The notes under the pieces are model-generated. The model saw only the letters and a list, made by a program, of their open reading frames with translations, did not search any database and was not told where the DNA came from. Both the position numbers and the translations under genes were made by a program. 64,000 nucleotides of DNA, taken from NCBI GenBank assembly GCA_029209985.1, contig JARGNZ010000006.1, forward strand, positions 1 to 64,000, read 5' to 3'. The stretch is from Parvibaculaceae bacterium (GTDB lineage: Bacteria; Pseudomonadota; Alphaproteobacteria; Parvibaculales; Parvibaculaceae). Within the stretch, counting starts at the first letter, position 1, and each line of letters begins with the position of its first letter. This document shows positions 1 to 64,000 of the stretch, in pieces.

Positions 1-42
1 AACACAGTTTTGTAAGGCGTGGGATCGTTGGGAGGAAGTGAA

Positions 43-519
43 ATGTTGAAAGTGGTTTTAGGTTCGGTCGTGGCCCTTTTTTTGGGTTTTGGTTTCATCT
101 CGGGGGGAGATGCCACTGCAACAGAGGTTCGGGTAGAGACCGCAAAAGAAGGCACGATGAACGTTGCTTTGTTGGAGGCACATTATGCAGAGTGTATGAA
201 AAAATTTGACGGGTATGCACAAAGCACGCGGGCGTGCGTGGGGGCCTCTTTTGATGAACAAGATGCGTATCTCAATAAACTTTGGGCGGACATAAAAGCA
301 AAGCTTGAGAGCCGGAAGGAAAACCCAGAGGCATTCGCGACTTTGTTGGAGGCGCAACGCCAATGGCTCGGTTACCGTGATGCGAGCTGCCGGTTCTATT
401 ATGATATGGATGGCACGATTTGGCGGATGCTGGCGAGAGACTGCCGGTTTAACGTCGTGCAAGGGCGTTTGAAGGTGCTGGAACATTTCTATACAAGCCT
501 ATTGGATATGGACCTCTAA
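43..519 (+). CDS. secreted LprI-like (DUF1311) protein
   Basis: Predicted 158-residue exported protein of the DUF1311/LprI N-terminal-like family. It opens with a basic residue and a hydrophobic stretch ending near GDATA (about residue 26), which looks like a Sec signal peptide, so it should act in the periplasm. The family hallmark is seen in the C-terminal half: paired cysteines and the block EAQRQWLGYRDASC near residue 105. Some family members inhibit lysozyme; most have no known role, and I would not assign one. The ATG at 43 is chosen because GGAGGA lies 6 bases upstream; an in-frame GTG at 19 has no such site. The next gene begins 23 bases later on the same strand. Confidence 0.75.
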   Translation: MLKVVLGSVVALFLGFGFISGGDATATEVRVETAKEGTMNVALLEAHYAECMKKFDGYAQSTRACVGASFDEQDAYLNKLWADIKAKLESRKENPEAFATLLEAQRQWLGYRDASCRFYYDMDGTIWRMLARDCRFNVVQGRLKVLEHFYTSLLDMDL

Positions 520-542
520 TTTTAGAACGAGAGAACGTGGCT

Positions 543-1289
543 ATGAAAAAAGTTGCCTTGATTACAGGCGGTGGGCGCGGCATTGGGGCGGCGACAGCCA
601 AACTTGCGGCCCAGAGTGGGTATGATGTTTGCTTTAGTTATGTCTCAAATGATGAGGCGGCTGCGCGAGTGGTTGCGGCGTGCGAAGCAGAAGGGGCTCA
701 GGCGCTGGCCGTTAAAAGTGACGTAGCGCGGTCTGACGAGGTGACGACATTATTTGAAGCCTGTGATGCGCGGTTTGGGCGGCTTGACCTGCTGGTCAAT
801 AATGCGGGGATTATTGGCGCAGCGAGTAGTGTGTCTAAGTTGCCAGATGATGTGTTGAAGCGCACATTTGAGGTGAATGTATTTGGTGCCTTTTACTGTG
901 CGCGCGCGGCGATCCCTCGCATGGCGTTGAGCGCGGGGGGGACGGGCGGTGTCATCATCAACATTTCCTCTATGGCTGCACGTATCGGCAGCGCCCATGA
1001 ATATGTGCATTACGCGGCTTCCAAGGGGGCGCTTGATAGTTTTACGATCGGTCTTTCTAAGGAACTGGGGCGCGACGGCATTCGGGTGAACGGTATTCAT
1101 GCGGGAACTGCCGACACTGAAATTCACACGTTGTCCGGGAACCCGGACCGGCCGCAAATGGTCGCTGATACATCGCCGCTGGGGCGCGTTGGGTTGCCGT
1201 TGGATATGGCAGAGGCGGTGGTCTGGTTGGCCTCACCAAAAGCTGATTATATTACCGGGGCCACTTTGAGCGTTTCTGGGGGGCTTTAA
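543..1289 (+). CDS. SDR-family NAD(P)-dependent oxidoreductase
   Basis: A 248-residue short-chain dehydrogenase/reductase, the usual length for the classical family. The Rossmann dinucleotide motif TGGGRGIG is near residue 9, NNAG near residue 85, the catalytic serine lies in INISSMAA and the YxxxK pair in YAASK. The C-terminal GATLSVSGGL matches the 3-oxoacyl-ACP reductase/glucose dehydrogenase-like branch. The real substrate cannot be read from the sequence. The ATG at 543 was preferred over the in-frame GTG two codons earlier. It may be co-transcribed with the LprI-like gene upstream. No clear terminator follows before the mgtE gene 190 bases on. Confidence 0.85.
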   Translation: MKKVALITGGGRGIGAATAKLAAQSGYDVCFSYVSNDEAAARVVAACEAEGAQALAVKSDVARSDEVTTLFEACDARFGRLDLLVNNAGIIGAASSVSKLPDDVLKRTFEVNVFGAFYCARAAIPRMALSAGGTGGVIINISSMAARIGSAHEYVHYAASKGALDSFTIGLSKELGRDGIRVNGIHAGTADTEIHTLSGNPDRPQMVADTSPLGRVGLPLDMAEAVVWLASPKADYITGATLSVSGGL

Positions 1290-1476
1290 GCGGAGAGGGG
1301 GCGTGTAAATGCCTCTGTTTTGTGGTATGCTTTGACGGCGTTAGATTATTGCAGACCCGTTAGATTTCGGCGTGACAGGTAGGGCTTGTCATGCGAAGAA
1401 GGATAAAGCTTTGCAGTGAGCGAGTGCCTATATCGAACTTGCAAGGCTTCTGATGCCTGTATCGACGAGGTGATGT

Positions 1477-2859
1477 GTGACAGACCAGACTGGTAAGCAG
1501 CTGAACGATGAGTGGGAAACGCCCCTTACTCCCGCTTTTGTACGCCAGGTTGTCACTGCTTTAGATCGTTTAGATGGTGATGAGGCCCGTCGCCTCGTGT
1601 TGCCGCTGCGCCCAGCAGATTGTGCTGAACTTCTCGATTTACTCCGCACTGATGAACGCCGCTATTTGGTTGAGACGCTTGGGGCCGACTTGCATGCGGA
1701 TGTCATGCCTGAGTTGGATGAGGGCATTCGTGATGACGTTGTGGAGATTTTGGACTCAGACGTGATTGCGGCCGCGCTTCAAGAGATGGAAACAGATGAT
1801 GCTGTTTACGTCATTGAAGACATGGATGAGCGCGACCAGCGTGAGATTCTAGATCAACTCCCCGCCGATGATAGAGCTGCTATTGAGCAGTCATTGGAAT
1901 ACCCGGAAGATAGTGCGGGCCGGTTGATGCAGCGGGAGCTGGTGGCGGTGCCGCCGTTCTGGGATGTGGGTCAAGTGATTGACTATATGCGTCAAGCTGA
2001 TGACCTTCCCGATGAATTTTATGAGATTTTTGTCGTTGATCCGTCTCACCGCCCAGTGGGGACGTTGCCGCTCTATCGGGCCATGCGTTCCTCGCGTGAT
2101 ATGAAAATCTCTGACTTGATGATCCCAGAACAGACCCTTCTGGGTGTTGAGACCGACCGCGAAGACGTGGCCCGCCAGTTTGAGAAATACGATTTGATTT
2201 CTGCTGCGGTGGTGGACGGGGAAGGCCGTCTTGTGGGTGTGATTACGGTCGATGACATCGTTGAAGTGATTGCCGACGAAGCCAGCGAAGACATCATGTT
2301 GATGGGTGGTGTTGGTTCTGAAGAAAGCGTCACCGACAGTGTTTTTGAAACCACCCGAGGCCGGTTTTCCTGGCTGTTTCTAAATTTACTGACGGCGATC
2401 ATGGCCTCGCTTGTGATCTCTTTGTTTGATGCGACGATTGAACAGATGGTGGCATTAGCTGTGTTGATGCCAATTGTTGCGTCTATGGGGGGGAATGCAG
2501 GCACGCAAACTATGACGATTGCTGTGCGTTCTTTGGCGACACGTGATCTGGTGTCGATGAATGCTCGACGTATTGTCACACGTGAGGTCTTAGTTGGGCT
2601 GGCGAATGGGGTGATGTTTGCCGTTCTTATGGGGAGTATTGGCGGCTTGTGGTTTGGCAACTTTACGCTTGGGCTTGTGCTTGCTGCTGCGATGGTTGTG
2701 AATATGGTGGTGGCTGGCTTTGCGGGGATCCTCATTCCTCTTGGGCTTGAGAAAATGAAAGTTGATCCGGCAGTCTCCTCGGCTGTCTTTTTGACCACTG
2801 TGACAGACATTGTTGGCTTCTTTGCGTTCCTCGGAATGGCTGCGCTGTGGCTAATTTAG
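1477..2859 (+). CDS. mgtE: magnesium transporter MgtE
   Basis: A 460-residue MgtE-type Mg2+ channel of the inner membrane. The N-terminal half is the acidic MgtE_N superhelical domain (DADDR-like repeats up to about residue 125). Next come two CBS domains (about 130-260, with VVDPSHRPVG and VVDGEGRLVGVITVDD), which sense cytoplasmic Mg2+. The C-terminal third has five hydrophobic helices, and the conserved pore segment PIVASMGGNAGTQ is present. Length and domain order are those of a complete family member. The start is a GTG with GAGG 6 bases upstream; no in-frame ATG fits. The gene stands alone between an SDR gene and the isovaleryl-CoA operon; no Mg2+-responsive leader was recognised in the 190 bases before it. 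Confidence 0.93.
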   Translation: MTDQTGKQLNDEWETPLTPAFVRQVVTALDRLDGDEARRLVLPLRPADCAELLDLLRTDERRYLVETLGADLHADVMPELDEGIRDDVVEILDSDVIAAALQEMETDDAVYVIEDMDERDQREILDQLPADDRAAIEQSLEYPEDSAGRLMQRELVAVPPFWDVGQVIDYMRQADDLPDEFYEIFVVDPSHRPVGTLPLYRAMRSSRDMKISDLMIPEQTLLGVETDREDVARQFEKYDLISAAVVDGEGRLVGVITVDDIVEVIADEASEDIMLMGGVGSEESVTDSVFETTRGRFSWLFLNLLTAIMASLVISLFDATIEQMVALAVLMPIVASMGGNAGTQTMTIAVRSLATRDLVSMNARRIVTREVLVGLANGVMFAVLMGSIGGLWFGNFTLGLVLAAAMVVNMVVAGFAGILIPLGLEKMKVDPAVSSAVFLTTVTDIVGFFAFLGMAALWLI

Positions 2860-2884
2860 TCAAATAAAATCAGCTTAACCTTAC

Positions 2885-3005
2885 GGAAACGGCGTTTCCA
2901 CTGACTGGTCAAACGCCCCCTTCATCTGCTATCAATAGGCCGCTGAATTGGCGTGATTGCGTCAATTCATAACGGACATTGTGACGAAGATCTCGCTTAA
3001 GCGAG
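2885..3005. promoter_or_regulatory. three inverted repeats before the leucine-degradation operon
   Basis: The 160-base gap between mgtE and the isovaleryl-CoA dehydrogenase gene holds three palindromes. GGAAACG-g-CGTTTCC at 2885-2899 is perfect (7-1-7). GAATTGgCG-6-CGtCAATTC at 2945-2968 has one mismatch. CTCGCTTAAGCGAG at 2992-3005 is perfect and touches the ribosome binding site GGAGGG. Such sites are typical of repressor operators. Leucine/isovalerate operons in other proteobacteria are controlled by LiuR (MerR family) or LiuQ (TetR family), but no regulator gene lies next to this operon, so which protein binds is unknown. Confidence 0.5.
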
Positions 3006-3020
3006 GCGGAGGGACCTTTC

Positions 3021-4193
3021 ATGGCACTGGTAAATTATCCATCATTGAATTTTGATTTGGGAGAGACTGCCGATATGTTGCGTGCGAGCGTGACGGCATT
3101 TTCTCAAGCTGAGATTGCGCCCCGTGCCGCAGAGATTGACCAATCTAACGAGTTCCCCGCTGACCTGTGGCGTAAGATGGGCGATCTGGGCATCTTGGGC
3201 ATGACGGTTGGTGAAGAATACGGGGGCACCGGCCTTGGGTACTTGGAACATATGGTCGCCATGGAAGAAGTCAGCCGGGGTTCTGCCAGTGTTGGCCTTT
3301 CTTATGGGGCGCATTCAAACTTGTGCATGAACCAGTTGAACCGATGGGGCACTGAGGCGCAGAAGCTCAAGTTTTTACCAAAGCTTTCCAGCGGTGAATT
3401 TGTTGGCGCGCTGGCGATGAGTGAGCCGGGTGCTGGGTCTGATGTTGTGTCCATGAAGTTGAAAGCAGAAAAGAAGGGCGATCGCTACGTCCTCAACGGC
3501 TCTAAGTTTTGGATTACGAATGGGCCGGATGCTGATGTGTTGGTTGTTTATGCCAAAACAGACCCGGATGCGGGATCACGCGGGATTACGGCGTTTCTGA
3601 TTGAGAAAAACTTTAAGGGCTTTTCGGTTGCTCAGAAGCTCGACAAGCTGGGTATGCGCGGATCAAACACGGGAGAGCTTGTGTTTGAAGACTGCGAGGT
3701 GCCGGAAGAAAACATCATGGGTCCCCTAAACGGTGGGGTGGGTGTTTTGATGAGTGGTTTGGATTATGAGCGGGTTGTGCTGTCTGGTGGGCCATTGGGC
3801 ATTATGCAAGCCTGCATGGATGTAGTGCTGCCGTATATTCATGAGCGGGAGCAGTTTGGACAGGCCATTGGCACCTTCCAATTGATGCAGGGTAAAGTTG
3901 CGGACATGTATGCCACCATGAATGCGTGCCGGGCTTATGCCTATACGGTTGCCAAAGCGTGTGACCGTGGTGAAACCACCCGGAAAGATGCTGCTGGTGT
4001 GATTTTGTATGCGGCTGAAAAAGCAACGTGGATGGCTTTGGAGGCTATCCAAACCTTGGGCGGCAATGGTTATATCAATGATTATCCGACTGGCCGGTTG
4101 TTGCGTGACGCCAAATTGTACGAGATTGGCGCAGGAACAAGTGAAGTGCGCCGCATGTTGATTGGGCGTGAATTGTTTCAAGAGACGGCGTAG
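3021..4193 (+). CDS. ivd: isovaleryl-CoA dehydrogenase
   Basis: A 390-residue FAD-dependent acyl-CoA dehydrogenase, the normal length. It should oxidise isovaleryl-CoA to 3-methylcrotonyl-CoA in leucine breakdown, passing electrons to ETF. Signature blocks are [18 protein letters not shown] (FAD/substrate loop, near residue 130), [25 protein letters not shown]-like [10 protein letters not shown] near residue 275, and the C-terminal [21 protein letters not shown] and [10 protein letters not shown]. The substrate is inferred from similarity plus the methylcrotonyl-CoA carboxylase genes downstream; a general short-branched-chain enzyme would look similar. The ATG follows GGAGGG by 8 bases. First gene of an apparent five-gene operon. 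Confidence 0.92.
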
Positions 4194-4272
4194 AGATTAT
4201 TCCTCCGCACCTCTTTTATGAATTTGGCACATGAGAACGGGCTTTGTCCGTCTAGCAGAACAGGAAATTTCA

Positions 4273-5460
4273 ATGAGTACACATGAACCGATTGCAATCG
4301 TCTCGGCTGCCCGCACGCCTTTAGGTGGTTTTCAGGGGAGCCTATCTGCGAAGGCTGGACCGGAACTTGGTGCGATTGCGGTGGCGCAAGCTGTGGCAAA
4401 TGCTGCTTTGGCACCGGCAGATGTCGATGAAGCCTTCATGGGGTGTGTGCTGTCGGCTGGCGCAAAACAAGCACCGGGCAGGCAGGCTATTCGCCTTGCG
4501 GGGTTGGATGATCAAACCCCGTGCACAACGATCAATAAAGTATGCGGCTCTGGCCTTAAAACGGTCATGCTTGCGCATGATGCCTTGGCTCTTGGCCGTG
4601 GCAAGGTGATGATTGCAGGGGGGATGGAAAGTATGACCAATGCGCCGTACATCCTACCCAAAGCACGTGAAGGTATGCGGATGGGGCATGGGGGTGTCTT
4701 GGACCACATTTTTCTGGATGGGTTGGAAGATGCCTATGAAGGGAAATTGATGGGTGTATATGCAGAAGCAACTTCCAAGCACTATCAATTTACCCGTGAC
4801 GCACAAGACGCCTATGCGATTGAATCGTTACGGCGTGCAAAGCAAGCCAGTGAAGATGGCTTGTTTGCGGATGAAATTGCGCCGGTAACGATTAAGGGCC
4901 GTAAGGGGACTACGGTTGTGTCTCAGGACGATCAGCCGTTTAAGGCGGACCCAAGCAAGATACCTAATTTGAAACCCGCTTTTGCGCCGGATGGCAGCGT
5001 GACGGCTGCAAATTCTAGCTCTATTTCTGATGGGGCGGCGGCGCTTGTGTTGATGCCTCTGTCTGAAGCAGAGCGCCGGGGGCTGGCACCGTTGGCTCTT
5101 ATTCGTGGCCAAGCAGGCCATGCCCATGAGCCGCGCTGGTTTACCACGGCACCGGTCACTGCAATGAGTAACCTTCTGGATCAAGTCGGGTGGTCTGCTA
5201 ACGATGTGGACCTTTATGAGATCAATGAAGCATTTGCCTGTGTGACCATGGCTGCCATGCACGACATGAATTTGCCGCATGAAAAAGTAAATGTTCACGG
5301 CGGGGCATGTGCATTGGGTCATCCAATTGGGGCGTCTGGTGCCCGGATTTTGGTGACGCTGTTGAACGCGATGAAACAGCGTGATGTGGCCAAAGGCGTT
5401 GCCTCTCTGTGCATTGGTGGTGGTGAAGCGGTGGCTGTGGCGGTTGAACGGGTGAGCTAA
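4273..5460 (+). CDS. acetyl-CoA C-acetyltransferase (thiolase)
   Basis: A 395-residue degradative-type thiolase. The nucleophilic Cys91 sits in NKVCGSGLK, the active-site His in GGACALGHPIGASG near residue 350, and the second catalytic Cys in SLCIGGGEAVA near residue 380. It should cleave acetoacetyl-CoA into two acetyl-CoA (or the reverse). Here this fits the acetoacetate released at the end of leucine degradation, since it lies between ivd and the carboxylase genes, 79 bases after ivd. The ATG at 4273 is preceded by AGGAAA; an in-frame ATG at 4231 would add 14 residues outside the conserved fold. A paralogue acting on other 3-ketoacyl-CoAs cannot be excluded. Confidence 0.9.
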   Translation: MSTHEPIAIVSAARTPLGGFQGSLSAKAGPELGAIAVAQAVANAALAPADVDEAFMGCVLSAGAKQAPGRQAIRLAGLDDQTPCTTINKVCGSGLKTVMLAHDALALGRGKVMIAGGMESMTNAPYILPKAREGMRMGHGGVLDHIFLDGLEDAYEGKLMGVYAEATSKHYQFTRDAQDAYAIESLRRAKQASEDGLFADEIAPVTIKGRKGTTVVSQDDQPFKADPSKIPNLKPAFAPDGSVTAANSSSISDGAAALVLMPLSEAERRGLAPLALIRGQAGHAHEPRWFTTAPVTAMSNLLDQVGWSANDVDLYEINEAFACVTMAAMHDMNLPHEKVNVHGGACALGHPIGASGARILVTLLNAMKQRDVAKGVASLCIGGGEAVAVAVERVS

Positions 5461-5496
5461 GCCGTTGCAAGTGAAATGCTAAATGCGAAACGATTG

Positions 5497-5514
5497 GATG
5501 GGCATCGGCCCATC
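5497..5514 (+). other. hairpin in the thiolase-mccB gap
   Basis: GATGGGC-ATCG-GCCCATC forms a perfect 7-bp stem with a 4-base loop, 38 bases before the mccB start. It has no T-run, so it is probably not a terminator; it may separate the upper and lower parts of the operon mRNA or stabilise an mRNA end. Confidence 0.4.
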
Positions 5515-5552
5515 TGATGGGTTCGAGAGTTGAATGTAATAAGGAAACCTTT

Positions 5553-7160
5553 ATGTCGGTTTTAACGTCTCAAATATCTTCAAAAAGCGAGAGCTTTCAG
5601 GCCAATAAAAAGGCGATGAATGAGTTGTTGGACGACCTTGCGGTGCAGCGTGCAAAACATGCGGCTGGTGGTAGCGAGGCTTCTCGGGCGCGTCACATTT
5701 CGCGCGGCAAATTGTTGCCAAGGGATCGAGTGTACGGGTTGCTTGATCCGGGCACGCCTTTTCTTGAGCTTTCTGCGATGGCCGCACATGGGCAATATGG
5801 GGGTGAAATCCATGGAGCCGGTGTGATCACGGGTGTTGGTCGCGTGTCGGGTTTGGAGTGCATGATTGTTTGTAATGATGCAACGATCAAAGGCGGGACT
5901 TATTACCCCGAAACGGTGAAGAAGCATTTGCGGGCGCAGGAAGTGGCGTTGGAAAATAATCTGCCGTGTATCTACTTGGTGGATTCTGGTGGAGCGAATT
6001 TGCCGAACCAAGCTGATATTTTTCCTGATCGAGATCACTTTGGGCGGATATTTTTTAATCAAGCAAATATGTCCTCGAAAGGCATTCCGCAAATAGCTGT
6101 GGTGATGGGCTCGTGTACGGCGGGCGGTGCTTATGTGCCGGCGATGTCTGATGAGACCATTATTGTTAAAAATCAAGGCACGATCTTTTTGGGTGGCCCG
6201 CCTCTTGTGAAGGCGGCAACTGGGGAAGTTGTGACGGCTGAAGATTTGGGCGGGGCAGATGTGCACTCGCGGACAAGCGGTGTGACTGACCACTATGCGG
6301 TGGATGATACCCATGCTTTGGCTATTGCACGCCGTATTGTGGGCACATTAAACCGCGAGAAGAAAGTCGATATTACGCTGAGGGAACCGGTTGAGCCTTT
6401 GTATGACCCGGCAGAGCTGGAAGGTGTCGTGCCGACTTCTTTGTCTGTGCAATATGATGTGCGCGAAGTGATTTCCCGTTTGGTTGATGGGTCAGAGTTT
6501 GATGAGTTCAAAAAACTGTACGGCACAACGCTGGTCACTGGCTTTGCGCGGCTATACGGCATGCCAGTTGGCATCATTGCGAACAATGGCATTTTGTTTT
6601 CTGAGTCTGCGCAAAAGGGCGCTCATTTTATTGAGCTTTGCTGTCAACGGCGTATTCCGCTTCTGTTCTTGCAAAACATTTCTGGCTTCATGGTGGGCCG
6701 TGCATATGAAGCAGGCGGGATTGCAAAAGACGGTGCCAAATTGGTGACGGCGGTGGCAACGGCTAAAGTGCCGAAATTGACCCTTGTGATTGGTGGCTCA
6801 TATGGCGCTGGGAATTACGGCATGTGTGGGCGGGCGTACAGCCCCCGGTTTATGTTCACGTGGCCGAACTCGCGTATCTCTGTTATGGGCGGCGAACAGG
6901 CGGCAAGTGTGCTGGCAACGGTGACACGCGATGGCATGGACGCGCGCGGCAAAGAATGGAGCGGGGAGGAAGAGGAAGCCTTTAAGGCACCGATCCGTGA
7001 TCAATACGAGGTTGAAGGCCATCCTTATTTTGCGACATCGCGCATTTGGGATGACGGCATTATTGCACCAGGTGAAAGCCGCCGGGTGTTGGGTTTGGCA
7101 TTGTCGGCGACGTTGAACGCCCCTGTAACAGAGACGCAGTTCGGCGTCTTCAGAATGTAG
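5553..7160 (+). CDS. mccB: methylcrotonyl-CoA carboxylase, carboxyltransferase (beta) subunit
   Basis: A 535-residue acyl-CoA carboxyltransferase of the MCC beta type (also called LiuB). It transfers CO2 from biotin to 3-methylcrotonyl-CoA, giving 3-methylglutaconyl-CoA. The two crotonase-like halves are visible: the N-terminal one with [20 protein letters not shown] and [16 protein letters not shown], and the C-terminal one with [13 protein letters not shown] and [19 protein letters not shown]. The motif [10 protein letters not shown] is characteristic of MCC rather than propionyl-CoA carboxylase. The ATG at 5553 has AAGGAAA upstream; the in-frame ATG at 5517 lies just behind a hairpin and has none. 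The biotin-carrying partner begins 9 bases downstream. Confidence 0.94.
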
Positions 7161-7169
7161 GATGAACCA

Positions 7170-9158
7170 ATGAAAAGCATTCTGATTGCTAATCGTGGAG
7201 AGATTGCGTGCCGGGTTATTAGTACGGCGCGGACAATGGGACTTCGCACTATTGCGGTGTATTCTGAGGCTGATGCGGACGCGCTGCATGTGCGTTTGGC
7301 GGATGAGGCTTACTCCATTGGGGGAAGTGCAGCCACGGAGTCTTATTTGAAAGGTGACGTGATTTTGGACGTTGCCAAAAAGGCGGGTGCGCACAGTATT
7401 CATCCGGGATATGGGTTTTTGTCTGAGAACGCGGGCTTTGCAGAAGCTTGTGAGCAGGAAGGCATCATCTTTATTGGCCCAAAGTCGGATTCTATTCGTG
7501 CGATGGGACTGAAAGATGCGGCCAAGGTTTTGATGGAAAAAGCGGGTGTTCCCGTGGTGCCAGGATATCACGGGGATATTCAAAGCGCGGAACACTTGGC
7601 GGCTGAAGCCGAAAAAGTTGGTTACCCTGTTTTAATTAAAGCGGTTGCGGGCGGTGGCGGTAAAGGCATGCGGCTGGTGGAAGACGCAAAGGGGTTTGAT
7701 AAAGCCCTTGCCTCTGCCCAACGCGAAGCGGCATCTGCCTTTAGTGATGACCGCGTCTTGATTGAACGGTTTGTAACCTCTCCGCGCCACATTGAAATTC
7801 AAGTGTTTGGAGATGGGCAGGGGGAAGCCGTCTATTTGTTTGAGCGTGATTGTTCCCTCCAACGTCGTCACCAAAAGGTTGTGGAAGAAGCCCCCGCACC
7901 GGGCATGACACCAGAGATGCGGGCGGCCATGGGCGAGGCTGCTGTTGCGGCGGCTAAGGCGATTAATTATCGCGGGGCTGGTACTGTGGAATTTATCGTG
8001 GATGGGTCTAATGGCCTGCGTCCCGATGGATTTTTCTTCATGGAAATGAATACACGTTTGCAAGTTGAGCATCCTGTCACGGAGATGATTACGGGTGAGG
8101 ACTTGGTTGAATGGCAAATCCGCGTGGCGCGTGGGGAAGGCTTGCCAAAAAGCCAAGGGGCTTTGACGCTTTCGGGCCATGCGGTTGAAGCGCGTATTTA
8201 TGCAGAAGACCCGGCTAAGAAATTCTTCCCCTCTACAGGCCGTTTGGCACGTCTGCAGTTTCCTGAAGAAAGTGCGACTGTACGGGTGGACACAGGAGTT
8301 GTGGAAGGCCAAGAGGTCTCGATGTTCTATGATCCGATGATCGCTAAGTTGATCGTCTGGGGCGAGAACCGGGAAGATGCTTTGGCCGGTTTGCAGGATG
8401 CTTTGGAAGCTACCCAAATTTCTGGACTGAAGCATAACGTTGGCTTTCTTGCTGCCATCGCGGGGCATAAAGTTTTCGGCGCTGCTGAGATTGATACGGG
8501 TTTTATCGATCGCCATCTTGGTGATTTGGTGCCTGCAACGGATGCGGTGCCGACGGCTGTACTTGCATGTGCAGCGGCCTATGAAAGCGGTAAGCGGGTT
8601 GCCTGTGGGAATGACCTGTCGCCGTGGGCTGATACGGATAGCTGGATTTTGGGCGGTCAACGGGGTGAGCGGTTTGTGCTTTCTTACGGGGAGAATGACC
8701 TTGTGATGAGTGTTGTTGGCCAGGCCTCAAACATGGCAATAACGTGCGGTGACGTGCAGGTAGCTGTACAAGACGTTCGCCTTTCGCCGCGCGACATTAG
8801 CGTGTCGATAGAAGGGGCATCTGTGCGTATGGGCTGCGTTGAACGTCCAACTGGGTTTGCTCTGATGCATCTGGGCATGACCTATGACTTTGGTCGGCCT
8901 GATCCGCTGGATGTTGACTTAGATCAGGGGGCTTCGGGGTCAAAAGCTGTGGCGCCTATGCCGGGCAAGGTTATTCAGGTTGTGGTTTCTGCGGGTGACC
9001 GAGTGCGCAAAGGGGATGCTCTGGTTGTCGTTGAGGCGATGAAGATGGAGCAAACCGTTCAAGCCCCACAAGATGGTAAAGTTGCAGAGGTGACTGTGAG
9101 CATTGGTGAGCAAGTAGAAGGCGGTGCGGTGTTGGTTAAGTTTGAGGAAGAAGCTTGA
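7170..9158 (+). CDS. mccA: methylcrotonyl-CoA carboxylase, biotin-containing (alpha) subunit
   Basis: A 662-residue biotin carboxylase plus biotin carrier protein (also called LiuD), normal length. The N-terminal Rossmann-like biotin carboxylase domain starts with ILIANRGEIACRVI. The ATP-grasp region holds the glycine-rich loop KAVAGGGGKGMRLV (about residue 155) and MEMNTRLQVEHPVTE (about 290). A linker domain follows from about 450, and the biotinyl domain ends the protein with EAMKMEQ, the modified lysine being about residue 625. It uses ATP and bicarbonate to charge biotin for the beta subunit encoded just before it. The stop codon overlaps the TTG start of the next gene. Confidence 0.94.
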   Translation: MKSILIANRGEIACRVISTARTMGLRTIAVYSEADADALHVRLADEAYSIGGSAATESYLKGDVILDVAKKAGAHSIHPGYGFLSENAGFAEACEQEGIIFIGPKSDSIRAMGLKDAAKVLMEKAGVPVVPGYHGDIQSAEHLAAEAEKVGYPVLIKAVAGGGGKGMRLVEDAKGFDKALASAQREAASAFSDDRVLIERFVTSPRHIEIQVFGDGQGEAVYLFERDCSLQRRHQKVVEEAPAPGMTPEMRAAMGEAAVAAAKAINYRGAGTVEFIVDGSNGLRPDGFFFMEMNTRLQVEHPVTEMITGEDLVEWQIRVARGEGLPKSQGALTLSGHAVEARIYAEDPAKKFFPSTGRLARLQFPEESATVRVDTGVVEGQEVSMFYDPMIAKLIVWGENREDALAGLQDALEATQISGLKHNVGFLAAIAGHKVFGAAEIDTGFIDRHLGDLVPATDAVPTAVLACAAAYESGKRVACGNDLSPWADTDSWILGGQRGERFVLSYGENDLVMSVVGQASNMAITCGDVQVAVQDVRLSPRDISVSIEGASVRMGCVERPTGFALMHLGMTYDFGRPDPLDVDLDQGASGSKAVAPMPGKVIQVVVSAGDRVRKGDALVVVEAMKMEQTVQAPQDGKVAEVTVSIGEQVEGGAVLVKFEEEA

Positions 9159-9589
9159 GCGTTCATCTCATAAAATTATGTGTTGGTGTGAGTGAGCCGG
9201 AAGAGCTGGAAGCTTGGCAGGCCCGCCGTGTTGCGGAGAAAAGGGCGGCAGGTATTGAACCTGAGGTGATACATATCACCCGTATGGTACCTAAGCGTGC
9301 TGAAGAGCTACTCGATGGTGGCTCTCTCTTTTGGGTAATGAAGGGCGAAATTCGCGCACGCCAAACTTTGTTGGATGTGCGGGATTTTAGAGACGAGGAG
9401 GGCGTGCGACGCTGCGCTCTTGTTCTCGACCCTGAAGTTGTGCGGACACAACGGCGGGGCCGTAGGGCCTTTCAAGGGTGGCGCTATCTTAAAGCTGAGG
9501 ATGCTCCGGCGGATGTGCGGCTTGGGGCAGATGAAGCTGAAATGCCAGAAGAAATGCGTGCTGAACTTGAAAAACTCGGACTGCTTTAA
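9155..9589 (+). CDS. DUF1489 family protein
   Basis: A 144-residue protein of the alphaproteobacterial DUF1489 family, which opens with the conserved HLIKLCVG and contains GGSLFWVMKGEIRARQ and a basic RRGRRAFQGWRYL segment near residue 105. No function is known. It starts at TTG, overlapping the mccA stop by four bases (TTGA), which implies translational coupling to the carboxylase operon. The family start HLIKLCVG right after the TTG supports this start. It ends 6 bases before the convergent panC stop, with no terminator hairpin between them. Confidence 0.85.
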   Translation: MSVHLIKLCVGVSEPEELEAWQARRVAEKRAAGIEPEVIHITRMVPKRAEELLDGGSLFWVMKGEIRARQTLLDVRDFRDEEGVRRCALVLDPEVVRTQRRGRRAFQGWRYLKAEDAPADVRLGADEAEMPEEMRAELEKLGLL

Positions 9590-9595
9590 GGGCGT

Positions 9596-10468
9596 TTACG
9601 CTGAGGGCACATCAATATTGTCAATGAGGCGGGGCTGACCGAGTTTGGCGGCAATGAGAGCACGGGCAGGCCCTTCCACACTGTTGCTGTCAAACGGTGC
9701 CAATGTCGTTGCATTCCGAATTTCCAAATAATCGGGAATAAATCCTAACTCTTTCAACTCGGCCATACCGTGTGCGCATAGTGCTTTGATGTCTGCTCCC
9801 TGTGCTGCCTTTTGTGCAGCTTCCTGTAGGATGCGATGGATGTGGGGGGCGGTGGCGCGTTCTGTCTCTGTTAGATAGATGTTGCGTGAAGACAGAGCCA
9901 AGCCATCAGGGTCGCGTGCGATGGGTGCGCCGATAATTTTTACCGGGAGGTTGAGGTCGCGCACCATGGTTTGAATGACAAGGAGTTGCTGATAATCCTT
10001 TTGTCCAAACAAAGCGACATCCGGTAAGCATGTGAGAAGTAGCTTAGCGACAACGGTTGCCACGCCTGCAAAGTGTGTGGGGCGCGAGAGACCCTCTAAG
10101 TGCGCTGTCACTCCTGAGAGGTTGATGGTTGTTGAAAACCCCTCCGGGTACATTTCACGGGCATTGGGTGCGAAAATGAGGTCGGCTTTTCCGACCAATT
10201 GTTTGGCATCTTCTGCTTCGGTGCGCGGGTAGGCATCGAAGTCTTCTCCGGGACCAAATTGTGTGGGATTGACGAATATGGAGACCACAACGTGGTCTGC
10301 GTGGGTGCGGCCTAAATCAACCAGTGAAATATGCCCGGAATGCAAGGCGCCCATGGTAGGCACTAATGCGACGGTTTCGCCCGCATCGCGCCACTTTTGC
10401 ACTGTCGCCCGTAGGTCTTGAATGGTGCGGGCAACGGGTAGCGCATAGCTGGTGGTGTCGAGGGGCAT
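9596..10468 (-). CDS. panC: pantothenate synthetase
   Basis: A 290-residue pantoate-beta-alanine ligase, making pantothenate from pantoate, beta-alanine and ATP for coenzyme A synthesis. Nucleotidyltransferase-fold signatures are all present: VPTMGALHSGHISLV (the HxGH motif) near residue 37, FVNPTQFGPGEDFDAYPRT near 66, LFGQKDYQQ near 150 and LSSRNIYL near 185. The ATG at 10468 has GGAG 5 bases upstream; a GTG two codons earlier overlaps that site and is less likely. It stands alone, convergent with the DUF1489 gene. The panB partner is not in the window. Confidence 0.96.
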   Translation of the reverse strand: MPLDTTSYALPVARTIQDLRATVQKWRDAGETVALVPTMGALHSGHISLVDLGRTHADHVVVSIFVNPTQFGPGEDFDAYPRTEAEDAKQLVGKADLIFAPNAREMYPEGFSTTINLSGVTAHLEGLSRPTHFAGVATVVAKLLLTCLPDVALFGQKDYQQLLVIQTMVRDLNLPVKIIGAPIARDPDGLALSSRNIYLTETERATAPHIHRILQEAAQKAAQGADIKALCAHGMAELKELGFIPDYLEIRNATTLAPFDSNSVEGPARALIAAKLGQPRLIDNIDVPSA

Positions 10469-10585
10469 ACTCACTCCAAACGTCTGATTGTCTTAAACAT
10501 ATTCGTCAGGGTCTCTACCATGACTTATAGGACGAGCATACTGTATGGCGCGTGGTGGCTCAATTGGCGTGTCGTATTTGGGTTG

Positions 10586-11314
10586 CTATCGCTTATCAGC
10601 TTTGCGGCAACACCCGCTATATACAGGGCCGTTTTTTAGAACAATTTGGATCTCATAGGGGTATTTAATATCTGACATGCCATCAGAACATTGATTGACC
10701 TTTTTGATGAGGGCAGTCACTGGGCGACGTGTGGAGACGACTTCTGCATCGATTGCCCAAATGCTTTGATTTTGCACGGGTGTTCGCGCTGGTTCCATGC
10801 GCAGTTCTAAGCGGCCTTCTGAGAGGCTGTCGAAGACGGTTAGGTAGTCGCGGATCAATACACCCCAAAAAGGTTCTGTGCCTGCACATGAGATAGGTTC
10901 TGGAAATACCCGGCCTTTTGGCTTGGAGGTTGAGCCGGTTATGTCATCGTCTGGTTTGGCCGCCCGAATAAGGAAATAACCATTGACCCAGCCAGTGACG
11001 TTGTTGAAGCGGACTTCGCGCCATATGTAGCCATTATGCGACATGGAGGCACCGGTTGCTTCAATGCCTTGGCCATTTGCAGGGATTTCGCCGACTTTAT
11101 CTGCGGCAGGGTCCGGGGCTGCGCGCATATTGAGGACGTCATCTGGGGTGACACGGGCTACGTTGAACAGGGGGATATCGTCGCGGGCTTGTGCGGGGAA
11201 GGCTGTTGTCCCAAGGCCGATCATAAGAACACATGCCATCAACCAGCGACTTGCGTGGCCGCCATAGGGCGCTGCCAAGATACCGAAGCTATATGCGCGA
11301 AGGCCGTGAAACAT
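10586..11314 (-). CDS. SH3-domain protein with COG3650-like C-terminal domain
   Basis: Predicted exported protein of 242 residues. An extended N-terminus leads to a hydrophobic segment ending at PAQA (about residue 44), probably a signal peptide; the ATG for MACVLM at residue 25 is another possible start. Then comes a bacterial SH3 domain (about 55-115, with LNMRAAPDPAADKVGEIP and GWVNGYFL), usually a cell-wall binding module. The last 100 residues carry FSCxGxEPFW-like ISCAGTEPFWGVLI, with DIKYPYEIQIVLKNG and a closing GCC, resembling the COG3650 family of uncharacterised envelope proteins. The pairing suggests a wall-associated protein, but no enzyme activity can be claimed. It is divergent from mipZ. 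Confidence 0.7.
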   Translation of the reverse strand: MFHGLRAYSFGILAAPYGGHASRWLMACVLMIGLGTTAFPAQARDDIPLFNVARVTPDDVLNMRAAPDPAADKVGEIPANGQGIEATGASMSHNGYIWREVRFNNVTGWVNGYFLIRAAKPDDDITGSTSKPKGRVFPEPISCAGTEPFWGVLIRDYLTVFDSLSEGRLELRMEPARTPVQNQSIWAIDAEVVSTRRPVTALIKKVNQCSDGMSDIKYPYEIQIVLKNGPVYSGCCRKADKR

Positions 11315-11519
11315 GATAGATAACCCCAAAGAGAATCACGGATGCCCCTTTGACACCGTGAACTGTTGTGCAAACGCCCAGTTTTTGGGCGAATGATCGA
11401 ATAAACTCATTTTGGCATAAATTTGGAAAGATTTTATTGAAACCAATGCATCTGAATTGAGTAACGTGATATTTGGCGGAACGCAGCATGCGATTCGACC
11501 ATTTAAGGACTGAAATACG

Positions 11520-12497
11520 ATGAGCGAAGAGACCAAGATGGATGAAGCTGGCAAGGAAACGCAGGCGCAAGGCGCCTCTTTGAGCGGATCTGCCGTTTTG
11601 CCTGAAGCCCGGTCTGAAAATACGCCGACAGAACAACAGGCACCTCCTGCTGCGCCGGTTGCGAAAGCGCCTTTGAAACGGGCGCATATTTTGGTGTTGG
11701 GCAATGAAAAGGGTGGCTCGGGCAAAACCACCACGGCCATGCATTTGGTCACTGGATTGCTGCATCAAGGCTACCGCGTTGGATCGATGGATTTGGATGG
11801 TCGCCAACAGTCCCTCACACGTTATGTGGAAAACCGACAGGCTTGGATGGAGCAAAATTCTGTTACTCTGCCGATGCCGATTCACACGGTAATTGCGCGC
11901 AGTGAACTGGATACCGTGAGCGCACGCGAAGCCGACGAGCGGGCGCGGTTTGAGTTTGAATTAGCAAAGCGGTTACAAGCGTGCGATGTGGTTTTATTGG
12001 ACTGTCCGGGTACGGATACGTTCTTGTCCCGATTGGGGCACACATGTGCGGATACGCTGTTGACGCCGATGAATGATAGTTTTGTGGACTTTGATTTGTT
12101 AGGCCGGATTGACCCGGAAAATTACGACATTCTAGGGCCAAGCGTTTATAGCGAAATGGTGTGGGATGCTCGTAAACGCCGCGCGATTTCGGGCGGGAGC
12201 ACCATTGATTGGATTGTGATGCGTAATCGCCTATCCACGTTGGATGCGAAAAATAAACGCCGCATTGAATACGTGGTTGAAGCTCTGTCGCAGCGCATTG
12301 GTTTCCGAACCGCGAAGGGCTTTGGGGAACGTGTTATCTTTAGGGAAATGTTCCCGTCTGGATTGACGTTGCTGGACTTGAAGGAAAAGGGCGTGGGGGC
12401 GCAAATGTCTATGTCGCATGTGGCGGCGCGGTCTGAAGTGCGGCAGTTGATGGAAGCTTTGGCATTGCCTTTAGGCGAGCCGTCTCATGTTATTTAG
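11520..12497 (+). CDS. mipZ: division plane positioning ATPase MipZ
   Basis: A 325-residue ParA/MinD-superfamily ATPase. After a low-complexity tail of about 55 residues comes HILVLGNEKGGSGKTTTAMH, the deviant Walker A, then MDLDGRQQSLTRYVENR and VVLLDCPGTD (switch II). These blocks, especially the DLDxRQ and YxENR positions, are those of alphaproteobacterial MipZ. In Caulobacter, MipZ forms a gradient from the ParB-bound origin and inhibits FtsZ assembly near the poles, so division occurs at midcell. The N-terminal acidic/proline tail is longer than in Caulobacter. The ATG at 11520 follows AAGGAC. The DnaJ-domain gene starts 48 bases downstream and may share its transcript. Confidence 0.92.
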   Translation: MSEETKMDEAGKETQAQGASLSGSAVLPEARSENTPTEQQAPPAAPVAKAPLKRAHILVLGNEKGGSGKTTTAMHLVTGLLHQGYRVGSMDLDGRQQSLTRYVENRQAWMEQNSVTLPMPIHTVIARSELDTVSAREADERARFEFELAKRLQACDVVLLDCPGTDTFLSRLGHTCADTLLTPMNDSFVDFDLLGRIDPENYDILGPSVYSEMVWDARKRRAISGGSTIDWIVMRNRLSTLDAKNKRRIEYVVEALSQRIGFRTAKGFGERVIFREMFPSGLTLLDLKEKGVGAQMSMSHVAARSEVRQLMEALALPLGEPSHVI

Positions 12498-12545
12498 GGT
12501 TGATCGGTAAGATCGACCTTTGGTTGAGGTGAAAGGACGTTAGCT

Positions 12546-13037
12546 GTGCCCATGTTGCTCTTAGGTGTGATTGTCCTGTGCTTTTTTCTTCTCGGCGTAA
12601 AATTATTTACATCTGGAAATCCAAAAGCGATGGCGACCTCCCTGCGGTGGGTTGGTGGCGGTGTGGCGACCCTCCTTGCGTTGTTTTTATTGTTGCGGGG
12701 CCAATTTGTAATCGCGCTGATGGTTGCTGGTTTCGCCCTTTGGTTGTTTACTGAGGGCAAATTTCGGCCTGCTATCTTTGATCTGTTTTCCCGTTTTTTG
12801 GGGATGCCAAATGGTGCAGGGCCCCAACCACGCCAACCTACTCGTTCAGATACGATGAGTGTGACCCAAGCGCGGGAGGTTTTGGATGTTCCTGCGGGGG
12901 CGGATGCTGAGACGATCAAGCAAGCGCATCATCGGTTGATGTTGAAGGTGCATCCTGATGTGGGTGGCAGTGATTTCTTGGCGGCTCAAATAAACCGTGC
13001 CAAACAAGTTTTGTTAGATGAGATCAAGGAACGCTAG
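12546..13037 (+). CDS. membrane-anchored DnaJ-domain protein
   Basis: A 163-residue protein with two or three N-terminal membrane helices (residues 1-20, 33-75) and a C-terminal J domain from about residue 100: TMSVTQAREVLDVPAGAD, then HHRLMLKVHPDVGGSDFLAAQINRAKQVLL. The HPD tripeptide that stimulates Hsp70 ATPase is intact. Small DnaJ proteins of this layout are common next to cell-cycle genes in alphaproteobacteria and resemble the mitochondrial Tim14/Pam18 type, but a partner is not known here. The start is a GTG at 12546 or the ATG two codons later. The gene ends in a CTAG shared with the stop codon of the convergent carboxypeptidase gene. Confidence 0.8.
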   Translation: MPMLLLGVIVLCFFLLGVKLFTSGNPKAMATSLRWVGGGVATLLALFLLLRGQFVIALMVAGFALWLFTEGKFRPAIFDLFSRFLGMPNGAGPQPRQPTRSDTMSVTQAREVLDVPAGADAETIKQAHHRLMLKVHPDVGGSDFLAAQINRAKQVLLDEIKER

Positions 13038-14758
13038 TCAATGCTGGCGTATTCCGGTGCAGCCCATCCGCTTGGGGGAATGGCGATGCAGCTGATGTTG
13101 GCTCTGGCAAGACGGCCACATGCATTGCGCGCTGTCGTTTCTGTATCAAAGCCACCGAAGCGGGAGCGATATAAGGTCAATTCATCTGTGAGGACTGGAA
13201 CTGTGATGGGTACCGCTGTGCGTAGTTCTGCTGGCGCAGCTGCCATGGCAGCACGAATGCTCTCGACTGCTTGGCTCGAGTCGGTGTAGGCACCGATCTG
13301 AATGATCCACGAATTTTCTGAAAAGAGCGGGCCTGATTTTCGTTTTGTTGGTGCTGGGCGCGCGCGGTTGGATAATTGGGCGTTGGCTGGTGCGCTGCGG
13401 CGTAGGGCGGGTTGGCTTGTGGACGCTGGCAGTTGGCGTGAGGCCATAGAGATGCTGCCGGTGGTCAGTGGATCGTCGGATGTTTGATTGGTTGGCGTAT
13501 CTAGGCGTTTGGTTTGGCCCGGCAGTGTGCTTCCAATATATTCTTTAAGGGGTACAGCGGCCTGTGCTGGACTGATAATGAGTTCGCCCATTTTCGACGT
13601 TGCCGCGCGTGCTTGTGCCAAGGCGTAAAACGCTTGTGCGCTCAGAGGTGCGTCAGCATTAGATTTTTCTGTGGGGGAGGCTAGGGGAATATTGTTTACT
13701 GCCATCGTTGGCACGGCGGCACTGCTTGGAGTTGGTTTGCCCATTTCTGCTGCAGCCAGCATTGCGACCGTTGGGGAGGCCATGTGGCCTGCTGGACGCT
13801 TGATTGGTTTTGGTGCTTTTGCCAGGCGGGTCCCACCTGGTGCGCGGGCAATGGCACGATGCAGGTGTTGGTCCAGTAAGGAGACCATTTGCCTGTCGCG
13901 AGACTTTGCCTTTTTGCCCCCTAAAACAACGGCGACAACATAGCGGTTATTGCGTTCCACAGCGGCGACTAGGTTGAAACCAGATGCCCGTGTATAGCCG
14001 GTCTTGATGCCGATGGTGCCATCGTATTTGCCGAGCAAGTTGTTGTGATTTTTATACTTGCGGCCTTTCCAGCGGAAGGACTTAGTTGAAAAGTAGTGAT
14101 ACAGGTCCGGGAAATCTGTCCGAATGGCGAGGCCCAATTTAGACATGTCGCGCGCTGTGGTGAGCTGGCGGCGATTAGGCAGGCCGGAGGCGTTCATAAA
14201 ACGAGTACGCGTCATGCCAAGCTCGCGGGCGCGACGGGTCATCTGTCGTGCGAAGGCAGACTCAGTCCCAGCCAAGTGCTCTGCCACAACGGTGGCGACA
14301 TCATTGGCGGATTTGGTCACAAGCGCTTTGATGGCTTCATCTACGCGAATTGTTTCGCCGCGTTTAAGGCCAAGACGGGAAGGGGCTTGGTGCGTGGCTC
14401 TGCGCGAGGTGCGCATACGGGTGCTCATGGTTACTTTGCGGTGCTCCAACGCATCAAACAGCATGTAGAGCGTCATGATCTTGGTCAATGATGCGGGATA
14501 ACGCTGTAGGTCTGCATTGCGGGAATGCAAAACTCTGCCTGTATGGGCATCCATCACCAACGCAGCATATTTGGGATTTGCTTGAACGGGCGTCGTCGTC
14601 ACACTGGCAACAAACACCGTGACGGCCAAAGCGAAGAAAGTGACAAGATTACGGACAACGCTTCGGCGCGTGGCATCGTTAGCGCGCGTGTTGGCGTGAT
14701 TCTGGAGCCTCATCATGGAAATCTGCTTGTATATTTTGCTCATGACCCTCATTGGCAT
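13034..14758 (-). CDS. D-alanyl-D-alanine carboxypeptidase with SPOR domain
   Basis: Penicillin-binding-protein-type peptidase S11 of about 574 residues. It trims the terminal D-Ala from peptidoglycan stem peptides in the periplasm. After a basic tail and one hydrophobic segment ending PVQA, the catalytic domain shows SxxK in PASLTKIM, SxN in TKSANDV and KTG in IGIKTGYTRASG. A long Pro/Ser/Ala-rich linker leads to a C-terminal SPOR domain (last 80 residues, SWIIQIGAYTDSSQA), which binds denuded septal glycan. So it probably works at the division site. The start is uncertain: 14758 has AGGGAAA upstream, but ATGs at 14743 and 14713 are also possible. The family is usually near 400-500 residues. 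Confidence 0.88.
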   Translation of the reverse strand: MPMRVMSKIYKQISMMRLQNHANTRANDATRRSVVRNLVTFFALAVTVFVASVTTTPVQANPKYAALVMDAHTGRVLHSRNADLQRYPASLTKIMTLYMLFDALEHRKVTMSTRMRTSRRATHQAPSRLGLKRGETIRVDEAIKALVTKSANDVATVVAEHLAGTESAFARQMTRRARELGMTRTRFMNASGLPNRRQLTTARDMSKLGLAIRTDFPDLYHYFSTKSFRWKGRKYKNHNNLLGKYDGTIGIKTGYTRASGFNLVAAVERNNRYVVAVVLGGKKAKSRDRQMVSLLDQHLHRAIARAPGGTRLAKAPKPIKRPAGHMASPTVAMLAAAEMGKPTPSSAAVPTMAVNNIPLASPTEKSNADAPLSAQAFYALAQARAATSKMGELIISPAQAAVPLKEYIGSTLPGQTKRLDTPTNQTSDDPLTTGSISMASRQLPASTSQPALRRSAPANAQLSNRARPAPTKRKSGPLFSENSWIIQIGAYTDSSQAVESIRAAMAAAPAELRTAVPITVPVLTDELTLYRSRFGGFDTETTARNACGRLARANISCIAIPPSGWAAPEYASID

Positions 14759-15226
14759 CTGCCGTTTCCCTTTTCGATGCCTGAACCTATTAAAGTACAG
14801 ATACACATTGCGTGCCAAGTAAGAGTTTGCTTTGACACGAAACTTTCTTGCCAGTGATACGACCCAGATGAGCAGGGCGATGCGCCAAACTTGATTTTTC
14901 CCACGGTGCTTCTCTGAAGTGTTTGATTTTGTGGGTTAAATCTGACTGTCTCACCATAGATCGAGGGGCTTACGATCTGGTTAATGGATTATGCTAATGA
15001 CAACGAAGGACGGCAGAAGACCGCAAGATTTGCCATAAACTTGGTTAAATCAGTTTCAGTGGCTGTTCTAAAATGAGCCAAGAGGCAAATTAGGGTGCAA
15101 AAACTGAAAATTTACAGGCCGCGATGGTGCGTTTTGTGCCAGGGGGGAGTATCAAATGGGCGTAGGTCGCAATATTATTTGATTTAAGACTTGGTCTGAA
15201 GCGGTCAATTCGTGAAGAGAAAATCT
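14759..15226. other. divergent intergenic region dacC-like/clpS
   Basis: About 470 bases between divergently transcribed genes, AT-richer than the flanks from 14930 on. It must hold the promoters of both genes. I see no convincing open frame, tRNA, terminator or long repeat, and no clear consensus promoter. Confidence 0.5.
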
Positions 15227-15673
15227 ATGACTATTATGCAGGGAACTATTGCATCGCGGGAGTTTGCGACCAATATTGCCGCTATGGAAAATTTACACAC
15301 TACATACGCTTCTTTCCCTCTTGCGGCTCTGCGAGCTGCTGGCAAGGAAGATGGAGACGATTTTGACGGGGGCGGTGGTTCTGAAACCGGCGTTATTACT
15401 CGGACAAAACCTAAAACGAGAAAACCTTCACTGTACAAGGTACTCATTTTGAACGACGATTACACACCGATGGAATTCGTCGTTCACATTCTGGAACAGT
15501 TTTTCAACAAAACACGTGAAGAAGCGACAGAGATTATGTTGCATGTTCATCAGAATGGTGTGGGGGTCTGCGGTGTCTTCACCTATGAAGTCGCCGAGAC
15601 AAAAGTTACTCAAGTGGTTGATTTTGCTCGTCAAAACCAACACCCTCTACAATGTACGATGGAGCGAGATTAG
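15227..15673 (+). CDS. clpS: ATP-dependent Clp protease adaptor ClpS
   Basis: A 148-residue ClpS. It delivers N-degron substrates (bulky hydrophobic N-termini) to ClpAP. The core from about residue 58 is canonical: [27 protein letters not shown] with the NDD/TPMEFV pocket, then [29 protein letters not shown]. The roughly 55 residues before it, with an acidic and glycine-rich [12 protein letters not shown] stretch, are longer than usual for the family. The ATG at 15227 was chosen because AAGAGAA precedes it; a GTG at 15212 is in frame, and an ATG at 15284 would give a more typical length but has no ribosome site. clpA follows after 90 bases. Confidence 0.93.
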
Positions 15674-15762
15674 ACTATTTTGCAAGGGGCTGAAATTGGG
15701 GTTGGAAATCTTGGGGATGGATAACCATATACTTAAAAAGTCATGAGAACAGGAAGACACCA

Positions 15763-18156
15763 TTGCCGTCATTGTCAAGCAGCCTTGAAGAGAGCCTCCA
15801 CCGCGCACTGGCCCACGCCAATGAGCGCAAGCATGAATATGCAACCCTCGAACACCTTCTAATGTCTTTGTTGGATGACCAAGACGCATCTGCTGTGATG
15901 CGGGCTTGCAATGTTGATGTTGAGGCTTTGCAGCTTGAGTTAGAAAATTACATCGATAATGAATTATCCAATCTGATTGTTGAGGACGGTGAAGAAGCCA
16001 AGCCCACGGCAGGTTTTCAGCGGGTGATCCAACGGGCGGTCATTCATGTGCAATCTTCTGGCCGTGAAGAAGTGACCGGTGCCAATGTATTGGTGGCGAT
16101 GTTTGCGGAGCGTGAAAGCCACGCGGCGTTCTTCCTGCAAGAACAAGAGATGACCCGGTATGATGCCGTCAATTATATCAGCCACGGCATTGCCAAGCGG
16201 GCAGATATGAACGAAGTCCGTTCTGTGCGTGGTGCTGATGATGATACGCAAGACGGCGGGGGAGCTGAACAAGGCTCTGCGGGTGGTAAAGAGGGTTCTA
16301 CTGAGGCGCTTGATACTTATTGCGTCAACCTGAATGAAAAAGCTAAGACTGGAAAAATCGACCCGCTGATTGGCCGGACCAAAGAGGTTGAGCGGACCAT
16401 TCAAATTTTGTGTCGCCGGTCTAAAAACAACCCATTGTTTGTGGGCGACCCCGGTGTTGGCAAGACGGCCATTGCCGAAGGGTTGGCGCGTAAAATTGTG
16501 GACGGTGAAGTGCCAGCGGTTTTGGCAGATGCCACCATCTTCTCACTGGATATGGGAACCCTGCTTGCAGGCACTCGGTATCGTGGTGATTTTGAAGAGC
16601 GCATTAAGGCCGTGATTAAAGAGTTGGAAGACTATCCCGGGGCTGTCATGTTTATTGACGAAATCCACACCGTTATTGGTGCAGGGGCCACGAGTGGTGG
16701 GGCAATGGATGCGTCCAATTTGCTTAAACCGGCATTGGCGTCCGGGGCTTTGCGGTGCATGGGTTCTACGACTTATAAAGAATACCGTCAGCACTTTGAG
16801 AAAGACCGTGCTCTTGTGCGTCGGTTCCAGAAAATTGATGTGGCTGAGCCGTCATCTGCTGATGCAATCAAAATTCTAAAAGGTCTTAAGCCGTATTTTG
16901 AAGAGTTTCACAAATTGCGCTACACGCAAGATGCCATCAAAGTGGCCGTGGAGCTGTCGTCGAAATATATGCATGATCGGAAATTGCCTGATAAAGCCAT
17001 TGATGTGATCGATGAAGCGGGTGCAGCGCAAATGCTGAAACCTGAGTCAAAACGTAAAAAAACTATCGGTGTGAAAGAGGTTGAGGAAGTCGTCGCGACA
17101 ATGGCGCGCATCCCGGCCAAAACTGTTTCGCGCAATGATACTGAAAAACTGAAAGAGCTTGGGCCTGATTTGCAACGTGTTGTCTTTGGGCAAGATGCGG
17201 CGATTGATGCGCTCTCTGCGGCGATTAAGTTGGCCCGTGCTGGATTGCGGGAACCTGAAAAACCAATTGGGTCTTATCTCTTCTCAGGCCCAACGGGTGT
17301 GGGTAAGACAGAAGTCGCGCGTCAACTGGCCGATGTTTTGGGCGTTGAGATGCTGCGGTTTGATATGTCTGAATATATGGAGCGGCACACGATCTCTCGT
17401 TTGATTGGAGCACCTCCGGGATATGTGGGCTTTGACCAAGGGGGCTTGTTGACAGACGGCGTTGACCAGCACCCGCATTGTGTTTTGTTGTTGGATGAAA
17501 TTGAAAAGGCCCACCCAGAGCTATTCAATATTCTGCTGCAAGTCATGGACCATGGGAAACTGACAGATCACAACGGTAAGAAGATCGATTTCCGAAATGT
17601 GATCTTAATCATGACAACCAATGCAGGCGCAGCGGATATGTCTAAGGCGCCTATTGGGTTTGGACGCACCAAACGCTCAGGGGAGGATGAAGAGGCGATT
17701 AAACGTTTGTTCTCTCCAGAGTTTCGCAACCGCTTGGATGCAACCATTCCATTTGGTCATTTGCCGCCAGAGGTCATTACCAAAGTGGTGGAGAAATTTG
17801 TGCTGCAGCTTGAAGCACAATTGGCTGACCGTAATGTCACGATTGAGCTTACGACTGCGGCAGCGGAATGGCTGGCGAAAGAAGGCTATGACGAACAAAT
17901 GGGCGCACGGCCTTTGGCGCGGGTTATTCAGGAGAACATCAAGAAGCCTTTGGCCGATGAAGTTTTGTTTGGTCGGTTGGTAAAAGGTGGCGTTGTACAA
18001 GTAGTTGTGACGGATGAAGGCACGCTTGGGTTTGAATTTCCAACCCCACCGGCACCGCCTAAGCGCCAAAGCAAAGGGTCAACGGGTCCAAAGGACGGCG
18101 GCCCTTCTGATGGCGGGGGCGGCAGCGTTCCGAAGGTTCCCCTGCTTGTCGATTGA
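15763..18156 (+). CDS. clpA: ATP-dependent Clp protease ATP-binding subunit ClpA
   Basis: A 797-residue class 1 Clp/Hsp100 unfoldase that feeds substrates to ClpP. The N-domain (1-145, LHRALAHANERKHEYATLEHLL) binds ClpS. AAA-1 has Walker A GDPGVGKTAIAEG and Walker B VMFIDEIHTVIGAG; AAA-2 has GPTGVGKTEVARQL, VLLLDEIEKAHPE and sensor ARPLARVIQ. The ClpP-binding loop lies in the second AAA domain. The start is TTG with AGGAAG 6 bases upstream; the family N-terminus MPSxSxSLExSLHRAL fits exactly from there. The last 40 residues are a glycine/proline-rich tail. It ends at a strong bidirectional-looking terminator. Confidence 0.97.
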   Translation: MPSLSSSLEESLHRALAHANERKHEYATLEHLLMSLLDDQDASAVMRACNVDVEALQLELENYIDNELSNLIVEDGEEAKPTAGFQRVIQRAVIHVQSSGREEVTGANVLVAMFAERESHAAFFLQEQEMTRYDAVNYISHGIAKRADMNEVRSVRGADDDTQDGGGAEQGSAGGKEGSTEALDTYCVNLNEKAKTGKIDPLIGRTKEVERTIQILCRRSKNNPLFVGDPGVGKTAIAEGLARKIVDGEVPAVLADATIFSLDMGTLLAGTRYRGDFEERIKAVIKELEDYPGAVMFIDEIHTVIGAGATSGGAMDASNLLKPALASGALRCMGSTTYKEYRQHFEKDRALVRRFQKIDVAEPSSADAIKILKGLKPYFEEFHKLRYTQDAIKVAVELSSKYMHDRKLPDKAIDVIDEAGAAQMLKPESKRKKTIGVKEVEEVVATMARIPAKTVSRNDTEKLKELGPDLQRVVFGQDAAIDALSAAIKLARAGLREPEKPIGSYLFSGPTGVGKTEVARQLADVLGVEMLRFDMSEYMERHTISRLIGAPPGYVGFDQGGLLTDGVDQHPHCVLLLDEIEKAHPELFNILLQVMDHGKLTDHNGKKIDFRNVILIMTTNAGAADMSKAPIGFGRTKRSGEDEEAIKRLFSPEFRNRLDATIPFGHLPPEVITKVVEKFVLQLEAQLADRNVTIELTTAAAEWLAKEGYDEQMGARPLARVIQENIKKPLADEVLFGRLVKGGVVQVVVTDEGTLGFEFPTPPAPPKRQSKGSTGPKDGGPSDGGGGSVPKVPLLVD

Positions 18157-18177
18157 GCGATATTGAGATGAATGTAA

Positions 18178-18206
18178 AACGGCGGCCCTGAGGCCGCCGT
18201 TTTTTA
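18178..18206 (+). terminator. intrinsic terminator after clpA
   Basis: AACGGCGGCC-ctga-GGCCGCCGTT, a perfect 10-bp stem with a 4-base loop followed by a T-run, 22 bases after the clpA stop. On the other strand an A-run becomes a partial T-run, so it may also end the convergent lipoprotein gene. Confidence 0.9.
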
Positions 18207-18210
18207 TGGG

Positions 18211-19866
18211 TTAATTTGATTTTTTCAGTCGGTAGAGAGCCGCCTCTAAGTCTGATGAAAAAATAACGTCGCCTGTTTTTGTGACCACAACGCCTGTGGG
18301 CACATGAGTTGGTAAGCCACCTTCTGGAGGGGCCAAGCCGATTGGTAGATCGGTGCCGATGTCTGTGCGCGTGCCATCTGGCGCGATTGCCGTGATTTTC
18401 TTTAAGGGCACTTCTGCCACGTAGAAGGTCCCATCGGCTGTAATGTCAAAACCTTCCGGTCCTTTTAAGTCTTCAATCACGGGTGTGATTGTGCTTGTTG
18501 CTAGATCAACTTTTGATATCCGGCCGAGGGCATATTCGGTGACATAAAGAGAACCGTCAGCGGCGTAATCCATATTGCCGGGAGTGACCAAGCCCGACAC
18601 GAGAATTGTTTTAGTGCCGTCTTCTGTCACGCTGCTCAAGGTGCCTTCGGCTAAGTTTGTGACGAGAAAATTACCATCTGGGAGGGGCAGAGCGTCTGTC
18701 GGCGTGGTAAAGCCGTGATGGGGGTGAGGTAGGTTTTTCTGGTCGGCAAGGTCCACCAGTTGTACGGCCCCGGCGGACCACCCTGCGAGGGCTAGCTTGC
18801 CATGGGCTGCGCCAAGATTGATCGGGTAATCAACACTTGAACCAAAAACGCGACCGATCTCGGTAACTTCTCCGGTGTCGGTAAAGGCTTTTCGGGCGGA
18901 AAATACATCGGCAATATAGACGACTTCGCGCCCATCCTCTTCACCGATATCTAGGTCAGCTGCTACCGCTAAAGGACCTCCGACAATCTCTGTCGCTTCG
19001 CCTGTCTCTGTGTTGATCTCGATGATGGCGTTGCGCGACATGTTTGAGATGAAGAGACGGTCATCATTATCGAAGGCCATGTTGTCAATGGCCGGTTCAA
19101 CATCGGCGACCAATGTGCGTTCGCCAGTTTCAATGTTGACCTTGTAGACAGCGCCTTCGGCTGTATCAACGGCCCAGAGTTGGCCTTTGCTATCAAAGTT
19201 GACGGCGGCTGGAATGGTAAAACCTTCGGCAATGACTTCAAGAGTGCCTGCGTCCACATCAACGCGTGCGATTTGACCTTTGAACCACAGGGGGCCGTAG
19301 AGTTTGCCGTCGGGTCCAAAGTCAAAGCCGTTTAAGCCGCCCATGCCTTCCATGATTTTTCGCGGCGGTGTGCTTCCTGTTGGGTCCAGTTCGTAGAGGG
19401 CATCGCCGAGAAAAACCTGTGTCGCAAAGAGGCGTCCATCTTGCTTCCATGCCGTAGAGTTTAGACCCGGCAGGCCAGAAGCCAATTTGATGTCATTGCC
19501 TTCTGGTGTGCGTAACCAATAGTCGCCTGCGAGAAAGGCCGTCCAGCCTAGTTCTCCATTGGGGCCTTCTTCGAGATCATCGGCCATGCCTTTGTAAGGC
19601 CCAATGAAAACGGATGTGGTTTTGTTGGCCACATCCACCTCATAAATGGTGCCCCCTAAGACGGAGCCTGCCAAAAGCCGATTGTCTTTTGTAAATGTGA
19701 GGCCGTGAATGCCGTGAAAGTCAGAGCCTTCTACAAATTTTTCGAGCGTGTAGGTTGGGGCGGTTGATTGGGTGGCCGCCTCTTTGTTTTGTTCTTCAGA
19801 ACAGGCGGTGAAAGCCAGTACGGCGGCGAGTGCTGTGCCAAGGTGCAGCTTGCGTGAGTGTTTCAT
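18211..19866 (-). CDS. SMP-30/gluconolactonase-like beta-propeller lipoprotein
   Basis: Predicted 551-residue lipoprotein. The N-terminus is a signal peptide with lipobox FTAC (Cys22), so it should be membrane anchored. The rest is a chain of NHL/SMP-30-like blades: repeated motifs such as NGFDFGPDGKLYGPLWF, VNFDSKGQLWAVDT, NMAFDNDDRLFISNM, MDYAADGSLYVTEY and FDITADGTFYVAEV at roughly 45-residue spacing. The length suits two propellers or one large one. SMP-30-fold enzymes are metal-dependent lactonases or hydrolases, but the metal ligands cannot be assigned here, so the activity is open. The HIT gene is 20 bases upstream and in the same direction, so the three genes from 21630 to 18211 may form one operon. 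Confidence 0.75.
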   Translation of the reverse strand: MKHSRKLHLGTALAAVLAFTACSEEQNKEAATQSTAPTYTLEKFVEGSDFHGIHGLTFTKDNRLLAGSVLGGTIYEVDVANKTTSVFIGPYKGMADDLEEGPNGELGWTAFLAGDYWLRTPEGNDIKLASGLPGLNSTAWKQDGRLFATQVFLGDALYELDPTGSTPPRKIMEGMGGLNGFDFGPDGKLYGPLWFKGQIARVDVDAGTLEVIAEGFTIPAAVNFDSKGQLWAVDTAEGAVYKVNIETGERTLVADVEPAIDNMAFDNDDRLFISNMSRNAIIEINTETGEATEIVGGPLAVAADLDIGEEDGREVVYIADVFSARKAFTDTGEVTEIGRVFGSSVDYPINLGAAHGKLALAGWSAGAVQLVDLADQKNLPHPHHGFTTPTDALPLPDGNFLVTNLAEGTLSSVTEDGTKTILVSGLVTPGNMDYAADGSLYVTEYALGRISKVDLATSTITPVIEDLKGPEGFDITADGTFYVAEVPLKKITAIAPDGTRTDIGTDLPIGLAPPEGGLPTHVPTGVVVTKTGDVIFSSDLEAALYRLKKSN

Positions 19867-19886
19867 TCTTTCCTCCCCAGGATCAG

Positions 19887-20303
19887 TTATAGATTTTGTA
19901 TAATTTTCTCGGCTTGCGCCTCAAGCAGTTTGAAGTCTGCGAGGTCGCGGGCGTGGAATTTTAAGTCTATCCCGCCTTCGCGTGGAATGATGTGCGTATG
20001 AATGTGGAAGACTGTTTGGCCTGCCTCAGAACCGTTGAGCTGGGCGATCATGACGCCGGGTTTGTCAGAGGCGTTTTTGACAGCGCGGGCGACAGTTTGA
20101 ACCGTTGTGGCCATGGCGGCTGCGTATTCTGGCGACAAATCAAATAGGTTTTCGGCGGGGAATTTTGGAATAACCAGCGTATGCATATCGACTTGAGGCA
20201 TGACATCCATGAAAGCGAACGTTTTTTCATCTTCATACACTTTGAAGCAGGGCGCTTCCCCGCGCAGAATTTTAGCGAAGATATTATTGTCGTCGTAAGC
20301 CAT
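19887..20303 (-). CDS. HIT family protein (histidine triad nucleotide hydrolase)
   Basis: A 138-residue HIT protein. The triad HIHTH is in VFHIHTHIIPR near residue 100, and the N-terminal block FAKILRGEAPCFKVYEDEKTFAFMDVMPQ is typical of the Hint/HinT branch, which hydrolyses AMP-linked phosphoramidates. The ATG at 20303 has AGGAAA upstream; the frame is open for 48 codons further but shows no family similarity. It lies between the FemAB-like gene (41 bases upstream) and the lipoprotein gene (20 bases downstream), all on the minus strand. Confidence 0.92.
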   Translation of the reverse strand: MAYDDNNIFAKILRGEAPCFKVYEDEKTFAFMDVMPQVDMHTLVIPKFPAENLFDLSPEYAAAMATTVQTVARAVKNASDKPGVMIAQLNGSEAGQTVFHIHTHIIPREGGIDLKFHARDLADFKLLEAQAEKIIQNL

Positions 20304-20343
20304 TGATCGTTTCCTGTCGTGTTCTTGGACGCCTACTGGACGC

Positions 20344-21630
20344 CTATTGGGGGTCGTCTTTTTTGTTATCTGCGGGTGAGGCGGTTTCTGATGAGGGGTG
20401 GCGAAAGGGCGTGCGCTCGCCAAGCATGTCGTTGTGTTGGGCAACATGCTCGCGCTCGCGCTCTACGTAATCGGCCACAGCCTCACGGAAGTTCGGATTA
20501 GAAATGTAGTGGGCGGAATAGGTGAGTGTTGGTAAATATCCACGCGCCAATTTGTGGGCGCCTTGAGCGCCTGCTTCTACACGGCTAAGGCCCCGTGAAA
20601 TGGCGAAATCGATTGCTTGATAATAGCAGCATTCAAAGTGCAAGAAGGGGTGCTGTTCGATACATCCCCAATTACGTCCGAACAGTGTTTCTGACCCAAT
20701 AAAATTAAGCGCCCCCGCTATATATTGTTCGTTACGTTTTGCGAGAATGAGCAAGGTTTGTTCGGGCATGGTTTTGTTGATGAGGGAGAAAAAACCGCGG
20801 GACAAATAGGGGGTTCCCCATTTGCGCATGCCGGTATCTTGATAAAACTCATAGAAGGCATCCCAATGGGCTTCGGTTAGATTTGCACCTGTGACCCATT
20901 CGAAGATGATGCCGTTTTCTACTGCCCGTTCTCGTTCTTTCCGCAGGTTTTTTCGTTTGCGTGAGGCGAGATCGTTCAAGAAATCATCAAAGGTGGCGTA
21001 GTTGTTATTTTCCCAATGAAATTGTTGGTCTGTGCGTTGGAGCAATCCTAAGTCGCCGAGGTGTTCATATTGGGCTTTATCTAAGAAGGTGAAATGAATG
21101 GAGGAGACTTCTGCTTGGCGGGCCAGTTCAACCGCGGCGGCTAACAGTTGGTCCTCGATCATTTGTTGCAGTGGGCCGGGACGGGCTAAAATCCGTCGGC
21201 CTGTGGCGGGGGTGAAGGGAACCGAGACTTGCAACTTCGGATAATAGTTGCCGCCTGCACGTTCAAACGCATCTGCCCACCCATGATCAAAAACATATTC
21301 CCCTTGGCTGTGGTTTTTCAAATACATCGGCATCACGCCAAGGGCCGTGCCGGTTTCGTCTTCGACGAGTAGGTGATGAGGTGCCCAGCCACTTGCCGCA
21401 CAGGCTGAGCCGCTTTCTTCTAAGGCGTGCAAAAAGGCGTGGGTGATGAATGGATTGCTGGGGATGTTGCCACCGGGGTTTGCGCAAGCGTCCCATTGGC
21501 TGGCTGGAATTTCTGAGATGTTGTGGAGGACTTTCACCACTTGCGTGACAGCGGGTGTTGCCGCTTCAGAATGGTCTGCATCGGGGGAGGCGTTGGTGTC
21601 TTTATTTGGCTCTTTTGTCGGCCGGCTCAC
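20344..21630 (-). CDS. FemAB/GNAT-like protein (COG3146, DUF482)
   Basis: A 428-residue member of the COG3146 family, often annotated as peptidogalycan biosynthesis protein or GNAT N-acetyltransferase. Recognisable blocks are NPFITHAFLHALEESG near residue 60, HGWADAFERAGGNYYPKLQVSVPFTPATG near 120, FHWENNNYATFDDFLNDLASRKRKNLRKER near 215, and the C-terminal FECCYYQAIDFAISRGLSRVEAGAQGAHKLARGYLP. The substrate is unknown; the fold relates it to acyl or aminoacyl transferases. Both termini (about 30 residues each) are low complexity. First gene of the run FemAB-like, HIT, lipoprotein. Confidence 0.85.
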   Translation of the reverse strand: MSRPTKEPNKDTNASPDADHSEAATPAVTQVVKVLHNISEIPASQWDACANPGGNIPSNPFITHAFLHALEESGSACAASGWAPHHLLVEDETGTALGVMPMYLKNHSQGEYVFDHGWADAFERAGGNYYPKLQVSVPFTPATGRRILARPGPLQQMIEDQLLAAAVELARQAEVSSIHFTFLDKAQYEHLGDLGLLQRTDQQFHWENNNYATFDDFLNDLASRKRKNLRKERERAVENGIIFEWVTGANLTEAHWDAFYEFYQDTGMRKWGTPYLSRGFFSLINKTMPEQTLLILAKRNEQYIAGALNFIGSETLFGRNWGCIEQHPFLHFECCYYQAIDFAISRGLSRVEAGAQGAHKLARGYLPTLTYSAHYISNPNFREAVADYVEREREHVAQHNDMLGERTPFRHPSSETASPADNKKDDPQ

Positions 21631-21826
21631 TCTGAAATTCCCTGTCTATCACTATTGGGCACTAGATTAAGCTGAATGATGAGAAAGACAAAGGGCACAT
21701 TCAAAAATTCCCTATTTACGAGGAATAAAGCGGGAGGTGAATGTTTTGCGATTTTTCAAAACTGTTAGTAAACTGTCACAAAATTGCACGCTTGCAAAAT
21801 AGAAGGCTATAGGGGGAGATGAGCTT

Positions 21827-22723
21827 TTGGACTTTCTAACGAATATGGATTGGGTGTTGCCGTTGCGGCATGAGGCGCTGACGGTTATTTTCAACATTTT
21901 CACATGGATGGGGTACACGCCTTTCTTTTTGATCGCCATTCCAGCGATATATTGGGGTTGGCGTAAGGATGTTGGGCACCGGCTCGCGTTGATTGTTTTT
22001 GCCTCGGCAGTTTTGAACGCCTTCTTGAAAGACTATTGGCAAAACCCACGCCCAGACGTGCTCTATGCGCTAGATGGACGGGTTGGCGGATCGTACGGCA
22101 TGCCAAGTGGTCATGCTCAAATTGGCGTGGTGATGTGGTTTTGGCTTGCTTATGAAGTGAGGCAGCAATGGGAGGCCAAGTGGGCTTACTGGGCTGCGGG
22201 TTTTATTGCCGTAGGCATTGTTCTAAGCCGGTTGTATCTTGGTGTTCATGACATTGAAGATGTTTTGATGGGGTCTGTGCTTGGGGTGCTGAGCCTTGTT
22301 GTGTTCTATGCGCTCTTGTCGCCGATGGGCGATCGCTGGCGCTCTTTATCGTGGCCGATTCAAGTTTCGGCTGTGCTGCTTGCTTTGGTTGCACTTGTGT
22401 ATGTGTGGCCCAAAGCTGAAGGTGCAGGGGAAGCGGCTTCTATTGCCGGGTTCTTGTTGGGCTGGGTGCTGGGGGCTCTTCTGGAGCAAAATTATCTCAG
22501 GTTTGAACCTGCCCGTTTAATGCTCGTGCGCCTTGCTGCCGTCGTTCTTGGCGTTGTGTCGGTGTTTTGGGTCTTTGGCGAGGTGCGTTCAGTGGCAGAT
22601 GGCTTAGGATCTAGCGATTGGATTTATCTGATTTCCGGCAGCATTGTCGCGTTTTACATCAGTTTCGGCGCACCGTTGCTTATGGTGGTGACGCGTTTGG
22701 CGCGCCGAATTGAAAGTCGTTAG
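21827..22723 (+). CDS. PAP2-superfamily membrane phosphatase
   Basis: A 298-residue integral membrane protein with about seven hydrophobic helices. The three lipid-phosphatase motifs are present: KDYWQNPRP (KX6RP) near residue 68, GMPSGHAQ (PSGH) near 90, and SRLYLGVHDIEDV (SRX5HX3D) near 135. It should remove phosphate from a lipid such as phosphatidic acid or undecaprenyl diphosphate, with the active site facing the periplasm; which one cannot be told. The start is TTG with GGGGGAGA about 7 bases upstream; an ATG six codons in is an alternative. It is flanked by oppositely oriented genes on both sides. Confidence 0.87.
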   Translation: MDFLTNMDWVLPLRHEALTVIFNIFTWMGYTPFFLIAIPAIYWGWRKDVGHRLALIVFASAVLNAFLKDYWQNPRPDVLYALDGRVGGSYGMPSGHAQIGVVMWFWLAYEVRQQWEAKWAYWAAGFIAVGIVLSRLYLGVHDIEDVLMGSVLGVLSLVVFYALLSPMGDRWRSLSWPIQVSAVLLALVALVYVWPKAEGAGEAASIAGFLLGWVLGALLEQNYLRFEPARLMLVRLAAVVLGVVSVFWVFGEVRSVADGLGSSDWIYLISGSIVAFYISFGAPLLMVVTRLARRIESR

Positions 22724-22752
22724 GGAGAGGTCAAGATTGATTGAGTTGGAAA

Positions 22753-23232
22753 TCAATCAATTTCGAAGATGGCATCTACTTCCACAGCGACATTAAAAGG
22801 AAGGCTGGTAGCGCCCACTGCGAAGCGGGCGTGCCGGCCTTTTTCTTCAAATGCGGCAACCATGAGGTCTGATGCGCCATTGATGACGGCTGGGTGGTCA
22901 CCAAACTCTGGTACGCAATTGACGAAGCCGCCCAATTTTACGCAAGCCTTCACACGGGTGAGATCGCCGTCACACGCAGCTTTCAGTTGGGCGATGATGT
23001 TGATTGCGCACAAGCGGGCGGCGGCTTGGCCTTCTTCAACGGAAAATTCTGTGCCTAACTTTCCTTGAAATTGAAGCCCGCCACTGGCCACGGGTACTTG
23101 ACCGGAAATGAAAACTTGTTTTTGACTAATGGTGTAAGGGGCGTAATTACCTGCAACGCCACCGGCTTCCGGCAAGGTGATGCCAATCTCTGCCAGGCGA
23201 CCTTCAACTGTATTTCGGGCGGGTGTGCTCAT
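22753..23232 (-). CDS. RidA/YjgF family protein
   Basis: A 159-residue protein of the RidA superfamily, in the longer YjgF-like subgroup. Visible family blocks are LPEAGGVAGNYAPYTISQKQVFISGQVP near the start, AARLCAINIIAQLKAACDGDLTRVKACVKLGGFVNCVPEF in the middle and RHARFAVGATSLPFNVAVEVDAIFEI at the end. The arginine in HARFAVG takes the place used by RidA to bind the substrate carboxylate. RidA deaminates reactive enamine/imine intermediates. This longer subgroup is less well studied, so the activity is only inferred. Single gene, convergent with the PAP2 gene. Confidence 0.87.
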   Translation of the reverse strand: MSTPARNTVEGRLAEIGITLPEAGGVAGNYAPYTISQKQVFISGQVPVASGGLQFQGKLGTEFSVEEGQAAARLCAINIIAQLKAACDGDLTRVKACVKLGGFVNCVPEFGDHPAVINGASDLMVAAFEEKGRHARFAVGATSLPFNVAVEVDAIFEID

Positions 23233-23261
23233 TCTTTTTAACTCCCAATTATTTTCTTGCG

Positions 23262-23276
23262 ACCGCTTTAAGCGGT
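23262..23276. promoter_or_regulatory. 7-1-7 palindrome upstream of ridA-like gene
   Basis: ACCGCTT-T-AAGCGGT is a perfect inverted repeat 30 bases before the RidA-like start. It may be an operator or a 5'-leader hairpin. The surrounding 240-base gap otherwise shows no gene. Confidence 0.35.
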
Positions 23277-23472
23277 GGTCCGATCGTGTATGGATATTGA
23301 CACCATAACGGACTTTCAGGGAGACCTAAATGAGGGAAGGGGTTTTAAGCACTCAAGTGAGGTGGGCCACGCAATCTAACTTTATGGCAGTTCTTTGATT
23401 GGGGGACTGGCGAGCTGACCCATATCAAGCCCTTGTGGGTTTGATGTCGCAGAATGCAATAGGGGCTAGGGC

Positions 23473-24195
23473 TTACGCTTGTGCGCGTAGGCTGCCGTCT
23501 GGGCGTTTATGTTTTTCGCGGTACATTGCACGGTCGGCACGGTCGATGAGCTCTGCTGCGGCCGTTGAGCCATCGTAAGACGCAAGGCCAATGCTGGCGC
23601 TCACTGAAAGTCTATGTCCATGCCACGGCACGATCAAACGGCCAATTTTTCTGGCCATTGTACGGGCGCGTTCTCGTGCTTTTGCGTGTTCGCCGCGCAC
23701 GAAGAGAACAGCAAATTCGTCGCCACCCAGTCTTGCTGCAAAATCGGTTGTGCGAATGGATCGGCGCAAAAAATCACCAACGCGACTCAAGACTTCATCC
23801 CCGGCAGCATGTCCGTAGGTGTCGTTGATGTTCTTGAATTTGTTTAGATCGAAGTATGCCAACACGCCGTTTTCGTCATACCGAGCTGCGCTAAAGAGAT
23901 TGCGATTGAGCACTTCCTTAAAACCACGACGATTGTAGAGGCCGGTGAGTTCATCTGTTTGTGCCAAGGATTCTAATGTGCTGACCCGCGCGGATAATTC
24001 AGCGATACGCTGTTCTGCTTCGGACGCATACTCCAAGGCGCGGCGGGTGATTTCTGATGGATCTGTGGCCCCATCTACGCCCCGTATTAGTTTTGTGCGT
24101 ACCCGCATTTCAAGCGAGTCAATAACAGGGTGAATGCCTTTTCCCATGCTGGGTGTGAAGGCTTTACCGGCGCGTTCTGAATATGTATTCGACAT
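23473..24195 (-). CDS. GGDEF-domain diguanylate cyclase
   Basis: A 240-residue soluble protein. Residues 1-75 contain no recognised sensor domain and end in a predicted coiled coil (EYASEAEQRIAELSARVSTLE). The GGDEF domain follows: LTGLYNRRGFKEVLN, AYFDLNKFKNINDTYGHAAGDEVL, and the intact active loop RLGGDEFAVLF. An inhibitory I-site RTTD sits exactly five residues before GGDEF. So it should make c-di-GMP and be feedback inhibited. The ATG at 24195 has GAGGGGAC 5 bases upstream; an in-frame ATG 19 codons earlier has none. No EAL domain. Confidence 0.92.
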   Translation of the reverse strand: MSNTYSERAGKAFTPSMGKGIHPVIDSLEMRVRTKLIRGVDGATDPSEITRRALEYASEAEQRIAELSARVSTLESLAQTDELTGLYNRRGFKEVLNRNLFSAARYDENGVLAYFDLNKFKNINDTYGHAAGDEVLSRVGDFLRRSIRTTDFAARLGGDEFAVLFVRGEHAKARERARTMARKIGRLIVPWHGHRLSVSASIGLASYDGSTAAAELIDRADRAMYREKHKRPDGSLRAQA

Positions 24196-24428
24196 CTGTC
24201 CCCTCAATCCAGGCATAAATGACCTGTTGTTGAATTGAGAAACGCAAGGCACGTGCCAATTATTTTTTGAGGAATAGCAAGGCTTTCAATCGAGATAGTT
24301 GGGTTAGGCGGCATTTTTTTCCTAGCGTAGGTGAGGAAAATGCTGCCCTTGGACAGGTTTTGCCGCGTTTTGATCGCCCAAGTTGGGCGCTCAGGGGGGA
24401 TGGTGAGAACCGGTTTGCTGCGGGAGAT

Positions 24429-25400
24429 TTAGTTTACCGGATCGGGCAGCGGTTGGTTGGCAAAGAACGCATCCAAGTTGTCTATGGCCCGAAAGCCCAT
24501 GGCGTCGCGTGTTTCTAAGGTGGCGGTTCCAAGGTGAGGGAGCAAAAAGGCATTTTGGAGTGTGCGGTATCGTGGGTCTATGTTGGGTTCATTGGCATAT
24601 ACATCCAGTCCCACAGCTGAAAGTCTGCCGGAGTGTAGGGCGGCAATGAGGGCGTCATCATCTACCAGATCGCCGCGTGCGGTATTAATGAGCATGGCAC
24701 CGGGTTTGAAGTGGGCGAGGGCGGCGGTGTTAATGATGCCTTTCGTTTCGGCGTTTGAGGCAGCATGGAGGGAGATGATATCGCACGCTGCATAGAGGCT
24801 CTCGGCGGTGTCGTGAAAGGTTGCATCACCTTCTTTTTCTGGGCTGAGACGGGTGCGGTTGTGATAGTGAATTTTCATTCCAAAGGCCCGTGCGCGCGCG
24901 GCTGTGGCTTGGCCAATGCGGCCCATTCCAAAAATACCTAGTGTCTTACCGCTTAAATCAGTTCCCAACATGCCGGTGGGCGACCAGCGCGCCCATTTGC
25001 CAGACTGAATGCTTTGAAGTCCTTGTGCGGCCCCTCTGGCAGCTCCTAGCAAGAGAAGGAGTGCAATGTCTGCTGTGGCGTTTGTTACAACGTCGGGTGT
25101 GTTGGTGACGCGGATAGCCCGTTGAGAGGCCGCCTCAATGTTGATGTGATCGTAACCAACGGAGAAGGTGGATATGATTTTTATCGAGTGGGGTAGGCGC
25201 TTGATGATAGAAGCGCTTAAATTATCGGAGACGCAGGGCAAAAGTGCGTCCATGCCATGGGCAAGATCAATGATTTCATCTCCTGAGAGCTGGCGGTCGT
25301 CTTGGTTCCACCAAATGTCATAGGAGACGCGCAGGCGTGCTTCGGCGGCAGGTGTGAGCTTGCGGGTGACTAAGACTTTAGGTCGGCTGTGTATGGTCAT
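24429..25400 (-). CDS. D-isomer-specific 2-hydroxyacid dehydrogenase
   Basis: A 323-residue NAD(P)-dependent dehydrogenase of the glyoxylate/hydroxypyruvate reductase branch. The nucleotide-binding motif GKTLGIFGMGRIGQATAARA is near residue 150. Catalytic Arg is in LINTARGDLVDDDAL, Glu in GLDVYANEPNID and His in FLLPHLGTATLETR. It would reduce glyoxylate or hydroxypyruvate. The ATG at 25400 is preferred by comparison with the family start. An ATG at 25430 overlaps the dinB stop (TAATG) and would add ten residues, so translational coupling to dinB is possible. Confidence 0.88.
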   Translation of the reverse strand: MTIHSRPKVLVTRKLTPAAEARLRVSYDIWWNQDDRQLSGDEIIDLAHGMDALLPCVSDNLSASIIKRLPHSIKIISTFSVGYDHINIEAASQRAIRVTNTPDVVTNATADIALLLLLGAARGAAQGLQSIQSGKWARWSPTGMLGTDLSGKTLGIFGMGRIGQATAARARAFGMKIHYHNRTRLSPEKEGDATFHDTAESLYAACDIISLHAASNAETKGIINTAALAHFKPGAMLINTARGDLVDDDALIAALHSGRLSAVGLDVYANEPNIDPRYRTLQNAFLLPHLGTATLETRDAMGFRAIDNLDAFFANQPLPDPVN

Positions 25401-25429
25401 CGGTCTCTCAATTTTTAGGGCGATGGGCA

Positions 25430-26749
25430 TTACGAGGAGGGCTTGGACTTTGGTTTTAGGCCTCGCCCTTTGCCAATGGCGGTGTCCCCAAACTTCGCGC
25501 GTAACTGATCCATGGCACGCTCTGCGTCGGCATTCTTTTCTGCTTCCGGGTTGAGCATGTCGGGTGGGTCTGCGTAATTGGCCGCGCTCAAATTAGAGAT
25601 CCCCACCCCTAAGAGCCGAAACGGGGTGCCATTGGCTTCTTTGCGCAATAGGGGGTCGGCGATTTTGAAAATCACATCGGCTAATTGAGTGGGGTCCGGC
25701 AACGATTGGCTGCGGGTGCGTGACTTAAAGTCGGGTGTTTTGAGTTTGAGGACAACGGTTTTGCCCGCATGTTCTGTGGTTTTTGCGCGGTGCGAAACCT
25801 TTTCACACATGCGCCACAAACGCTTAGAAAGAATTTCAACATCGCGCACGTCTTCAGGGAAGGTGATCTCGTTGGAAATACTTTTGGTCGGTCGGTGCGG
25901 TTTGATGGTGCGCGTGTCTTTGCCGCGTGAAAGCTGGTAAAGCCGCAAACCCATTTGGCCGTACCGGCTGGCAAGGGCTTTCTCATCTAGGCGCCACAGG
26001 TGTTTAATTTTGGTGATGCCGTCGCTTGCCAGTTTCTTTTGCAAGGCTTTGCCGACGCCCCAAATAATACCGACGGGCTTGTCTTCTAAAAAGCTTTCGG
26101 TTTCTGCTTGGCCGATCACAGAAAACCCGCGCGGCTTATCGAAGTCAGAGGCAATCTTTGCCAAGAACTTGTTATGGCTAAGGCCGATTGAAACTGAGAT
26201 ACCGATGTCGCGTTCAATTTCTTTTGTCAACTTAGCAAGCACGATCACGGGTGGGGCGTGGTGGAGGCGTTGTGTGCCGGTTAGGTCCATGAAGGCCTCA
26301 TCGATGGATAGAGGTTCAACCAAGGGGGTTAAAGCTTTCATGCGATCTCGTATTTCTTTGCCGACGCTTGCATATTTGCTCATGTTTGGTGCCATGAAAA
26401 TGGCATCTGGGCAGAGCGCTTTGGCTTTGAATGCAGGCATTGCAGAGCGCACGCCGTAGGTTCTGGCAATGTAGCAGCAGGTGCTCACGACCCCGCGCTT
26501 TCCCCCGCCGATGATAAGGGGTTTGTCGTGTAGGTCTGGATTGTCGCGTTTTTCAACAGACGCGTAGAATGCATCGCAATCGAGATGGGCAATGGAGAGA
26601 TCAAACAGCTCTGCATGGGTGAGTAGGCGCGGTTTGCTACATGTTGGGCACCGTCGCAGGGGCGGTTTATGTGCCGGACGAAAAAAAGGTGTCAGGCAAT
26701 CTCGGCACAGGCCTGTCGGCGTTTGTTGAGAGTGGTTGGGCTTATCCAT
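25430..26749 (-). CDS. dinB: DNA polymerase IV (Y family) with N-terminal zinc motif
   Basis: A 439-residue error-prone translesion polymerase. The palm carries [16 protein letters not shown] and [12 protein letters not shown] with the metal-binding Asp/Glu residues; the little-finger domain follows from about 290. Ahead of the polymerase is an extension of about 50 residues with two CxxC pairs (CRDCLTPF and CPTCSKPR), probably binding zinc, a feature of alphaproteobacterial DinB. Canonical DinB is about 350 residues, so the extension and a C-terminal KPKSKPSS tail account for the difference. The ATG overlaps the stop of the ROK gene (ATGGATAA), which supports this start and implies coupling. 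No LexA box was recognised. Confidence 0.93.
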
Positions 26750-27686
26750 TCGCACGCTCGGTGGCGATGAGGCGGGCTTCGTGAGCTGTCCATAACCATG
26801 CGGCACCGCGCACACCGCTGGAATCCCCATGTTGGTTTTGCAGCAGTCGTGTGACCACTTGATCGGAGAAAACATGCGCGCCCCATAATTTGGGGACTTG
26901 GGTGTAGAGGCTTGGAATGTTGGACATGCCGCCGCCTAAGACAATGACGTCGGGGTCAAGAATGTTGATGATGGTTGCGAGGCCACGGGCGAGGCGGTCG
27001 TGGTAGAGGTCTAGTGCCTGATTTATTTTGGCCTGTTCTGGTGTTTGCGTGCTGAGGTAAGGGTGGGCGCTTACCTCTTCATTCGTTAAATTGAGATCGT
27101 TGTTGGCGTTAAAACCGGGGCCAGATAGCCATGTTTCAACGCACCCTCGTTTGCCGCAATAACACTTTGGGCCGGGTAATTCTTCTGGGGTCATCCACGG
27201 TAATTGAATGTGCCCCCATTCACCTGCAATCGCGTTAGGGCCGGTGACTAAGTTTTTATCGCAGATAAAGCCGCCACCAACGCCGGTGCCCAAAATGACA
27301 CCGAAGACAGAGCGGAAGCCGTGGCCCGCACCGTCAGCCGCTTCGGAGAGGGCGAAGCAATCGGCATCATTGGCAAGGCGTACGGGACGATTGAGCAGGT
27401 TTGTGAGGTCCGTTTCTAATGGCTTGCCGATGAGGCACACACTATTTGCATTCTTCACCAAGCCCGTTTGGGGGGAGATGGCGCCGGGCATACCAATGCC
27501 TACGGGTGCGCCGGTCGCACTGGGTTCTTTTTGACTGAGAGCATCTACAACCGTTGCGAGGGCTTGTAGGGTGACGGCGTAATTGCCTTGGGGGGTGGGC
27601 AAGCGATGGCGGGCAATGATTTCGCCTGTCGCGTCCATCACAACGCCTTCAATTTTTGTCCCGCCAAGGTCAATGCCGATGCGCAT
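26742..27686 (-). CDS. ROK-family sugar kinase
   Basis: A 314-residue ROK protein without the HTH domain of ROK repressors, so a kinase. The phosphate-binding [13 protein letters not shown] is at the N-terminus. ROK signatures follow: [34 protein letters not shown] and the zinc-binding [17 protein letters not shown]. The pattern is closest to fructokinase/N-acetylglucosamine kinase types, but the sugar cannot be fixed. The ATG at 27686 follows AAGGAC; an upstream ATG seven codons earlier is possible. It overlaps dinB by 8 bases and follows a HAD gene by 50 bases. Confidence 0.9.
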
Positions 27687-27736
27687 CAATTTCGTCCTTC
27701 GTTTCAACTCTTGTCTTTGGGGCTGTGTGGGGTGTG

Positions 27737-28417
27737 TCAGTGGCCCAATTGTGCCAGTTCATTTTCGATATAGGCATGGGTGTGAGGCCAGCTGGAGGAC
27801 TGTATTTGACTGTCTTTGGCAGGGTCGATGAGCTGAGCAAGGCGTTTGTCAGCGATGAAGTGAATGCATTTTGTGGGCGCATGTGCCTTTGCAACAGAAG
27901 CAATGTTGTGAGGAATGTCGTCGAGAAAGAAGAATGGGCCTTCGCATTGTTGTGCAAGGTAAGTCACAGCTGGGCCTTTTAAGCCCTGATTGGCAATCAC
28001 CGGATAATCTAGACCTTGGCGTGCGAGGCATTCTTGGCGCACATGCCTTTGTGCGTGCGGGACATTTGTCAGCACAATAATTTGCGCTCCTCGTTTGTGA
28101 AGAGCGGCAAGGGCGTCTGCTGCGCCGGTAACTGCTTCTAAGTCACCGGTGGCGGCGGCAAAAAAATCAGAAAGCAAATCGGGCACTTCTTCGGTTGCGA
28201 TTATTTCGTTGGTGTTTTTGCGTTTAATGTTGCCGGATAAAGCGAATGATTGAAGGTCAAGCCACATGTCGCGCCCCTGCAAATAGGTTTCCAAGCCCGC
28301 TACAAATTTTAGAAGCACTTCATCCGCATCTGAAATGATGAGGGGGCGCGCTGGGTCCAGAGAGAGGGACTGGAGCTGTTCGAGCACGAGAGGTTCAAGG
28401 TTGGCAATGCTGCTCAT
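27737..28417 (-). CDS. HAD-superfamily hydrolase-like protein
   Basis: A 226-residue HAD-fold protein. Motif I is ISDADEVLLKF (DxD near residue 30), motif II LTNVPH near 118, the lysine of motif III probably lies in QGLKGPAV and motif IV is FFLDDIPHN near 168. The cap is small. Phosphatase activity is likely from the intact Asp pair, but the substrate is unknown. It precedes the ROK kinase gene by 50 bases on the same strand, so it may share its operon. Start ATG at 28417. Confidence 0.75.
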   Translation of the reverse strand: MSSIANLEPLVLEQLQSLSLDPARPLIISDADEVLLKFVAGLETYLQGRDMWLDLQSFALSGNIKRKNTNEIIATEEVPDLLSDFFAAATGDLEAVTGAADALAALHKRGAQIIVLTNVPHAQRHVRQECLARQGLDYPVIANQGLKGPAVTYLAQQCEGPFFFLDDIPHNIASVAKAHAPTKCIHFIADKRLAQLIDPAKDSQIQSSSWPHTHAYIENELAQLGH

Positions 28418-28538
28418 AATTTTAACTCATTTCTTGGACTGGCGCTTTTAGTTTGAAGGGGCGCTTTTGGTAAGATTTCCCCTTGGGCAGGGTCGCGGCA
28501 CTTCGTGCGGGGTGGTCATTGGCGGTTTGCAGTTGCCA

Positions 28539-28829
28539 TTAGATGGAGCTCCAATGCTGACCGCCGGGCAGGGCTGCTCTTGCGCTTAGAACCTTTTCAG
28601 GGGCAATATTAACTTGCTGGGCAAAGTTTAACACCCATTCGTCGTTCATGAGCAAGTAATCGAGTACACCTGCTAGGGTTTGAGCGGCGGTTTCATCATT
28701 GCCAAGTGCATCGCGTAGTTCGTCGCCCCCCATGCCTGTTTGATCGAATAAACCTGCGACTAAATTTTCATCGTTTGCAATGAAACTAATAGCCTCTAAT
28801 GCAAGTGTTTCTGCGGCTTCTGGCGTCAT
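28539..28829 (-). CDS. DUF3572 family protein
   Basis: A 96-residue all-helical protein of the DUF3572 family, with the conserved SFIANDENLVAGLFDQTGMG and DYLLMNDEWVLNFAQQ blocks. No function is known. It is restricted to alphaproteobacteria and sits divergently upstream of divK, the arrangement commonly seen there. The 212-base gap to divK must contain both promoters. Confidence 0.88.
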   Translation of the reverse strand: MTPEAAETLALEAISFIANDENLVAGLFDQTGMGGDELRDALGNDETAAQTLAGVLDYLLMNDEWVLNFAQQVNIAPEKVLSARAALPGGQHWSSI

Positions 28830-29040
28830 TTTTGAAATGCCTCCCTTCTATCAAGTCAATGTTAAGGTTCTTAGGTCAGATTGTATGTGTAGCGGTGACG
28901 GACGGCCCCTTAAAGGGTTAGTTAAGATTATTGGGGTCTGATGGAAAGTACCAGCAGCGCCCATTAATTCGGTCGGTTGGGGGATTTGCAAGGTTTTGCT
29001 TAGCTGCATGGCAAAACCGGATAGGGGAGCATCGGAATCG

Positions 29041-29406
29041 ATGTCGAAGACAGTCTTAATCGTGGAAGATAATGAGCTCAATATGAAGCTTTTTCACGAC
29101 CTATTGGACGCTCATGGCTACGAGACGTTGCAAACCCGCGATGGTATTGAGGCGCTTGAAATCGCCCGGACGAATCGTCCTGACCTTATTCTCATGGATA
29201 TTCAATTACCAGAAGTGTCCGGCCTTGAAGTCACGAAGTGGCTCAAGGAGGATGACAACCTGCGTTCCATCCCCGTGGTGGCGGTTACCGCTTTCGCGAT
29301 GAAGGGGGACGAAGAGAAGATCCGAGAAGGTGGATGTGAAGCCTATATCGCCAAGCCCATTTCAGTGACGCAATTCTTAGAAACAGTTCAACGTTTTTTG
29401 GGGTAA
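29041..29406 (+). CDS. divK: cell-cycle response regulator DivK
   Basis: A 121-residue single-domain response regulator. The acidic pocket (VEDNE) and phospho-acceptor ([15 protein letters not shown], Asp near 53) are present, with Thr in [13 protein letters not shown] and Lys in AKPIS. There is no output domain. DivK transmits signals from PleC/DivJ to DivL-CckA and so to CtrA in alphaproteobacteria. pleD follows 3 bases after its stop, the conserved gene pair. Start ATG at 29041; an upstream in-frame ATG at 28996 would add residues not seen in the family. Confidence 0.96.
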
Positions 29407-29409
29407 ATT

Positions 29410-30777
29410 GTGACCGCCAGAGTTCTTATTGTTGATGACGTGCCCGCGAACTTGAAGCTTCTTGAAGCTAAGTTGATGGCCGAATATTTCGGTGTGCTAC
29501 AGGCATCCTCTGGTCCTGAAGCGTTGGAAATGGCTGTCCGCGAAAAGCCAGATATTATTTTACTCGACGTCATGATGCCGGGAATGGACGGTTTTGAAGT
29601 GTGTCGCCGTTTGCGTGCGATGCCAGAAACCTCTCACGTGCCGATCATTATGGTGACAGCCTTGGACCAGCAGAAGGACCGTGTTGAAGGACTTGAGGCC
29701 GGGGCAGACGATTTTCTGACAAAACCTGTCGATGATGTTGCTTTGTTTGCGCGCGTTAAGAGCCTTGTGCGGCTTAAAATGCTGACAGATGAGCTGCGTA
29801 TGCGTGAGGAGACGGGCCAGCGCATCGGTTTGGTTGGTGAAGACCAAGACGCGGAAGTGTCAGCGGAGAATGGGCAAATTCTTCTGCTCGATGATCGCAC
29901 ACTTTCTCGGCGGCGGATTGTGGAAACGCTGTCACAAAAACACTCTGTGACGACGGCGGAAGATGGCGATGATATTATGCGTCTGGCTTCTACCTCTGAT
30001 TTCGACATTATCATCGTCAGCCTGTCTTTGGAGGACGCGGATGGTTTGCGGCTTTGCTCGCAGTTGCGCTCGCATGATGCGACGCGGAGTGTCCCGGTTA
30101 TCGTGTTGGTGGAAGAGGGCAACGTCGAGCGATTGGTACGTGCGTTGGACATGGGTGTGAATGATTATGTGGTGCGTCCGATTGAACGCCATGAGTTGAT
30201 GGCGCGTGTGCGCACCCAGCTGCGCCATAAACGCTACCAAGAAAAGCTGCGGATAAGCCTGCACGCCAGCCTTGAAATGGCTGTGACCGATCCGTTGACT
30301 GGTTTGCATAACCGTCGCTACATGACCAATCACTTAACGACGCAGGTCGATACATGTGGTTCCAATGACAAGCACGTGTGTTTATTGGTGTTGGATATCG
30401 ATTTTTTCAAGCTGGTGAATGATACCTACGGGCATCCGGCTGGTGATGAAGTGTTGAAGGAATTTGCCAAACGATTGAAGGCGAATGTGCGGGGCATTGA
30501 TTTGCCTTGTCGTTTTGGTGGCGAAGAGTTCGTCGTTGTTATGCCTGATACCGATGTTGCGTTTGCGTCTTCGATCGCGGAAAGATTGCGGGAGCAGGTG
30601 GCTGATGTTGCGTTTGAAATTCCTGATGGGTCCCGTATTGATGTTACGGTGAGCATTGGGGTGGCCTCGACAGACGGACCAGAAGACACGGTTGAGGCTC
30701 TTTTAGAGCGGGCTGACCAAGCATTGTATCGGGCCAAAAGAGAAGGCCGGAACCGGGTTGTTGCCGACGCCGCATAG
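29410..30777 (+). CDS. pleD: response regulator/diguanylate cyclase PleD
   Basis: A 455-residue PleD. The first receiver domain (1-120) has LIVDDVPAN and phospho-Asp in IILLDVMMPGMDGFEV with Lys in TKPVDD. The second (about 150-270) is a degenerate receiver: LLLDDRTLSRR, and IIVSLSLEDADG where an Asp would be. The GGDEF domain (about 290-455) has LTGLHNRRYMTNHL and active loop RFGGEEFVVV, with I-site RGID five residues before it. On phosphorylation it dimerises and makes c-di-GMP at the pole, driving flagellar ejection and stalk formation in Caulobacter. GTG start. Ends at a terminator. Confidence 0.96.
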   Translation: MTARVLIVDDVPANLKLLEAKLMAEYFGVLQASSGPEALEMAVREKPDIILLDVMMPGMDGFEVCRRLRAMPETSHVPIIMVTALDQQKDRVEGLEAGADDFLTKPVDDVALFARVKSLVRLKMLTDELRMREETGQRIGLVGEDQDAEVSAENGQILLLDDRTLSRRRIVETLSQKHSVTTAEDGDDIMRLASTSDFDIIIVSLSLEDADGLRLCSQLRSHDATRSVPVIVLVEEGNVERLVRALDMGVNDYVVRPIERHELMARVRTQLRHKRYQEKLRISLHASLEMAVTDPLTGLHNRRYMTNHLTTQVDTCGSNDKHVCLLVLDIDFFKLVNDTYGHPAGDEVLKEFAKRLKANVRGIDLPCRFGGEEFVVVMPDTDVAFASSIAERLREQVADVAFEIPDGSRIDVTVSIGVASTDGPEDTVEALLERADQALYRAKREGRNRVVADAA

Positions 30778-30805
30778 ATCATTACGCTACATTGGAACGA
30801 GGCCT

Positions 30806-30840
30806 CACTCTTAATGCTTTACTTTAAGAGTGACTTCTTT
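30806..30840 (+). terminator. intrinsic terminator after pleD
   Basis: CACTCTTAA-tgctttact-TTAAGAGTG, a perfect 9-bp stem with 9-base loop, followed by a T-rich tract, about 30 bases after the pleD stop. Confidence 0.7.
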
Positions 30841-31013
30841 CTTATTGATTTTGTTGTCCTGTGAATTTTTGTTAACCTTAATTTTTCATTATAAAACAAT
30901 GGTTTATTTTATTTAGCTGTCGTGATGCTTCACCAATAAATTTGAGTGTGATACGCTCATCGCACAAAGGGTCGATGATACAATTCCGACCTGAGGCGAT
31001 ATATAATTTTTGC

Positions 31014-31220
31014 TTTGAAGGGCTTTGCTCTTCGTTCGTAGTCCTCGTGGAGGCTCAGGTCCGCCGCATTTCCTGACACTACGAGGCAGGCCGGTCGGTT
31101 GAGTGGTATGGAGTGGCCTCCTCTAGTTAGCCGCATCTCTGATCGGCCACCGTTTCCTGTGACGACGTTGGAAACGAGGGACCGGACCTTCATTTGATTG
31201 AAGGCCGGTCCCGTTCGTTT
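31014..31220 (+). ncRNA. candidate structured non-coding RNA (strand uncertain)
   Basis: The gap between the pleD terminator and the HAD gene holds five helices in a row. They are GAAGGGC/GCTCTTC (31017-31033, one G-T pair), CCTCGT/ACGAGG (31043-31086, enclosing TCAGG/CCTGA), GGCCGGTC/GATCGGCC (31089-31148, enclosing GGAG/CTCC), CGTTTCC/GGAAACG (31151-31176) and GGGACCGG-CCTTCA/TGAAGG-CCGGTCCC with one bulged A (31178-31212). A TATAAT lies at 31002-31007 on the plus strand, a good distance ahead of the first helix, although no clear -35 box is seen. The minus strand has an open frame of 90 codons (30957-31229) without a ribosome site or family similarity, so I read the region as RNA rather than protein. 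The last helix could also be the terminator of the minus-strand HAD gene, although it has no T-run on either side. Confidence 0.4.
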
Positions 31221-31246
31221 AAGCCTCATTATATCTATGGATGTGC

Positions 31247-31972
31247 TCAGGTGTCTTGCTTGAGCAGGTGGGTTAGCTCATCCATGTGGTCGAGCAGGTG
31301 GTGCAGGCTTTTTTGGGTGTGGGCGGTTGGTGCGCGCATGGATGGGATCATAACTGTTTGAGTTCCTGCTGCGATGGCTGCACGGGCACCCACTTCGGTA
31401 TCTTCCACAGCGACACACCTTGCCGGGGAAACACCCAGTAGGGCTGCAGCCCGATTGTACGGCTCTGGGTGGGGTTTGCCTTGCTCTACGTCGCAGCGTG
31501 TCACAATGGCCTTAAAACGACTGATGAGGCCTGTGGTTGTGAGGTGCTTTAGGGCGGTTTTGCGGGTGGAAGAAGTGGCCAGCGCAAGGGGCACCTTTTG
31601 GGCGGCGAGGTGTTCTAACACGGTCAAAGCACCGGGCATGAGCGGCACACCGTTTTCACATTCGGCTTCTAAGCTAGGCCGCCAATCTGCGTTGAAGCGG
31701 TTAAGACAGAAGTTTGGTCCGAAGGTGTGGGATAATATTGTAAGACACTCTGCGGTGGGCATGCCGAGGAGTTGTAACCATACGCTCTCGGTGAGGTCCG
31801 CATTTTGGTGGGCAGCGGCGTCTCGCCAGTGTTTGAAATAAAGCCCCTCTGTGTCGAGCAGGGTGCCATCCATATCAAAAATGATCGCGTCGAACGGCCC
31901 GATCCTACGTGCTTCGTTCTCAGGAGAGTTCGATATAGATGGATTTGAGCTGGGTGTATTTGTCATAGGCAT
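31247..31972 (-). CDS. HAD-IA family phosphatase (beta-phosphoglucomutase/phosphoglycolate-like)
   Basis: About 241 residues. After a Ser/Asn-rich tail the HAD core starts with IIFDMDGTLLDTEGLYFKHW (motif I, nucleophile Asp). Motif II is ALATSSTRKTALKHL, motif III is Lys in EQGKPHPEPYNRAA and motif IV is VAVEDTEVGARAAIAAG. A helical cap lies between motifs I and II. This is the pattern of phosphatases such as GS1/YcjU and phosphoglycolate phosphatase; the substrate is open. The start is poorly defined: ATGs at 31972 and 31966 both overlap the end of the aldehyde dehydrogenase gene by about 50 bases, suggesting one transcript. Confidence 0.82.
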   Translation of the reverse strand: MPMTNTPSSNPSISNSPENEARRIGPFDAIIFDMDGTLLDTEGLYFKHWRDAAAHQNADLTESVWLQLLGMPTAECLTILSHTFGPNFCLNRFNADWRPSLEAECENGVPLMPGALTVLEHLAAQKVPLALATSSTRKTALKHLTTTGLISRFKAIVTRCDVEQGKPHPEPYNRAAALLGVSPARCVAVEDTEVGARAAIAAGTQTVMIPSMRAPTAHTQKSLHHLLDHMDELTHLLKQDT

Positions 31973-33407
31973 GTAACGATAAATCCCGTCCAATTCCTGA
32001 CTGTTTATAACCACCAAATGGCATTGAAATATCGCCGCCATCGGTATTGTTTATGTTGACAGAGCCTGCCCGCAGTTGCCGCGCCACCTTATGAGCTTTG
32101 TTGATATCTCGGGTCCATACGCTCGCCTGTAGCCCGTAATTGGTGTTGTTGGCAATTTGAATGGCATCCTCTGGATTTTTGAAGGCGAGGGTTGAAAGTA
32201 CAGGCCCGAATATCTCTTCTTGCGCGATTCTCATGTCATTTGTGACACGGTCAAAGATGGTGGGTTCAATGAAATACCCGCCGGTATTTTGCCGTACTTG
32301 TTTGCCGCCGCATATGAGTTCAGCACCTTGTTGTGTGCCTGTCTCAATATAGCTAAGGACACGCTCCATTTGGTTTTTATCGACCATTGACCCCATGGTG
32401 GTGTCTGGGTCTAGGGGGTCGGCTGGGACCATGTCGTCGCATACCTTTTGTACGGCGCTCAAGAAAGTGTCGTGAATGCTTTCTTCAATGAGCAACCGGG
32501 ACGAGGCAGAGCATACTTGGCCTGAATTGTGGAATATGGCCATGCCAGCGTCATAGGCGGCTGCATCTAAATCTGGGGCATCGGCAAAGATGATATTGGG
32601 GGTCTTACCGCCGCATTCTAAGCTGACGTGTTTCATATTGCTTTCGCCTGCGTAGCACAGGAAGCGTTTGCCAATTTCGGTGGAACCGGTGAACGTCACC
32701 ATATCGACATCCATGTGGCGTCCCAGTGCTTGGCCTGCGGTTTCACCATATCCGGGGAGCACTTGAAAGACGCCGTCTGGGATGCCGGCTTGTGCGGCCA
32801 ACTCTGCCACACGCAGGCAGGTGAGGGGCGATTGTTCGGCTGGTTTGACGATGACCGAGTTGCCTGCTGCTAAGGCGGGGGCAAATTTCCATGCGGCCAT
32901 GAGAAGCGGGTAGTTCCAAGGGACAACAGCGGCGATGACGCCGAGTGGTTCGCGGGTGATTAATCCAACAGAATGGGGCGTTGCAGGGGCAACTTCGTCA
33001 TAGATTTTGTCACATGCCTCTGCGTACCACGCGATTGTTTGGACAACGCCGTCCATGTCCTCTTCTTTGGACATAGAAATTGGTTTGCCCATATCGATGG
33101 TTTCAAGCAAGGCAAGCTCTGTGGCGTGCTGGGCAACCAGATGGGCAAAGGATAGCAAGATGGCTTTGCGCTCTGCTGGGGGCCTGTGAGACCAGGTGCC
33201 TTGCTCAAAGGCTGCGCGGGCTGCTGTTACGGCGAGATCCACATCTTGAGTGTCGCACGCACTGATTGAGGTGAGGGGTTGGCCATTGAGAGGGCTGATA
33301 CACTCAAACGTTTCGCCAGACACTGTCGATACATATTGTCCATTGATGAAGGCTTGGGTGCGAAAGGAAAGGTGTTTGATGTGTGCGTGATTATCAGCGC
33401 CAGTCAT
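31920..33407 (-). CDS. NAD-dependent aldehyde dehydrogenase
   Basis: A 495-residue aldehyde dehydrogenase, full length. The catalytic Glu lies in SLECGGKTPN near residue 262, the nucleophilic Cys in FHNSGQVCSASSRL near 295 and the cofactor site in VTFTGSTEIGKRF. The closest type is the gamma-glutamyl-gamma-aminobutyraldehyde/betaine aldehyde dehydrogenase group (PuuC-like), oxidising small amine-derived aldehydes, but I cannot fix the substrate. AAGGAG precedes the ATG. A HAD phosphatase gene overlaps its 3' end; no polyamine genes are nearby. Confidence 0.9.
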   Translation of the reverse strand: MTGADNHAHIKHLSFRTQAFINGQYVSTVSGETFECISPLNGQPLTSISACDTQDVDLAVTAARAAFEQGTWSHRPPAERKAILLSFAHLVAQHATELALLETIDMGKPISMSKEEDMDGVVQTIAWYAEACDKIYDEVAPATPHSVGLITREPLGVIAAVVPWNYPLLMAAWKFAPALAAGNSVIVKPAEQSPLTCLRVAELAAQAGIPDGVFQVLPGYGETAGQALGRHMDVDMVTFTGSTEIGKRFLCYAGESNMKHVSLECGGKTPNIIFADAPDLDAAAYDAGMAIFHNSGQVCSASSRLLIEESIHDTFLSAVQKVCDDMVPADPLDPDTTMGSMVDKNQMERVLSYIETGTQQGAELICGGKQVRQNTGGYFIEPTIFDRVTNDMRIAQEEIFGPVLSTLAFKNPEDAIQIANNTNYGLQASVWTRDINKAHKVARQLRAGSVNINNTDGGDISMPFGGYKQSGIGRDLSLHAYDKYTQLKSIYIELS

Positions 33408-33462
33408 GACGGCTCCTTAAAAGAGGGGGAGGGACTGGGGCTAGTCTAACGCGTAAATTGAA

Positions 33463-33496
33463 AAAAGGACGATCCTGAAAATAGGATCGTCCTTTT
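33463..33496 (-). terminator. intrinsic terminator after rpmG
   Basis: AAAAGGACGATCCT-gaaaat-AGGATCGTCCTTTT, a perfect 14-bp stem. Read on the minus strand it ends in a T-run and lies 35 bases past the rpmG stop. It separates rpmG from the aldehyde dehydrogenase promoter. Confidence 0.9.
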
Positions 33497-33530
33497 GAAA
33501 CTGATAGTGCTTAAGAAGCTAAGCAGAAAC

Positions 33531-33698
33531 CTACTTAATTTTGGTTTCTTTGAAGTCCACATGCTTACGTGCAACCGGGTCATACTTACGCTTGACCATT
33601 TTCTCGGTCATTGTCCGCGCGTTCTTTTTCGTTACGTAGTAAAAGCCTGTGTCAGCGGTGCTTACCAGCTTAATCTTAATTGTTGTTGGCTTAGCCAT
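33531..33698 (-). CDS. rpmG: 50S ribosomal protein L33
   Basis: A 55-residue L33 of the large ribosomal subunit: it opens [18 protein letters not shown], then has [15 protein letters not shown] and a basic [18 protein letters not shown]. The zinc-binding cysteines of some L33 proteins are absent, so this is the Cys-minus form usual in alphaproteobacteria. It ends at a strong terminator, and a gap of 158 bases separates it from the MFS gene upstream, so it probably has its own promoter. Confidence 0.97.
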
Positions 33699-33856
33699 CG
33701 CCACATCCTCGGTTTATGGGTACCAGCTTATCGCGAGTTGCTCAGCGGCCAGTCCCAAGGTTTTCAAGAGTTTCATACTTAGAAGAGCCGGACTTTACTC
33801 ATCCATACGGGTAAGTCAAGGGCTCAAAAAACATAATAAAAATAATACGTTAGATC

Positions 33857-35017
33857 CTATTTCCCGCGACTCTGCCAGCTGCGGATGACAACTACGACTA
33901 AATAGATGCCGCAAATGGCGGTTAGGAAGTAACTGAGTCCCGCTGGATTCCATCGATCAATGGCAAAACCGGCGATGGGAGGGCTAAATAATGCCCCTAC
34001 AGAATAAAGCATGATGAAGGCGGAATTGGCCGCTGCAAGGTCTGCGCCTTTGAAGCGATCACCCAACATGGTTAGGCCAACGGTGTAGAGGCCAGTGACT
34101 GTTCCCCCAAAAAAGAAGAGGACAGGTAGGAAAATCCAAATGTCATGAGAGACGTAAGGCAGCATTGCGGCGGCTGTCATACCAAAAGCGGCACACCAAA
34201 AGAGGACGATTCGTCTACCCATGCGGTCTGCCAACATGCCAATCGGGAATTGTAGGAGCATGTTCCCGGCGGCAAAAGTTGTCAGCACGATTGCAGCTAT
34301 TTGTTCTCCTAGCCCACTTCGCAGGGTGAAGATGGGGAGAAACTGGAAAATGTTTGTTTCCACCATGCCAAACACGAGGGCTGCCAAGGTTGCCGCTGGT
34401 GCCAGCGTGAGAAAAGAGAGAACAGACCCGCTGGGCGATTCTTCTACTTTGGGTGCTAAGGAACCTGCGGTCAGGATGGGAATGCCTGCCAGTAAAATGA
34501 TGATGGTGACAGATACGAAGGGAAGCGCTGTGGTGGTTCCTAGGATAAGCAAGGCGAGGGGGCCGATTGCAAAGCCTGCTGACAAGATTGTGCCGTAAAG
34601 CGCAATGATGCGGCCTCGGTTGTTGTCATCGGCTAATTGACTGACCCAAAACTCAGAGATGACAAATAGCCCGGTGAGTGCCAACCCGTAGAAAAAACGG
34701 ATGGGAAACCATATCCAAATGTTTTGAAAAAGATAGAACAGTGGCATGCAGAATGCTGCGACGGCGATGCATAGCAGTAAGACGGAACTAGTGGGAATGC
34801 GCCGCAATAATCTTGGAATAAAGGGGGTGGATATGATGGTTGCCAACGCCGGCATCATGCCATTCAGGCCAATCAGCCAGCCGGGAATGCCTTGGCGCTC
34901 TAAAATGGTGGCTTGCAAAGGAATAGACAGGCCAAGGCCTGCGCCTACAACAGTGATGCAGCATATGACCGCAAGTAAGCTTTTGTTGCGCTCGGTATTT
35001 AGGTTTTGCAGGGCCAT
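33857..35017 (-). CDS. MFS transporter
   Basis: A 386-residue major facilitator superfamily permease with about 12 hydrophobic helices. The loop 2-3 signature is diluted, but the helix pattern and the DRMGRRIVLFWC motif between helices 8 and 9 are clear. The FYGLALTGLFVISEFWVSQLAD stretch resembles the YcaD/UMF1-like MFS group of unknown substrate. AAGGAT precedes the ATG. The Nudix gene lies 33 bases upstream on the same strand, so the two may be co-transcribed. Confidence 0.85.
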   Translation of the reverse strand: MALQNLNTERNKSLLAVICCITVVGAGLGLSIPLQATILERQGIPGWLIGLNGMMPALATIISTPFIPRLLRRIPTSSVLLLCIAVAAFCMPLFYLFQNIWIWFPIRFFYGLALTGLFVISEFWVSQLADDNNRGRIIALYGTILSAGFAIGPLALLILGTTTALPFVSVTIIILLAGIPILTAGSLAPKVEESPSGSVLSFLTLAPAATLAALVFGMVETNIFQFLPIFTLRSGLGEQIAAIVLTTFAAGNMLLQFPIGMLADRMGRRIVLFWCAAFGMTAAAMLPYVSHDIWIFLPVLFFFGGTVTGLYTVGLTMLGDRFKGADLAAANSAFIMLYSVGALFSPPIAGFAIDRWNPAGLSYFLTAICGIYLVVVVIRSWQSRGK

Positions 35018-35050
35018 GATTTTATCCTTGGAATTTGACCTTTCCTAGTC

Positions 35051-35740
35051 TCATAAAGACCGGTGCACAACCATTGGTTTGTCTTTTCGATACGCCCATA
35101 AAGGTGCTGGGTTGGGCTGATGAATTTCTGGACGTTTTTGAAGTTGCGTGAGAACAAATTCAGTCACGTCAATGATCGGGAGCTTGAGGGCTTGGCTCAA
35201 CGGGTACCAATCTAGATTGTCCAATTCGCCGCTGCCTTGCAATTTTCCTGTCACCTTTTGCGCATCGGCTAGAAAAAACCGTGCGTGAAATCGAATGGGG
35301 CTAGAGGCTGGTGTGATTGCACGGGCATAGAACGAGAGGGCGGCGAGGTCAGGCGATTGCTCATCCTTTGCAAAGCCTTGCCAGCTTTCTGGGGCGTCTT
35401 TTAAGGGAGCTTGATGTGCCAAGAGGAGGCCGGTTTCCTCCCATGTCTCTCTAATCGCTGCCAGCGCCAATGCGCGCGCCATATCTGGCGAAGTGCCGCC
35501 TTGGCATACATGTTTTACGACTTGCGGGGGCAAGGTTGTGGACGGATTAACTTGATGATCCTCTGGGTCTAGCTTGCCGCCCGGGAATACATAAGCGTCC
35601 GGGATGAATTTCATTTTTGAATGGCGTTGGCCCATTAAGACACGCGGTTCTGCCTGAGAGGTATCAAGCAGAATGAGAGAGGCTGCGTGGCGTGGTTTTA
35701 CGGGTGGACCGTCATTGCGGGGGAGTTTTTGCATGGGCAT
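35051..35740 (-). CDS. Nudix hydrolase (NUDT19-like, split Nudix box)
   Basis: A 229-residue Nudix protein. The Nudix box is divided: FPGGKLDPEDH at about residue 55, then an insertion of about 35 residues before ALAAIRETWEETGLLL (REUXEEXGU) at about 95. This insertion is typical of the NUDT19/RP2p (CoA diphosphatase-like) group, so hydrolysis of CoA or acyl-CoA is possible but unproven. A second gene with the same layout lies 43 bases upstream, probably an ancient duplication. Start ATG at 35740 (or 35734). Confidence 0.88.
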   Translation of the reverse strand: MPMQKLPRNDGPPVKPRHAASLILLDTSQAEPRVLMGQRHSKMKFIPDAYVFPGGKLDPEDHQVNPSTTLPPQVVKHVCQGGTSPDMARALALAAIRETWEETGLLLAHQAPLKDAPESWQGFAKDEQSPDLAALSFYARAITPASSPIRFHARFFLADAQKVTGKLQGSGELDNLDWYPLSQALKLPIIDVTEFVLTQLQKRPEIHQPNPAPLWAYRKDKPMVVHRSL

Positions 35741-35783
35741 CTTTTCTTATTATCGTTCATTTCCAAAGCACGTTCTGCTGTGG

Positions 35784-36551
35784 TTAGAGCGTTTCGCGAA
35801 TGGGGCCACTGGGGCGGAAGTGAACAAAGGGCACGGCACGCTTTGTGGCTTGGGCCTTGGTCAGTGTCAGGCGTTCCTCAACTTCATCTAAAACCACCCG
35901 AGTGATATTGGGGAGGTCTAGGTCGCGGGCATCTGTCACCGTAAGCCAATGCAATTCCAACAGTTCGCCAGAGGCGCGGTTGGTGTCGTGCAAATCGCCT
36001 TGGATGTGGTCGGCTTCCATCATGAAAAAGCGTGTATCAAACCGCCGGGTGCGATAAGGCGGCGTGATGGCGCGTAGAATGAAGTCCATTGGGGTGAGGT
36101 TAGGAGTTACCCCCTCGTTGAAATAAGCTTGCCATTCAGGGTTTTTGGTTTTGCGAATTTCTTGGGTTGGGTGGCCAATGACCAATCCAGTTTCCTCGAA
36201 GGTTTCTCGAACAGCGGCGAGCGCCATGCCTTTTGCACGGGCCTCTGAGGGGGTGCCGCGCATTTTGTTGAGTAGCCGCTTCTCAATTGGTGAGCGCAGG
36301 GTTTTGTCTACTTTGATTCGGCTGTCGGCGGGGTCGACACGGCCACCGGGGAAGACAAATTTGTTCGGCATGAATTTGTGACCGGCAGCCCGCTTGCCCA
36401 TCAGTATTTTGGGGGTGCCTTCATCTCGGCGCACGATGATGAGGGTTGAGGCATCTTTGGGCCGGACAGCGGCGGTTGATTTTTCTTTGAATTCTTGGTC
36501 GCGGCTTTTGGCTGGATCAAACAAGCCAGTTTTGTTTTTTGTGCCGGTCAT
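35784..36551 (-). CDS. Nudix hydrolase (NUDT19-like, second copy)
   Basis: A 255-residue paralogue of the downstream Nudix gene with the same split box: FPGGRVDPADSR near residue 68 and ALAAVRETFEETGLVIG near 110, with about 35 residues between them. It shares STLIIVRRDEG-like and RFDTRFFMMEADHIQGDLHDTN-like blocks with its neighbour. The N-terminus is basic and lacks a signal. GGGAG stands 6 bases before the ATG at 36551, which decides the start over earlier in-frame codons. It precedes the second Nudix gene and MFS gene on the same strand. Confidence 0.88.
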   Translation of the reverse strand: MTGTKNKTGLFDPAKSRDQEFKEKSTAAVRPKDASTLIIVRRDEGTPKILMGKRAAGHKFMPNKFVFPGGRVDPADSRIKVDKTLRSPIEKRLLNKMRGTPSEARAKGMALAAVRETFEETGLVIGHPTQEIRKTKNPEWQAYFNEGVTPNLTPMDFILRAITPPYRTRRFDTRFFMMEADHIQGDLHDTNRASGELLELHWLTVTDARDLDLPNITRVVLDEVEERLTLTKAQATKRAVPFVHFRPSGPIRETL

Positions 36552-36680
36552 TCTCATCTCCCAATTTCGATGGGCACAGAGTGCACCGTGTAGAGTGCTG
36601 TGTCTAGGCACAGCGCTCTTACAGAAATGAACGGGGGATGAGAAAGCTTTGGTCTTGACTTGACCGTATGGAGAGCTGGA

Positions 36681-37139
36681 CTAAGCAGGGCGCTCAGTAA
36701 GTTGCGGTGCGTCCATTACCTCTACATTGTCCAACTTTTTGGTTATGTCGAAACCATGCATACGCACGGCCCATTGCAACCCAACCACACTACCTTTGAG
36801 CAGGGGCAAAAAGATCAGCGAGAGGATAAGGGTCAAAGGTAGCCAGATGACACTGTGGACCCATAGTTCAGGCTGGTACATTTTTTCTACAACCAACATG
36901 GCGGGAATGATGATGTGTCCCACCAGCATGATGGTGAGATAGGGAGGGGCATCATCTGCCCGTTGATGCAACAGTTCTTCTCCGCATGTGTCGCAGTGAT
37001 CGACAACCTTGAGGTAGCTTTTAAAGATGCTGCCTGTGCCGCAGTTTGGACAGCGGCACATGAACCCCCGTGCCATGGCACGGCCCACCGGGCGATGAGG
37101 TTTGTCTGATGTTAGGACCGATTTAGTTTGGTCACTCAT
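36681..37139 (-). CDS. DUF983 membrane protein with zinc ribbon
   Basis: A 152-residue DUF983 protein. The N-terminal zinc ribbon has CRCPNCGTGSIF and CDTCGEELLHQ (about residues 29-55); two transmembrane helices follow (about 70-90 and 95-115). The family is conserved in alphaproteobacteria next to the rnr and Nudix genes; its function is unknown. Start ATG with GGGAG upstream. The gap to rnr is 98 bases. Confidence 0.9.
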   Translation of the reverse strand: MSDQTKSVLTSDKPHRPVGRAMARGFMCRCPNCGTGSIFKSYLKVVDHCDTCGEELLHQRADDAPPYLTIMLVGHIIIPAMLVVEKMYQPELWVHSVIWLPLTLILSLIFLPLLKGSVVGLQWAVRMHGFDITKKLDNVEVMDAPQLTERPA

Positions 37140-37237
37140 AGTAGTCTCCCAAAATTTGGTATTTCCAAATTGTGCCGGAAGGCTAAAGCCATCTCTTCAT
37201 CAGCTCCATGTGGCGTGGTGACGCGCGGCAGAGTTGA

Positions 37238-39697
37238 CTACCTTTTGCCGCGTGCTGGTTTTTTTGAGCCTTTGAAAGGACCCTTTTTGGCGCCATTTGT
37301 GCGTGCACCACCAGCACTTTTCTTGCGAGCGCGGGCATGTTTGGAGCTGGAACGGCCTCTATTTGCACCGCCATTCCCACGTTTTGGACGGTCGGCTTTG
37401 CTGACGGTTGTACCGCCTTCCAGTATTTCGAATTTAAGCCCACCGGTGACGGGTGTTGCTTCTTCGAGACGCACTAAAACGCGGTCTCCTAAGCGGAACA
37501 TTGTGCCAGAGCGTTCCCCAATGAGGGCATGTTTGGCTTCGTCATGGTGGAAATAGTCATTATTGAGACTTGAGACGGGCACGATTCCATCAGCACCCGT
37601 TTCATCAAGGCGTACAAATAGGCCAAACCGTGAGACACCTGCGATCCGGCCTCTAAATTCTCCGCCAACCCGTTTTTCAAGATAGGAGGCGATGTAGCGA
37701 TCATTGGAATCACGTTCTGCCAACATGGAACGGCGTTCTGTTTGGGAAATATGTTCGGCTGTTTCTGCGAGAGTTTTAACTTCTTCGCCCGTCAGACCGT
37801 CGCTGCCTTGTCCAAGTGCTTTGATGAGGGCGCGGTGGACAATGAGGTCTGCGTAGCGGCGAATGGGAGAGGTGAAGTGCGCATAGCGGCGCAGGTTCAA
37901 ACCAAAATGGCCCAAATTGTCTGGGGAATAAATCGCTTGTGATTGACTGCGCAACACCACATCAGAGATGAGTTGCGAATGTTCCGTGTCGTGGGCTTTG
38001 TCTAGAATCACATTGAAATGCGATGGGCGAATATTTTGCCCTTTGGGTAAAGCCATTTCCATTGTTTGCAAAAACTCTCCGAGTGCAAAGAGTTTTTCAC
38101 GGGACGGAGCGTCGTGCGCCCGGTAGATCAGGGGTATCTTTTCCGCTTCTAATGTCTCTGCTGCACACACATTCGCTTGGATCATGCACTCTTCGATGAG
38201 GCGCATGGTTTCGACGCGGTCGGCGATATTGATATCTGCAACGCCGCCTTGTTCATTGAGCCGAATTTTGTATTCAGGCAAATCAAGGTGCAATGGGCTG
38301 CGGTTGTCTCGCCCTTTGGACATAACTTGATAGGCGGCCCACAATGGTTTCAGCACCTCTTCAAGAATGGGCGCTGTGACGTCATCTGGATGACCGTCAA
38401 TGGCTCGTTGGGCTTGTTGGTAGCTTAGTTTTGCCGCAGAGCGCATAAGGGCGCGGTGGAAGCTGTGGCTAATCTTTGTGCCGTTGCTGTCGAATATCAT
38501 CCGTACTGCAAGGCAAGGGCGATCAACGCCTTCTCGTAAAGAACAAAGATTGTTGGAAATTTGTTCCGGCAACATGGGGACAACCCGGTCTGGGAAGTAA
38601 GTTGAATTGCCACGCATGCGGGCTTCTTTGTCCATGATGCTGTCTGGCGTTACGTAAGCTGCAACGTCAGCAATGGCGACGATGACTTGCCAGCCACCTT
38701 CGTTTTTTGGATTTTCGTCAGGGGCTGCCCATACGGCATCGTCGTGGTCGCGTGCGTCGGCTGGGTCAATGGTGATTAACGGGATGTCACGGAAGTCTTC
38801 CCGCGTGCCTTGACGAATAGGCTTCGCGTCTTCTGCGGCTGCGAGTACGCGCTCAGGGAATTTATTTGGAATGTCGTGGGCGTGGATCGCAATCAGGCTG
38901 ATGGATTGTTGTGTGCCACTTTCTCCATACACTTCACGAATGCGCGCGCGTTTGAGGCCGTGGCGTGGGGCTGCGATGGTTTCAGCCAGCACCAAATCGC
39001 CATCTTTGGCTTTGCCAACATGGACCTTAGGAATGTCGATTTCGTACCGCGCTTTTTTGTCGACGGGAGTTAGGCGGCCGCCGGCTGGGTGTTCGCGAAA
39101 AATGCCGAGAACGGTTTCAGCCTCTTTGCCGATACGGCGGATAATGCGCGCTTCGTAAGGATAATTGTCAGGGCCAGCAGAACTGGTTTTGGCAAGGCGT
39201 GCAACCGCCCGGTCACCAACACCTACTGGGGGTCCTTTGTGACGGTCTTTGCCGGGGCCTGGTACGACAACAATTTTTGGCGCAGCGGCTTCGTTTTCCC
39301 AGTTGACTGGGACCGCAATCAATTCGCCGTCTTGGTCGCGCTCTATAATTTCGATGACATCGACAGGTGGAAGTTCGCCTGCTTTGCTCAAGCGGCGGCC
39401 TTCTTTCTTTTGCAGTAACCCTTCTTCGGCCATTTCTTTGAGGAGGCGTTTGAGAGGAATGCGGTCAGAGCCTGTAATGTTGAAAGCACGCGCAATTTCG
39501 CGTTTGCCGATGGGACCTTCACCGACTTCCATAAAGTCTAAAATCTGCTGCTTTGAGGGGAGGCCGTGTTCTCCCTGCCCCAGCAACGGTTTTGTGCGGG
39601 GGGCAGACTTGACAGAGGATTTGGCTTTGGTCTTGGCACCCGTCGGGCGTGTGCGCGACGGGTGTTTTTCTTTCGGGCCTTTGGGAATACGTGCCAC
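37238..39697 (-). CDS. rnr: ribonuclease R
   Basis: An 819-residue 3'-5' exoribonuclease. The order is helix-turn-helix, two cold-shock domains (to about 260), the RNB catalytic domain with ITIDPADARDHDDAVW holding the four metal-binding Asp residues (about 315), and a C-terminal S1 domain (GEFRGRIAGVSRFGLFVRLDE, about 650-740). The last 55 residues are Lys/Arg/Gly-rich and unstructured, as often in this enzyme. It degrades structured RNA and acts in trans-translation quality control. It starts 5 bases after the topA stop, so the two are one operon. The N-terminal 35 residues are also basic. Confidence 0.95.
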   Translation of the reverse strand: MARIPKGPKEKHPSRTRPTGAKTKAKSSVKSAPRTKPLLGQGEHGLPSKQQILDFMEVGEGPIGKREIARAFNITGSDRIPLKRLLKEMAEEGLLQKKEGRRLSKAGELPPVDVIEIIERDQDGELIAVPVNWENEAAAPKIVVVPGPGKDRHKGPPVGVGDRAVARLAKTSSAGPDNYPYEARIIRRIGKEAETVLGIFREHPAGGRLTPVDKKARYEIDIPKVHVGKAKDGDLVLAETIAAPRHGLKRARIREVYGESGTQQSISLIAIHAHDIPNKFPERVLAAAEDAKPIRQGTREDFRDIPLITIDPADARDHDDAVWAAPDENPKNEGGWQVIVAIADVAAYVTPDSIMDKEARMRGNSTYFPDRVVPMLPEQISNNLCSLREGVDRPCLAVRMIFDSNGTKISHSFHRALMRSAAKLSYQQAQRAIDGHPDDVTAPILEEVLKPLWAAYQVMSKGRDNRSPLHLDLPEYKIRLNEQGGVADINIADRVETMRLIEECMIQANVCAAETLEAEKIPLIYRAHDAPSREKLFALGEFLQTMEMALPKGQNIRPSHFNVILDKAHDTEHSQLISDVVLRSQSQAIYSPDNLGHFGLNLRRYAHFTSPIRRYADLIVHRALIKALGQGSDGLTGEEVKTLAETAEHISQTERRSMLAERDSNDRYIASYLEKRVGGEFRGRIAGVSRFGLFVRLDETGADGIVPVSSLNNDYFHHDEAKHALIGERSGTMFRLGDRVLVRLEEATPVTGGLKFEILEGGTTVSKADRPKRGNGGANRGRSSSKHARARKKSAGGARTNGAKKGPFKGSKKPARGKR

Positions 39698-39702
39698 AGG
39701 CT

Positions 39703-42414
39703 CTACTCGGATTCAGAAGACGGAGTGGCTGCGGCTGTCTTAGCCTTAGCTGTCGTCTTCTTCTTAGCTGTTGTTTTCTTTTTAGCAGCAGTTTTCTTTT
39801 TAGCTGTTGTCTTCTTTTTAGCGGCCGTTTTTTTCTTAGCTGTGGTCTTCTTCTTTGCAGCCGTCTTTTTCTTGGCGGTTGTTTTCTTTTTCGCCGCTGG
39901 TTTTTTGCCCATCTTCTTGGCTTTGGCGTCCAGCAGTTCTAAGGCCCGCTCTACAGACAATGTGTCAGGAGGCGTGTCGGCGGGAAGAGTGGCGTTGATT
40001 TTACCGTGTTTAACATACGGGCCAAAGCGCCCATCGAGCACTTGAATAGGCTTGCCGTCCTCGGGGTGATCCCCAAGGTCTTTGAGCGACTTCGCAGCTT
40101 GGCGACGCCCCGGATTTGCTTTTTTCTCGGCAATCAAATCAACCGCGCGGTTGATGCCAACTTCAAATACTTCGTCGGCATGTTCCATGTTTGCATAGAT
40201 TTTGTCATGCAACACAAAGGGACCAAAGCGGCCAATGCCCGCCGTGATTTTTTTTCCGTCTTCGGGGTGCAGTCCAACTTCGCGCGGAAGGGACAGCAGC
40301 TTTAGTGCTTTTGGCAAATCCATTTCGTCGGCAACCCAACCTTTTGGGATGCCCGCACGCTTTGGTTTTTTCTTCGAGTCTTCTTCTTGCTCTCCTACTT
40401 GGATGTAGGGGCCAAAACGACCGCTTTTCAGCCAGATGTCTTGATCTGTTTCTGGGTATTTTCCAAGCAGACGGTCTTCTACCTGTTCAGGTCCATTTTT
40501 GGAATTGAGCTGGCGTGTAAATTTGCATTTTGGATAATTGGAACAGCCAACAAAAGCACCGAAGCGACCAACTTTGAGGGAGAGTTCCCCTTCGTCGCAG
40601 CTTGGGCATTTACGTGGGTCTTTGCCATCACCTTCATCTGGGAAGACGTGAGGGCCAAGCACTTCGTTCAGTCGATCCAGTACGTGCGTAATCCGCAACT
40701 CTGTTGTGCCATCTACGGTTGCAGAAAACGCAGTCCAGAATTCACGCAAAACGTCGCGCCAGTTGAGTTCACCAGCGGATACTTTGTCGAGCTTTTCTTC
40801 AAGGTCTGCGGTGAAACCGTATTCCACATACTGAGTGAAATAGCTTTCCAAAAATGCAGTGACCAAGCGGCCTTTGTCGTCGGGCAAGAAGCGCTTGCCG
40901 TCCATGTTGACATAGCCTCTGTCGCGCAGAACAGACAGAGTGGAGGCATAGGTAGAGGGACGGCCAATGCCGAGCTCTTCCATGCGTTTCACCAAGGATG
41001 CCTCAGTAAAGCGGGGTGGTGGCTCCGTGAAGTGTTGTTCTGGCTTGAGGTCGCGCACACCCAATCTGTCACCAGCGGCAACTTTTGGTAGGCGTCCGCC
41101 TTCCTCTCCGTCATCAGGCTCGTCTTTGTCTTCTTGATAGAGTTTAAGAAAGCCATCAAACGTGAGAACAGAGCCTGATGCCCGCAGGCCAAGTTTGCGA
41201 TCTTCAGAATCGATGTTGATGGTGGTGCGTTCAAGGCGCGCAGATTCCATCTGGGATGCGATGGTTCTTTTCCAAACCAATTCATAAAGACGGAACTGAT
41301 CTTTTTCCAATAAGCCGCGTACATCTGAAGGCAACCGAGACAAATCTGTTGGACGGATCGCCTCGTGGGCTTCTTGTGCATTTTTTGCTTTGGTTTGATA
41401 CACCCGAGCAGAGGAGGGCAGGTATGGTTCGCCAAACTCAGATGTGATGACATTACGGGCCTGTGCAATCGCTTCAGGGGCAATTTGCACGCCGTCTGTC
41501 CGCATATAGGTAATCAGACCAGTTGTCTCGCCATCGATCTCGATGCCTTCATAAAGACGTTGAGCAACCTGCATGGTGCGGCTGGCTGAGAAACCTAATT
41601 TCCGCGAAGATTCTTGTTGGATTGTCGAAGTCGTGAAAGGCGCATAAGGGTTTCTGCGGGTCGGCTTACTGTCCACACTAGAGACAGAGAAGCTGGACGC
41701 AGCAATGCGGCCTACAAGTTCGGTTGCCAAAGCTTCATTGGGAATGTCGAACTTTGTCAGCTTTGTGCCATCTACGGAAACGAGGCGGGTTGGAAAAGTC
41801 TGTTCTTTTCCGGTGCTGGCTGTTGCCGCAATTGTCCAATATTCCTGCGAAAGAAACTTTTCGATTTCTAATTCACGCTGGCAGATCAACCGCAATGCAA
41901 CGGATTGCACACGTCCCGCCGAACGGGCACCAGGTAATTTGCGCCACAAAACAGGCGAGAGGGTAAAGCCAACGAGATAATCAAGAGCGCGACGCGCCAA
42001 ATAAGCATCAATCAGCTCTTGGTCCAGCTCGCGGGGCTTTTCCATGGCATCGAGAATAGACTTCTTCGTGATCGCATTGAAAACCACGCGCTCAACAGGC
42101 AGGTCTTTTAGGACGCCTTTTTTCTTCAGAACCTCAAGCACATGCCATGAAATGGCCTCCCCCTCACGGTCGGGGTCGGTCGCGAGGACGAGCTTATCAG
42201 CGCCTTTAACAGCTCTGGTAATGTCGTTTAGCCGTTTTTGAGACTGGGCATCCACATCCCATGTCATCGAAAAGTCTTCGTCTGGAAGCACTGACCCATC
42301 TTTTGACGGCAGGTCCCGCACGTGCCCATAGGACGCGAGTACGGTGTAGTTCTTTCCCAGATACTTATTGATCGTCTTCGCCTTGGAGGGCGATTCTACG
42401 ATGACGACGTCCAT
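39703..42414 (-). CDS. topA: DNA topoisomerase I
   Basis: A 903-residue type IA topoisomerase that relaxes negative supercoils. The Toprim domain opens DVVIVESPSKAKTINKYLG, with DREGEAISWH near 108. The catalytic Tyr is in GLITYMRTDG near residue 295. One C4 zinc ribbon is seen (CPSCDEGELSLKVGRFGAFVGC, near 615); three further ribbon-like repeats without cysteines follow (GRFGPYIQVGE, GRFGPFVLHDK, GRFGPYVKHGK). The tail is a Lys/Ala/Thr repeat of about 60 residues that should bind DNA. rnr follows 5 bases later. Upstream is a gap of about 370 bases. Confidence 0.97.
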   Translation of the reverse strand: MDVVIVESPSKAKTINKYLGKNYTVLASYGHVRDLPSKDGSVLPDEDFSMTWDVDAQSQKRLNDITRAVKGADKLVLATDPDREGEAISWHVLEVLKKKGVLKDLPVERVVFNAITKKSILDAMEKPRELDQELIDAYLARRALDYLVGFTLSPVLWRKLPGARSAGRVQSVALRLICQRELEIEKFLSQEYWTIAATASTGKEQTFPTRLVSVDGTKLTKFDIPNEALATELVGRIAASSFSVSSVDSKPTRRNPYAPFTTSTIQQESSRKLGFSASRTMQVAQRLYEGIEIDGETTGLITYMRTDGVQIAPEAIAQARNVITSEFGEPYLPSSARVYQTKAKNAQEAHEAIRPTDLSRLPSDVRGLLEKDQFRLYELVWKRTIASQMESARLERTTINIDSEDRKLGLRASGSVLTFDGFLKLYQEDKDEPDDGEEGGRLPKVAAGDRLGVRDLKPEQHFTEPPPRFTEASLVKRMEELGIGRPSTYASTLSVLRDRGYVNMDGKRFLPDDKGRLVTAFLESYFTQYVEYGFTADLEEKLDKVSAGELNWRDVLREFWTAFSATVDGTTELRITHVLDRLNEVLGPHVFPDEGDGKDPRKCPSCDEGELSLKVGRFGAFVGCSNYPKCKFTRQLNSKNGPEQVEDRLLGKYPETDQDIWLKSGRFGPYIQVGEQEEDSKKKPKRAGIPKGWVADEMDLPKALKLLSLPREVGLHPEDGKKITAGIGRFGPFVLHDKIYANMEHADEVFEVGINRAVDLIAEKKANPGRRQAAKSLKDLGDHPEDGKPIQVLDGRFGPYVKHGKINATLPADTPPDTLSVERALELLDAKAKKMGKKPAAKKKTTAKKKTAAKKKTTAKKKTAAKKKTTAKKKTAAKKKTTAKKKTTAKAKTAAATPSSESE
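39735..39907 (-). repeat. KKKTTAKKKTAA-coding repeats in the topA tail
   Basis: The topA 3' end encodes about five rounds of a 10-residue unit KKKTTAKKKTAA (partly shortened), visible as alternating lysine and Thr/Ala codons. The nucleotide repeat units differ mainly at third positions. The tail closely resembles the separate H1-like gene at 52558. Confidence 0.85.
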
Positions 42415-42785
42415 TCAGGCCTCAGTTCCGCTCGAAAAATTATATAATACAATAGCTTAACGCGTTTTGGGGGCGTTCTGGTTTGGACGTTTTGATGTCA
42501 CAAACCACACTAGGCCTTCAATCCGGTTTCGCTGAAACATGGTGAAAAGACGCCTGACTGTCAAATAGCATGGCGAATAACCCAATTTTTTTGGAGATAT
42601 GTCTTTAAGGGGCTCACGTCAATACACTTAAAAATTGTGTTGCAATGACCGATGCATCTTTTAGTGTAGTTAAATAAACCTACCATTTCATTATGAACAT
42701 CAGTTCTAATTTTATGCAACGTGTAATGTGGATAAATCAAAAGAACCGGTGATGGAATGCAGGATCATGCTGAAAGGAGAGGCCA
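42415..42785. other. divergent topA / small-gene intergenic region
   Basis: About 370 AT-rich bases with no convincing gene. A perfect DnaA box, TTATCCACA on the minus strand, lies at 42727-42735. A single box does not make an origin. Otherwise it should contain the topA promoter and that of the small unknown gene. Confidence 0.5.
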
Positions 42786-43100
42786 GTGGAAAATGAAACA
42801 CTAAAGGAAATCCTAACGCGAGCAGAGGATGTCGGTCGAAAGAGGGGGCGTAGTAAACATCCAGATCAATTGGCGGCCTATGCTTTTGATTTGTTGATTG
42901 TATTGCGATCTCTCACCAAAGACCGCAAACATGCGTTTCTTTCTTTTCTCATCGGCGTGGCGGCAGAAGAAGCGATTCGGCTTGCTGAGGGGCAGGAAAG
43001 CTCTGGTCCGACCTTTAGCCAGACAGAGCACGCGTCTGCGGATAGTGCTTTGGGAGACGAAATTATTCCTCAACCCTCGGTCGGGGCTGCTGCTCACTAG
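42786..43100 (+). CDS. small hypothetical protein
   Basis: A 104-residue protein I do not recognise. Residues 1-70 are mostly helical: LKEILTRAEDVGRKRGRSKHP, then a hydrophobic DLLIVLRSLTKDRKHAFLSFLIGVAAEEAIRLAEG. The C-terminal 35 residues are polar and low complexity (Ser, Glu, Ala). No cysteine pair, signal or membrane helix is clear. The start is GTG with AAGGAGA 5 bases upstream. It runs against its neighbours and interrupts the otherwise co-directional dprA-topA block. Confidence 0.6.
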   Translation: MENETLKEILTRAEDVGRKRGRSKHPDQLAAYAFDLLIVLRSLTKDRKHAFLSFLIGVAAEEAIRLAEGQESSGPTFSQTEHASADSALGDEIIPQPSVGAAAH

Positions 43101-43132
43101 ATTAGGCGAGCGTAGAGGAACGTAAAGCGGCC

Positions 43133-44266
43133 TTACGTTTCAGACTGGTTGATGGGGGGAGTGGGGATGAGCGCAATGCCCCCTCCCGTCTCTCTGTATA
43201 GGTGGCCTGACAATTCCAATTCAATCAAAACAATGCTGATCGTGGAGAGCGGCAGGCCGGTGTGCTGCACAATTTCATCACGATGGAGGGGGACCGGGCC
43301 TAGACATTCTAGGATTGCTTTACGCTCATTATTGGTTGGGTCCGCATTTTGATGTGGCATGGGAGGCTCTTCTCTGAAGTGTTGGCTCAGGTGGGTTTCC
43401 TTTAGGGCATTCAAAGGTGGCAGCGCTGCTAAAATGTCATCAACAGTTTCCACAAACACAGCTCCCTGCCGCAGAAGGTCATTGTTTCCCTTTGCTCGTG
43501 GATCGAGGGGGGAGCCTGGCACAGCCATAACATCTCTGTTTTGCTCCAATGCGTAACGGGCCGTGATAAGCGAGCCCGACCTTAAAGCAGCTTCTACAAC
43601 CACCACACCTGCGGCAATGCCGGAAATGAGCCGATTGCGTTTTGGGAAATGGCGGCCTTGGGGTTTTGTGCCCGGGGGCATTTCACTTATGAGGACGCCG
43701 CGTTCAACAATGGCGTCTTGCAAGGCTTGGTTTTCTGGCGGGTAATAGTTGTCTATTCCGCCTGCAATAACCGCACAGGTGCCAGTATCAAGCGAGGCTT
43801 GGTGGCAGGCGGTATCAATGCCACGGGCAAGGCCAGACACGACAGTGATGTTGTTTTTACCTAGCCCTGTGGCGAGGTCTGAGGCCATGCGGCGGCCTGC
43901 GACGGAGGCATTGCGTGCGCCCACCATTGCGACGCAGCTGCGCGATAATAAAGAGAGGTTCCCTTTTGAAATGATCAGAGGTGGGCTGGGGTCTGCTTGG
44001 GCTAGAAGTGGGGGGAACTGCGGCTCATCGAAAAAAGTGAGGGTGGCGCCAAGTTTTTCAATGCGCGCCCATTCTGTATCGACGTCGCGTTTACTGGCGC
44101 GTTTTATCGGACGCTTTCGCCCCCCACGTTGCGCAAGGTCGGGGAGGGCGTCGTAGGCTGCCTGGGCAGATCCGTAATGCTTGAGCAGATCATGGAAGGT
44201 AACGGGGCCGACGTTCTCGCTTCTGATGAGAGCTAAGCGAGCGTGTCGTTCTTGCATGTTGGACAT
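43133..44266 (-). CDS. dprA: DNA processing protein DprA
   Basis: A 377-residue DprA/Smf that loads RecA on incoming single-stranded DNA during transformation. The Rossmann fold shows VAMVGARNASVAGRRMASD and VVSGLARGIDTACHQASLD, with GSLITARYALEQNRDVMAVPG and LLRQGAVFVETVDDIL. The C-terminal winged helix (DprA_WH, ILECLGPVPLHRDEIVQHTGLP) is present. Conserved also in non-competent bacteria, so transformation is not implied. The ATG at 44266 or 44257 lies 21 bases past the plsY stop on the same strand. Confidence 0.95.
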   Translation of the reverse strand: MSNMQERHARLALIRSENVGPVTFHDLLKHYGSAQAAYDALPDLAQRGGRKRPIKRASKRDVDTEWARIEKLGATLTFFDEPQFPPLLAQADPSPPLIISKGNLSLLSRSCVAMVGARNASVAGRRMASDLATGLGKNNITVVSGLARGIDTACHQASLDTGTCAVIAGGIDNYYPPENQALQDAIVERGVLISEMPPGTKPQGRHFPKRNRLISGIAAGVVVVEAALRSGSLITARYALEQNRDVMAVPGSPLDPRAKGNNDLLRQGAVFVETVDDILAALPPLNALKETHLSQHFREEPPMPHQNADPTNNERKAILECLGPVPLHRDEIVQHTGLPLSTISIVLIELELSGHLYRETGGGIALIPTPPINQSET

Positions 44267-44287
44267 GTGTTAGCGCCTGTTAGGGCC

Positions 44288-44938
44288 CTAGCTGGTCGGC
44301 ATCGTGTCGTCCGGTGTTTCTGTTTTTTTCTCACCGATACGAGGCTCATTGCCAGCTAATAGCCGTGATATGTTTTCCCTGTGGGCAAAATATATCAGAG
44401 CGGTGAGCACACAGCTAAGTATCACAAATTGCATTTGTCCCAGCCATGCAAGGTAGATGGGAGTTGCGGCCGCTGCCACGAGGGCTGCCACAGACGACAT
44501 GCGGAACACGGCGGCTGTTGCAAGCCATGTAAGGCAGAATAACAGGCCGACAGGCCAGTAGAGAGCTAGCAGAAGGCCAATGAACGTGGAAATACCTTTG
44601 CCGCCTTTGAATTTTAGCCACACCGGGTAGAGGTGCCCTAAAAAAGCACCAATGGCGGCAATAGCACCTACTTCAGCGTGATCACTTAGATGGACGGCTA
44701 ACAGCACAGCTGCGGCACCTTTTGCGGCATCCCCGATGAGAGTGCCGATGGCGACCCATTTATTGCCCGTACGCAGAGCATTGGTTGCGCCGATATTGCC
44801 TGACCCAATGGAGCGGATATCGCCCAGTCCTGCTAAGTTGGTGAGAATAAGACCGAAAGGAATAGACCCAAGAAAGTAGCCGCCAACTAATGCGAGGGCC
44901 CATTCAAGAAAGGGTAACGTCCAACCTATGTCACTCAT
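44288..44938 (-). CDS. plsY: glycerol-3-phosphate acyltransferase PlsY
   Basis: A 216-residue integral membrane enzyme with about seven helices. It acylates the sn-1 position of glycerol-3-phosphate using acyl phosphate, opening phospholipid synthesis. Conserved loops: SIPFGLIL, then [13 protein letters not shown] (motif 1), [11 protein letters not shown] (motif 2) and [10 protein letters not shown] (motif 3). The extra C-terminal 25 residues are polar. It is followed by dprA in the same direction. The plsX partner is not here. Confidence 0.95.
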
Positions 44939-44999
44939 CAGGGGCTATCCTATATCGTTTAAGAGGTGCGTATGGCAGGTGTGCCATGCCGCTGTATTC

Positions 45000-46286
45000 C
45001 TATGCTGAATGGACAATCTTGCCGCCAACCATTGTATGGAGTGCACGGCCTTGCATGCGTCGTTCATCCCACGGGGAGTTTTTCGATTTTGATTTCAATT
45101 TGTCGCGCGCCAAAATCCACGGCACATTTATATCCATCACTGTCAGGTCTGCTGCCGCGCCTTTTTTAAGGTGCCCAACCTTTAGACCGAGCAGGTCAGC
45201 TGGGGCGCTTGTCATGGTTTGGAGCAGGCGAGAGAGGGTGATTTCTTCTTGGTGTACAAGCGCCAATGTAGCGGGCAGGAGTGTTTCTAATCCAATGGCG
45301 CCAAATGCGGCCTGTTGGAAGGGCAGGCGTTTTGTTTCTGGGTCTTGGGGGTCGTGCCCGGAGACGACAACATCGATGGTGCCATCTGCAACCGCTTCGA
45401 CAAGTGCTTGGCGATCTTCTTCGCGGCGTAAAGGGGGATCAAGTTTGCAAAAGGTGAGATATTTACCAATGTCGTTTTCATTGAGTGTCATATGAGCGGC
45501 TGATGCGCCGCAGGTGACAGACAAGCCTTTGGCCTTGGCGAGGCGAATGGCTTCAATTGATTCAATGCAGGTGACTTGGGAAACATGGTAGCGCCCGCCG
45601 GTGATTTCTACCAAACGCAGATCACGTTCAATGGCGATGACTTCGGCTGCTTTGGGAATGCCTTGAAGGCCGAGGCGGGTGGCCAGTTCCCCTTCGGTCA
45701 TCACGCCGTCTGCCACTAAGGCAGGTTCATGGGCGTGTTGCACGATGAGGGCATTAAAAAATGTGGCATAGCTTAGCGCACGGCGCATGATTTGGGGATG
45801 TGTGACGTAATGGGTGCCGTCCGTAAAGGCAACCGCACCGGCCTCACCCAGAAGGCCCATCTCTGTCATTTCTTCACCGCGCAACCCTTTGGTTAGGGCC
45901 GCCATTGGGTGCACACGAACAATAGCTGTATCGCGGGCGCGCCGGGCAATGAAGTCTACCAAGGCTACGTCATCAATGACCGGGTTTGTGTTGGGCATGA
46001 CGATAATGCTGGTCACGCCACCTGCTGCGGCAGCTTGACTTGCACTGCCCAGTGTTTCGCGATGTTCAGCACCGGGTTCGCCGGTGAAGACACGCATATC
46101 AATCAAACCGGGGCAAAGGACATTGCCATTGCACTCAATGATTTGGGCGTTACTTGGGGCGCCCTCATTAAAGAGAGTGGGGCCGAAATCTGCAATGATA
46201 TCGTTTTCCACCAAAAGGTTGCCAGTTTCATCGTATCCGGTTGCAGGGTCGATCAGGCGGGCGTTCATAAATGCGATGGTGTTCAT
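45000..46286 (-). CDS. dihydroorotase-like protein lacking metal ligands (PyrC')
   Basis: A 428-residue protein of the amidohydrolase superfamily, aligned with class I dihydroorotases. But the HxH motif after the first strand is replaced by [10 protein letters not shown], and the usual DHAPH is SGHDPQD. The HCED-like position reads QHAHEP, and the other core motifs (YHVSQ, GLETLLP) are only partly kept. Such pyrB-coupled copies (PyrC'/PyrX) are known to be non-catalytic and to serve aspartate carbamoyltransferase assembly. Its ATG overlaps the pyrB stop by four bases, so it is translated with pyrB. A working dihydroorotase should be elsewhere. Confidence 0.9.
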
Positions 46287-47251
46287 GAGACGCCTCCGTC
46301 GGGTAAATTGCGTGAAAGAATGTCGAGCACCGCCATGCGTACGGCAACGCCCATCTCCACTTGTTCTCTAATGACGGATCGATTGATGTCGTCTGCAACG
46401 GCGCTATCAATTTCCACGCCTCGGTTCATCGGGCCGGGGTGCATGATCAATGCCTCTGGGTGGGCGACAGACAGCTTGTCGTAGTCCAAACCGAAGTAGC
46501 GATAGTATTCTCGTACGGAGGGGACGAAGGAGCCATTCATGCGCTCAAGTTGAAGCCGTAGCATCATAACGATGTCAGCGTCCTCGAGGCCCTTTTCCAT
46601 GTCATTGAAGACTTCAACGCCTAAACGTTCGGCATCGGCTGGCAGCAAGGTGGGGGGAGCTACTAGCCGCACCCGCGCGCCCATGGTGTTGAGCAGCAGA
46701 ATGTTTGAGCGGGCCACACGTGAATGCATGATGTCGCCGCAAATGGCCACGATTAACCCCTCAAGGCGACCCTTCCGGCGGCGAATGGTCAAGGCATCGA
46801 GTAGGGCTTGTGTCGGGTGTTCGTGGCGGCCATCGCCTGCATTGACAACGGAGCAGCCTACTTTGCGTGCCAGCAATTCAACCGCGCCACTATTGGCATG
46901 CCGCACGACCAGTAAGTCTGGGTGCATGGCATTTAAGGTTGTTGCGGTGTCGACTAATGTTTCGCCTTTTTTGATGGACGAGTTTTTGACGGACATGTTC
47001 ATCACGTCTGCGCCCAGCCGTTTGCCTGCCAACTCAAAGGAGCTTTGGGTGCGGGTGGAGGCTTCAAAAAAGAGATTGATTTGGGTGCGTCCGCGCAGAA
47101 CTGAGTTCTTTTTGTTTGCCTGCCGGTTTTGATCAACGTAGCCATCGGCTAAATCCAAAATGGACTTGATCTCTTGAGGCAATAGCCCATCGATCCCCAA
47201 TAAATGGCGATGTGGAAAGGTGAGGTCAGTTGTGGATGTTTGTGCGCTCAT
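46283..47251 (-). CDS. pyrB: aspartate carbamoyltransferase catalytic subunit
   Basis: A 322-residue ATCase that makes N-carbamoyl-aspartate in pyrimidine synthesis. The carbamoyl phosphate motif is [13 protein letters not shown] near residue 62, [10 protein letters not shown] is near 140, and [15 protein letters not shown] and [12 protein letters not shown] are typical. A short N-terminal tail precedes RHLLGIDGL. It overlaps the dihydroorotase-like gene downstream, the pattern of organisms whose ATCase uses an inactive dihydroorotase partner. No pyrI gene is near. No leader peptide or attenuator was recognised. Confidence 0.96.
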
Positions 47252-47424
47252 TAAAGGTGCATTCTATAGAGCCCGGAGGCGGTTTTGGCAAGTTTCCAAG
47301 CATTAATCTCAAGGGACAGGCGGAATCACCCCCAGTTGCCCCTCTTTTGACACGCAAGAAGTGATAAACCAACTAGGGAGGTTTGAGAACGTCGATTTCT
47401 CACAATACAGAAGAGCTCGGGGCG

Positions 47425-48339
47425 TTAGGTGAAAAAGTAGAGTGCTGCGGGGATGGTGAATGCTGCGAGTAAGGTGGAGCCAGTGATCAGGCTTGCCATC
47501 AAGGTTGCGTCCCCCCCAAGTTGGCGTGCCAGAATGTAAGAGGAGGATGCTCCGGGCACGGCTGAGCATAGCAGGATGACTTCGCGCGGCAGGCCGGTAA
47601 CGCCGAATACAATGCACCATCCCATCATTAAAGCAGGCATGACGATGAGCTTGAGCGTGCTGGTGAGCATGACGACGTTTCGCTTTGCCATGACTTGAGC
47701 GATTTTTAGACCTGCGCCAACGGCGATCAGGCCAATGGTTAGTGCGGCGCGACCAAGAATGTCGGCGGTGGGGGTGAGGGGGCCGGGAAGGCCAATGCCT
47801 GTGGCGTTCAGAGTGATGCCTGCTGCACATGCCAAGATAAGTGGATTGCGCGAGAGTAGCTTTAGGACAGCGCTTGGGCCAGCAGGGGTGTCGGTGGCAT
47901 AGCGGGTTAAAATAACAACAGACAAGACATTGACTGTTGGCACGAGGACCGCAAAGGAGACCGCCGCAAGGGCTTTACCTTCTGGGCCAAGTAATTGGGC
48001 GATGATGGCGAGAGCCACAAACCCATTCCAGCGGGCGGCACCTTGAAAGACAGAGGAAAACTCTGGCCCAGTGAGTGAGCTTAAAGGGCGCAACAACATC
48101 AATACGAGGACCATTGAAAACAGCCCAGCCCAGAGGCTCCATGCCATGGGCCAAATGTCAAAGTTGCTCAAGTCGGCGGTGGCCAGTGTTGAAAGCAGGA
48201 GGGCTGGAAAAAAAATGTAATAGGTGAGCCGGTCTAGGGGCACCCACAGCCCTTCATCAAGAAAGTCTAACCGACGTATCGTCCAACCAAGGGCAATCAC
48301 AAGGAAAACAGGTGTCAGCGAATTGACAATGGACAGCAT
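47425..48339 (-). CDS. AEC-family membrane transporter
   Basis: A 304-residue auxin efflux carrier-type protein with about ten hydrophobic helices. The opening LTPVFLVIALGWTIRRLDFL and the C-terminal region (MVLMLL, EVILLCSAVPGASSSYILARQLGGD) match the AEC/MleP group. Substrates of bacterial members include malate and other organic acids, but this one cannot be assigned. It is followed by the pyrB gene on the same strand across a gap of about 170 bases, so it need not share its transcript. Confidence 0.88.
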   Translation of the reverse strand: MLSIVNSLTPVFLVIALGWTIRRLDFLDEGLWVPLDRLTYYIFFPALLLSTLATADLSNFDIWPMAWSLWAGLFSMVLVLMLLRPLSSLTGPEFSSVFQGAARWNGFVALAIIAQLLGPEGKALAAVSFAVLVPTVNVLSVVILTRYATDTPAGPSAVLKLLSRNPLILACAAGITLNATGIGLPGPLTPTADILGRAALTIGLIAVGAGLKIAQVMAKRNVVMLTSTLKLIVMPALMMGWCIVFGVTGLPREVILLCSAVPGASSSYILARQLGGDATLMASLITGSTLLAAFTIPAALYFFT

Positions 48340-48411
48340 GGACGGGCTCCGGTTGGTTTTGTTGAGTGTCGGTGACGTGTGCCGCAGGGAAGGCTTTAGA
48401 GAGGTAATGCT

Positions 48412-48882
48412 TTAGAGGTTGCGTAGGCGGTCTAGGGCCCCTTGTAAAATGAAGGAAGCGGCCATTTTGTCGACGACTTCAGAGCGCCGTTTGCGGCTTG
48501 CGTCTGCTTCGAGCAGGGTGCGGGTAACGGCAACTGTAGACAGCCGTTCATCCCATAGGACGACGGGAATCGTTATTTTGGGGGCAAGGTTGCGGATGAA
48601 AGCTCTGGTTGATTGAACGCGCGGGCCTTCGGAACCATCCATGTTGAGGGGAAGCCCCATAATAAGGGCGCCGATTTCTTCACGCTCAATGATGCTGCAC
48701 AGCTGTTCTGCATCTTTGGTGAATTTGGCGCGCCGTATGGTTTCGAGCGGGGTCGCGATGGTCTGCATGGCGTCTGAAACTGCCAATCCAATGGTTTTGG
48801 ACCCCAGATCGAGCCCTAAGAGGCGGCAATATTGGGGCGTTTCGTCTTTGAGTTCGGTAATTTCGATAATTTTTGAGGCCAT
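48412..48882 (-). CDS. ruvX: Holliday junction resolvase-like RuvX (YqgF)
   Basis: A 156-residue RNase H-fold protein: LLGLDLGSKTIGLAVSD at residue 22, then GLPLNMDGSEGPR near 80 and the LWDERLSTV motif near 110. The acidic residues for metal binding are intact. It is a proposed resolvase and is also linked to 16S rRNA 5'-end processing. Conserved beside gatC here on the other strand. Start ATG at 48882. Confidence 0.93.
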   Translation of the reverse strand: MASKIIEITELKDETPQYCRLLGLDLGSKTIGLAVSDAMQTIATPLETIRRAKFTKDAEQLCSIIEREEIGALIMGLPLNMDGSEGPRVQSTRAFIRNLAPKITIPVVLWDERLSTVAVTRTLLEADASRKRRSEVVDKMAASFILQGALDRLRNL

Positions 48883-49080
48883 GGCCCCTCATAAAGGGCT
48901 TAGGAGGCGCTGTAAATCATTGATGTGTGCGGATTGTCGGGGATATCTACCTCATATGTGCCGGATATGTGTCTGTGCTGGTTGCGGGGGGGCGGGTGCT
49001 CTGATATTTTCCGCGCCAAAGGGGTTCATGGCGTTGGCTATGTGCTCGTCCTGCTTAAATTTCAACACAGAGTGAGGCCT

Positions 49081-49368
49081 ATGTCGGTCGACCAGAACAC
49101 TGTACGCAAGGTGGCTCATCTTGCCCGCATCGCCGTCCAAGAGGACGAGCTTGATCATTTTGCCAAGGAAATGTCCACAATTTTGGACTGGGTAGAGCAA
49201 TTGAGCGAGGTCAACACTGACCAAGTGGAGCCCATGACGAGTGCTGTGGCGCAGAATATGCGCGTGCGGGCCGATGAGGTGACGTCTCCGCCATTACGTG
49301 ATGAAGTGACACGTAATGCGTCTGGGGCCGAAGACGGCTTTTTTGCCGTGCCAAAAGTTGTGGAATAG
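49081..49368 (+). CDS. gatC: Asp-tRNA(Asn)/Glu-tRNA(Gln) amidotransferase subunit C
   Basis: A 95-residue GatC. The ordered helix TVRKVAHLARIAVQEDELDHFAKEM and the VEPMTSAV and C-terminal FFAVPKVVE motifs are typical. It helps fold and hold GatA with GatB. Upstream in-frame codons (from 48925) are rejected for lack of similarity; GAGG lies close before the ATG at 49081. gatA follows 9 bases later. Confidence 0.95.
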   Translation: MSVDQNTVRKVAHLARIAVQEDELDHFAKEMSTILDWVEQLSEVNTDQVEPMTSAVAQNMRVRADEVTSPPLRDEVTRNASGAEDGFFAVPKVVE

Positions 49369-49377
49369 GGGCGCGTA

Positions 49378-50856
49378 ATGACTGAACTGACGAAATTAAA
49401 TTTGGCCGAGGCACGCGATAAGCTTGTTGCTAAGGAAATTACCGCCCAAGAATTGACGCAAGCCTATGTGAGCGCGATCGAAGCGGCTCGCCCCCTCAAT
49501 GCGTATGTGTTGGAGACAGCGGATAAAGCGATTGAGATGGCGAAAGCCAGCGACGCCCGTTTGCAAAAAGGTGAGGGCGGTGCTCTAGAGGGTGTGCCGC
49601 TTGGCATTAAAGACCTTTTCTGTACTAAAGATGTGCGCACCACGGCATGCAGCCATATTCTTGATGGGTATGTGCCTGCATATGAAAGCACCGTAACCGC
49701 TAACCTTTGGGCGGACGGGGCTGTGTTGCTTGGCAAGCTCAATAATGATGAATTTGCGATGGGCTCATCCAATGAGACGAGCTACGAGGGGGCTGTTGTG
49801 AACCCGTGGCGCCGTGAAGGGGATGACACCCAATTGGTGCCTGGTGGTTCTTCGGGTGGATCGTCCGCCGCTGTTGCAGCTGAAATTGCGTTGGCCACTA
49901 CGGCGACGGATACAGGTGGTTCTATTCGCCAGCCTGCCGCCTTTACCGGCACTGTCGGGTTGAAGCCTACTTATGGACGGTGCTCGCGGTGGGGTGTGGT
50001 TGCGTTTGCATCCTCTCTCGATCAGCCGGGGCCTATTACGCGCACCGTGCGCGATGCAGCGGTGATGCTGAAAAGCATGGCTGGATTTGATCCCAAAGAC
50101 ACCACCAGCGTTGATGCGCCAGTACCGGACTATGAAACGGCTTTGACGGGCGATATTCGTGGTCTGAAAGTCGGTATTCCTAAGGAGTACCGGGTTGACG
50201 GGATGGCCGCTGAGATCGATAGCCTATGGCAACAAGGTATTGATTGGCTGAAGCAAGCGGGGGCTGAGATTGTTGACGTAAGTTTGCCACATACGAAATA
50301 TGCATTGCCTGCATATTACATCGTGGCACCTGCTGAAGCTTCCTCCAACTTGGCGCGGTATGACGGTGTGCGTTATGGTCTACGCGTTGATGGTGAAAAC
50401 ATTTCTGATATGTACGAACAAACGCGTGCGGCGGGCTTTGGTGACGAAGTCAAACGCCGTGTGATGGTGGGTACTTACGTTTTGTCAGCAGGTTATTACG
50501 ATGCGTATTACATCAAAGCACAAAAGGTACGTACTTTGATCGCGCAGGATTTTGCTCAGGCCTATGAGAAGTGTGATGTGTTGTTGACCCCAACAACCCC
50601 GACACCGGCTTTCGGCATTGGCGAGAAGCTGGATGATCCATTGTCGATGTATCTCAATGATGTGTTTACGGTGCCTGCAAACTTGGCAGGGCTACCGGGC
50701 ATTTCTGTTCCTGCGGGATTGAGCGCGAATGGATTGCCGCTTGGGTTGCAATTAATCGGCAAAACCTTTGATGAAGAAACTTTGTTGCGGGCAGCGGGTG
50801 TGCTTGAAGAAGCCGCCGCCTTTACCGCAGCGCCAGAAGCCTGGTGGAGAGCCTAA
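49378..50856 (+). CDS. gatA: Asp-tRNA(Asn)/Glu-tRNA(Gln) amidotransferase subunit A
   Basis: A 492-residue amidase. The catalytic Lys is in [11 protein letters not shown] near residue 78, and the cis-Ser and nucleophilic Ser lie in [21 protein letters not shown], with [13 protein letters not shown] completing the signature. It releases ammonia from glutamine for the amidation of mischarged Glu-tRNA(Gln) or Asp-tRNA(Asn). The stop codon overlaps the gatB ATG (TAATG). Full length. Confidence 0.97.
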
Positions 50857-52328
50857 TGACTGATACATCCAATTACATTGAAGGCCTTACAGGTTCTTGG
50901 GAAATCGTAATGGGTTTGGAAATTCACGCTCAAGTGGTTTCAAACTCTAAGTTGTTTTCGGGTGCGCCTACTGAATTTGGTGCCGAGCAAAATACGCAAG
51001 TTTCATTGGTCGATGCGGCCTTGCCTGGCATGTTGCCGGTCATCAACGAAAAATGTGTTGAACAAGCTGTGCGCACTGGCTTGGGATTGAAAGCCCAAGT
51101 TAATTTGCGCTCTGTTTTCGATCGCAAAAATTACTTCTATCCAGATTTGCCGCAAGGTTATCAAATTTCGCAGTTTAAGGACCCCATCATTGGGGAGGGG
51201 CTGGTTGAAATTGATTTGCCGGACGGTAGTACAAAAGATGTGCGCATTGAGCGCCTTCACTTGGAACAAGATGCGGGTAAATCGTTGCACGATCAGCATC
51301 CGTCCATGAGCTTTGTTGATCTCAACCGATCTGGCGTTGCTTTGATGGAAATTGTGTCTATGCCGGATATGCGTTGCGCGGAAGAAGCGCAGGCGTATGT
51401 GAAGAAAATTCGTGCAATTTTGCGGTATTTGGGGACTTGCGACGGGAATATGGAGCAAGGTTCCATGCGTGCAGATGTGAATGTTTCTGTGCGTCGTCCG
51501 GGTGAAGAGTTGGGGACACGGTGCGAAATTAAGAACGTGAACTCCATCCGCTTTATTGGTCAAGCCATTGAATATGAAGCGCGTCGCCAAGTTGAAGTGA
51601 TTGAAGATGGCGGCACGATTACGCAGGAAACACGTTTGTTTGATTCAAAAGCAGGTGTGACACGGTCTATGCGCTCTAAAGAAGAAGCGCATGATTACCG
51701 ATATTTCCCTGACCCAGATTTGCTGCCTCTCGTTTTCACGCAAGAGTATGTTGACGCGATTGCTGCCACTTTGCCGGAATTGCCAGACGATAAGAAGGCT
51801 CGTTTTGTTTCTGACTACGGCCTTTCTATCTATGACGCAGGTGTTTTGGTTAGTGAAAAAGTACGGGCAGAGTTTTTTGAAGACGTTGCAAAAGGGCGCG
51901 ATGCGAAGATGGCATCCAACTGGGTAACCGGTGATTTCTTTGGTGCGTTGAACAAGGCTGGACTGACGATCGAAACCTCTCCGGTGAATGCGAAACAACT
52001 TGGAGAGCTGATTGATTTAATTAAAGACGACACTATCTCCGGGCGAATCGCAAAGGACGTTTTTGAAATAATGTTCGAAACTGGCGATGATCCTGCAAAA
52101 ATTGTTGATGAAAAGGGTTTGCGTCAGGTAACTGATTTGAGCGCTATTGAAGCGGCAATTGATGAGGTAATGGCGGCTAATCCTGATAAGGTTCAACAAG
52201 CAATTGAGAAACCAAAAATGGTTGGTTGGTTTGTTGGACAAGTCATGAAAGCCACGTCCGGTAAGGCAAATCCGCAAGCCGTGAATAAATTGCTTGCTGC
52301 AAAATTCCCTCCGTCAGCAGAAGACTAG
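50856..52328 (+). CDS. gatB: Asp-tRNA(Asn)/Glu-tRNA(Gln) amidotransferase subunit B
   Basis: A 490-residue GatB. It phosphorylates the mischarged tRNA carboxylate and transfers ammonia. Motifs are EIHAQV near residue 27, [18 protein letters not shown] near 90, GALMEIVS-like [13 protein letters not shown] and the C-terminal [11 protein letters not shown] helix (YqeY-like domain). The gene starts at ATG overlapping the gatA stop, so the three subunits are one operon. The last 500 bases are more AT-rich than the preceding genes. A non-coding gap of about 230 bases follows. Confidence 0.97.
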
Positions 52329-52557
52329 ACGCATATTTCGCGCTTAGAGTGAACGCTTTCTAAACACATTTGCAAGAATGTGTTGCGTGAGCTCGTGCGC
52401 AAATGTCAATCAAATAGTTGCTCATTGCGATTTCGTTGCTCATAGTAAGTGCGCGTCCCATTAGTTTTGTTTGGGGGCGTTCATTGAATGTGCGTTGAGA
52501 CCTTTTTTATTTCATGTCGTCACAGGAAAAAAAAGGCACATCAGGAGCGAAGGGACA

Positions 52558-53055
52558 ATGGCTACAACACCGAAGAGAAAAGCTGCGGCGAAGAAAAAAC
52601 CAGCAGCGAAGAAAAAGGCAACAGTAAAAAAGACTGCGGCCAAAAAGAAAGCGGCACCTAAGCGGAAGGTCGTTGCTAAGAAAAAAGTAGCAGCTAAGAA
52701 GAAAGTAGCTGCGAAGAAAAAGGTAGCGGCTAAGAAGAAAGCTGCCCCTAAGAAAAAAGTAGCGGCTAAGAAAAAGGCCGCTCCTAAGAAGAAAGTCGCA
52801 GCTAAGAAAAAAGTAGCCGCGAAGAAAAAGGTAGCCGCTAAGAAGAAAGCTGCTCCTAAGAAAAAAGTAGCGGCTAAGAAAAAAGCTGCTCCGAAGAAAA
52901 AAACGGTCGCTAAGAAAAAAACCGTTGCCAAGAAAAAGACAGTAGCGAAGAAAAAAGCTGCACCTAAGCGTAAGGCGGCGGCCAAAAAGGCAGCTCCTAA
53001 GCGTAAGGCTGCTGCTAAAAAAGCTGCACCAAAACGTAAAACGGCTCGTAAATAG
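52558..53055 (+). CDS. histone H1-like lysine/alanine-rich repeat protein
   Basis: A 165-residue, extremely basic protein, nearly all Lys, Ala, Pro, Val and Thr. It is built from 5-residue units such as KKKVA, KKKAA and KKKTV, about 30 of them. It resembles the AlgP/HupN/histone H1-like group, which binds and compacts DNA. No folded domain is visible. The ATG at 52558 follows GGAG..AGGG; the open frame upstream is unrelated. Repeat copy number may vary between strains. The same type of tail ends topA. Confidence 0.8.
   Translation: MATTPKRKAAAKKKPAAKKKATVKKTAAKKKAAPKRKVVAKKKVAAKKKVAAKKKVAAKKKAAPKKKVAAKKKAAPKKKVAAKKKVAAKKKVAAKKKAAPKKKVAAKKKAAPKKKTVAKKKTVAKKKTVAKKKAAPKRKAAAKKAAPKRKAAAKKAAPKRKTARK
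52576..53052 (+). repeat. tandem lysine-codon repeats
   Basis: Roughly 30 imperfect 15-base units, aag-aaa-aaa/aag-(gta/gct)-gcn, with varied third positions. Prone to slippage or unequal recombination, so length polymorphism is likely. Confidence 0.8.
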
Positions 53056-53067
53056 GCCGCCGTTTTT
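53038..53067 (+). terminator. terminator after the H1-like gene
   Basis: AAAACGGC and GCCGTTTT form an 8-bp stem around a 13-base loop, followed by T. The stem overlaps the stop codon at 53053-53055. Confidence 0.6.
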
Positions 53068-53409
53068 GACAGTCTACCGCGTCTGCGGGGCGTTTTGGCT
53101 CAATTTGAGCTTGCCCCGCAGAGCGAAGACGCCAGATTTTTACTGAGTTCCTAGTCAGTTTCTGGTGGGAGCTTTCATTTGCTCCGGTTTCTGGCTGTTT
53201 AACTTCTACGTGCTCATTTCTCATATTTTGCCAATGCGTATCCATCGTTCTGATGTGTGATCAGTTGATGGGCGCACTTTGATGCCCAGCTTTTGCGCTG
53301 CTAATGGCTTTCCCAACCTCAAAATAAGACATCTTGGAAAACCGTGGTATATTGATGCGGAATAGAAGAGCGGTATGCTCTTCCATATGGTTTGACGAGG
53401 GGAAGTGCT
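53056..53409. other. intergenic region with large stem-loop
   Basis: The region between the H1-like gene and the small secreted protein gene. A long stem TCTGCGGGGC/GCCCCGCAGA (53082-53122) encloses GCTCA-at-TTGAGC, so nearly the whole 41 bases pair. There is no T-run after it. No gene is seen in the rest. Confidence 0.5.
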
Positions 53410-53763
53410 GTGCGACATTTCATGCTTGGATTGGCTTGTGCCTCTACTTTATCTGTAGGGATGATTTCTGAAAGTTTGGCCGAGCGCCAAACGGCCACGG
53501 GAACGCGGATTGAAAGCCAAGAATACAGTACATCACGCAATTGGGGGCGACAGTTGGACTTGCCCCAAAGCGGTAAGATTGTGCGCGTGATGGACGGCAC
53601 TTATGGATTTCAGTTGGTGCGGGCAGATGGCACGGTTGCGGCTGACTTTTTGTTTCCGGAAGACGCCATTGGGACTGAACTGGCAGCTGGACGATATCAA
53701 TTGTTGCCACTTGTTTGCCAAAAGCATCAACACCACCATGTGGAAGTCACAGTCGAATACTAG
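53410..53763 (+). CDS. small secreted protein of unknown function
   Basis: A 117-residue protein I do not recognise. A signal peptide is likely (MRHFMLGLACASTLSVGM, cleavage near SLAERQ). The mature part is about 90 residues, with FQLVRADGTVAADFLFPED in the middle and the ending CQKHQHHHVEVTVEY, rich in His, which might bind a metal. The start is GTG at 53410 with GAGGGGA upstream; the in-frame TTG at 53392 is less likely. The next gene, a glutathione transferase, starts 98 bases later. Confidence 0.6.
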   Translation: MRHFMLGLACASTLSVGMISESLAERQTATGTRIESQEYSTSRNWGRQLDLPQSGKIVRVMDGTYGFQLVRADGTVAADFLFPEDAIGTELAAGRYQLLPLVCQKHQHHHVEVTVEY

Positions 53764-53861
53764 ATAGGTGGCGGTGTGCTCTCCGGCATTGGTTTGGCTC
53801 TTGTAGGTTGGCGAGTTGACCTTACATAGAGGCGATCTCATTCCTTATGCGGGAGGCATAT

Positions 53862-54494
53862 ATGATCGATTTATATACTTGGACAACACCAAACGGCCGC
53901 AAGGTTTCCATTATGCTGGAAGAAACGGGGCTGGAATATACGCCCCATACTGTCAATCTCACTCAAGATGAACAGTTTGATCCGGCGTTCCTCTCTATCA
54001 GCCCGAACAATCGTATTCCTGCAATTATTGATCGCGCGACCCCTGAGGGGGACGTATCAGTTTTTGAATCTGGTGCCATTCTTATGTACCTAGCGGATAA
54101 AACGGGGCAATTCCTTCCTGCTTCTGGTGCCGCACGGGCGAAGGTGTTGGAGTGGAGCTTTTGGCAAATGGGTGGTCTGGGGCCAATGATGGGGCAGGCC
54201 AGCTTTTTTGTGAACACAGCGCCTGAACAAATTCCTTATGCCATTGATCGCTACATTTCAGAAAGTGCACGCCTGATGAATGTGCTTAATACTCAGCTTA
54301 CGGACAATGAGTTTGTGGCTGGAGAGTATTCGATCGCCGATATGCTGATCTATCCATGGCTTGCTATTGGCTATGATTTGATAAAATCGGCGAAGCCCGA
54401 AATTATAGGTAAGGGCGCTCATGTTGGGCGTTGGCTCAAGGCTGTCGGTGAACGTCCGGCGGTTCAAAAGGGTATGTTGGTGCCTAAGGTTTAG
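53862..54494 (+). CDS. glutathione S-transferase-like protein
   Basis: A 210-residue GST of the YfcG/Ure2p-like group. The thioredoxin-fold N-domain has LYTWTTPNGRKVSIMLEE, where Thr/Asn take the place of Ser/Tyr, with NNRIPAI and FESGAILMYLADK. The all-helical C-domain carries YSIADMLIYPW. YfcG-type enzymes reduce disulfides using glutathione. GGGAGG precedes the ATG at 53862 by 6 bases. A strong terminator follows. Confidence 0.88.
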   Translation: MIDLYTWTTPNGRKVSIMLEETGLEYTPHTVNLTQDEQFDPAFLSISPNNRIPAIIDRATPEGDVSVFESGAILMYLADKTGQFLPASGAARAKVLEWSFWQMGGLGPMMGQASFFVNTAPEQIPYAIDRYISESARLMNVLNTQLTDNEFVAGEYSIADMLIYPWLAIGYDLIKSAKPEIIGKGAHVGRWLKAVGERPAVQKGMLVPKV

Positions 54495-54561
54495 CGCGAT
54501 AAGGCCCTTGCATTTTTTGATTTTGGCTAATTTCACTCAGACAATTGGTCCTATTTTTGTG

Positions 54562-54603
54562 AATCCAACGTATATACGGTTCGTATGCGTTGGATTTTTT
54601 TTG
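54562..54603 (+). terminator. terminator after the glutathione transferase gene
   Basis: AATCCAACG ... CGTTGGATT, a 9-bp stem extended by a further TATACG/CGTATG helix with a bulge, followed by a run of T. About 68 bases past the stop codon. Confidence 0.85.
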
Positions 54604-54825
54604 TGTGTGTGGCATTTTCTTATCCTATTGATTTTGCTTGTGTATTTCTCCTGTGTCGTGAAGTTTTGAACGAAATTTTTGACTTTAGTCCGGGGGCGTC
54701 ATTTTTCTGCGTGCCGTTAACCATTTTTTTAAATGCCCCGTGGCTTCATTCACCTCATGAGATTGCTGTTGGAAGCAATTTGGGGAACTTGTCCTGGGTG
54801 GGACAGGAATTTGATGGAGGCGAAT
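54604..54825. other. AT-rich intergenic region before the Sel1-like gene
   Basis: No gene seen. It contains GGGGC..ATTT/AAAT..GCCCC and CTTGTCC/GGGACA weak stems and a T-rich tract. It should carry the promoter of the Sel1-like gene. Confidence 0.4.
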
Positions 54826-55095
54826 ATGGCACGTGTAGAACATGGTACACTTGAGCAATGTGAGTTGGCGGCGCAAGCTGGTCAAAGCGATGCGCTCTAT
54901 AATTTGGGTTTGATTTATTCAACAGGTAGTGGTGTTGATGTGGACTTTGTGGTTGCCCACAAATGGTTCAACCTTGCTGCTTTACGTGGCAGCTCGGAAG
55001 CGCAAGACCGCCGCTCAGACATGGCACGCGAAATGGAACCATCGCAAATTGCTGAAGCTCAGCGCCAAGCACGTGAGTGGTTGCAACAACACTAA
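54826..55095 (+). CDS. small Sel1-repeat protein
   Basis: An 89-residue protein with one clear Sel1-like repeat: SDALYNLGLIYSTGSGVDVDFVVAHKWFNLAALRGSSEAQDRR (about residues 20-65), the helix-turn-helix motif used for protein contacts. A polar helix with AEAQRQAREWL ends it. Its target is unknown. The ATG at 54826 has GGAGG 6 bases upstream; a longer frame from 54733 lacks one. The tesB gene follows after about 140 bases on the same strand. Confidence 0.75.
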   Translation: MARVEHGTLEQCELAAQAGQSDALYNLGLIYSTGSGVDVDFVVAHKWFNLAALRGSSEAQDRRSDMAREMEPSQIAEAQRQAREWLQQH

Positions 55096-55238
55096 TCGTT
55101 GTTGCCCCTCGTCTTGGCTCTATAAGTTTGGGCGTATGGTAGGGTTGAGGGGTAAAAGTTCACTTCATTCCGTTTTCGCTAGGCGAATCCCGTTATAATA
55201 GAGCGCCGCTGGTTGGGTGGCTCATTGGAGTGACGTGT

Positions 55239-56102
55239 ATGACAGATGCTGTTGAAGACCTGATTTCCTTATTGGATTTGGAAGTTATTGAGCAAAACCT
55301 TTTCCGTGGGCACAATCCAGAAGTAACGTGGCAGCGTGTTTTTGGCGGTCAGGTGATTGCGCAAGCCCTTGTGGCGGCCTATCGGACTGTCCCTGACGAC
55401 CGAATTTGCCACTCTCTCCATGCATATTTTATTCGGCCAGGGGACCCGCATATTCCAATTCTTTATGAGGTGGACCGGGCCCGGGATGGACGGAGTTTTA
55501 CGACGCGTCGGGTTGTTGCGATTCAACATGGCAAGCAAATTTTCAATTTAGCCGCTTCATTCCAAATTCAAGAAGATGGATTTGAACATCAGATTGATAT
55601 GCCAGATGTGGCGATGCCTGAGGCGCTTCCAACGGACCGCGAGCGCCGTGAGAAAATTGCCGACAAGTTGCCAGAAGCAATTGCGACGCATTTTGCGCGC
55701 CCACGCCCCATCGAAATTCGGCCCGTCAATCCTCAGGACTTTATCAATCCGCAAAAAGCAGAACCGTTTCAAGATGTATGGATGCGCGCCACTAGCCCGG
55801 TGCCAGATGATATACGCTTGAACCAAGCCATGCTTGCCTATGCCTCAGATATGACGTTGCTCGATACATGCTCGCGCCCTCATGGGGTAAGTTGGGTATC
55901 AGGGAAATTACAATCTGCCAGCCTTGATCATGCCTTGTGGTTTCACCATCCAGTGAAAATGGACGATTGGTTGCTGTATGCGCAAGACGCGCCAAGTGCG
56001 CAGGGCGCGCGGGGGTTCAATCGAGGCAGCATTTATACCCGCGAAGGCAAATTGGTTGCCTCTGTGGCCCAAGAAGGGCTTGTGCGGTATCACGACGATT
56101 AA
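55239..56102 (+). CDS. tesB: acyl-CoA thioesterase II
   Basis: A 287-residue double hot-dog thioesterase that hydrolyses acyl-CoA to free acid and CoA. The N-domain shows FRGHNPEVTWQRVFGGQVIAQALVAA and FIRPGDPHIPILYEV; GRSFTTRRVVAIQHGKQIFNLAASFQ follows. The C-domain has ACDMTLL-like AYASDMTLLDT and HALWFHHPVKMDDWLLY with the catalytic Asp/Thr/Gln triad presumably preserved. The ATG at 55239 is 8 bases after GGAG. A terminator follows. Confidence 0.94.
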   Translation: MTDAVEDLISLLDLEVIEQNLFRGHNPEVTWQRVFGGQVIAQALVAAYRTVPDDRICHSLHAYFIRPGDPHIPILYEVDRARDGRSFTTRRVVAIQHGKQIFNLAASFQIQEDGFEHQIDMPDVAMPEALPTDRERREKIADKLPEAIATHFARPRPIEIRPVNPQDFINPQKAEPFQDVWMRATSPVPDDIRLNQAMLAYASDMTLLDTCSRPHGVSWVSGKLQSASLDHALWFHHPVKMDDWLLYAQDAPSAQGARGFNRGSIYTREGKLVASVAQEGLVRYHDD

Positions 56103-56140
56103 TGTGAGCGACGTGTTTACGCGCGTATGATTTTTTAATA

Positions 56141-56176
56141 GGGGCGGCTGTTTCAACGGCTGCCCCTTAAATTTTG
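56141..56176 (+). terminator. terminator after tesB
   Basis: GGGGCGGCTGTT and AACGGCTGCCCC pair (two G-T wobbles) and are followed by a TTAAATTTT tract, about 38 bases past the tesB stop. Confidence 0.7.
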
Positions 56177-56239
56177 ATTGCTATATCTGCGAGAATAAGC
56201 CCACACTCAAGTAGGTTCTAATTTTGAACGGAGATGGGT

Positions 56240-57238
56240 GTGCATTCTAACGCGATGCTAAAAAGCCTCATGCGGGTTAGCCTTGGGTGGTTCTTCGTTG
56301 GCGTTCTATTTGTTTCGCCTGCCTATTCGGTGCAGGAGTCGATAGAGGGCACCATAAAAGCTCATGAGCTTGAGTTCGGTTATATTGAGTATAAGCCGGA
56401 GCGCGGTGCGGGGGCGCGGGCGGATGCCCCTGAGCGGCCTGTGGTTCTTCTCTTTCACGGTTATCCAGAACGTGCAGGAAGCTGGGGAGAGGTGCAGCGC
56501 GCTTTGTCGGCTGCGGGGTATCACAGCTATGCCATTCACATGCGTGGCTATCCACCAACCACAGCACCGGCTGATGGGGATTACAGCCCTATTGCTCTTC
56601 AAGGCGACGTTCTGGCATTGATTGATGCTTTAGGTGACGGGCGGGCTGTTCTTGTTGGTCATGATTGGGGTGCGACGGCGGTTTATAATGCGGCAGCTCA
56701 CGCCCCTGAAAAAGTGCCGGCGCTTGTGACCCTGGCCATTCCTGCGCCCAATGCGCTGGCAGGTGATCCGACGTTGTTATTGAGTGCCCCGCATTTCCTT
56801 TATTATCAATTCCCATGGGCTGAGTGGATGGTTGCCCGTAATGACTTCGCGCACATCGACGGCATTTATGAAAGTTGGGCAGCGCCTGGATATGTTTTGC
56901 CAGTAGATGATATGAAAGACTTGAAAGCGACGCTTGCGCAAGAAGGCGTTGTTGGACAGGTGTTGGGATATTATTGGGCAATCTTTTCTTCTGAAGAAGA
57001 CCAGAAGGGGGCTGCGACGGCGCAAACAATTTTCCCCATGCCTTCGCTACTTATGGCCGGCGAGTTAGATGGGGCTGTCGGTGCCGATAGGTTCGAGGTG
57101 TCTAAAGAAGCCTTTTCCGGCGCGTATCAATTACATGTTGTGAAGGGCGCGGGGCATTTTCCACAGCTTGAAAAGCCTGAGGACGTTTCAAGTCAGCTCG
57201 TTGAGTTTTTGAACCGTTATGTGATGGTTGCTAAATGA
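56240..57238 (+). CDS. exported epoxide-hydrolase/haloalkane-dehalogenase-like alpha/beta hydrolase
   Basis: About 332 residues. A signal peptide is visible (LGWFFVGVLFVSPAYS), so it acts in the periplasm or outside. The alpha/beta fold has the oxyanion block FHGYPERAGSWGEV and a nucleophile elbow VGHDWGATAVY in which Asp takes the place of Ser. That is typical of epoxide hydrolases and haloalkane dehalogenases. The acid lies in MAGELDGAVG and the His in GAGHFPQLEKPE. A cap domain (about residues 180-260) lies between. The start is uncertain: GGAG is 6 bases before a GTG at 56240, and 0 bases before an ATG at 56234. Confidence 0.8.
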   Translation: MHSNAMLKSLMRVSLGWFFVGVLFVSPAYSVQESIEGTIKAHELEFGYIEYKPERGAGARADAPERPVVLLFHGYPERAGSWGEVQRALSAAGYHSYAIHMRGYPPTTAPADGDYSPIALQGDVLALIDALGDGRAVLVGHDWGATAVYNAAAHAPEKVPALVTLAIPAPNALAGDPTLLLSAPHFLYYQFPWAEWMVARNDFAHIDGIYESWAAPGYVLPVDDMKDLKATLAQEGVVGQVLGYYWAIFSSEEDQKGAATAQTIFPMPSLLMAGELDGAVGADRFEVSKEAFSGAYQLHVVKGAGHFPQLEKPEDVSSQLVEFLNRYVMVAK

Positions 57239-57254
57239 TGCCGTTGCTTTTGGG

Positions 57255-57758
57255 TTAGTCTGAGGAGGCTAGGTGACACCAGCTCTTGCGTGCCCCTTTG
57301 CCAGAGTAAGGACGTGCAAAACCATCGTCGATGAGAACCGTTGCGAGATCGCGACCATCTTGCAAAATGACTGATGCGACAACCCGACCGGCATATTTTC
57401 CGAGGTGGATGTTGACGAGGGTCACGGCGTCGCCTGCCAGTTCAATGGTGCGTGCTTTTGCGGCGCGCGCCTTTTCTTTCTCAAGGGGGCATTTACCCCG
57501 CATCTCGGCGGTATCAATGCCATTGATGCGCACGCTGGTGCGTTGGGTTTGGCCGGGCCACGGAAAAGCATCTACGGTCAAAGTATCTCCGTCATACACA
57601 GACACAACCGAAGCGGGCACGATCGAGCCTGCAAGGCCGCTCGTGGCCTTTTTGCTGGATGCGTGGGCATCGTGGGTGTGGGGAAGGGCGAGTATTAGGC
57701 CCGCCGCAAGTCCACTTATGAGGGCGATATGTCGAATCGAAAAGCGCATAAAGTGCAT
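57255..57758 (-). CDS. thermonuclease-like secreted nuclease
   Basis: A 167-residue protein with the Staphylococcal nuclease fold: VVSVYDGDTLTVDAFP (metal-binding Asp pair), RINGIDTAEMRGKCPLEKEKA with the catalytic Arg and Glu, and KYAGRVVASVILQDGRDLATVLIDDGFARPY. A signal peptide ending HASS is seen, so it is exported. It may cut DNA or RNA. It is convergent with the hydrolase gene, 16 bases apart. No partner is seen. Confidence 0.87.
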   Translation of the reverse strand: MHFMRFSIRHIALISGLAAGLILALPHTHDAHASSKKATSGLAGSIVPASVVSVYDGDTLTVDAFPWPGQTQRTSVRINGIDTAEMRGKCPLEKEKARAAKARTIELAGDAVTLVNIHLGKYAGRVVASVILQDGRDLATVLIDDGFARPYSGKGARKSWCHLASSD

Positions 57759-57953
57759 ATTATGTTTCGCACAACTTTATGCAAGGTGGAGATGATTGGT
57801 TGGGGGTGAAATTGAGAGAAGCTAGGGAGTTTTGGCGCTTAAAGCGGCTAAAATGGGCGGCTTGGTGCTTTGGGATAGGTTCTCCCCAATTTTTGTTGCG
57901 AAAATATGAAAAGACGCTTGATACGCGCGGGCCTCTCAGGCATACACGGCGGT

Positions 57954-58046
57954 GGAGAGGTGGCCGAGTGGCTGAAGGCGCTCCCCTGCTAAGGGAGTAG
58001 GCGGTGTTGAACTGTCTCGAGGGTTCGAATCCCTTCCTCTCCGCCA
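57954..58046 (+). tRNA. tRNA-Ser (anticodon GCU), CCA encoded
   Basis: A 93-base class II tRNA. The acceptor stem GGAGAGG pairs with CCTCTCC, followed by discriminator G and CCA. The D arm contains GGCCGAGTGGCTGAAGGC and the anticodon loop CTGCTAA holds GCT (reads AGC/AGU). A long variable arm of about 20 bases identifies Ser, and TTCGAAT is in the T loop. It is followed by the accessory region. Confidence 0.95.
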
Positions 58047-58248
58047 TTTCCCTTTCAAATTCATTTCATCATTGTGGCTGGGCAGTTGCGTTTGCCGTAC
58101 GGTCGTGTGAACAGCTGTCAATCAAAAGTGAGGCGGGCTGAGTTTCTTACATCCTTTGATTATGCTTAATGATTAATGAGTTTTTCTTTGCCTTATGGCT
58201 ATGTCTTGTCTAACCATTGGTTAGGTTTGATGTTGCTGAAGGTTTCTC

Positions 58249-58974
58249 ATGTCCCGGATTGTCTTTTTTCATGTTCCTAAATGTGCTGGCTCCACTGTTT
58301 ACACCCATTTGGAGAAGTATTTGGGAAAGACGCGTTTTGAGAGAATTTTGGGGCGTAGGCCTACTGTGCTGGTCCATACTAAACATCATGCAGAGCGCTT
58401 GGATGAGAAGCTGAAATTTGCACGTAAAGCACGTTTTATTTATGGGCATTTTGACTGGAGCACATACGCTAAGATGGGAGCAAGCGATCAGGATTTTCGA
58501 TTTACATTTTTGAGAAATCCAGTTGAGCGTTTGCAAAGTGCGTATAATTTTTTCTGTAGCGATCAGGGTTGGAAATTTATCTCTCTTACCGGAAGGCACG
58601 AAGATTGGTCTTTTAGAGATTTTCTGACGAATACAGATGATTCAACTTTTTGGCAGTTGGATAATGTCATGGTCCGTATGTTTGGTGGGCAGTTGGACCA
58701 CCGGTTTACAACGGATGAGGAGTGGGAAGGATTGTTCGAGACTGCCAAGCGGAACTTGGACACTTTCGACTTTGTTGGTTTTCAAAATAGCTTCGGGCGT
58801 GACTTAGAAAAACTGTGCGGGTTGATCGGTGTCGGTGGTAAAAAAATTGTCACCAACAATGCGACAGACCATAAAAAGACGTATGAGCGTGATGATGAGC
58901 TTCTTGCTTTGATTGATCGTTGCACCAAGTGGGATCAAAAGCTGTATGACTATGCGATGGAAAAATTTGCATAA
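58249..58974 (+). CDS. sulfotransferase family protein
   Basis: A 241-residue sulfotransferase-fold protein. The 5'-phosphosulfate loop is IVFFHVPKCAGSTVYTHLEK at the N-terminus and the 3'-phosphate site is FTFLRNPVERLQSAYNFF near residue 88. It resembles the Sulfotransfer_2/Gal-3-O-type family that transfers sulfate from PAPS to carbohydrates. No signal peptide or membrane segment is visible. The gene is AT-richer than most of the window (sampled lines run near 35-40% GC) and lies 203 bases after tRNA-Ser, both hints of acquisition. The substrate is unknown. Confidence 0.82.
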   Translation: MSRIVFFHVPKCAGSTVYTHLEKYLGKTRFERILGRRPTVLVHTKHHAERLDEKLKFARKARFIYGHFDWSTYAKMGASDQDFRFTFLRNPVERLQSAYNFFCSDQGWKFISLTGRHEDWSFRDFLTNTDDSTFWQLDNVMVRMFGGQLDHRFTTDEEWEGLFETAKRNLDTFDFVGFQNSFGRDLEKLCGLIGVGGKKIVTNNATDHKKTYERDDELLALIDRCTKWDQKLYDYAMEKFA

Positions 58975-59110
58975 GCGTTCGTGTGATCTATTGGTGGGTA
59001 GGTTTGCTTCGGAATGCCTGTTTTGACTGACGGTCGGGAAAAACGCCTCAAAATGGGTTGGTTTGTCAAAAAAATGTCACTTAAAAGCTCGTCTTCAGTT
59101 TTAACCTTCC

Positions 59111-59116
59111 TATAAT
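59111..59116 (+). promoter_or_regulatory. -10 box for the small-gene leader
   Basis: TATAAT, with transcription then expected to start at about 59123. The -35 region is not clearly conserved. Confidence 0.4.
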
Positions 59117-59129
59117 CAACATGCAGATA

Positions 59130-59190
59130 AGCGGAATCGGATTTACCGATAGCGCTGATGAGAAGCGGAGCCGAAATATCGGTAGCGCTG
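59130..59190 (+). promoter_or_regulatory. tandem structured 5' leader elements
   Basis: Two near-identical hairpin units, 59130-59156 and 59164-59189, separated by 7 bases. Each has an outer stem AGCG/CGCT, an internal loop GA/AG that could form tandem G-A pairs, and an inner 5-bp stem. The inner stem differs but keeps pairing: ATCGG/CCGAT in unit 1 and GCCGA/TCGGT in unit 2. The apical loops are ATTTA and AATA. They lie upstream of the ribosome site AGGAG (59194-59198) of the small gene. They could be a regulatory RNA element, or DNA repeats for a protein. Confidence 0.6.
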
Positions 59191-59204
59191 GAAAGGAGAC
59201 TGCA

Positions 59205-59399
59205 ATGACGAGTTACTTTATGCGTAAATGGATGTTGGGAGCCGAGGTCAAAGAAGGCTCACAACGTGACCATGTTGGTATAGATAATCATCACACCAAA
59301 GCAGAATGGGCTGCATTCAACGGAGCGCTTCGCAAGAAGTCCACCGCAGCACAGCGCGCGATGCGCCGGTCAACCGCCCGCGCGGCGCACCACCCTTAA
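59205..59399 (+). CDS. small unknown basic protein
   Basis: A 64-residue protein I do not recognise, basic and His-rich: MTSYFMRKWMLGAEVKEG, GIDNHHTKAEWAAFNGALRKK and a C-terminal RAMRRSTARAAHHP. The ATG at 59205 follows AGGAG by 6 bases; an in-frame ATG at 59121 would include the two hairpins as code and lies too close to the -10 box. A terminator follows 16 bases after the stop, so it is a one-gene transcript. Confidence 0.6.
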   Translation: MTSYFMRKWMLGAEVKEGSQRDHVGIDNHHTKAEWAAFNGALRKKSTAAQRAMRRSTARAAHHP

Positions 59400-59415
59400 T
59401 TGATAGTGATTTGAA

Positions 59416-59450
59416 GAAAGGCCGGAGGTTTTCTCCGGCCTTTCTTATTT
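59416..59450 (+). terminator. terminator after the small unknown gene
   Basis: GAAAGGCCGGAG-gtttt-CTCCGGCCTTTC, a perfect 12-bp stem, then a T-rich tract. Confidence 0.9.
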
Positions 59451-59503
59451 GAATACTTGAGGTCTTTATTCCGCAACGCTTTGCACAAGCGTACTCTGGC
59501 CTT

Positions 59504-60676
59504 TTAGAGCGCACTGAGAAATGCGACCAATGCGGCACGTTCTTTTCTGCTAAGTTTGAACTCTGTAATAAGGGGTGACGTCGTTGAGGCACCCTCAAAG
59601 ATCATGTCGTCTACACCTTTGCGTCGGTTGGGCGATACACGTCCTCCGCCCGCTGCATAAATATTGACGACTCCTATTATGCTCGGGAAAAGACCATTGT
59701 GCATGTATGGCCCAGTTTTTTTTACATGGCGCAAGCTTGGCGTGCGAAATTTTCCAGCATCTAAAGGATCGCCAGTAACGTGGTAACGCCCGAGGTCTTC
59801 GAATTTTCGGCCGTAGTAACTCAAGCCAATGTTGTGAAATTTTTCATCGGTTAACAAAGGTCCGTGATGGCAGTTTGCACACCCTGCCTTTGTTCGAAAG
59901 ATATGCAGTCCATGTAATTCCTCTTCCGTCATTTGTTTTAGGTCGCCGGTTAAAAAACGATCAAACCTTGTAGTCTTTTCTAACGTTGTTTGAAAAGCCC
60001 TGAGGGAATCTAGTATCCACTGCAGCTGAATAGGCTGGTCTGACCGATATATTTTCCTGAACTGGGCAACATAATCTGGGTTTTCGGCGAGCTTTGAAAC
60101 TAAAGTGTTCATATTCTGATTGGCCATTTCATCAGATGCTGTTAGCGGGCCCATAGCTTGGCTTGGTAGATCTTTTGCCCTTCCGTCCCAAAAAAGGGTC
60201 TTCCGATAAGATGCAGAAAAAAGACTAGGGGCGTTCCGCTTTCCTTTTTTTCTGTCGTGACCGAAAGATGTTCGTAATCCATCACCCCAAGCAAGTTCTT
60301 GGTTGTGGCAACTTTGGCACGAGATTTGGCTAGAGGCAGACAAAACAGGGTCTTCGAAAAGAAGTTTTCCGAGTTTAGCTTTCTGTCGTTCAACCGTGTC
60401 TTGTGGGGGTTGTTTTTTTAATGCCCCAAGTTCAATGTAATCTGTGACTTCTTTTTTGAGAAAGGGGGCTGGCCACATGGAAGAGGGTTGTGCATAAATT
60501 TTTTTGAAGTTGGGTGGCGGGACATCATTACGGACGCTGTCAGCATGAACCCAACTGGAGAATAATACGGTTCCGGCTAATGAAAACCCAATGGCAACGA
60601 ATGAGGTGAGACGCATTCGTGCCATTGGACTTATATTAGTTTTTCTAATCAAGTTTGGTCGGTGACGTTTATACAT
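59504..60676 (-). CDS. di-heme cytochrome c peroxidase/MauG-like protein
   Basis: A 390-residue exported protein. An uncleaved basic tail leads to a hydrophobic segment ending VHA (about residue 47), so it goes to the periplasm. There are two heme c motifs, CQSCH near residue 110 and CANCH near 255. GKFRTPSLRHVKKTGPYMHNG near 310 is the usual C-terminal block of bacterial di-heme peroxidases and MauG. It could reduce H2O2 or oxidise a partner protein. It starts just after the stop of the TonB-dependent receptor, so the two should be one operon. AT-richer than the core genes. Confidence 0.87.
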   Translation of the reverse strand: MYKRHRPNLIRKTNISPMARMRLTSFVAIGFSLAGTVLFSSWVHADSVRNDVPPPNFKKIYAQPSSMWPAPFLKKEVTDYIELGALKKQPPQDTVERQKAKLGKLLFEDPVLSASSQISCQSCHNQELAWGDGLRTSFGHDRKKGKRNAPSLFSASYRKTLFWDGRAKDLPSQAMGPLTASDEMANQNMNTLVSKLAENPDYVAQFRKIYRSDQPIQLQWILDSLRAFQTTLEKTTRFDRFLTGDLKQMTEEELHGLHIFRTKAGCANCHHGPLLTDEKFHNIGLSYYGRKFEDLGRYHVTGDPLDAGKFRTPSLRHVKKTGPYMHNGLFPSIIGVVNIYAAGGGRVSPNRRKGVDDMIFEGASTTSPLITEFKLSRKERAALVAFLSAL

Positions 60677-60678
60677 GA

Positions 60679-63351
60679 TTAGAAACTTGCCCCGACAGAA
60701 AGCCAAAATGCTCTACCACGAATATACGGGCGGTCATCATTGGCAACTCTATTACCGATCGCATCAAAAATGTTTGTAACTTTCATTTTCCCATAAAAGT
60801 TACCATACCCAGAAGGTGCAAAAGTGTATTTGGCACTCATATCTGTATAAAGTGTCGCTCCATAGTCTTTGTCAATCCAAACGTCATGGTTACGCCCCTC
60901 AAAGGTGATGTTATTGTCAGAGTCTATGACCCCTCTATAAGGCATGTTGAGGTCGGTGCTCAGATCTACAGATAGTGCATTATTCAGCCACTGGGTCCCA
61001 ATCGACATATTTACCCGGACTGGAATATCCAAATTACCTGTTACAAGCGAGAAGCTGGCAGGGGTGTATGATTTCCCATCATAGAAAATTAAGTCTTCGA
61101 AGAAGTCATCATCAAAGTAGTTATCAGAATCCATTGAACTTTCTGAATAGGTAGCGGATAGCGCGACACTAACTTTATCAAGGTTTTTAACTTCTGTTTC
61201 TGTCCATTCGTTTACGTATTCTGCAGTCAGCGACCTGTAGCTAGAGCTACCACCATTCGTGAGGGTTGCATTGGTTGTGGAGCCTGAACGGGTGAATTGA
61301 TCCCTTGAGTTTCTATCGACTGCTCTTAAACGTATTTGCCCGCCGAGCACAGGCTCTTCTACTTTAAGGCTCGCAGTGATTTCATCTGTGTAGGGAGTTG
61401 ATACACCGCTTTGCTTGTAATTGTATTCGCCAGTGTCTGTTTTCATCGTCCAGCTGTTGGTTACATTGCCTACAGCATCGTGAACCCTTGCGAATGATTG
61501 CCCTCGAGGCTGGTTATCTCTAATGGCATAAACTAGTTCGTTGGCATTGTAGTACCGGTTATAACCTAGAGAGAAATCTGCCCAAGACCAAGGTGTGATT
61601 GTTCCGACCACGCGAGGTGCGATGTTTATATTTTCGAGGTAATCTGCGTAGTCTATTCGCAAGCCGGCACGTATATCGAACCAATCCCACTTTTGTTCCC
61701 ATTCAGCATAGCCGTTTAATGAGAACAAATGTACGGTTGTGTTAAATGCATCCCACTGGGCATAAATATCGGCATATTGATATTGGGAACAATGAGGGTC
61801 ATTTGCATCAAGGCATGTAAAACCTGTTGCAAGAAACCAAGGATCATCTTCAGCATCGCCGATTGTTTCTGTCGCAGTGTAATAGGTGAAATCGTCACGT
61901 TTTCGAGTGGCTTCGATGTTACGAACTTCTCCTCCAACTTTAAAGTTTCCACCTAACAACTCACCTGTGACTTTTGATTTTAAGCCGACCGCGGTTTGTC
62001 CTTGTTCTTTGTCCCCAAATCCTCCTCGGCGGCAGGTGGTTGAGGTGCCGTCTTCTTGACACCAGTCAATACTTGGGTCGACCCAACCATCGCTTTCTCG
62101 TTTTGTATAAGAATAAGCAATTTGGGCGTTGGAATTGTTCGTTGTGTAATTATCGTTGTAGTAAGCGATTGATTGCATTTGAATGTCTTGGATTTGCAAC
62201 CCAAGGATTTCGAGTGTCTCGACACTTGCTTCGTGCCTGAGCTGGTTTGTGATGCCATAGCTTGCAATATCTAGTTCCATATCTAACCAGGACACACTTT
62301 CGAAATCTTGATAGTAGTCGGTGTACGAGGTTTCAAAAGTCCACTGGCCTATCTCACTTTCGTAAGTGAATGACCCATGCAGAAAGATATTTTCTGATTC
62401 TTCGTGTGCCCAGGCATCGAAAAATTCATAATCTTTTTGTTTGGCAGTTTTTGCATTTTGCTGGCTTACAGCGAACAAGAAGCTTGTTTTATCTGTAAGG
62501 GGGGCGCCAAAAGATGCCGCTTTTTTCCACTTTGTGAAAGTTGGTGCCTGGCGGTTTTTCGGGTTATCGCCATCTTCTGTGCCTAGCTTATAGTTCACCA
62601 TCTCATCATTTTGAAAGCTGACATCGACACTGGCGATAATGCCATCTTTAGGTGGTTTAATCAGCTCGTATTCGACAACGCCACCTTGGAATTCACCGTA
62701 TTCACTTGAAGCGTTGCTATCGGTAAGTGTGACAGTGTTAACAAAGGCTGAGGGGACGAAGATAGCCTGTGAGTGTAATCCATATACTAAATCTGCATTT
62801 GGCGTGTTTTCATCACTATCTAAAATCGCTGCTGACTTTTCAGTGGAGCCGGTGATGGTGTTAATGGTAACGCCGTTCAGCATTATGTTGTTTTCATCGA
62901 AACCAGCACCAGAGATAGAGAATTCTCGAGGTCGTAGATTAATGACATCCTGACCATCTTCACCTGCATCATCGTTAGTATCGTCAATATATTGTACATT
63001 GGGCATTGAGCGCAGAAAGCTGTTTGCATCGCCAGAACCATCGACACGCGCTTGAAAGTTTTCTTGAGAGAGATGGCTGGTGCCTGTATCTGCCCCAGAA
63101 TCACCACCTAATTTCTGAAAAACTGTTGGGGAGACGACGTAGATTGTTTCCAGATTCGTATCATTTAGTATTTCTTGCGTTTCGGCGACTGGTTGCTCTG
63201 TCAGTGTTGGTGGGGCTGTGGATGTGTCTTCGGCTTGTACGCCTAAAGGTGCCATGAAAAATAAAGCAGGCAGAGCAAGAGAAAGTGTAAGGAATTTGTA
63301 AGGTCGTTTTAGGTGTGGGATTCCTTTTGAAGGAAGTCGTTGTGAGTACAT
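60679..63351 (-). CDS. TonB-dependent outer membrane receptor
   Basis: An 890-residue receptor. A signal peptide ending VQAED is followed by a likely TonB box, ETIYVVSP near residue 68. The plug (about 75-210) has QVINLRPREFSISGAGFDENNIMLNGV. The rest is a 22-strand barrel closing with FWLSVGASF, the terminal Phe for assembly. Several extracellular loops contain Cys pairs (CQEDGTSTTC, CLDANDPHC). The ligand is unknown; iron chelates are likely since a perfect Fur box precedes the gene. No neighbouring periplasmic binding protein or ABC genes are seen. The peroxidase gene follows with a 2-base gap. Confidence 0.9.
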   Translation of the reverse strand: MYSQRLPSKGIPHLKRPYKFLTLSLALPALFFMAPLGVQAEDTSTAPPTLTEQPVAETQEILNDTNLETIYVVSPTVFQKLGGDSGADTGTSHLSQENFQARVDGSGDANSFLRSMPNVQYIDDTNDDAGEDGQDVINLRPREFSISGAGFDENNIMLNGVTINTITGSTEKSAAILDSDENTPNADLVYGLHSQAIFVPSAFVNTVTLTDSNASSEYGEFQGGVVEYELIKPPKDGIIASVDVSFQNDEMVNYKLGTEDGDNPKNRQAPTFTKWKKAASFGAPLTDKTSFLFAVSQQNAKTAKQKDYEFFDAWAHEESENIFLHGSFTYESEIGQWTFETSYTDYYQDFESVSWLDMELDIASYGITNQLRHEASVETLEILGLQIQDIQMQSIAYYNDNYTTNNSNAQIAYSYTKRESDGWVDPSIDWCQEDGTSTTCRRGGFGDKEQGQTAVGLKSKVTGELLGGNFKVGGEVRNIEATRKRDDFTYYTATETIGDAEDDPWFLATGFTCLDANDPHCSQYQYADIYAQWDAFNTTVHLFSLNGYAEWEQKWDWFDIRAGLRIDYADYLENINIAPRVVGTITPWSWADFSLGYNRYYNANELVYAIRDNQPRGQSFARVHDAVGNVTNSWTMKTDTGEYNYKQSGVSTPYTDEITASLKVEEPVLGGQIRLRAVDRNSRDQFTRSGSTTNATLTNGGSSSYRSLTAEYVNEWTETEVKNLDKVSVALSATYSESSMDSDNYFDDDFFEDLIFYDGKSYTPASFSLVTGNLDIPVRVNMSIGTQWLNNALSVDLSTDLNMPYRGVIDSDNNITFEGRNHDVWIDKDYGATLYTDMSAKYTFAPSGYGNFYGKMKVTNIFDAIGNRVANDDRPYIRGRAFWLSVGASF

Positions 63352-63450
63352 GATAACCCCTAATTATTGCATTTTCAGTTTTAGGGAGTGAGGCATCTGT
63401 CTTTCGACGTGGAGCATCACCCGGGGTCGGTGACTGCTTGCTAATGCTTT

Positions 63451-63465
63451 TGATAATTATTATCA
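63451..63465. promoter_or_regulatory. Fur box
   Basis: TGATAATTATTATCA is a perfect 7-1-7 inverted repeat identical to the classic Fur consensus. It overlaps the predicted -10/+1 region of the receptor gene (a TATAAT on the minus strand at 63470-63475), about 100 bases before the start codon. So Fur with iron should repress the receptor and peroxidase genes. Confidence 0.85.
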
Positions 63466-63656
63466 ACAAATTATAACGTTTAGATATATTCAGTAAGGCA
63501 GTGTGACATTTTGGGCATCGACTTTTTGTTTATTTCAGATATTTGGTTTTATCCGTAGGGCGTGGGTGCCGTTCGTGAAACAGATGGACACGATGTTAGA
63601 AAACCGTAGTATGCGCCTGTGTTTGTTTATTTTGGTCAGTTGAATATGTTTACGAG

Positions 63657-63755
63657 AGAAAACTTTGATTGTTTTCAGGATTGGTGGACCGTCTTTTAAG
63701 GCGGGCCGTTAGCGTGTTTGAATGACTATTGGCCGCCTTGATGGGCGGCTTTTTG
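63657..63755 (+). ncRNA. candidate small RNA with intrinsic terminator
   Basis: A possible promoter, TTGTTT-16-TATGTT (63623-63650), is followed by three hairpins: GAAAAC/GTTTTC (63658-63676), GGACCGTC/GGCGGGCC (63687-63706, one mismatch), and GCCGCC/GGCGGC (63732-63749) with a T-run. No open frame fits in this region, and no plus-strand gene lies upstream for over 4 kb, so the terminator needs another owner. About 100 bases long. Confidence 0.4.
63732..63754 (+). terminator. orphan intrinsic terminator
   Basis: GCCGCC-ttgatg-GGCGGC followed by TTTTT. There is no plus-strand gene before it. Confidence 0.75.
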
Positions 63756-63815
63756 ATTCCGGTTTGTGTCATTGGAAATCATGAGGTTGCTGTAAGCGGT
63801 CTCATGGAGATGATG

Positions 63816-64000
63816 ATGAGTGAATTGAAATTGCCGGGAATTGTGCCTTGGGGCCGTCGGTTGAGTGAGTACCAAGCCTTTTTTGACCTCCCTGACCTGG
63901 CAGGCGTGCGCGTGTTGGATGTGGGAGGGGGGCCGTCTTCTTTTCGGGGGGAAGCAGCGCAAACGGGTGCCCATGCTTTTGCGCTAGACCCGCTTTATCA
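63816..64000 (+). CDS. SAM-dependent methyltransferase-like protein (partial, 3' cut)
   Basis: Partial: the window ends inside the gene. About 61 codons are visible. VRVLDVGGGPSSFRGEAAQTG and AFALDPLY match the AdoMet-binding strand and the acidic residue after it. The target is unknown. GGAG stands 6 bases before the ATG at 63816; earlier in-frame ATGs (63804, 63810, 63813) are possible. Confidence 0.65.
   Translation, partial: MSELKLPGIVPWGRRLSEYQAFFDLPDLAGVRVLDVGGGPSSFRGEAAQTGAHAFALDPLY

Follow-up and report, generated by a model that had tools for sequence, protein, structure and literature searches.

Tandem hairpins in the probable 5′ leader of an orphan gene from a Parvibaculaceae bacterium

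Here we describe two tandem hairpins upstream of a short gene in a 64,000-nucleotide stretch of DNA (the window) and propose, with a probability of around 40%, that they belong to a structured, species-restricted 5′ leader that arose from a duplication of about 34 bp and that stabilizes the mRNA or binds a protein. A local duplication would have doubled one stem-loop, and the copies would then have diverged while pairing was retained in both. A short mRNA encoding a basic protein of 64 residues would carry the hairpins in its 5′ leader of approximately 80 nt; they would begin about 6–9 nt from the inferred 5′ end, and the ribosome site, which lies after hairpin 2 and ahead of the start codon, would stay open. 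Such a leader would most likely act passively or through a protein: stable hairpins near the 5′ end could shield the message from 5′-dependent decay, or an RNA-binding protein, perhaps the basic product, could bind the pair at two sites. In favour of this proposal are the fold (z = −4.34), a layout that is kept through changes in the inner stem, the coding frame and the uniqueness of the tandem in the genome; against it count the single instance, changes that are all transitions, the context dependence of hairpin 2 and the lack of an acceptable −35 box. Neither the hairpins nor the gene occurred in any other genome searched, and a regulatory role for the pair is therefore a guess. Should the leader function as RNA, it would be an example of a regulatory or stabilizing element born by stem-loop duplication in a new, lineage-restricted gene; one unrepeated instance cannot define a class.

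Layout of the locus

The hairpins lie between a TATAAT and a ribosome site (Table 1), as an earlier note on this DNA had described, and their coordinates and layout were confirmed in the sequence. The same note assigned the small gene its own terminator; a hairpin with a 14-bp stem is present downstream, between convergent genes, and may serve both of them. A simple terminator scan did not list it. The core of this hairpin (AAAGGCCGG/CCGGCCTTT) has near copies (82–93% over approximately 30 nt) at many sites in family members, some of which match both strands, as if the core recurred in terminators of the family.

Near relatives (58–59%) of the peroxidase-like gene occur in only 2 of 39 other family members, so the distribution of the locus is patchy. 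The 3′ end of the upstream tRNA has no second copy within the window, which thus gives no hint of attachment-site duplication.

Table 1 Features of the hairpin locus and its neighbours
Feature	Position	Strand	Sequence or basis	Energy alone (kcal/mol)
tRNA gene, just upstream of sulfotransferase gene	57954–58043	+		
Sulfotransferase-family gene, upstream neighbour	58249–58974			
Possible −10 box	59111–59116	+	TATAAT (sequence)	
Possible in-frame N-terminal extension from ATG 59121 (92 aa total)	59121–59204	+	open frame	
Imperfect tandem duplication (34 + 33 nt units) bearing both hairpins	59126–59192	+	alignment	
Hairpin 1	59130–59156	+	AGCG GA ATCGG ATTTA CCGAT AG CGCT	−11.5
Hairpin 2	59164–59189	+	AGCG GA GCCGA AATA TCGGT AG CGCT	−12.6
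Shine–Dalgarno-like site, 6–7 bases 5′ of ATG 59205	59194–59198 (AAGGAG to 59199)	+	AAGGA(G) (sequence)	
64-codon frame, basic orphan protein	59205–59399	+	codon score	
Terminator-like hairpin, 14-bp stem	59414–59446	.	inverted repeat	
Cytochrome-c-peroxidase-like gene, convergent downstream neighbour	59504–60706	−	named from sequence	
TonB-receptor-like frame, adjoining the peroxidase-like gene	60679–63351	−		

A duplicated stem-loop

Both hairpins are built from a 4-bp outer stem, an internal loop, a 5-bp inner stem and an AT loop (ATTTA in hairpin 1 and AATA in hairpin 2). The outer stem (AGCG/CGCT) and the internal loop (GA/AG) are kept in both units, in agreement with the earlier note; in the loop, G faces G and A faces A, and the arrangement is not a sheared tandem G–A. 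The inner stems, ATCGG/CCGAT and GCCGA/TCGGT, had been said to differ at most positions, whereas alignment gives 5 of 10 bases, all of them transitions. From hairpin 1 to hairpin 2, the pairs change from A–T to a G–T wobble, from T–A to C–G and, at the fifth position, from G–C to A–T, with the intervening C–G and G–C unchanged. Compensatory change within the leader is therefore present in two of the five pairs, which changed on both sides, with one further pair becoming a wobble and two staying the same; this is less than had been implied, and involves transitions only.

The repeat reaches slightly past both hairpins (GATA/GAGA on the 5′ side and TG on the 3′ side), and 24 of 34 columns of the unit alignment are identical. 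Owing to the unequal loops, the spacing is 34 nt between the 5′ arms but 33 nt between the 3′ arms. The pattern AGCGGA-N10..20-AGCGCT occurs twice in the window against 0.08 expected (mean of shuffles), and a scan of the window for the layout returned one tandem pair only, that at 59130–59189. No tandem pair with equal outer stems appeared in 20 shuffled windows; pairs with any outer stem averaged 0.6 per shuffled strand. The 93-nt leader (59118–59210) folds at −31.0 kcal/mol, compared with −18.5 ± 2.9 kcal/mol for shuffled versions (z = −4.34), and none of 200 shuffles equalled it. The excess of the pattern, the unique tandem and the fold score together indicate that the tandem is a real duplication of a real stem-loop. 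Among 60-nt segments of both strands, coding segments included, the leader ranks 58th of 12,788 by stability; it is thus stable, yet not extreme.

Transcription, translation and predicted folding

From the position of the TATAAT, we infer a transcript start near 59122–59125. A promoter scan returned no site with an acceptable −35 box, and transcription of the region is therefore putative. We infer that 59130–59189 is transcribed and acts as RNA, in which case the hairpin pair probably lies in a 5′ leader. Frames were scored on codon usage learned from the long frames of the window. With 0.139 bits per codon, the 64-codon frame exceeds every frame-shifted control and falls within the range of true segments (25th percentile); it looks to be coding. 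A 16-codon upstream frame (59158–59208, + strand, MRSGAEISVALERRLQ) lies inside the leader and overlaps the main start as ATGA; it has a non-coding codon score in its frame and no good ribosome site.

In the leader folded alone, both hairpins are predicted to form with a probability above 0.8 and the ribosome site is open (0.89–0.98). In this fold and across the full transcript (59121–59455) with three assumed starts, the hairpin pairs have probabilities of 0.75–1.0, except, in the full transcript, for the outermost pair of hairpin 1 (0.62–0.79). When the transcript ends at 59250, hairpin 2 is predicted to yield to pairing with the coding start and its probability falls to 0.03–0.38 (starts at 59123 or 59125); in the competing fold, the 3′ arm of hairpin 2 binds the coding start and the Shine–Dalgarno site is mostly paired. 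With ends at 59300 or 59455, hairpin 2 is restored and the competing fold is gone. This fold is the sole hint of a switch in the predictions, and it is not robust. A closing helix, TGCAG/CTGCA, is seen in the fold of 59118–59210 and depends on where the transcript starts; a transcript beginning at or before 59120 would lengthen it by CAT/ATG across the start codon. Kissing between the loops would involve at most three A–U pairs, which we judged too weak.

The earlier note had suggested a riboswitch, a protein target or a thermosensor; neither a ligand riboswitch nor a thermosensor is supported. Neither hairpin holds the ribosome site, and no temperature switch was found, nor any phylogenetic recurrence in the genomes searched. 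For the 59123–59250 fold, the predicted opening of the Shine–Dalgarno site stays at 0.30–0.35 over 4 to 37 °C and increases only above 45 °C. These predicted folds lend no weight to a thermosensor or to a switch at the ribosome site: folded by itself, the leader leaves the site unpaired at 37 °C, and no temperature switch shows below 45 °C.

Distribution of the leader

We searched for relatives in a family set of 40 genomes (the source genome and 39 others, equal to the whole order in the collection; one congener is only 70% complete) and in 385 sampled genomes of the class. Covariance models place the element in 1 of the 40 family genomes, the source genome. This genome (3.09 Mb, 99.8% complete) contains only the two hairpin copies at this locus, the next match being chance-like (20.6 bits); a REP/BIME repeat, which would have many intergenic copies, was rejected on this count.

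Across both genome sets, the best outside match to a single-hairpin model (R1) reached 28 bits, compared with 46–51 bits for the true units, and the best outside matches were chance-like on alignment, none of them tandem. A whole-leader model (R2) gave a best outside match of 24.3 bits, against 117.6 bits for the true leader. Of six R2 matches that we inspected, the top one has a poor alignment and falls within a GntR-like regulator frame, the second lies within an amidase-like frame, and the other four have one hairpin only or broken pairs. The exact tandem pattern has nine matches in GTDB contigs, in unrelated phyla, where a rough estimate would expect about six, and two in viral contigs (IMG/VR); none scored as an R1 tandem pair. 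At the DNA level, 59060–59460 shares just the terminator-like hairpin with the family, besides short composition matches, and the regions flanking the peroxidase-like gene in both relatives contain no credible hairpin match. Within the genomes searched, the leader and gene thus appear to be species-restricted.

The 64-residue protein

The predicted protein is basic (12 K+R versus 5 D+E; pI of about 11), and the one feature of its AlphaFold model (pTM of 0.29) is a long C-terminal helix, predicted with low confidence. It has no match in Pfam, NCBIfam or PHROGs; searches of GTDB and viral contigs, which covered close matches, and of plasmids, phages, the family and the class gave no relative. 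The gene has no recognizable metabolic role. Two weak protein matches in the class set (G165 and G200) were set aside as apparently out-of-frame readings of other sequence; one of them contains an in-frame stop and abuts the edge of its contig.

Alternative explanations

A neutral or nearly neutral tandem duplication of a palindromic stem-loop, in which transitions preserved the pairs by luck and no regulatory role followed, is possible but doubtful. The pair is known from a single genome, with no relatives in the sets searched, and the window abounds in single hairpins of this layout (26 on one strand and 13 on the other). In trials of five random stem substitutions, all pairs stayed intact at a frequency of 0.009 with any substitution, 0.035 with a transition-rich spectrum and 0.20 with transitions only. 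Because transitions alone preserve pairing by luck in 20% of trials, the covariation within the leader is suggestive, not strong, and selection on pairing after duplication is less clear than the duplication itself. Arguing against neutrality are the survival of pairing in just 0.9–3.5% of mixed-substitution trials, a fold that beats all 200 shuffles and a placement precisely between a −10-like element and a strong Shine–Dalgarno site. The symmetry might instead belong to the DNA, as tandem operators downstream of the promoter that a repressor binds, with the RNA hairpins a by-product of dyad symmetry; we regard this as unlikely. The inverted repeats, with a 10-base half-site spacing (ATCGG-N5-CCGAT), extend from approximately +7 to +67 of the inferred start, and AGCGCT is palindromic; however, there is no other copy in the genome, and the half-sites differ (ATCGG versus GCCGA) while pairing stays, the reverse of what a sequence-reading protein would need. 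Since the half-sites changed and the symmetry was kept, the operator reading is the weaker for it.

Less probable again is that the region is translated, from a leaderless mRNA that starts at ATG 59121 and encodes a 92-residue protein, with the repeats as coding sequence. This open ATG is in frame and five bases past the TATAAT, and leaderless mRNAs occur among alphaproteobacteria; the distance from the TATAAT is nevertheless short for a start at 59121. The codon score of the 28-codon extension (−0.108) is ambiguous, being in the top 8% of shifted frames but only at the 5th percentile of true segments. A good Shine–Dalgarno site precedes ATG 59205, and the arm spacings (34 nt for the 5′ arms, not a multiple of three, and 33 nt for the 3′ arms) mean that the repeat keeps no single peptide phase. 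Translation from 59121, which the earlier note had named as refuting a leader, is thus disfavoured by the Shine–Dalgarno site and the weaker codon score, with the extension itself ambiguous: a leaderless start is possible, and less likely than a start at 59205. A two-site regulatory RNA of an undescribed class, be it a riboswitch or a protein-controlled switch, that gates the ribosome site seems very unlikely. Two similar modules in one leader speak for it, as does the competing fold of the transcript cut at 59250, in which the Shine–Dalgarno site is mostly paired, but that fold disappears in slightly longer transcripts, the loops share no conserved motif and the gene has no recognizable metabolic role. 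A ligand riboswitch is further weakened because known classes recur across species, unlike this pair, which did not recur in the other species searched. With regard to the protein-binding form of the structured leader that we prefer, self-binding by the basic product is conceivable. It is a long shot that the hairpins form a lineage-specific two-site RNA target, newly created by the tandem duplication, and that the orphan protein attaches to each of them on the message that encodes it, repressing or stabilizing that message as part of a young autoregulatory RNA–protein pair.

Comparison with known RNA families

Rfam gave no match on the leader at the gathering threshold. Relaxing the threshold added only matches that scored far below it and that fell on the hairpin downstream, on the gene or in the promoter region. 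The guanidine-II (mini-ykkC) riboswitch carries ACGR loops. Like it, the locus has two similar hairpins in tandem upstream of a gene. Guanidine-II P1 and P2 kiss loop to loop (PMC9094411, PMC9300104). The loops here are AT-only, with at most three A–U pairs between them; the ACGR tetraloops are absent from both hairpins and the Rfam model had no match, and guanidine-II was rejected. The earlier view that the pair does not match guanidine-II or other familiar tandem elements is supported: Rfam was empty on the leader and the guanidine-II loop rule failed.

ANTAR target RNAs also place two small tandem hairpins in a leader; their stems are approximately 3 bp, position 1 of their hexanucleotide loops is A and position 4 is G, and they overlap a terminator (PMC3369931). 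By contrast, ATTTA and AATA contain no G and are not A1/G4 hexaloops, and there is no terminator between 59120 and 59205; the ANTAR assignment was rejected on both counts. The locus shares stable hairpins near the predicted 5′ end and a single-stranded ribosome site with ompA-type leaders, but differs in that a single module, which contains an internal loop, is present twice. The ompA-type 5′ stem-loop is a structured 5′ leader that stabilizes mRNA. We would class the locus as a further putative structured 5′ leader, restricted to one sequenced species, and would not make it a class of its own.

Other structured elements in the window

Elsewhere in the window, 31040–31153 (+ strand) matches the Rfam EcpR1 (Atu_C6) small RNA (64.8 bits; gathering score, 60) and is among the most stable segments. 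No 60-nt hairpin in the window is more stable than that at 53071–53140, whose energies on the two strands are −36.7 and −36.1 kcal/mol.
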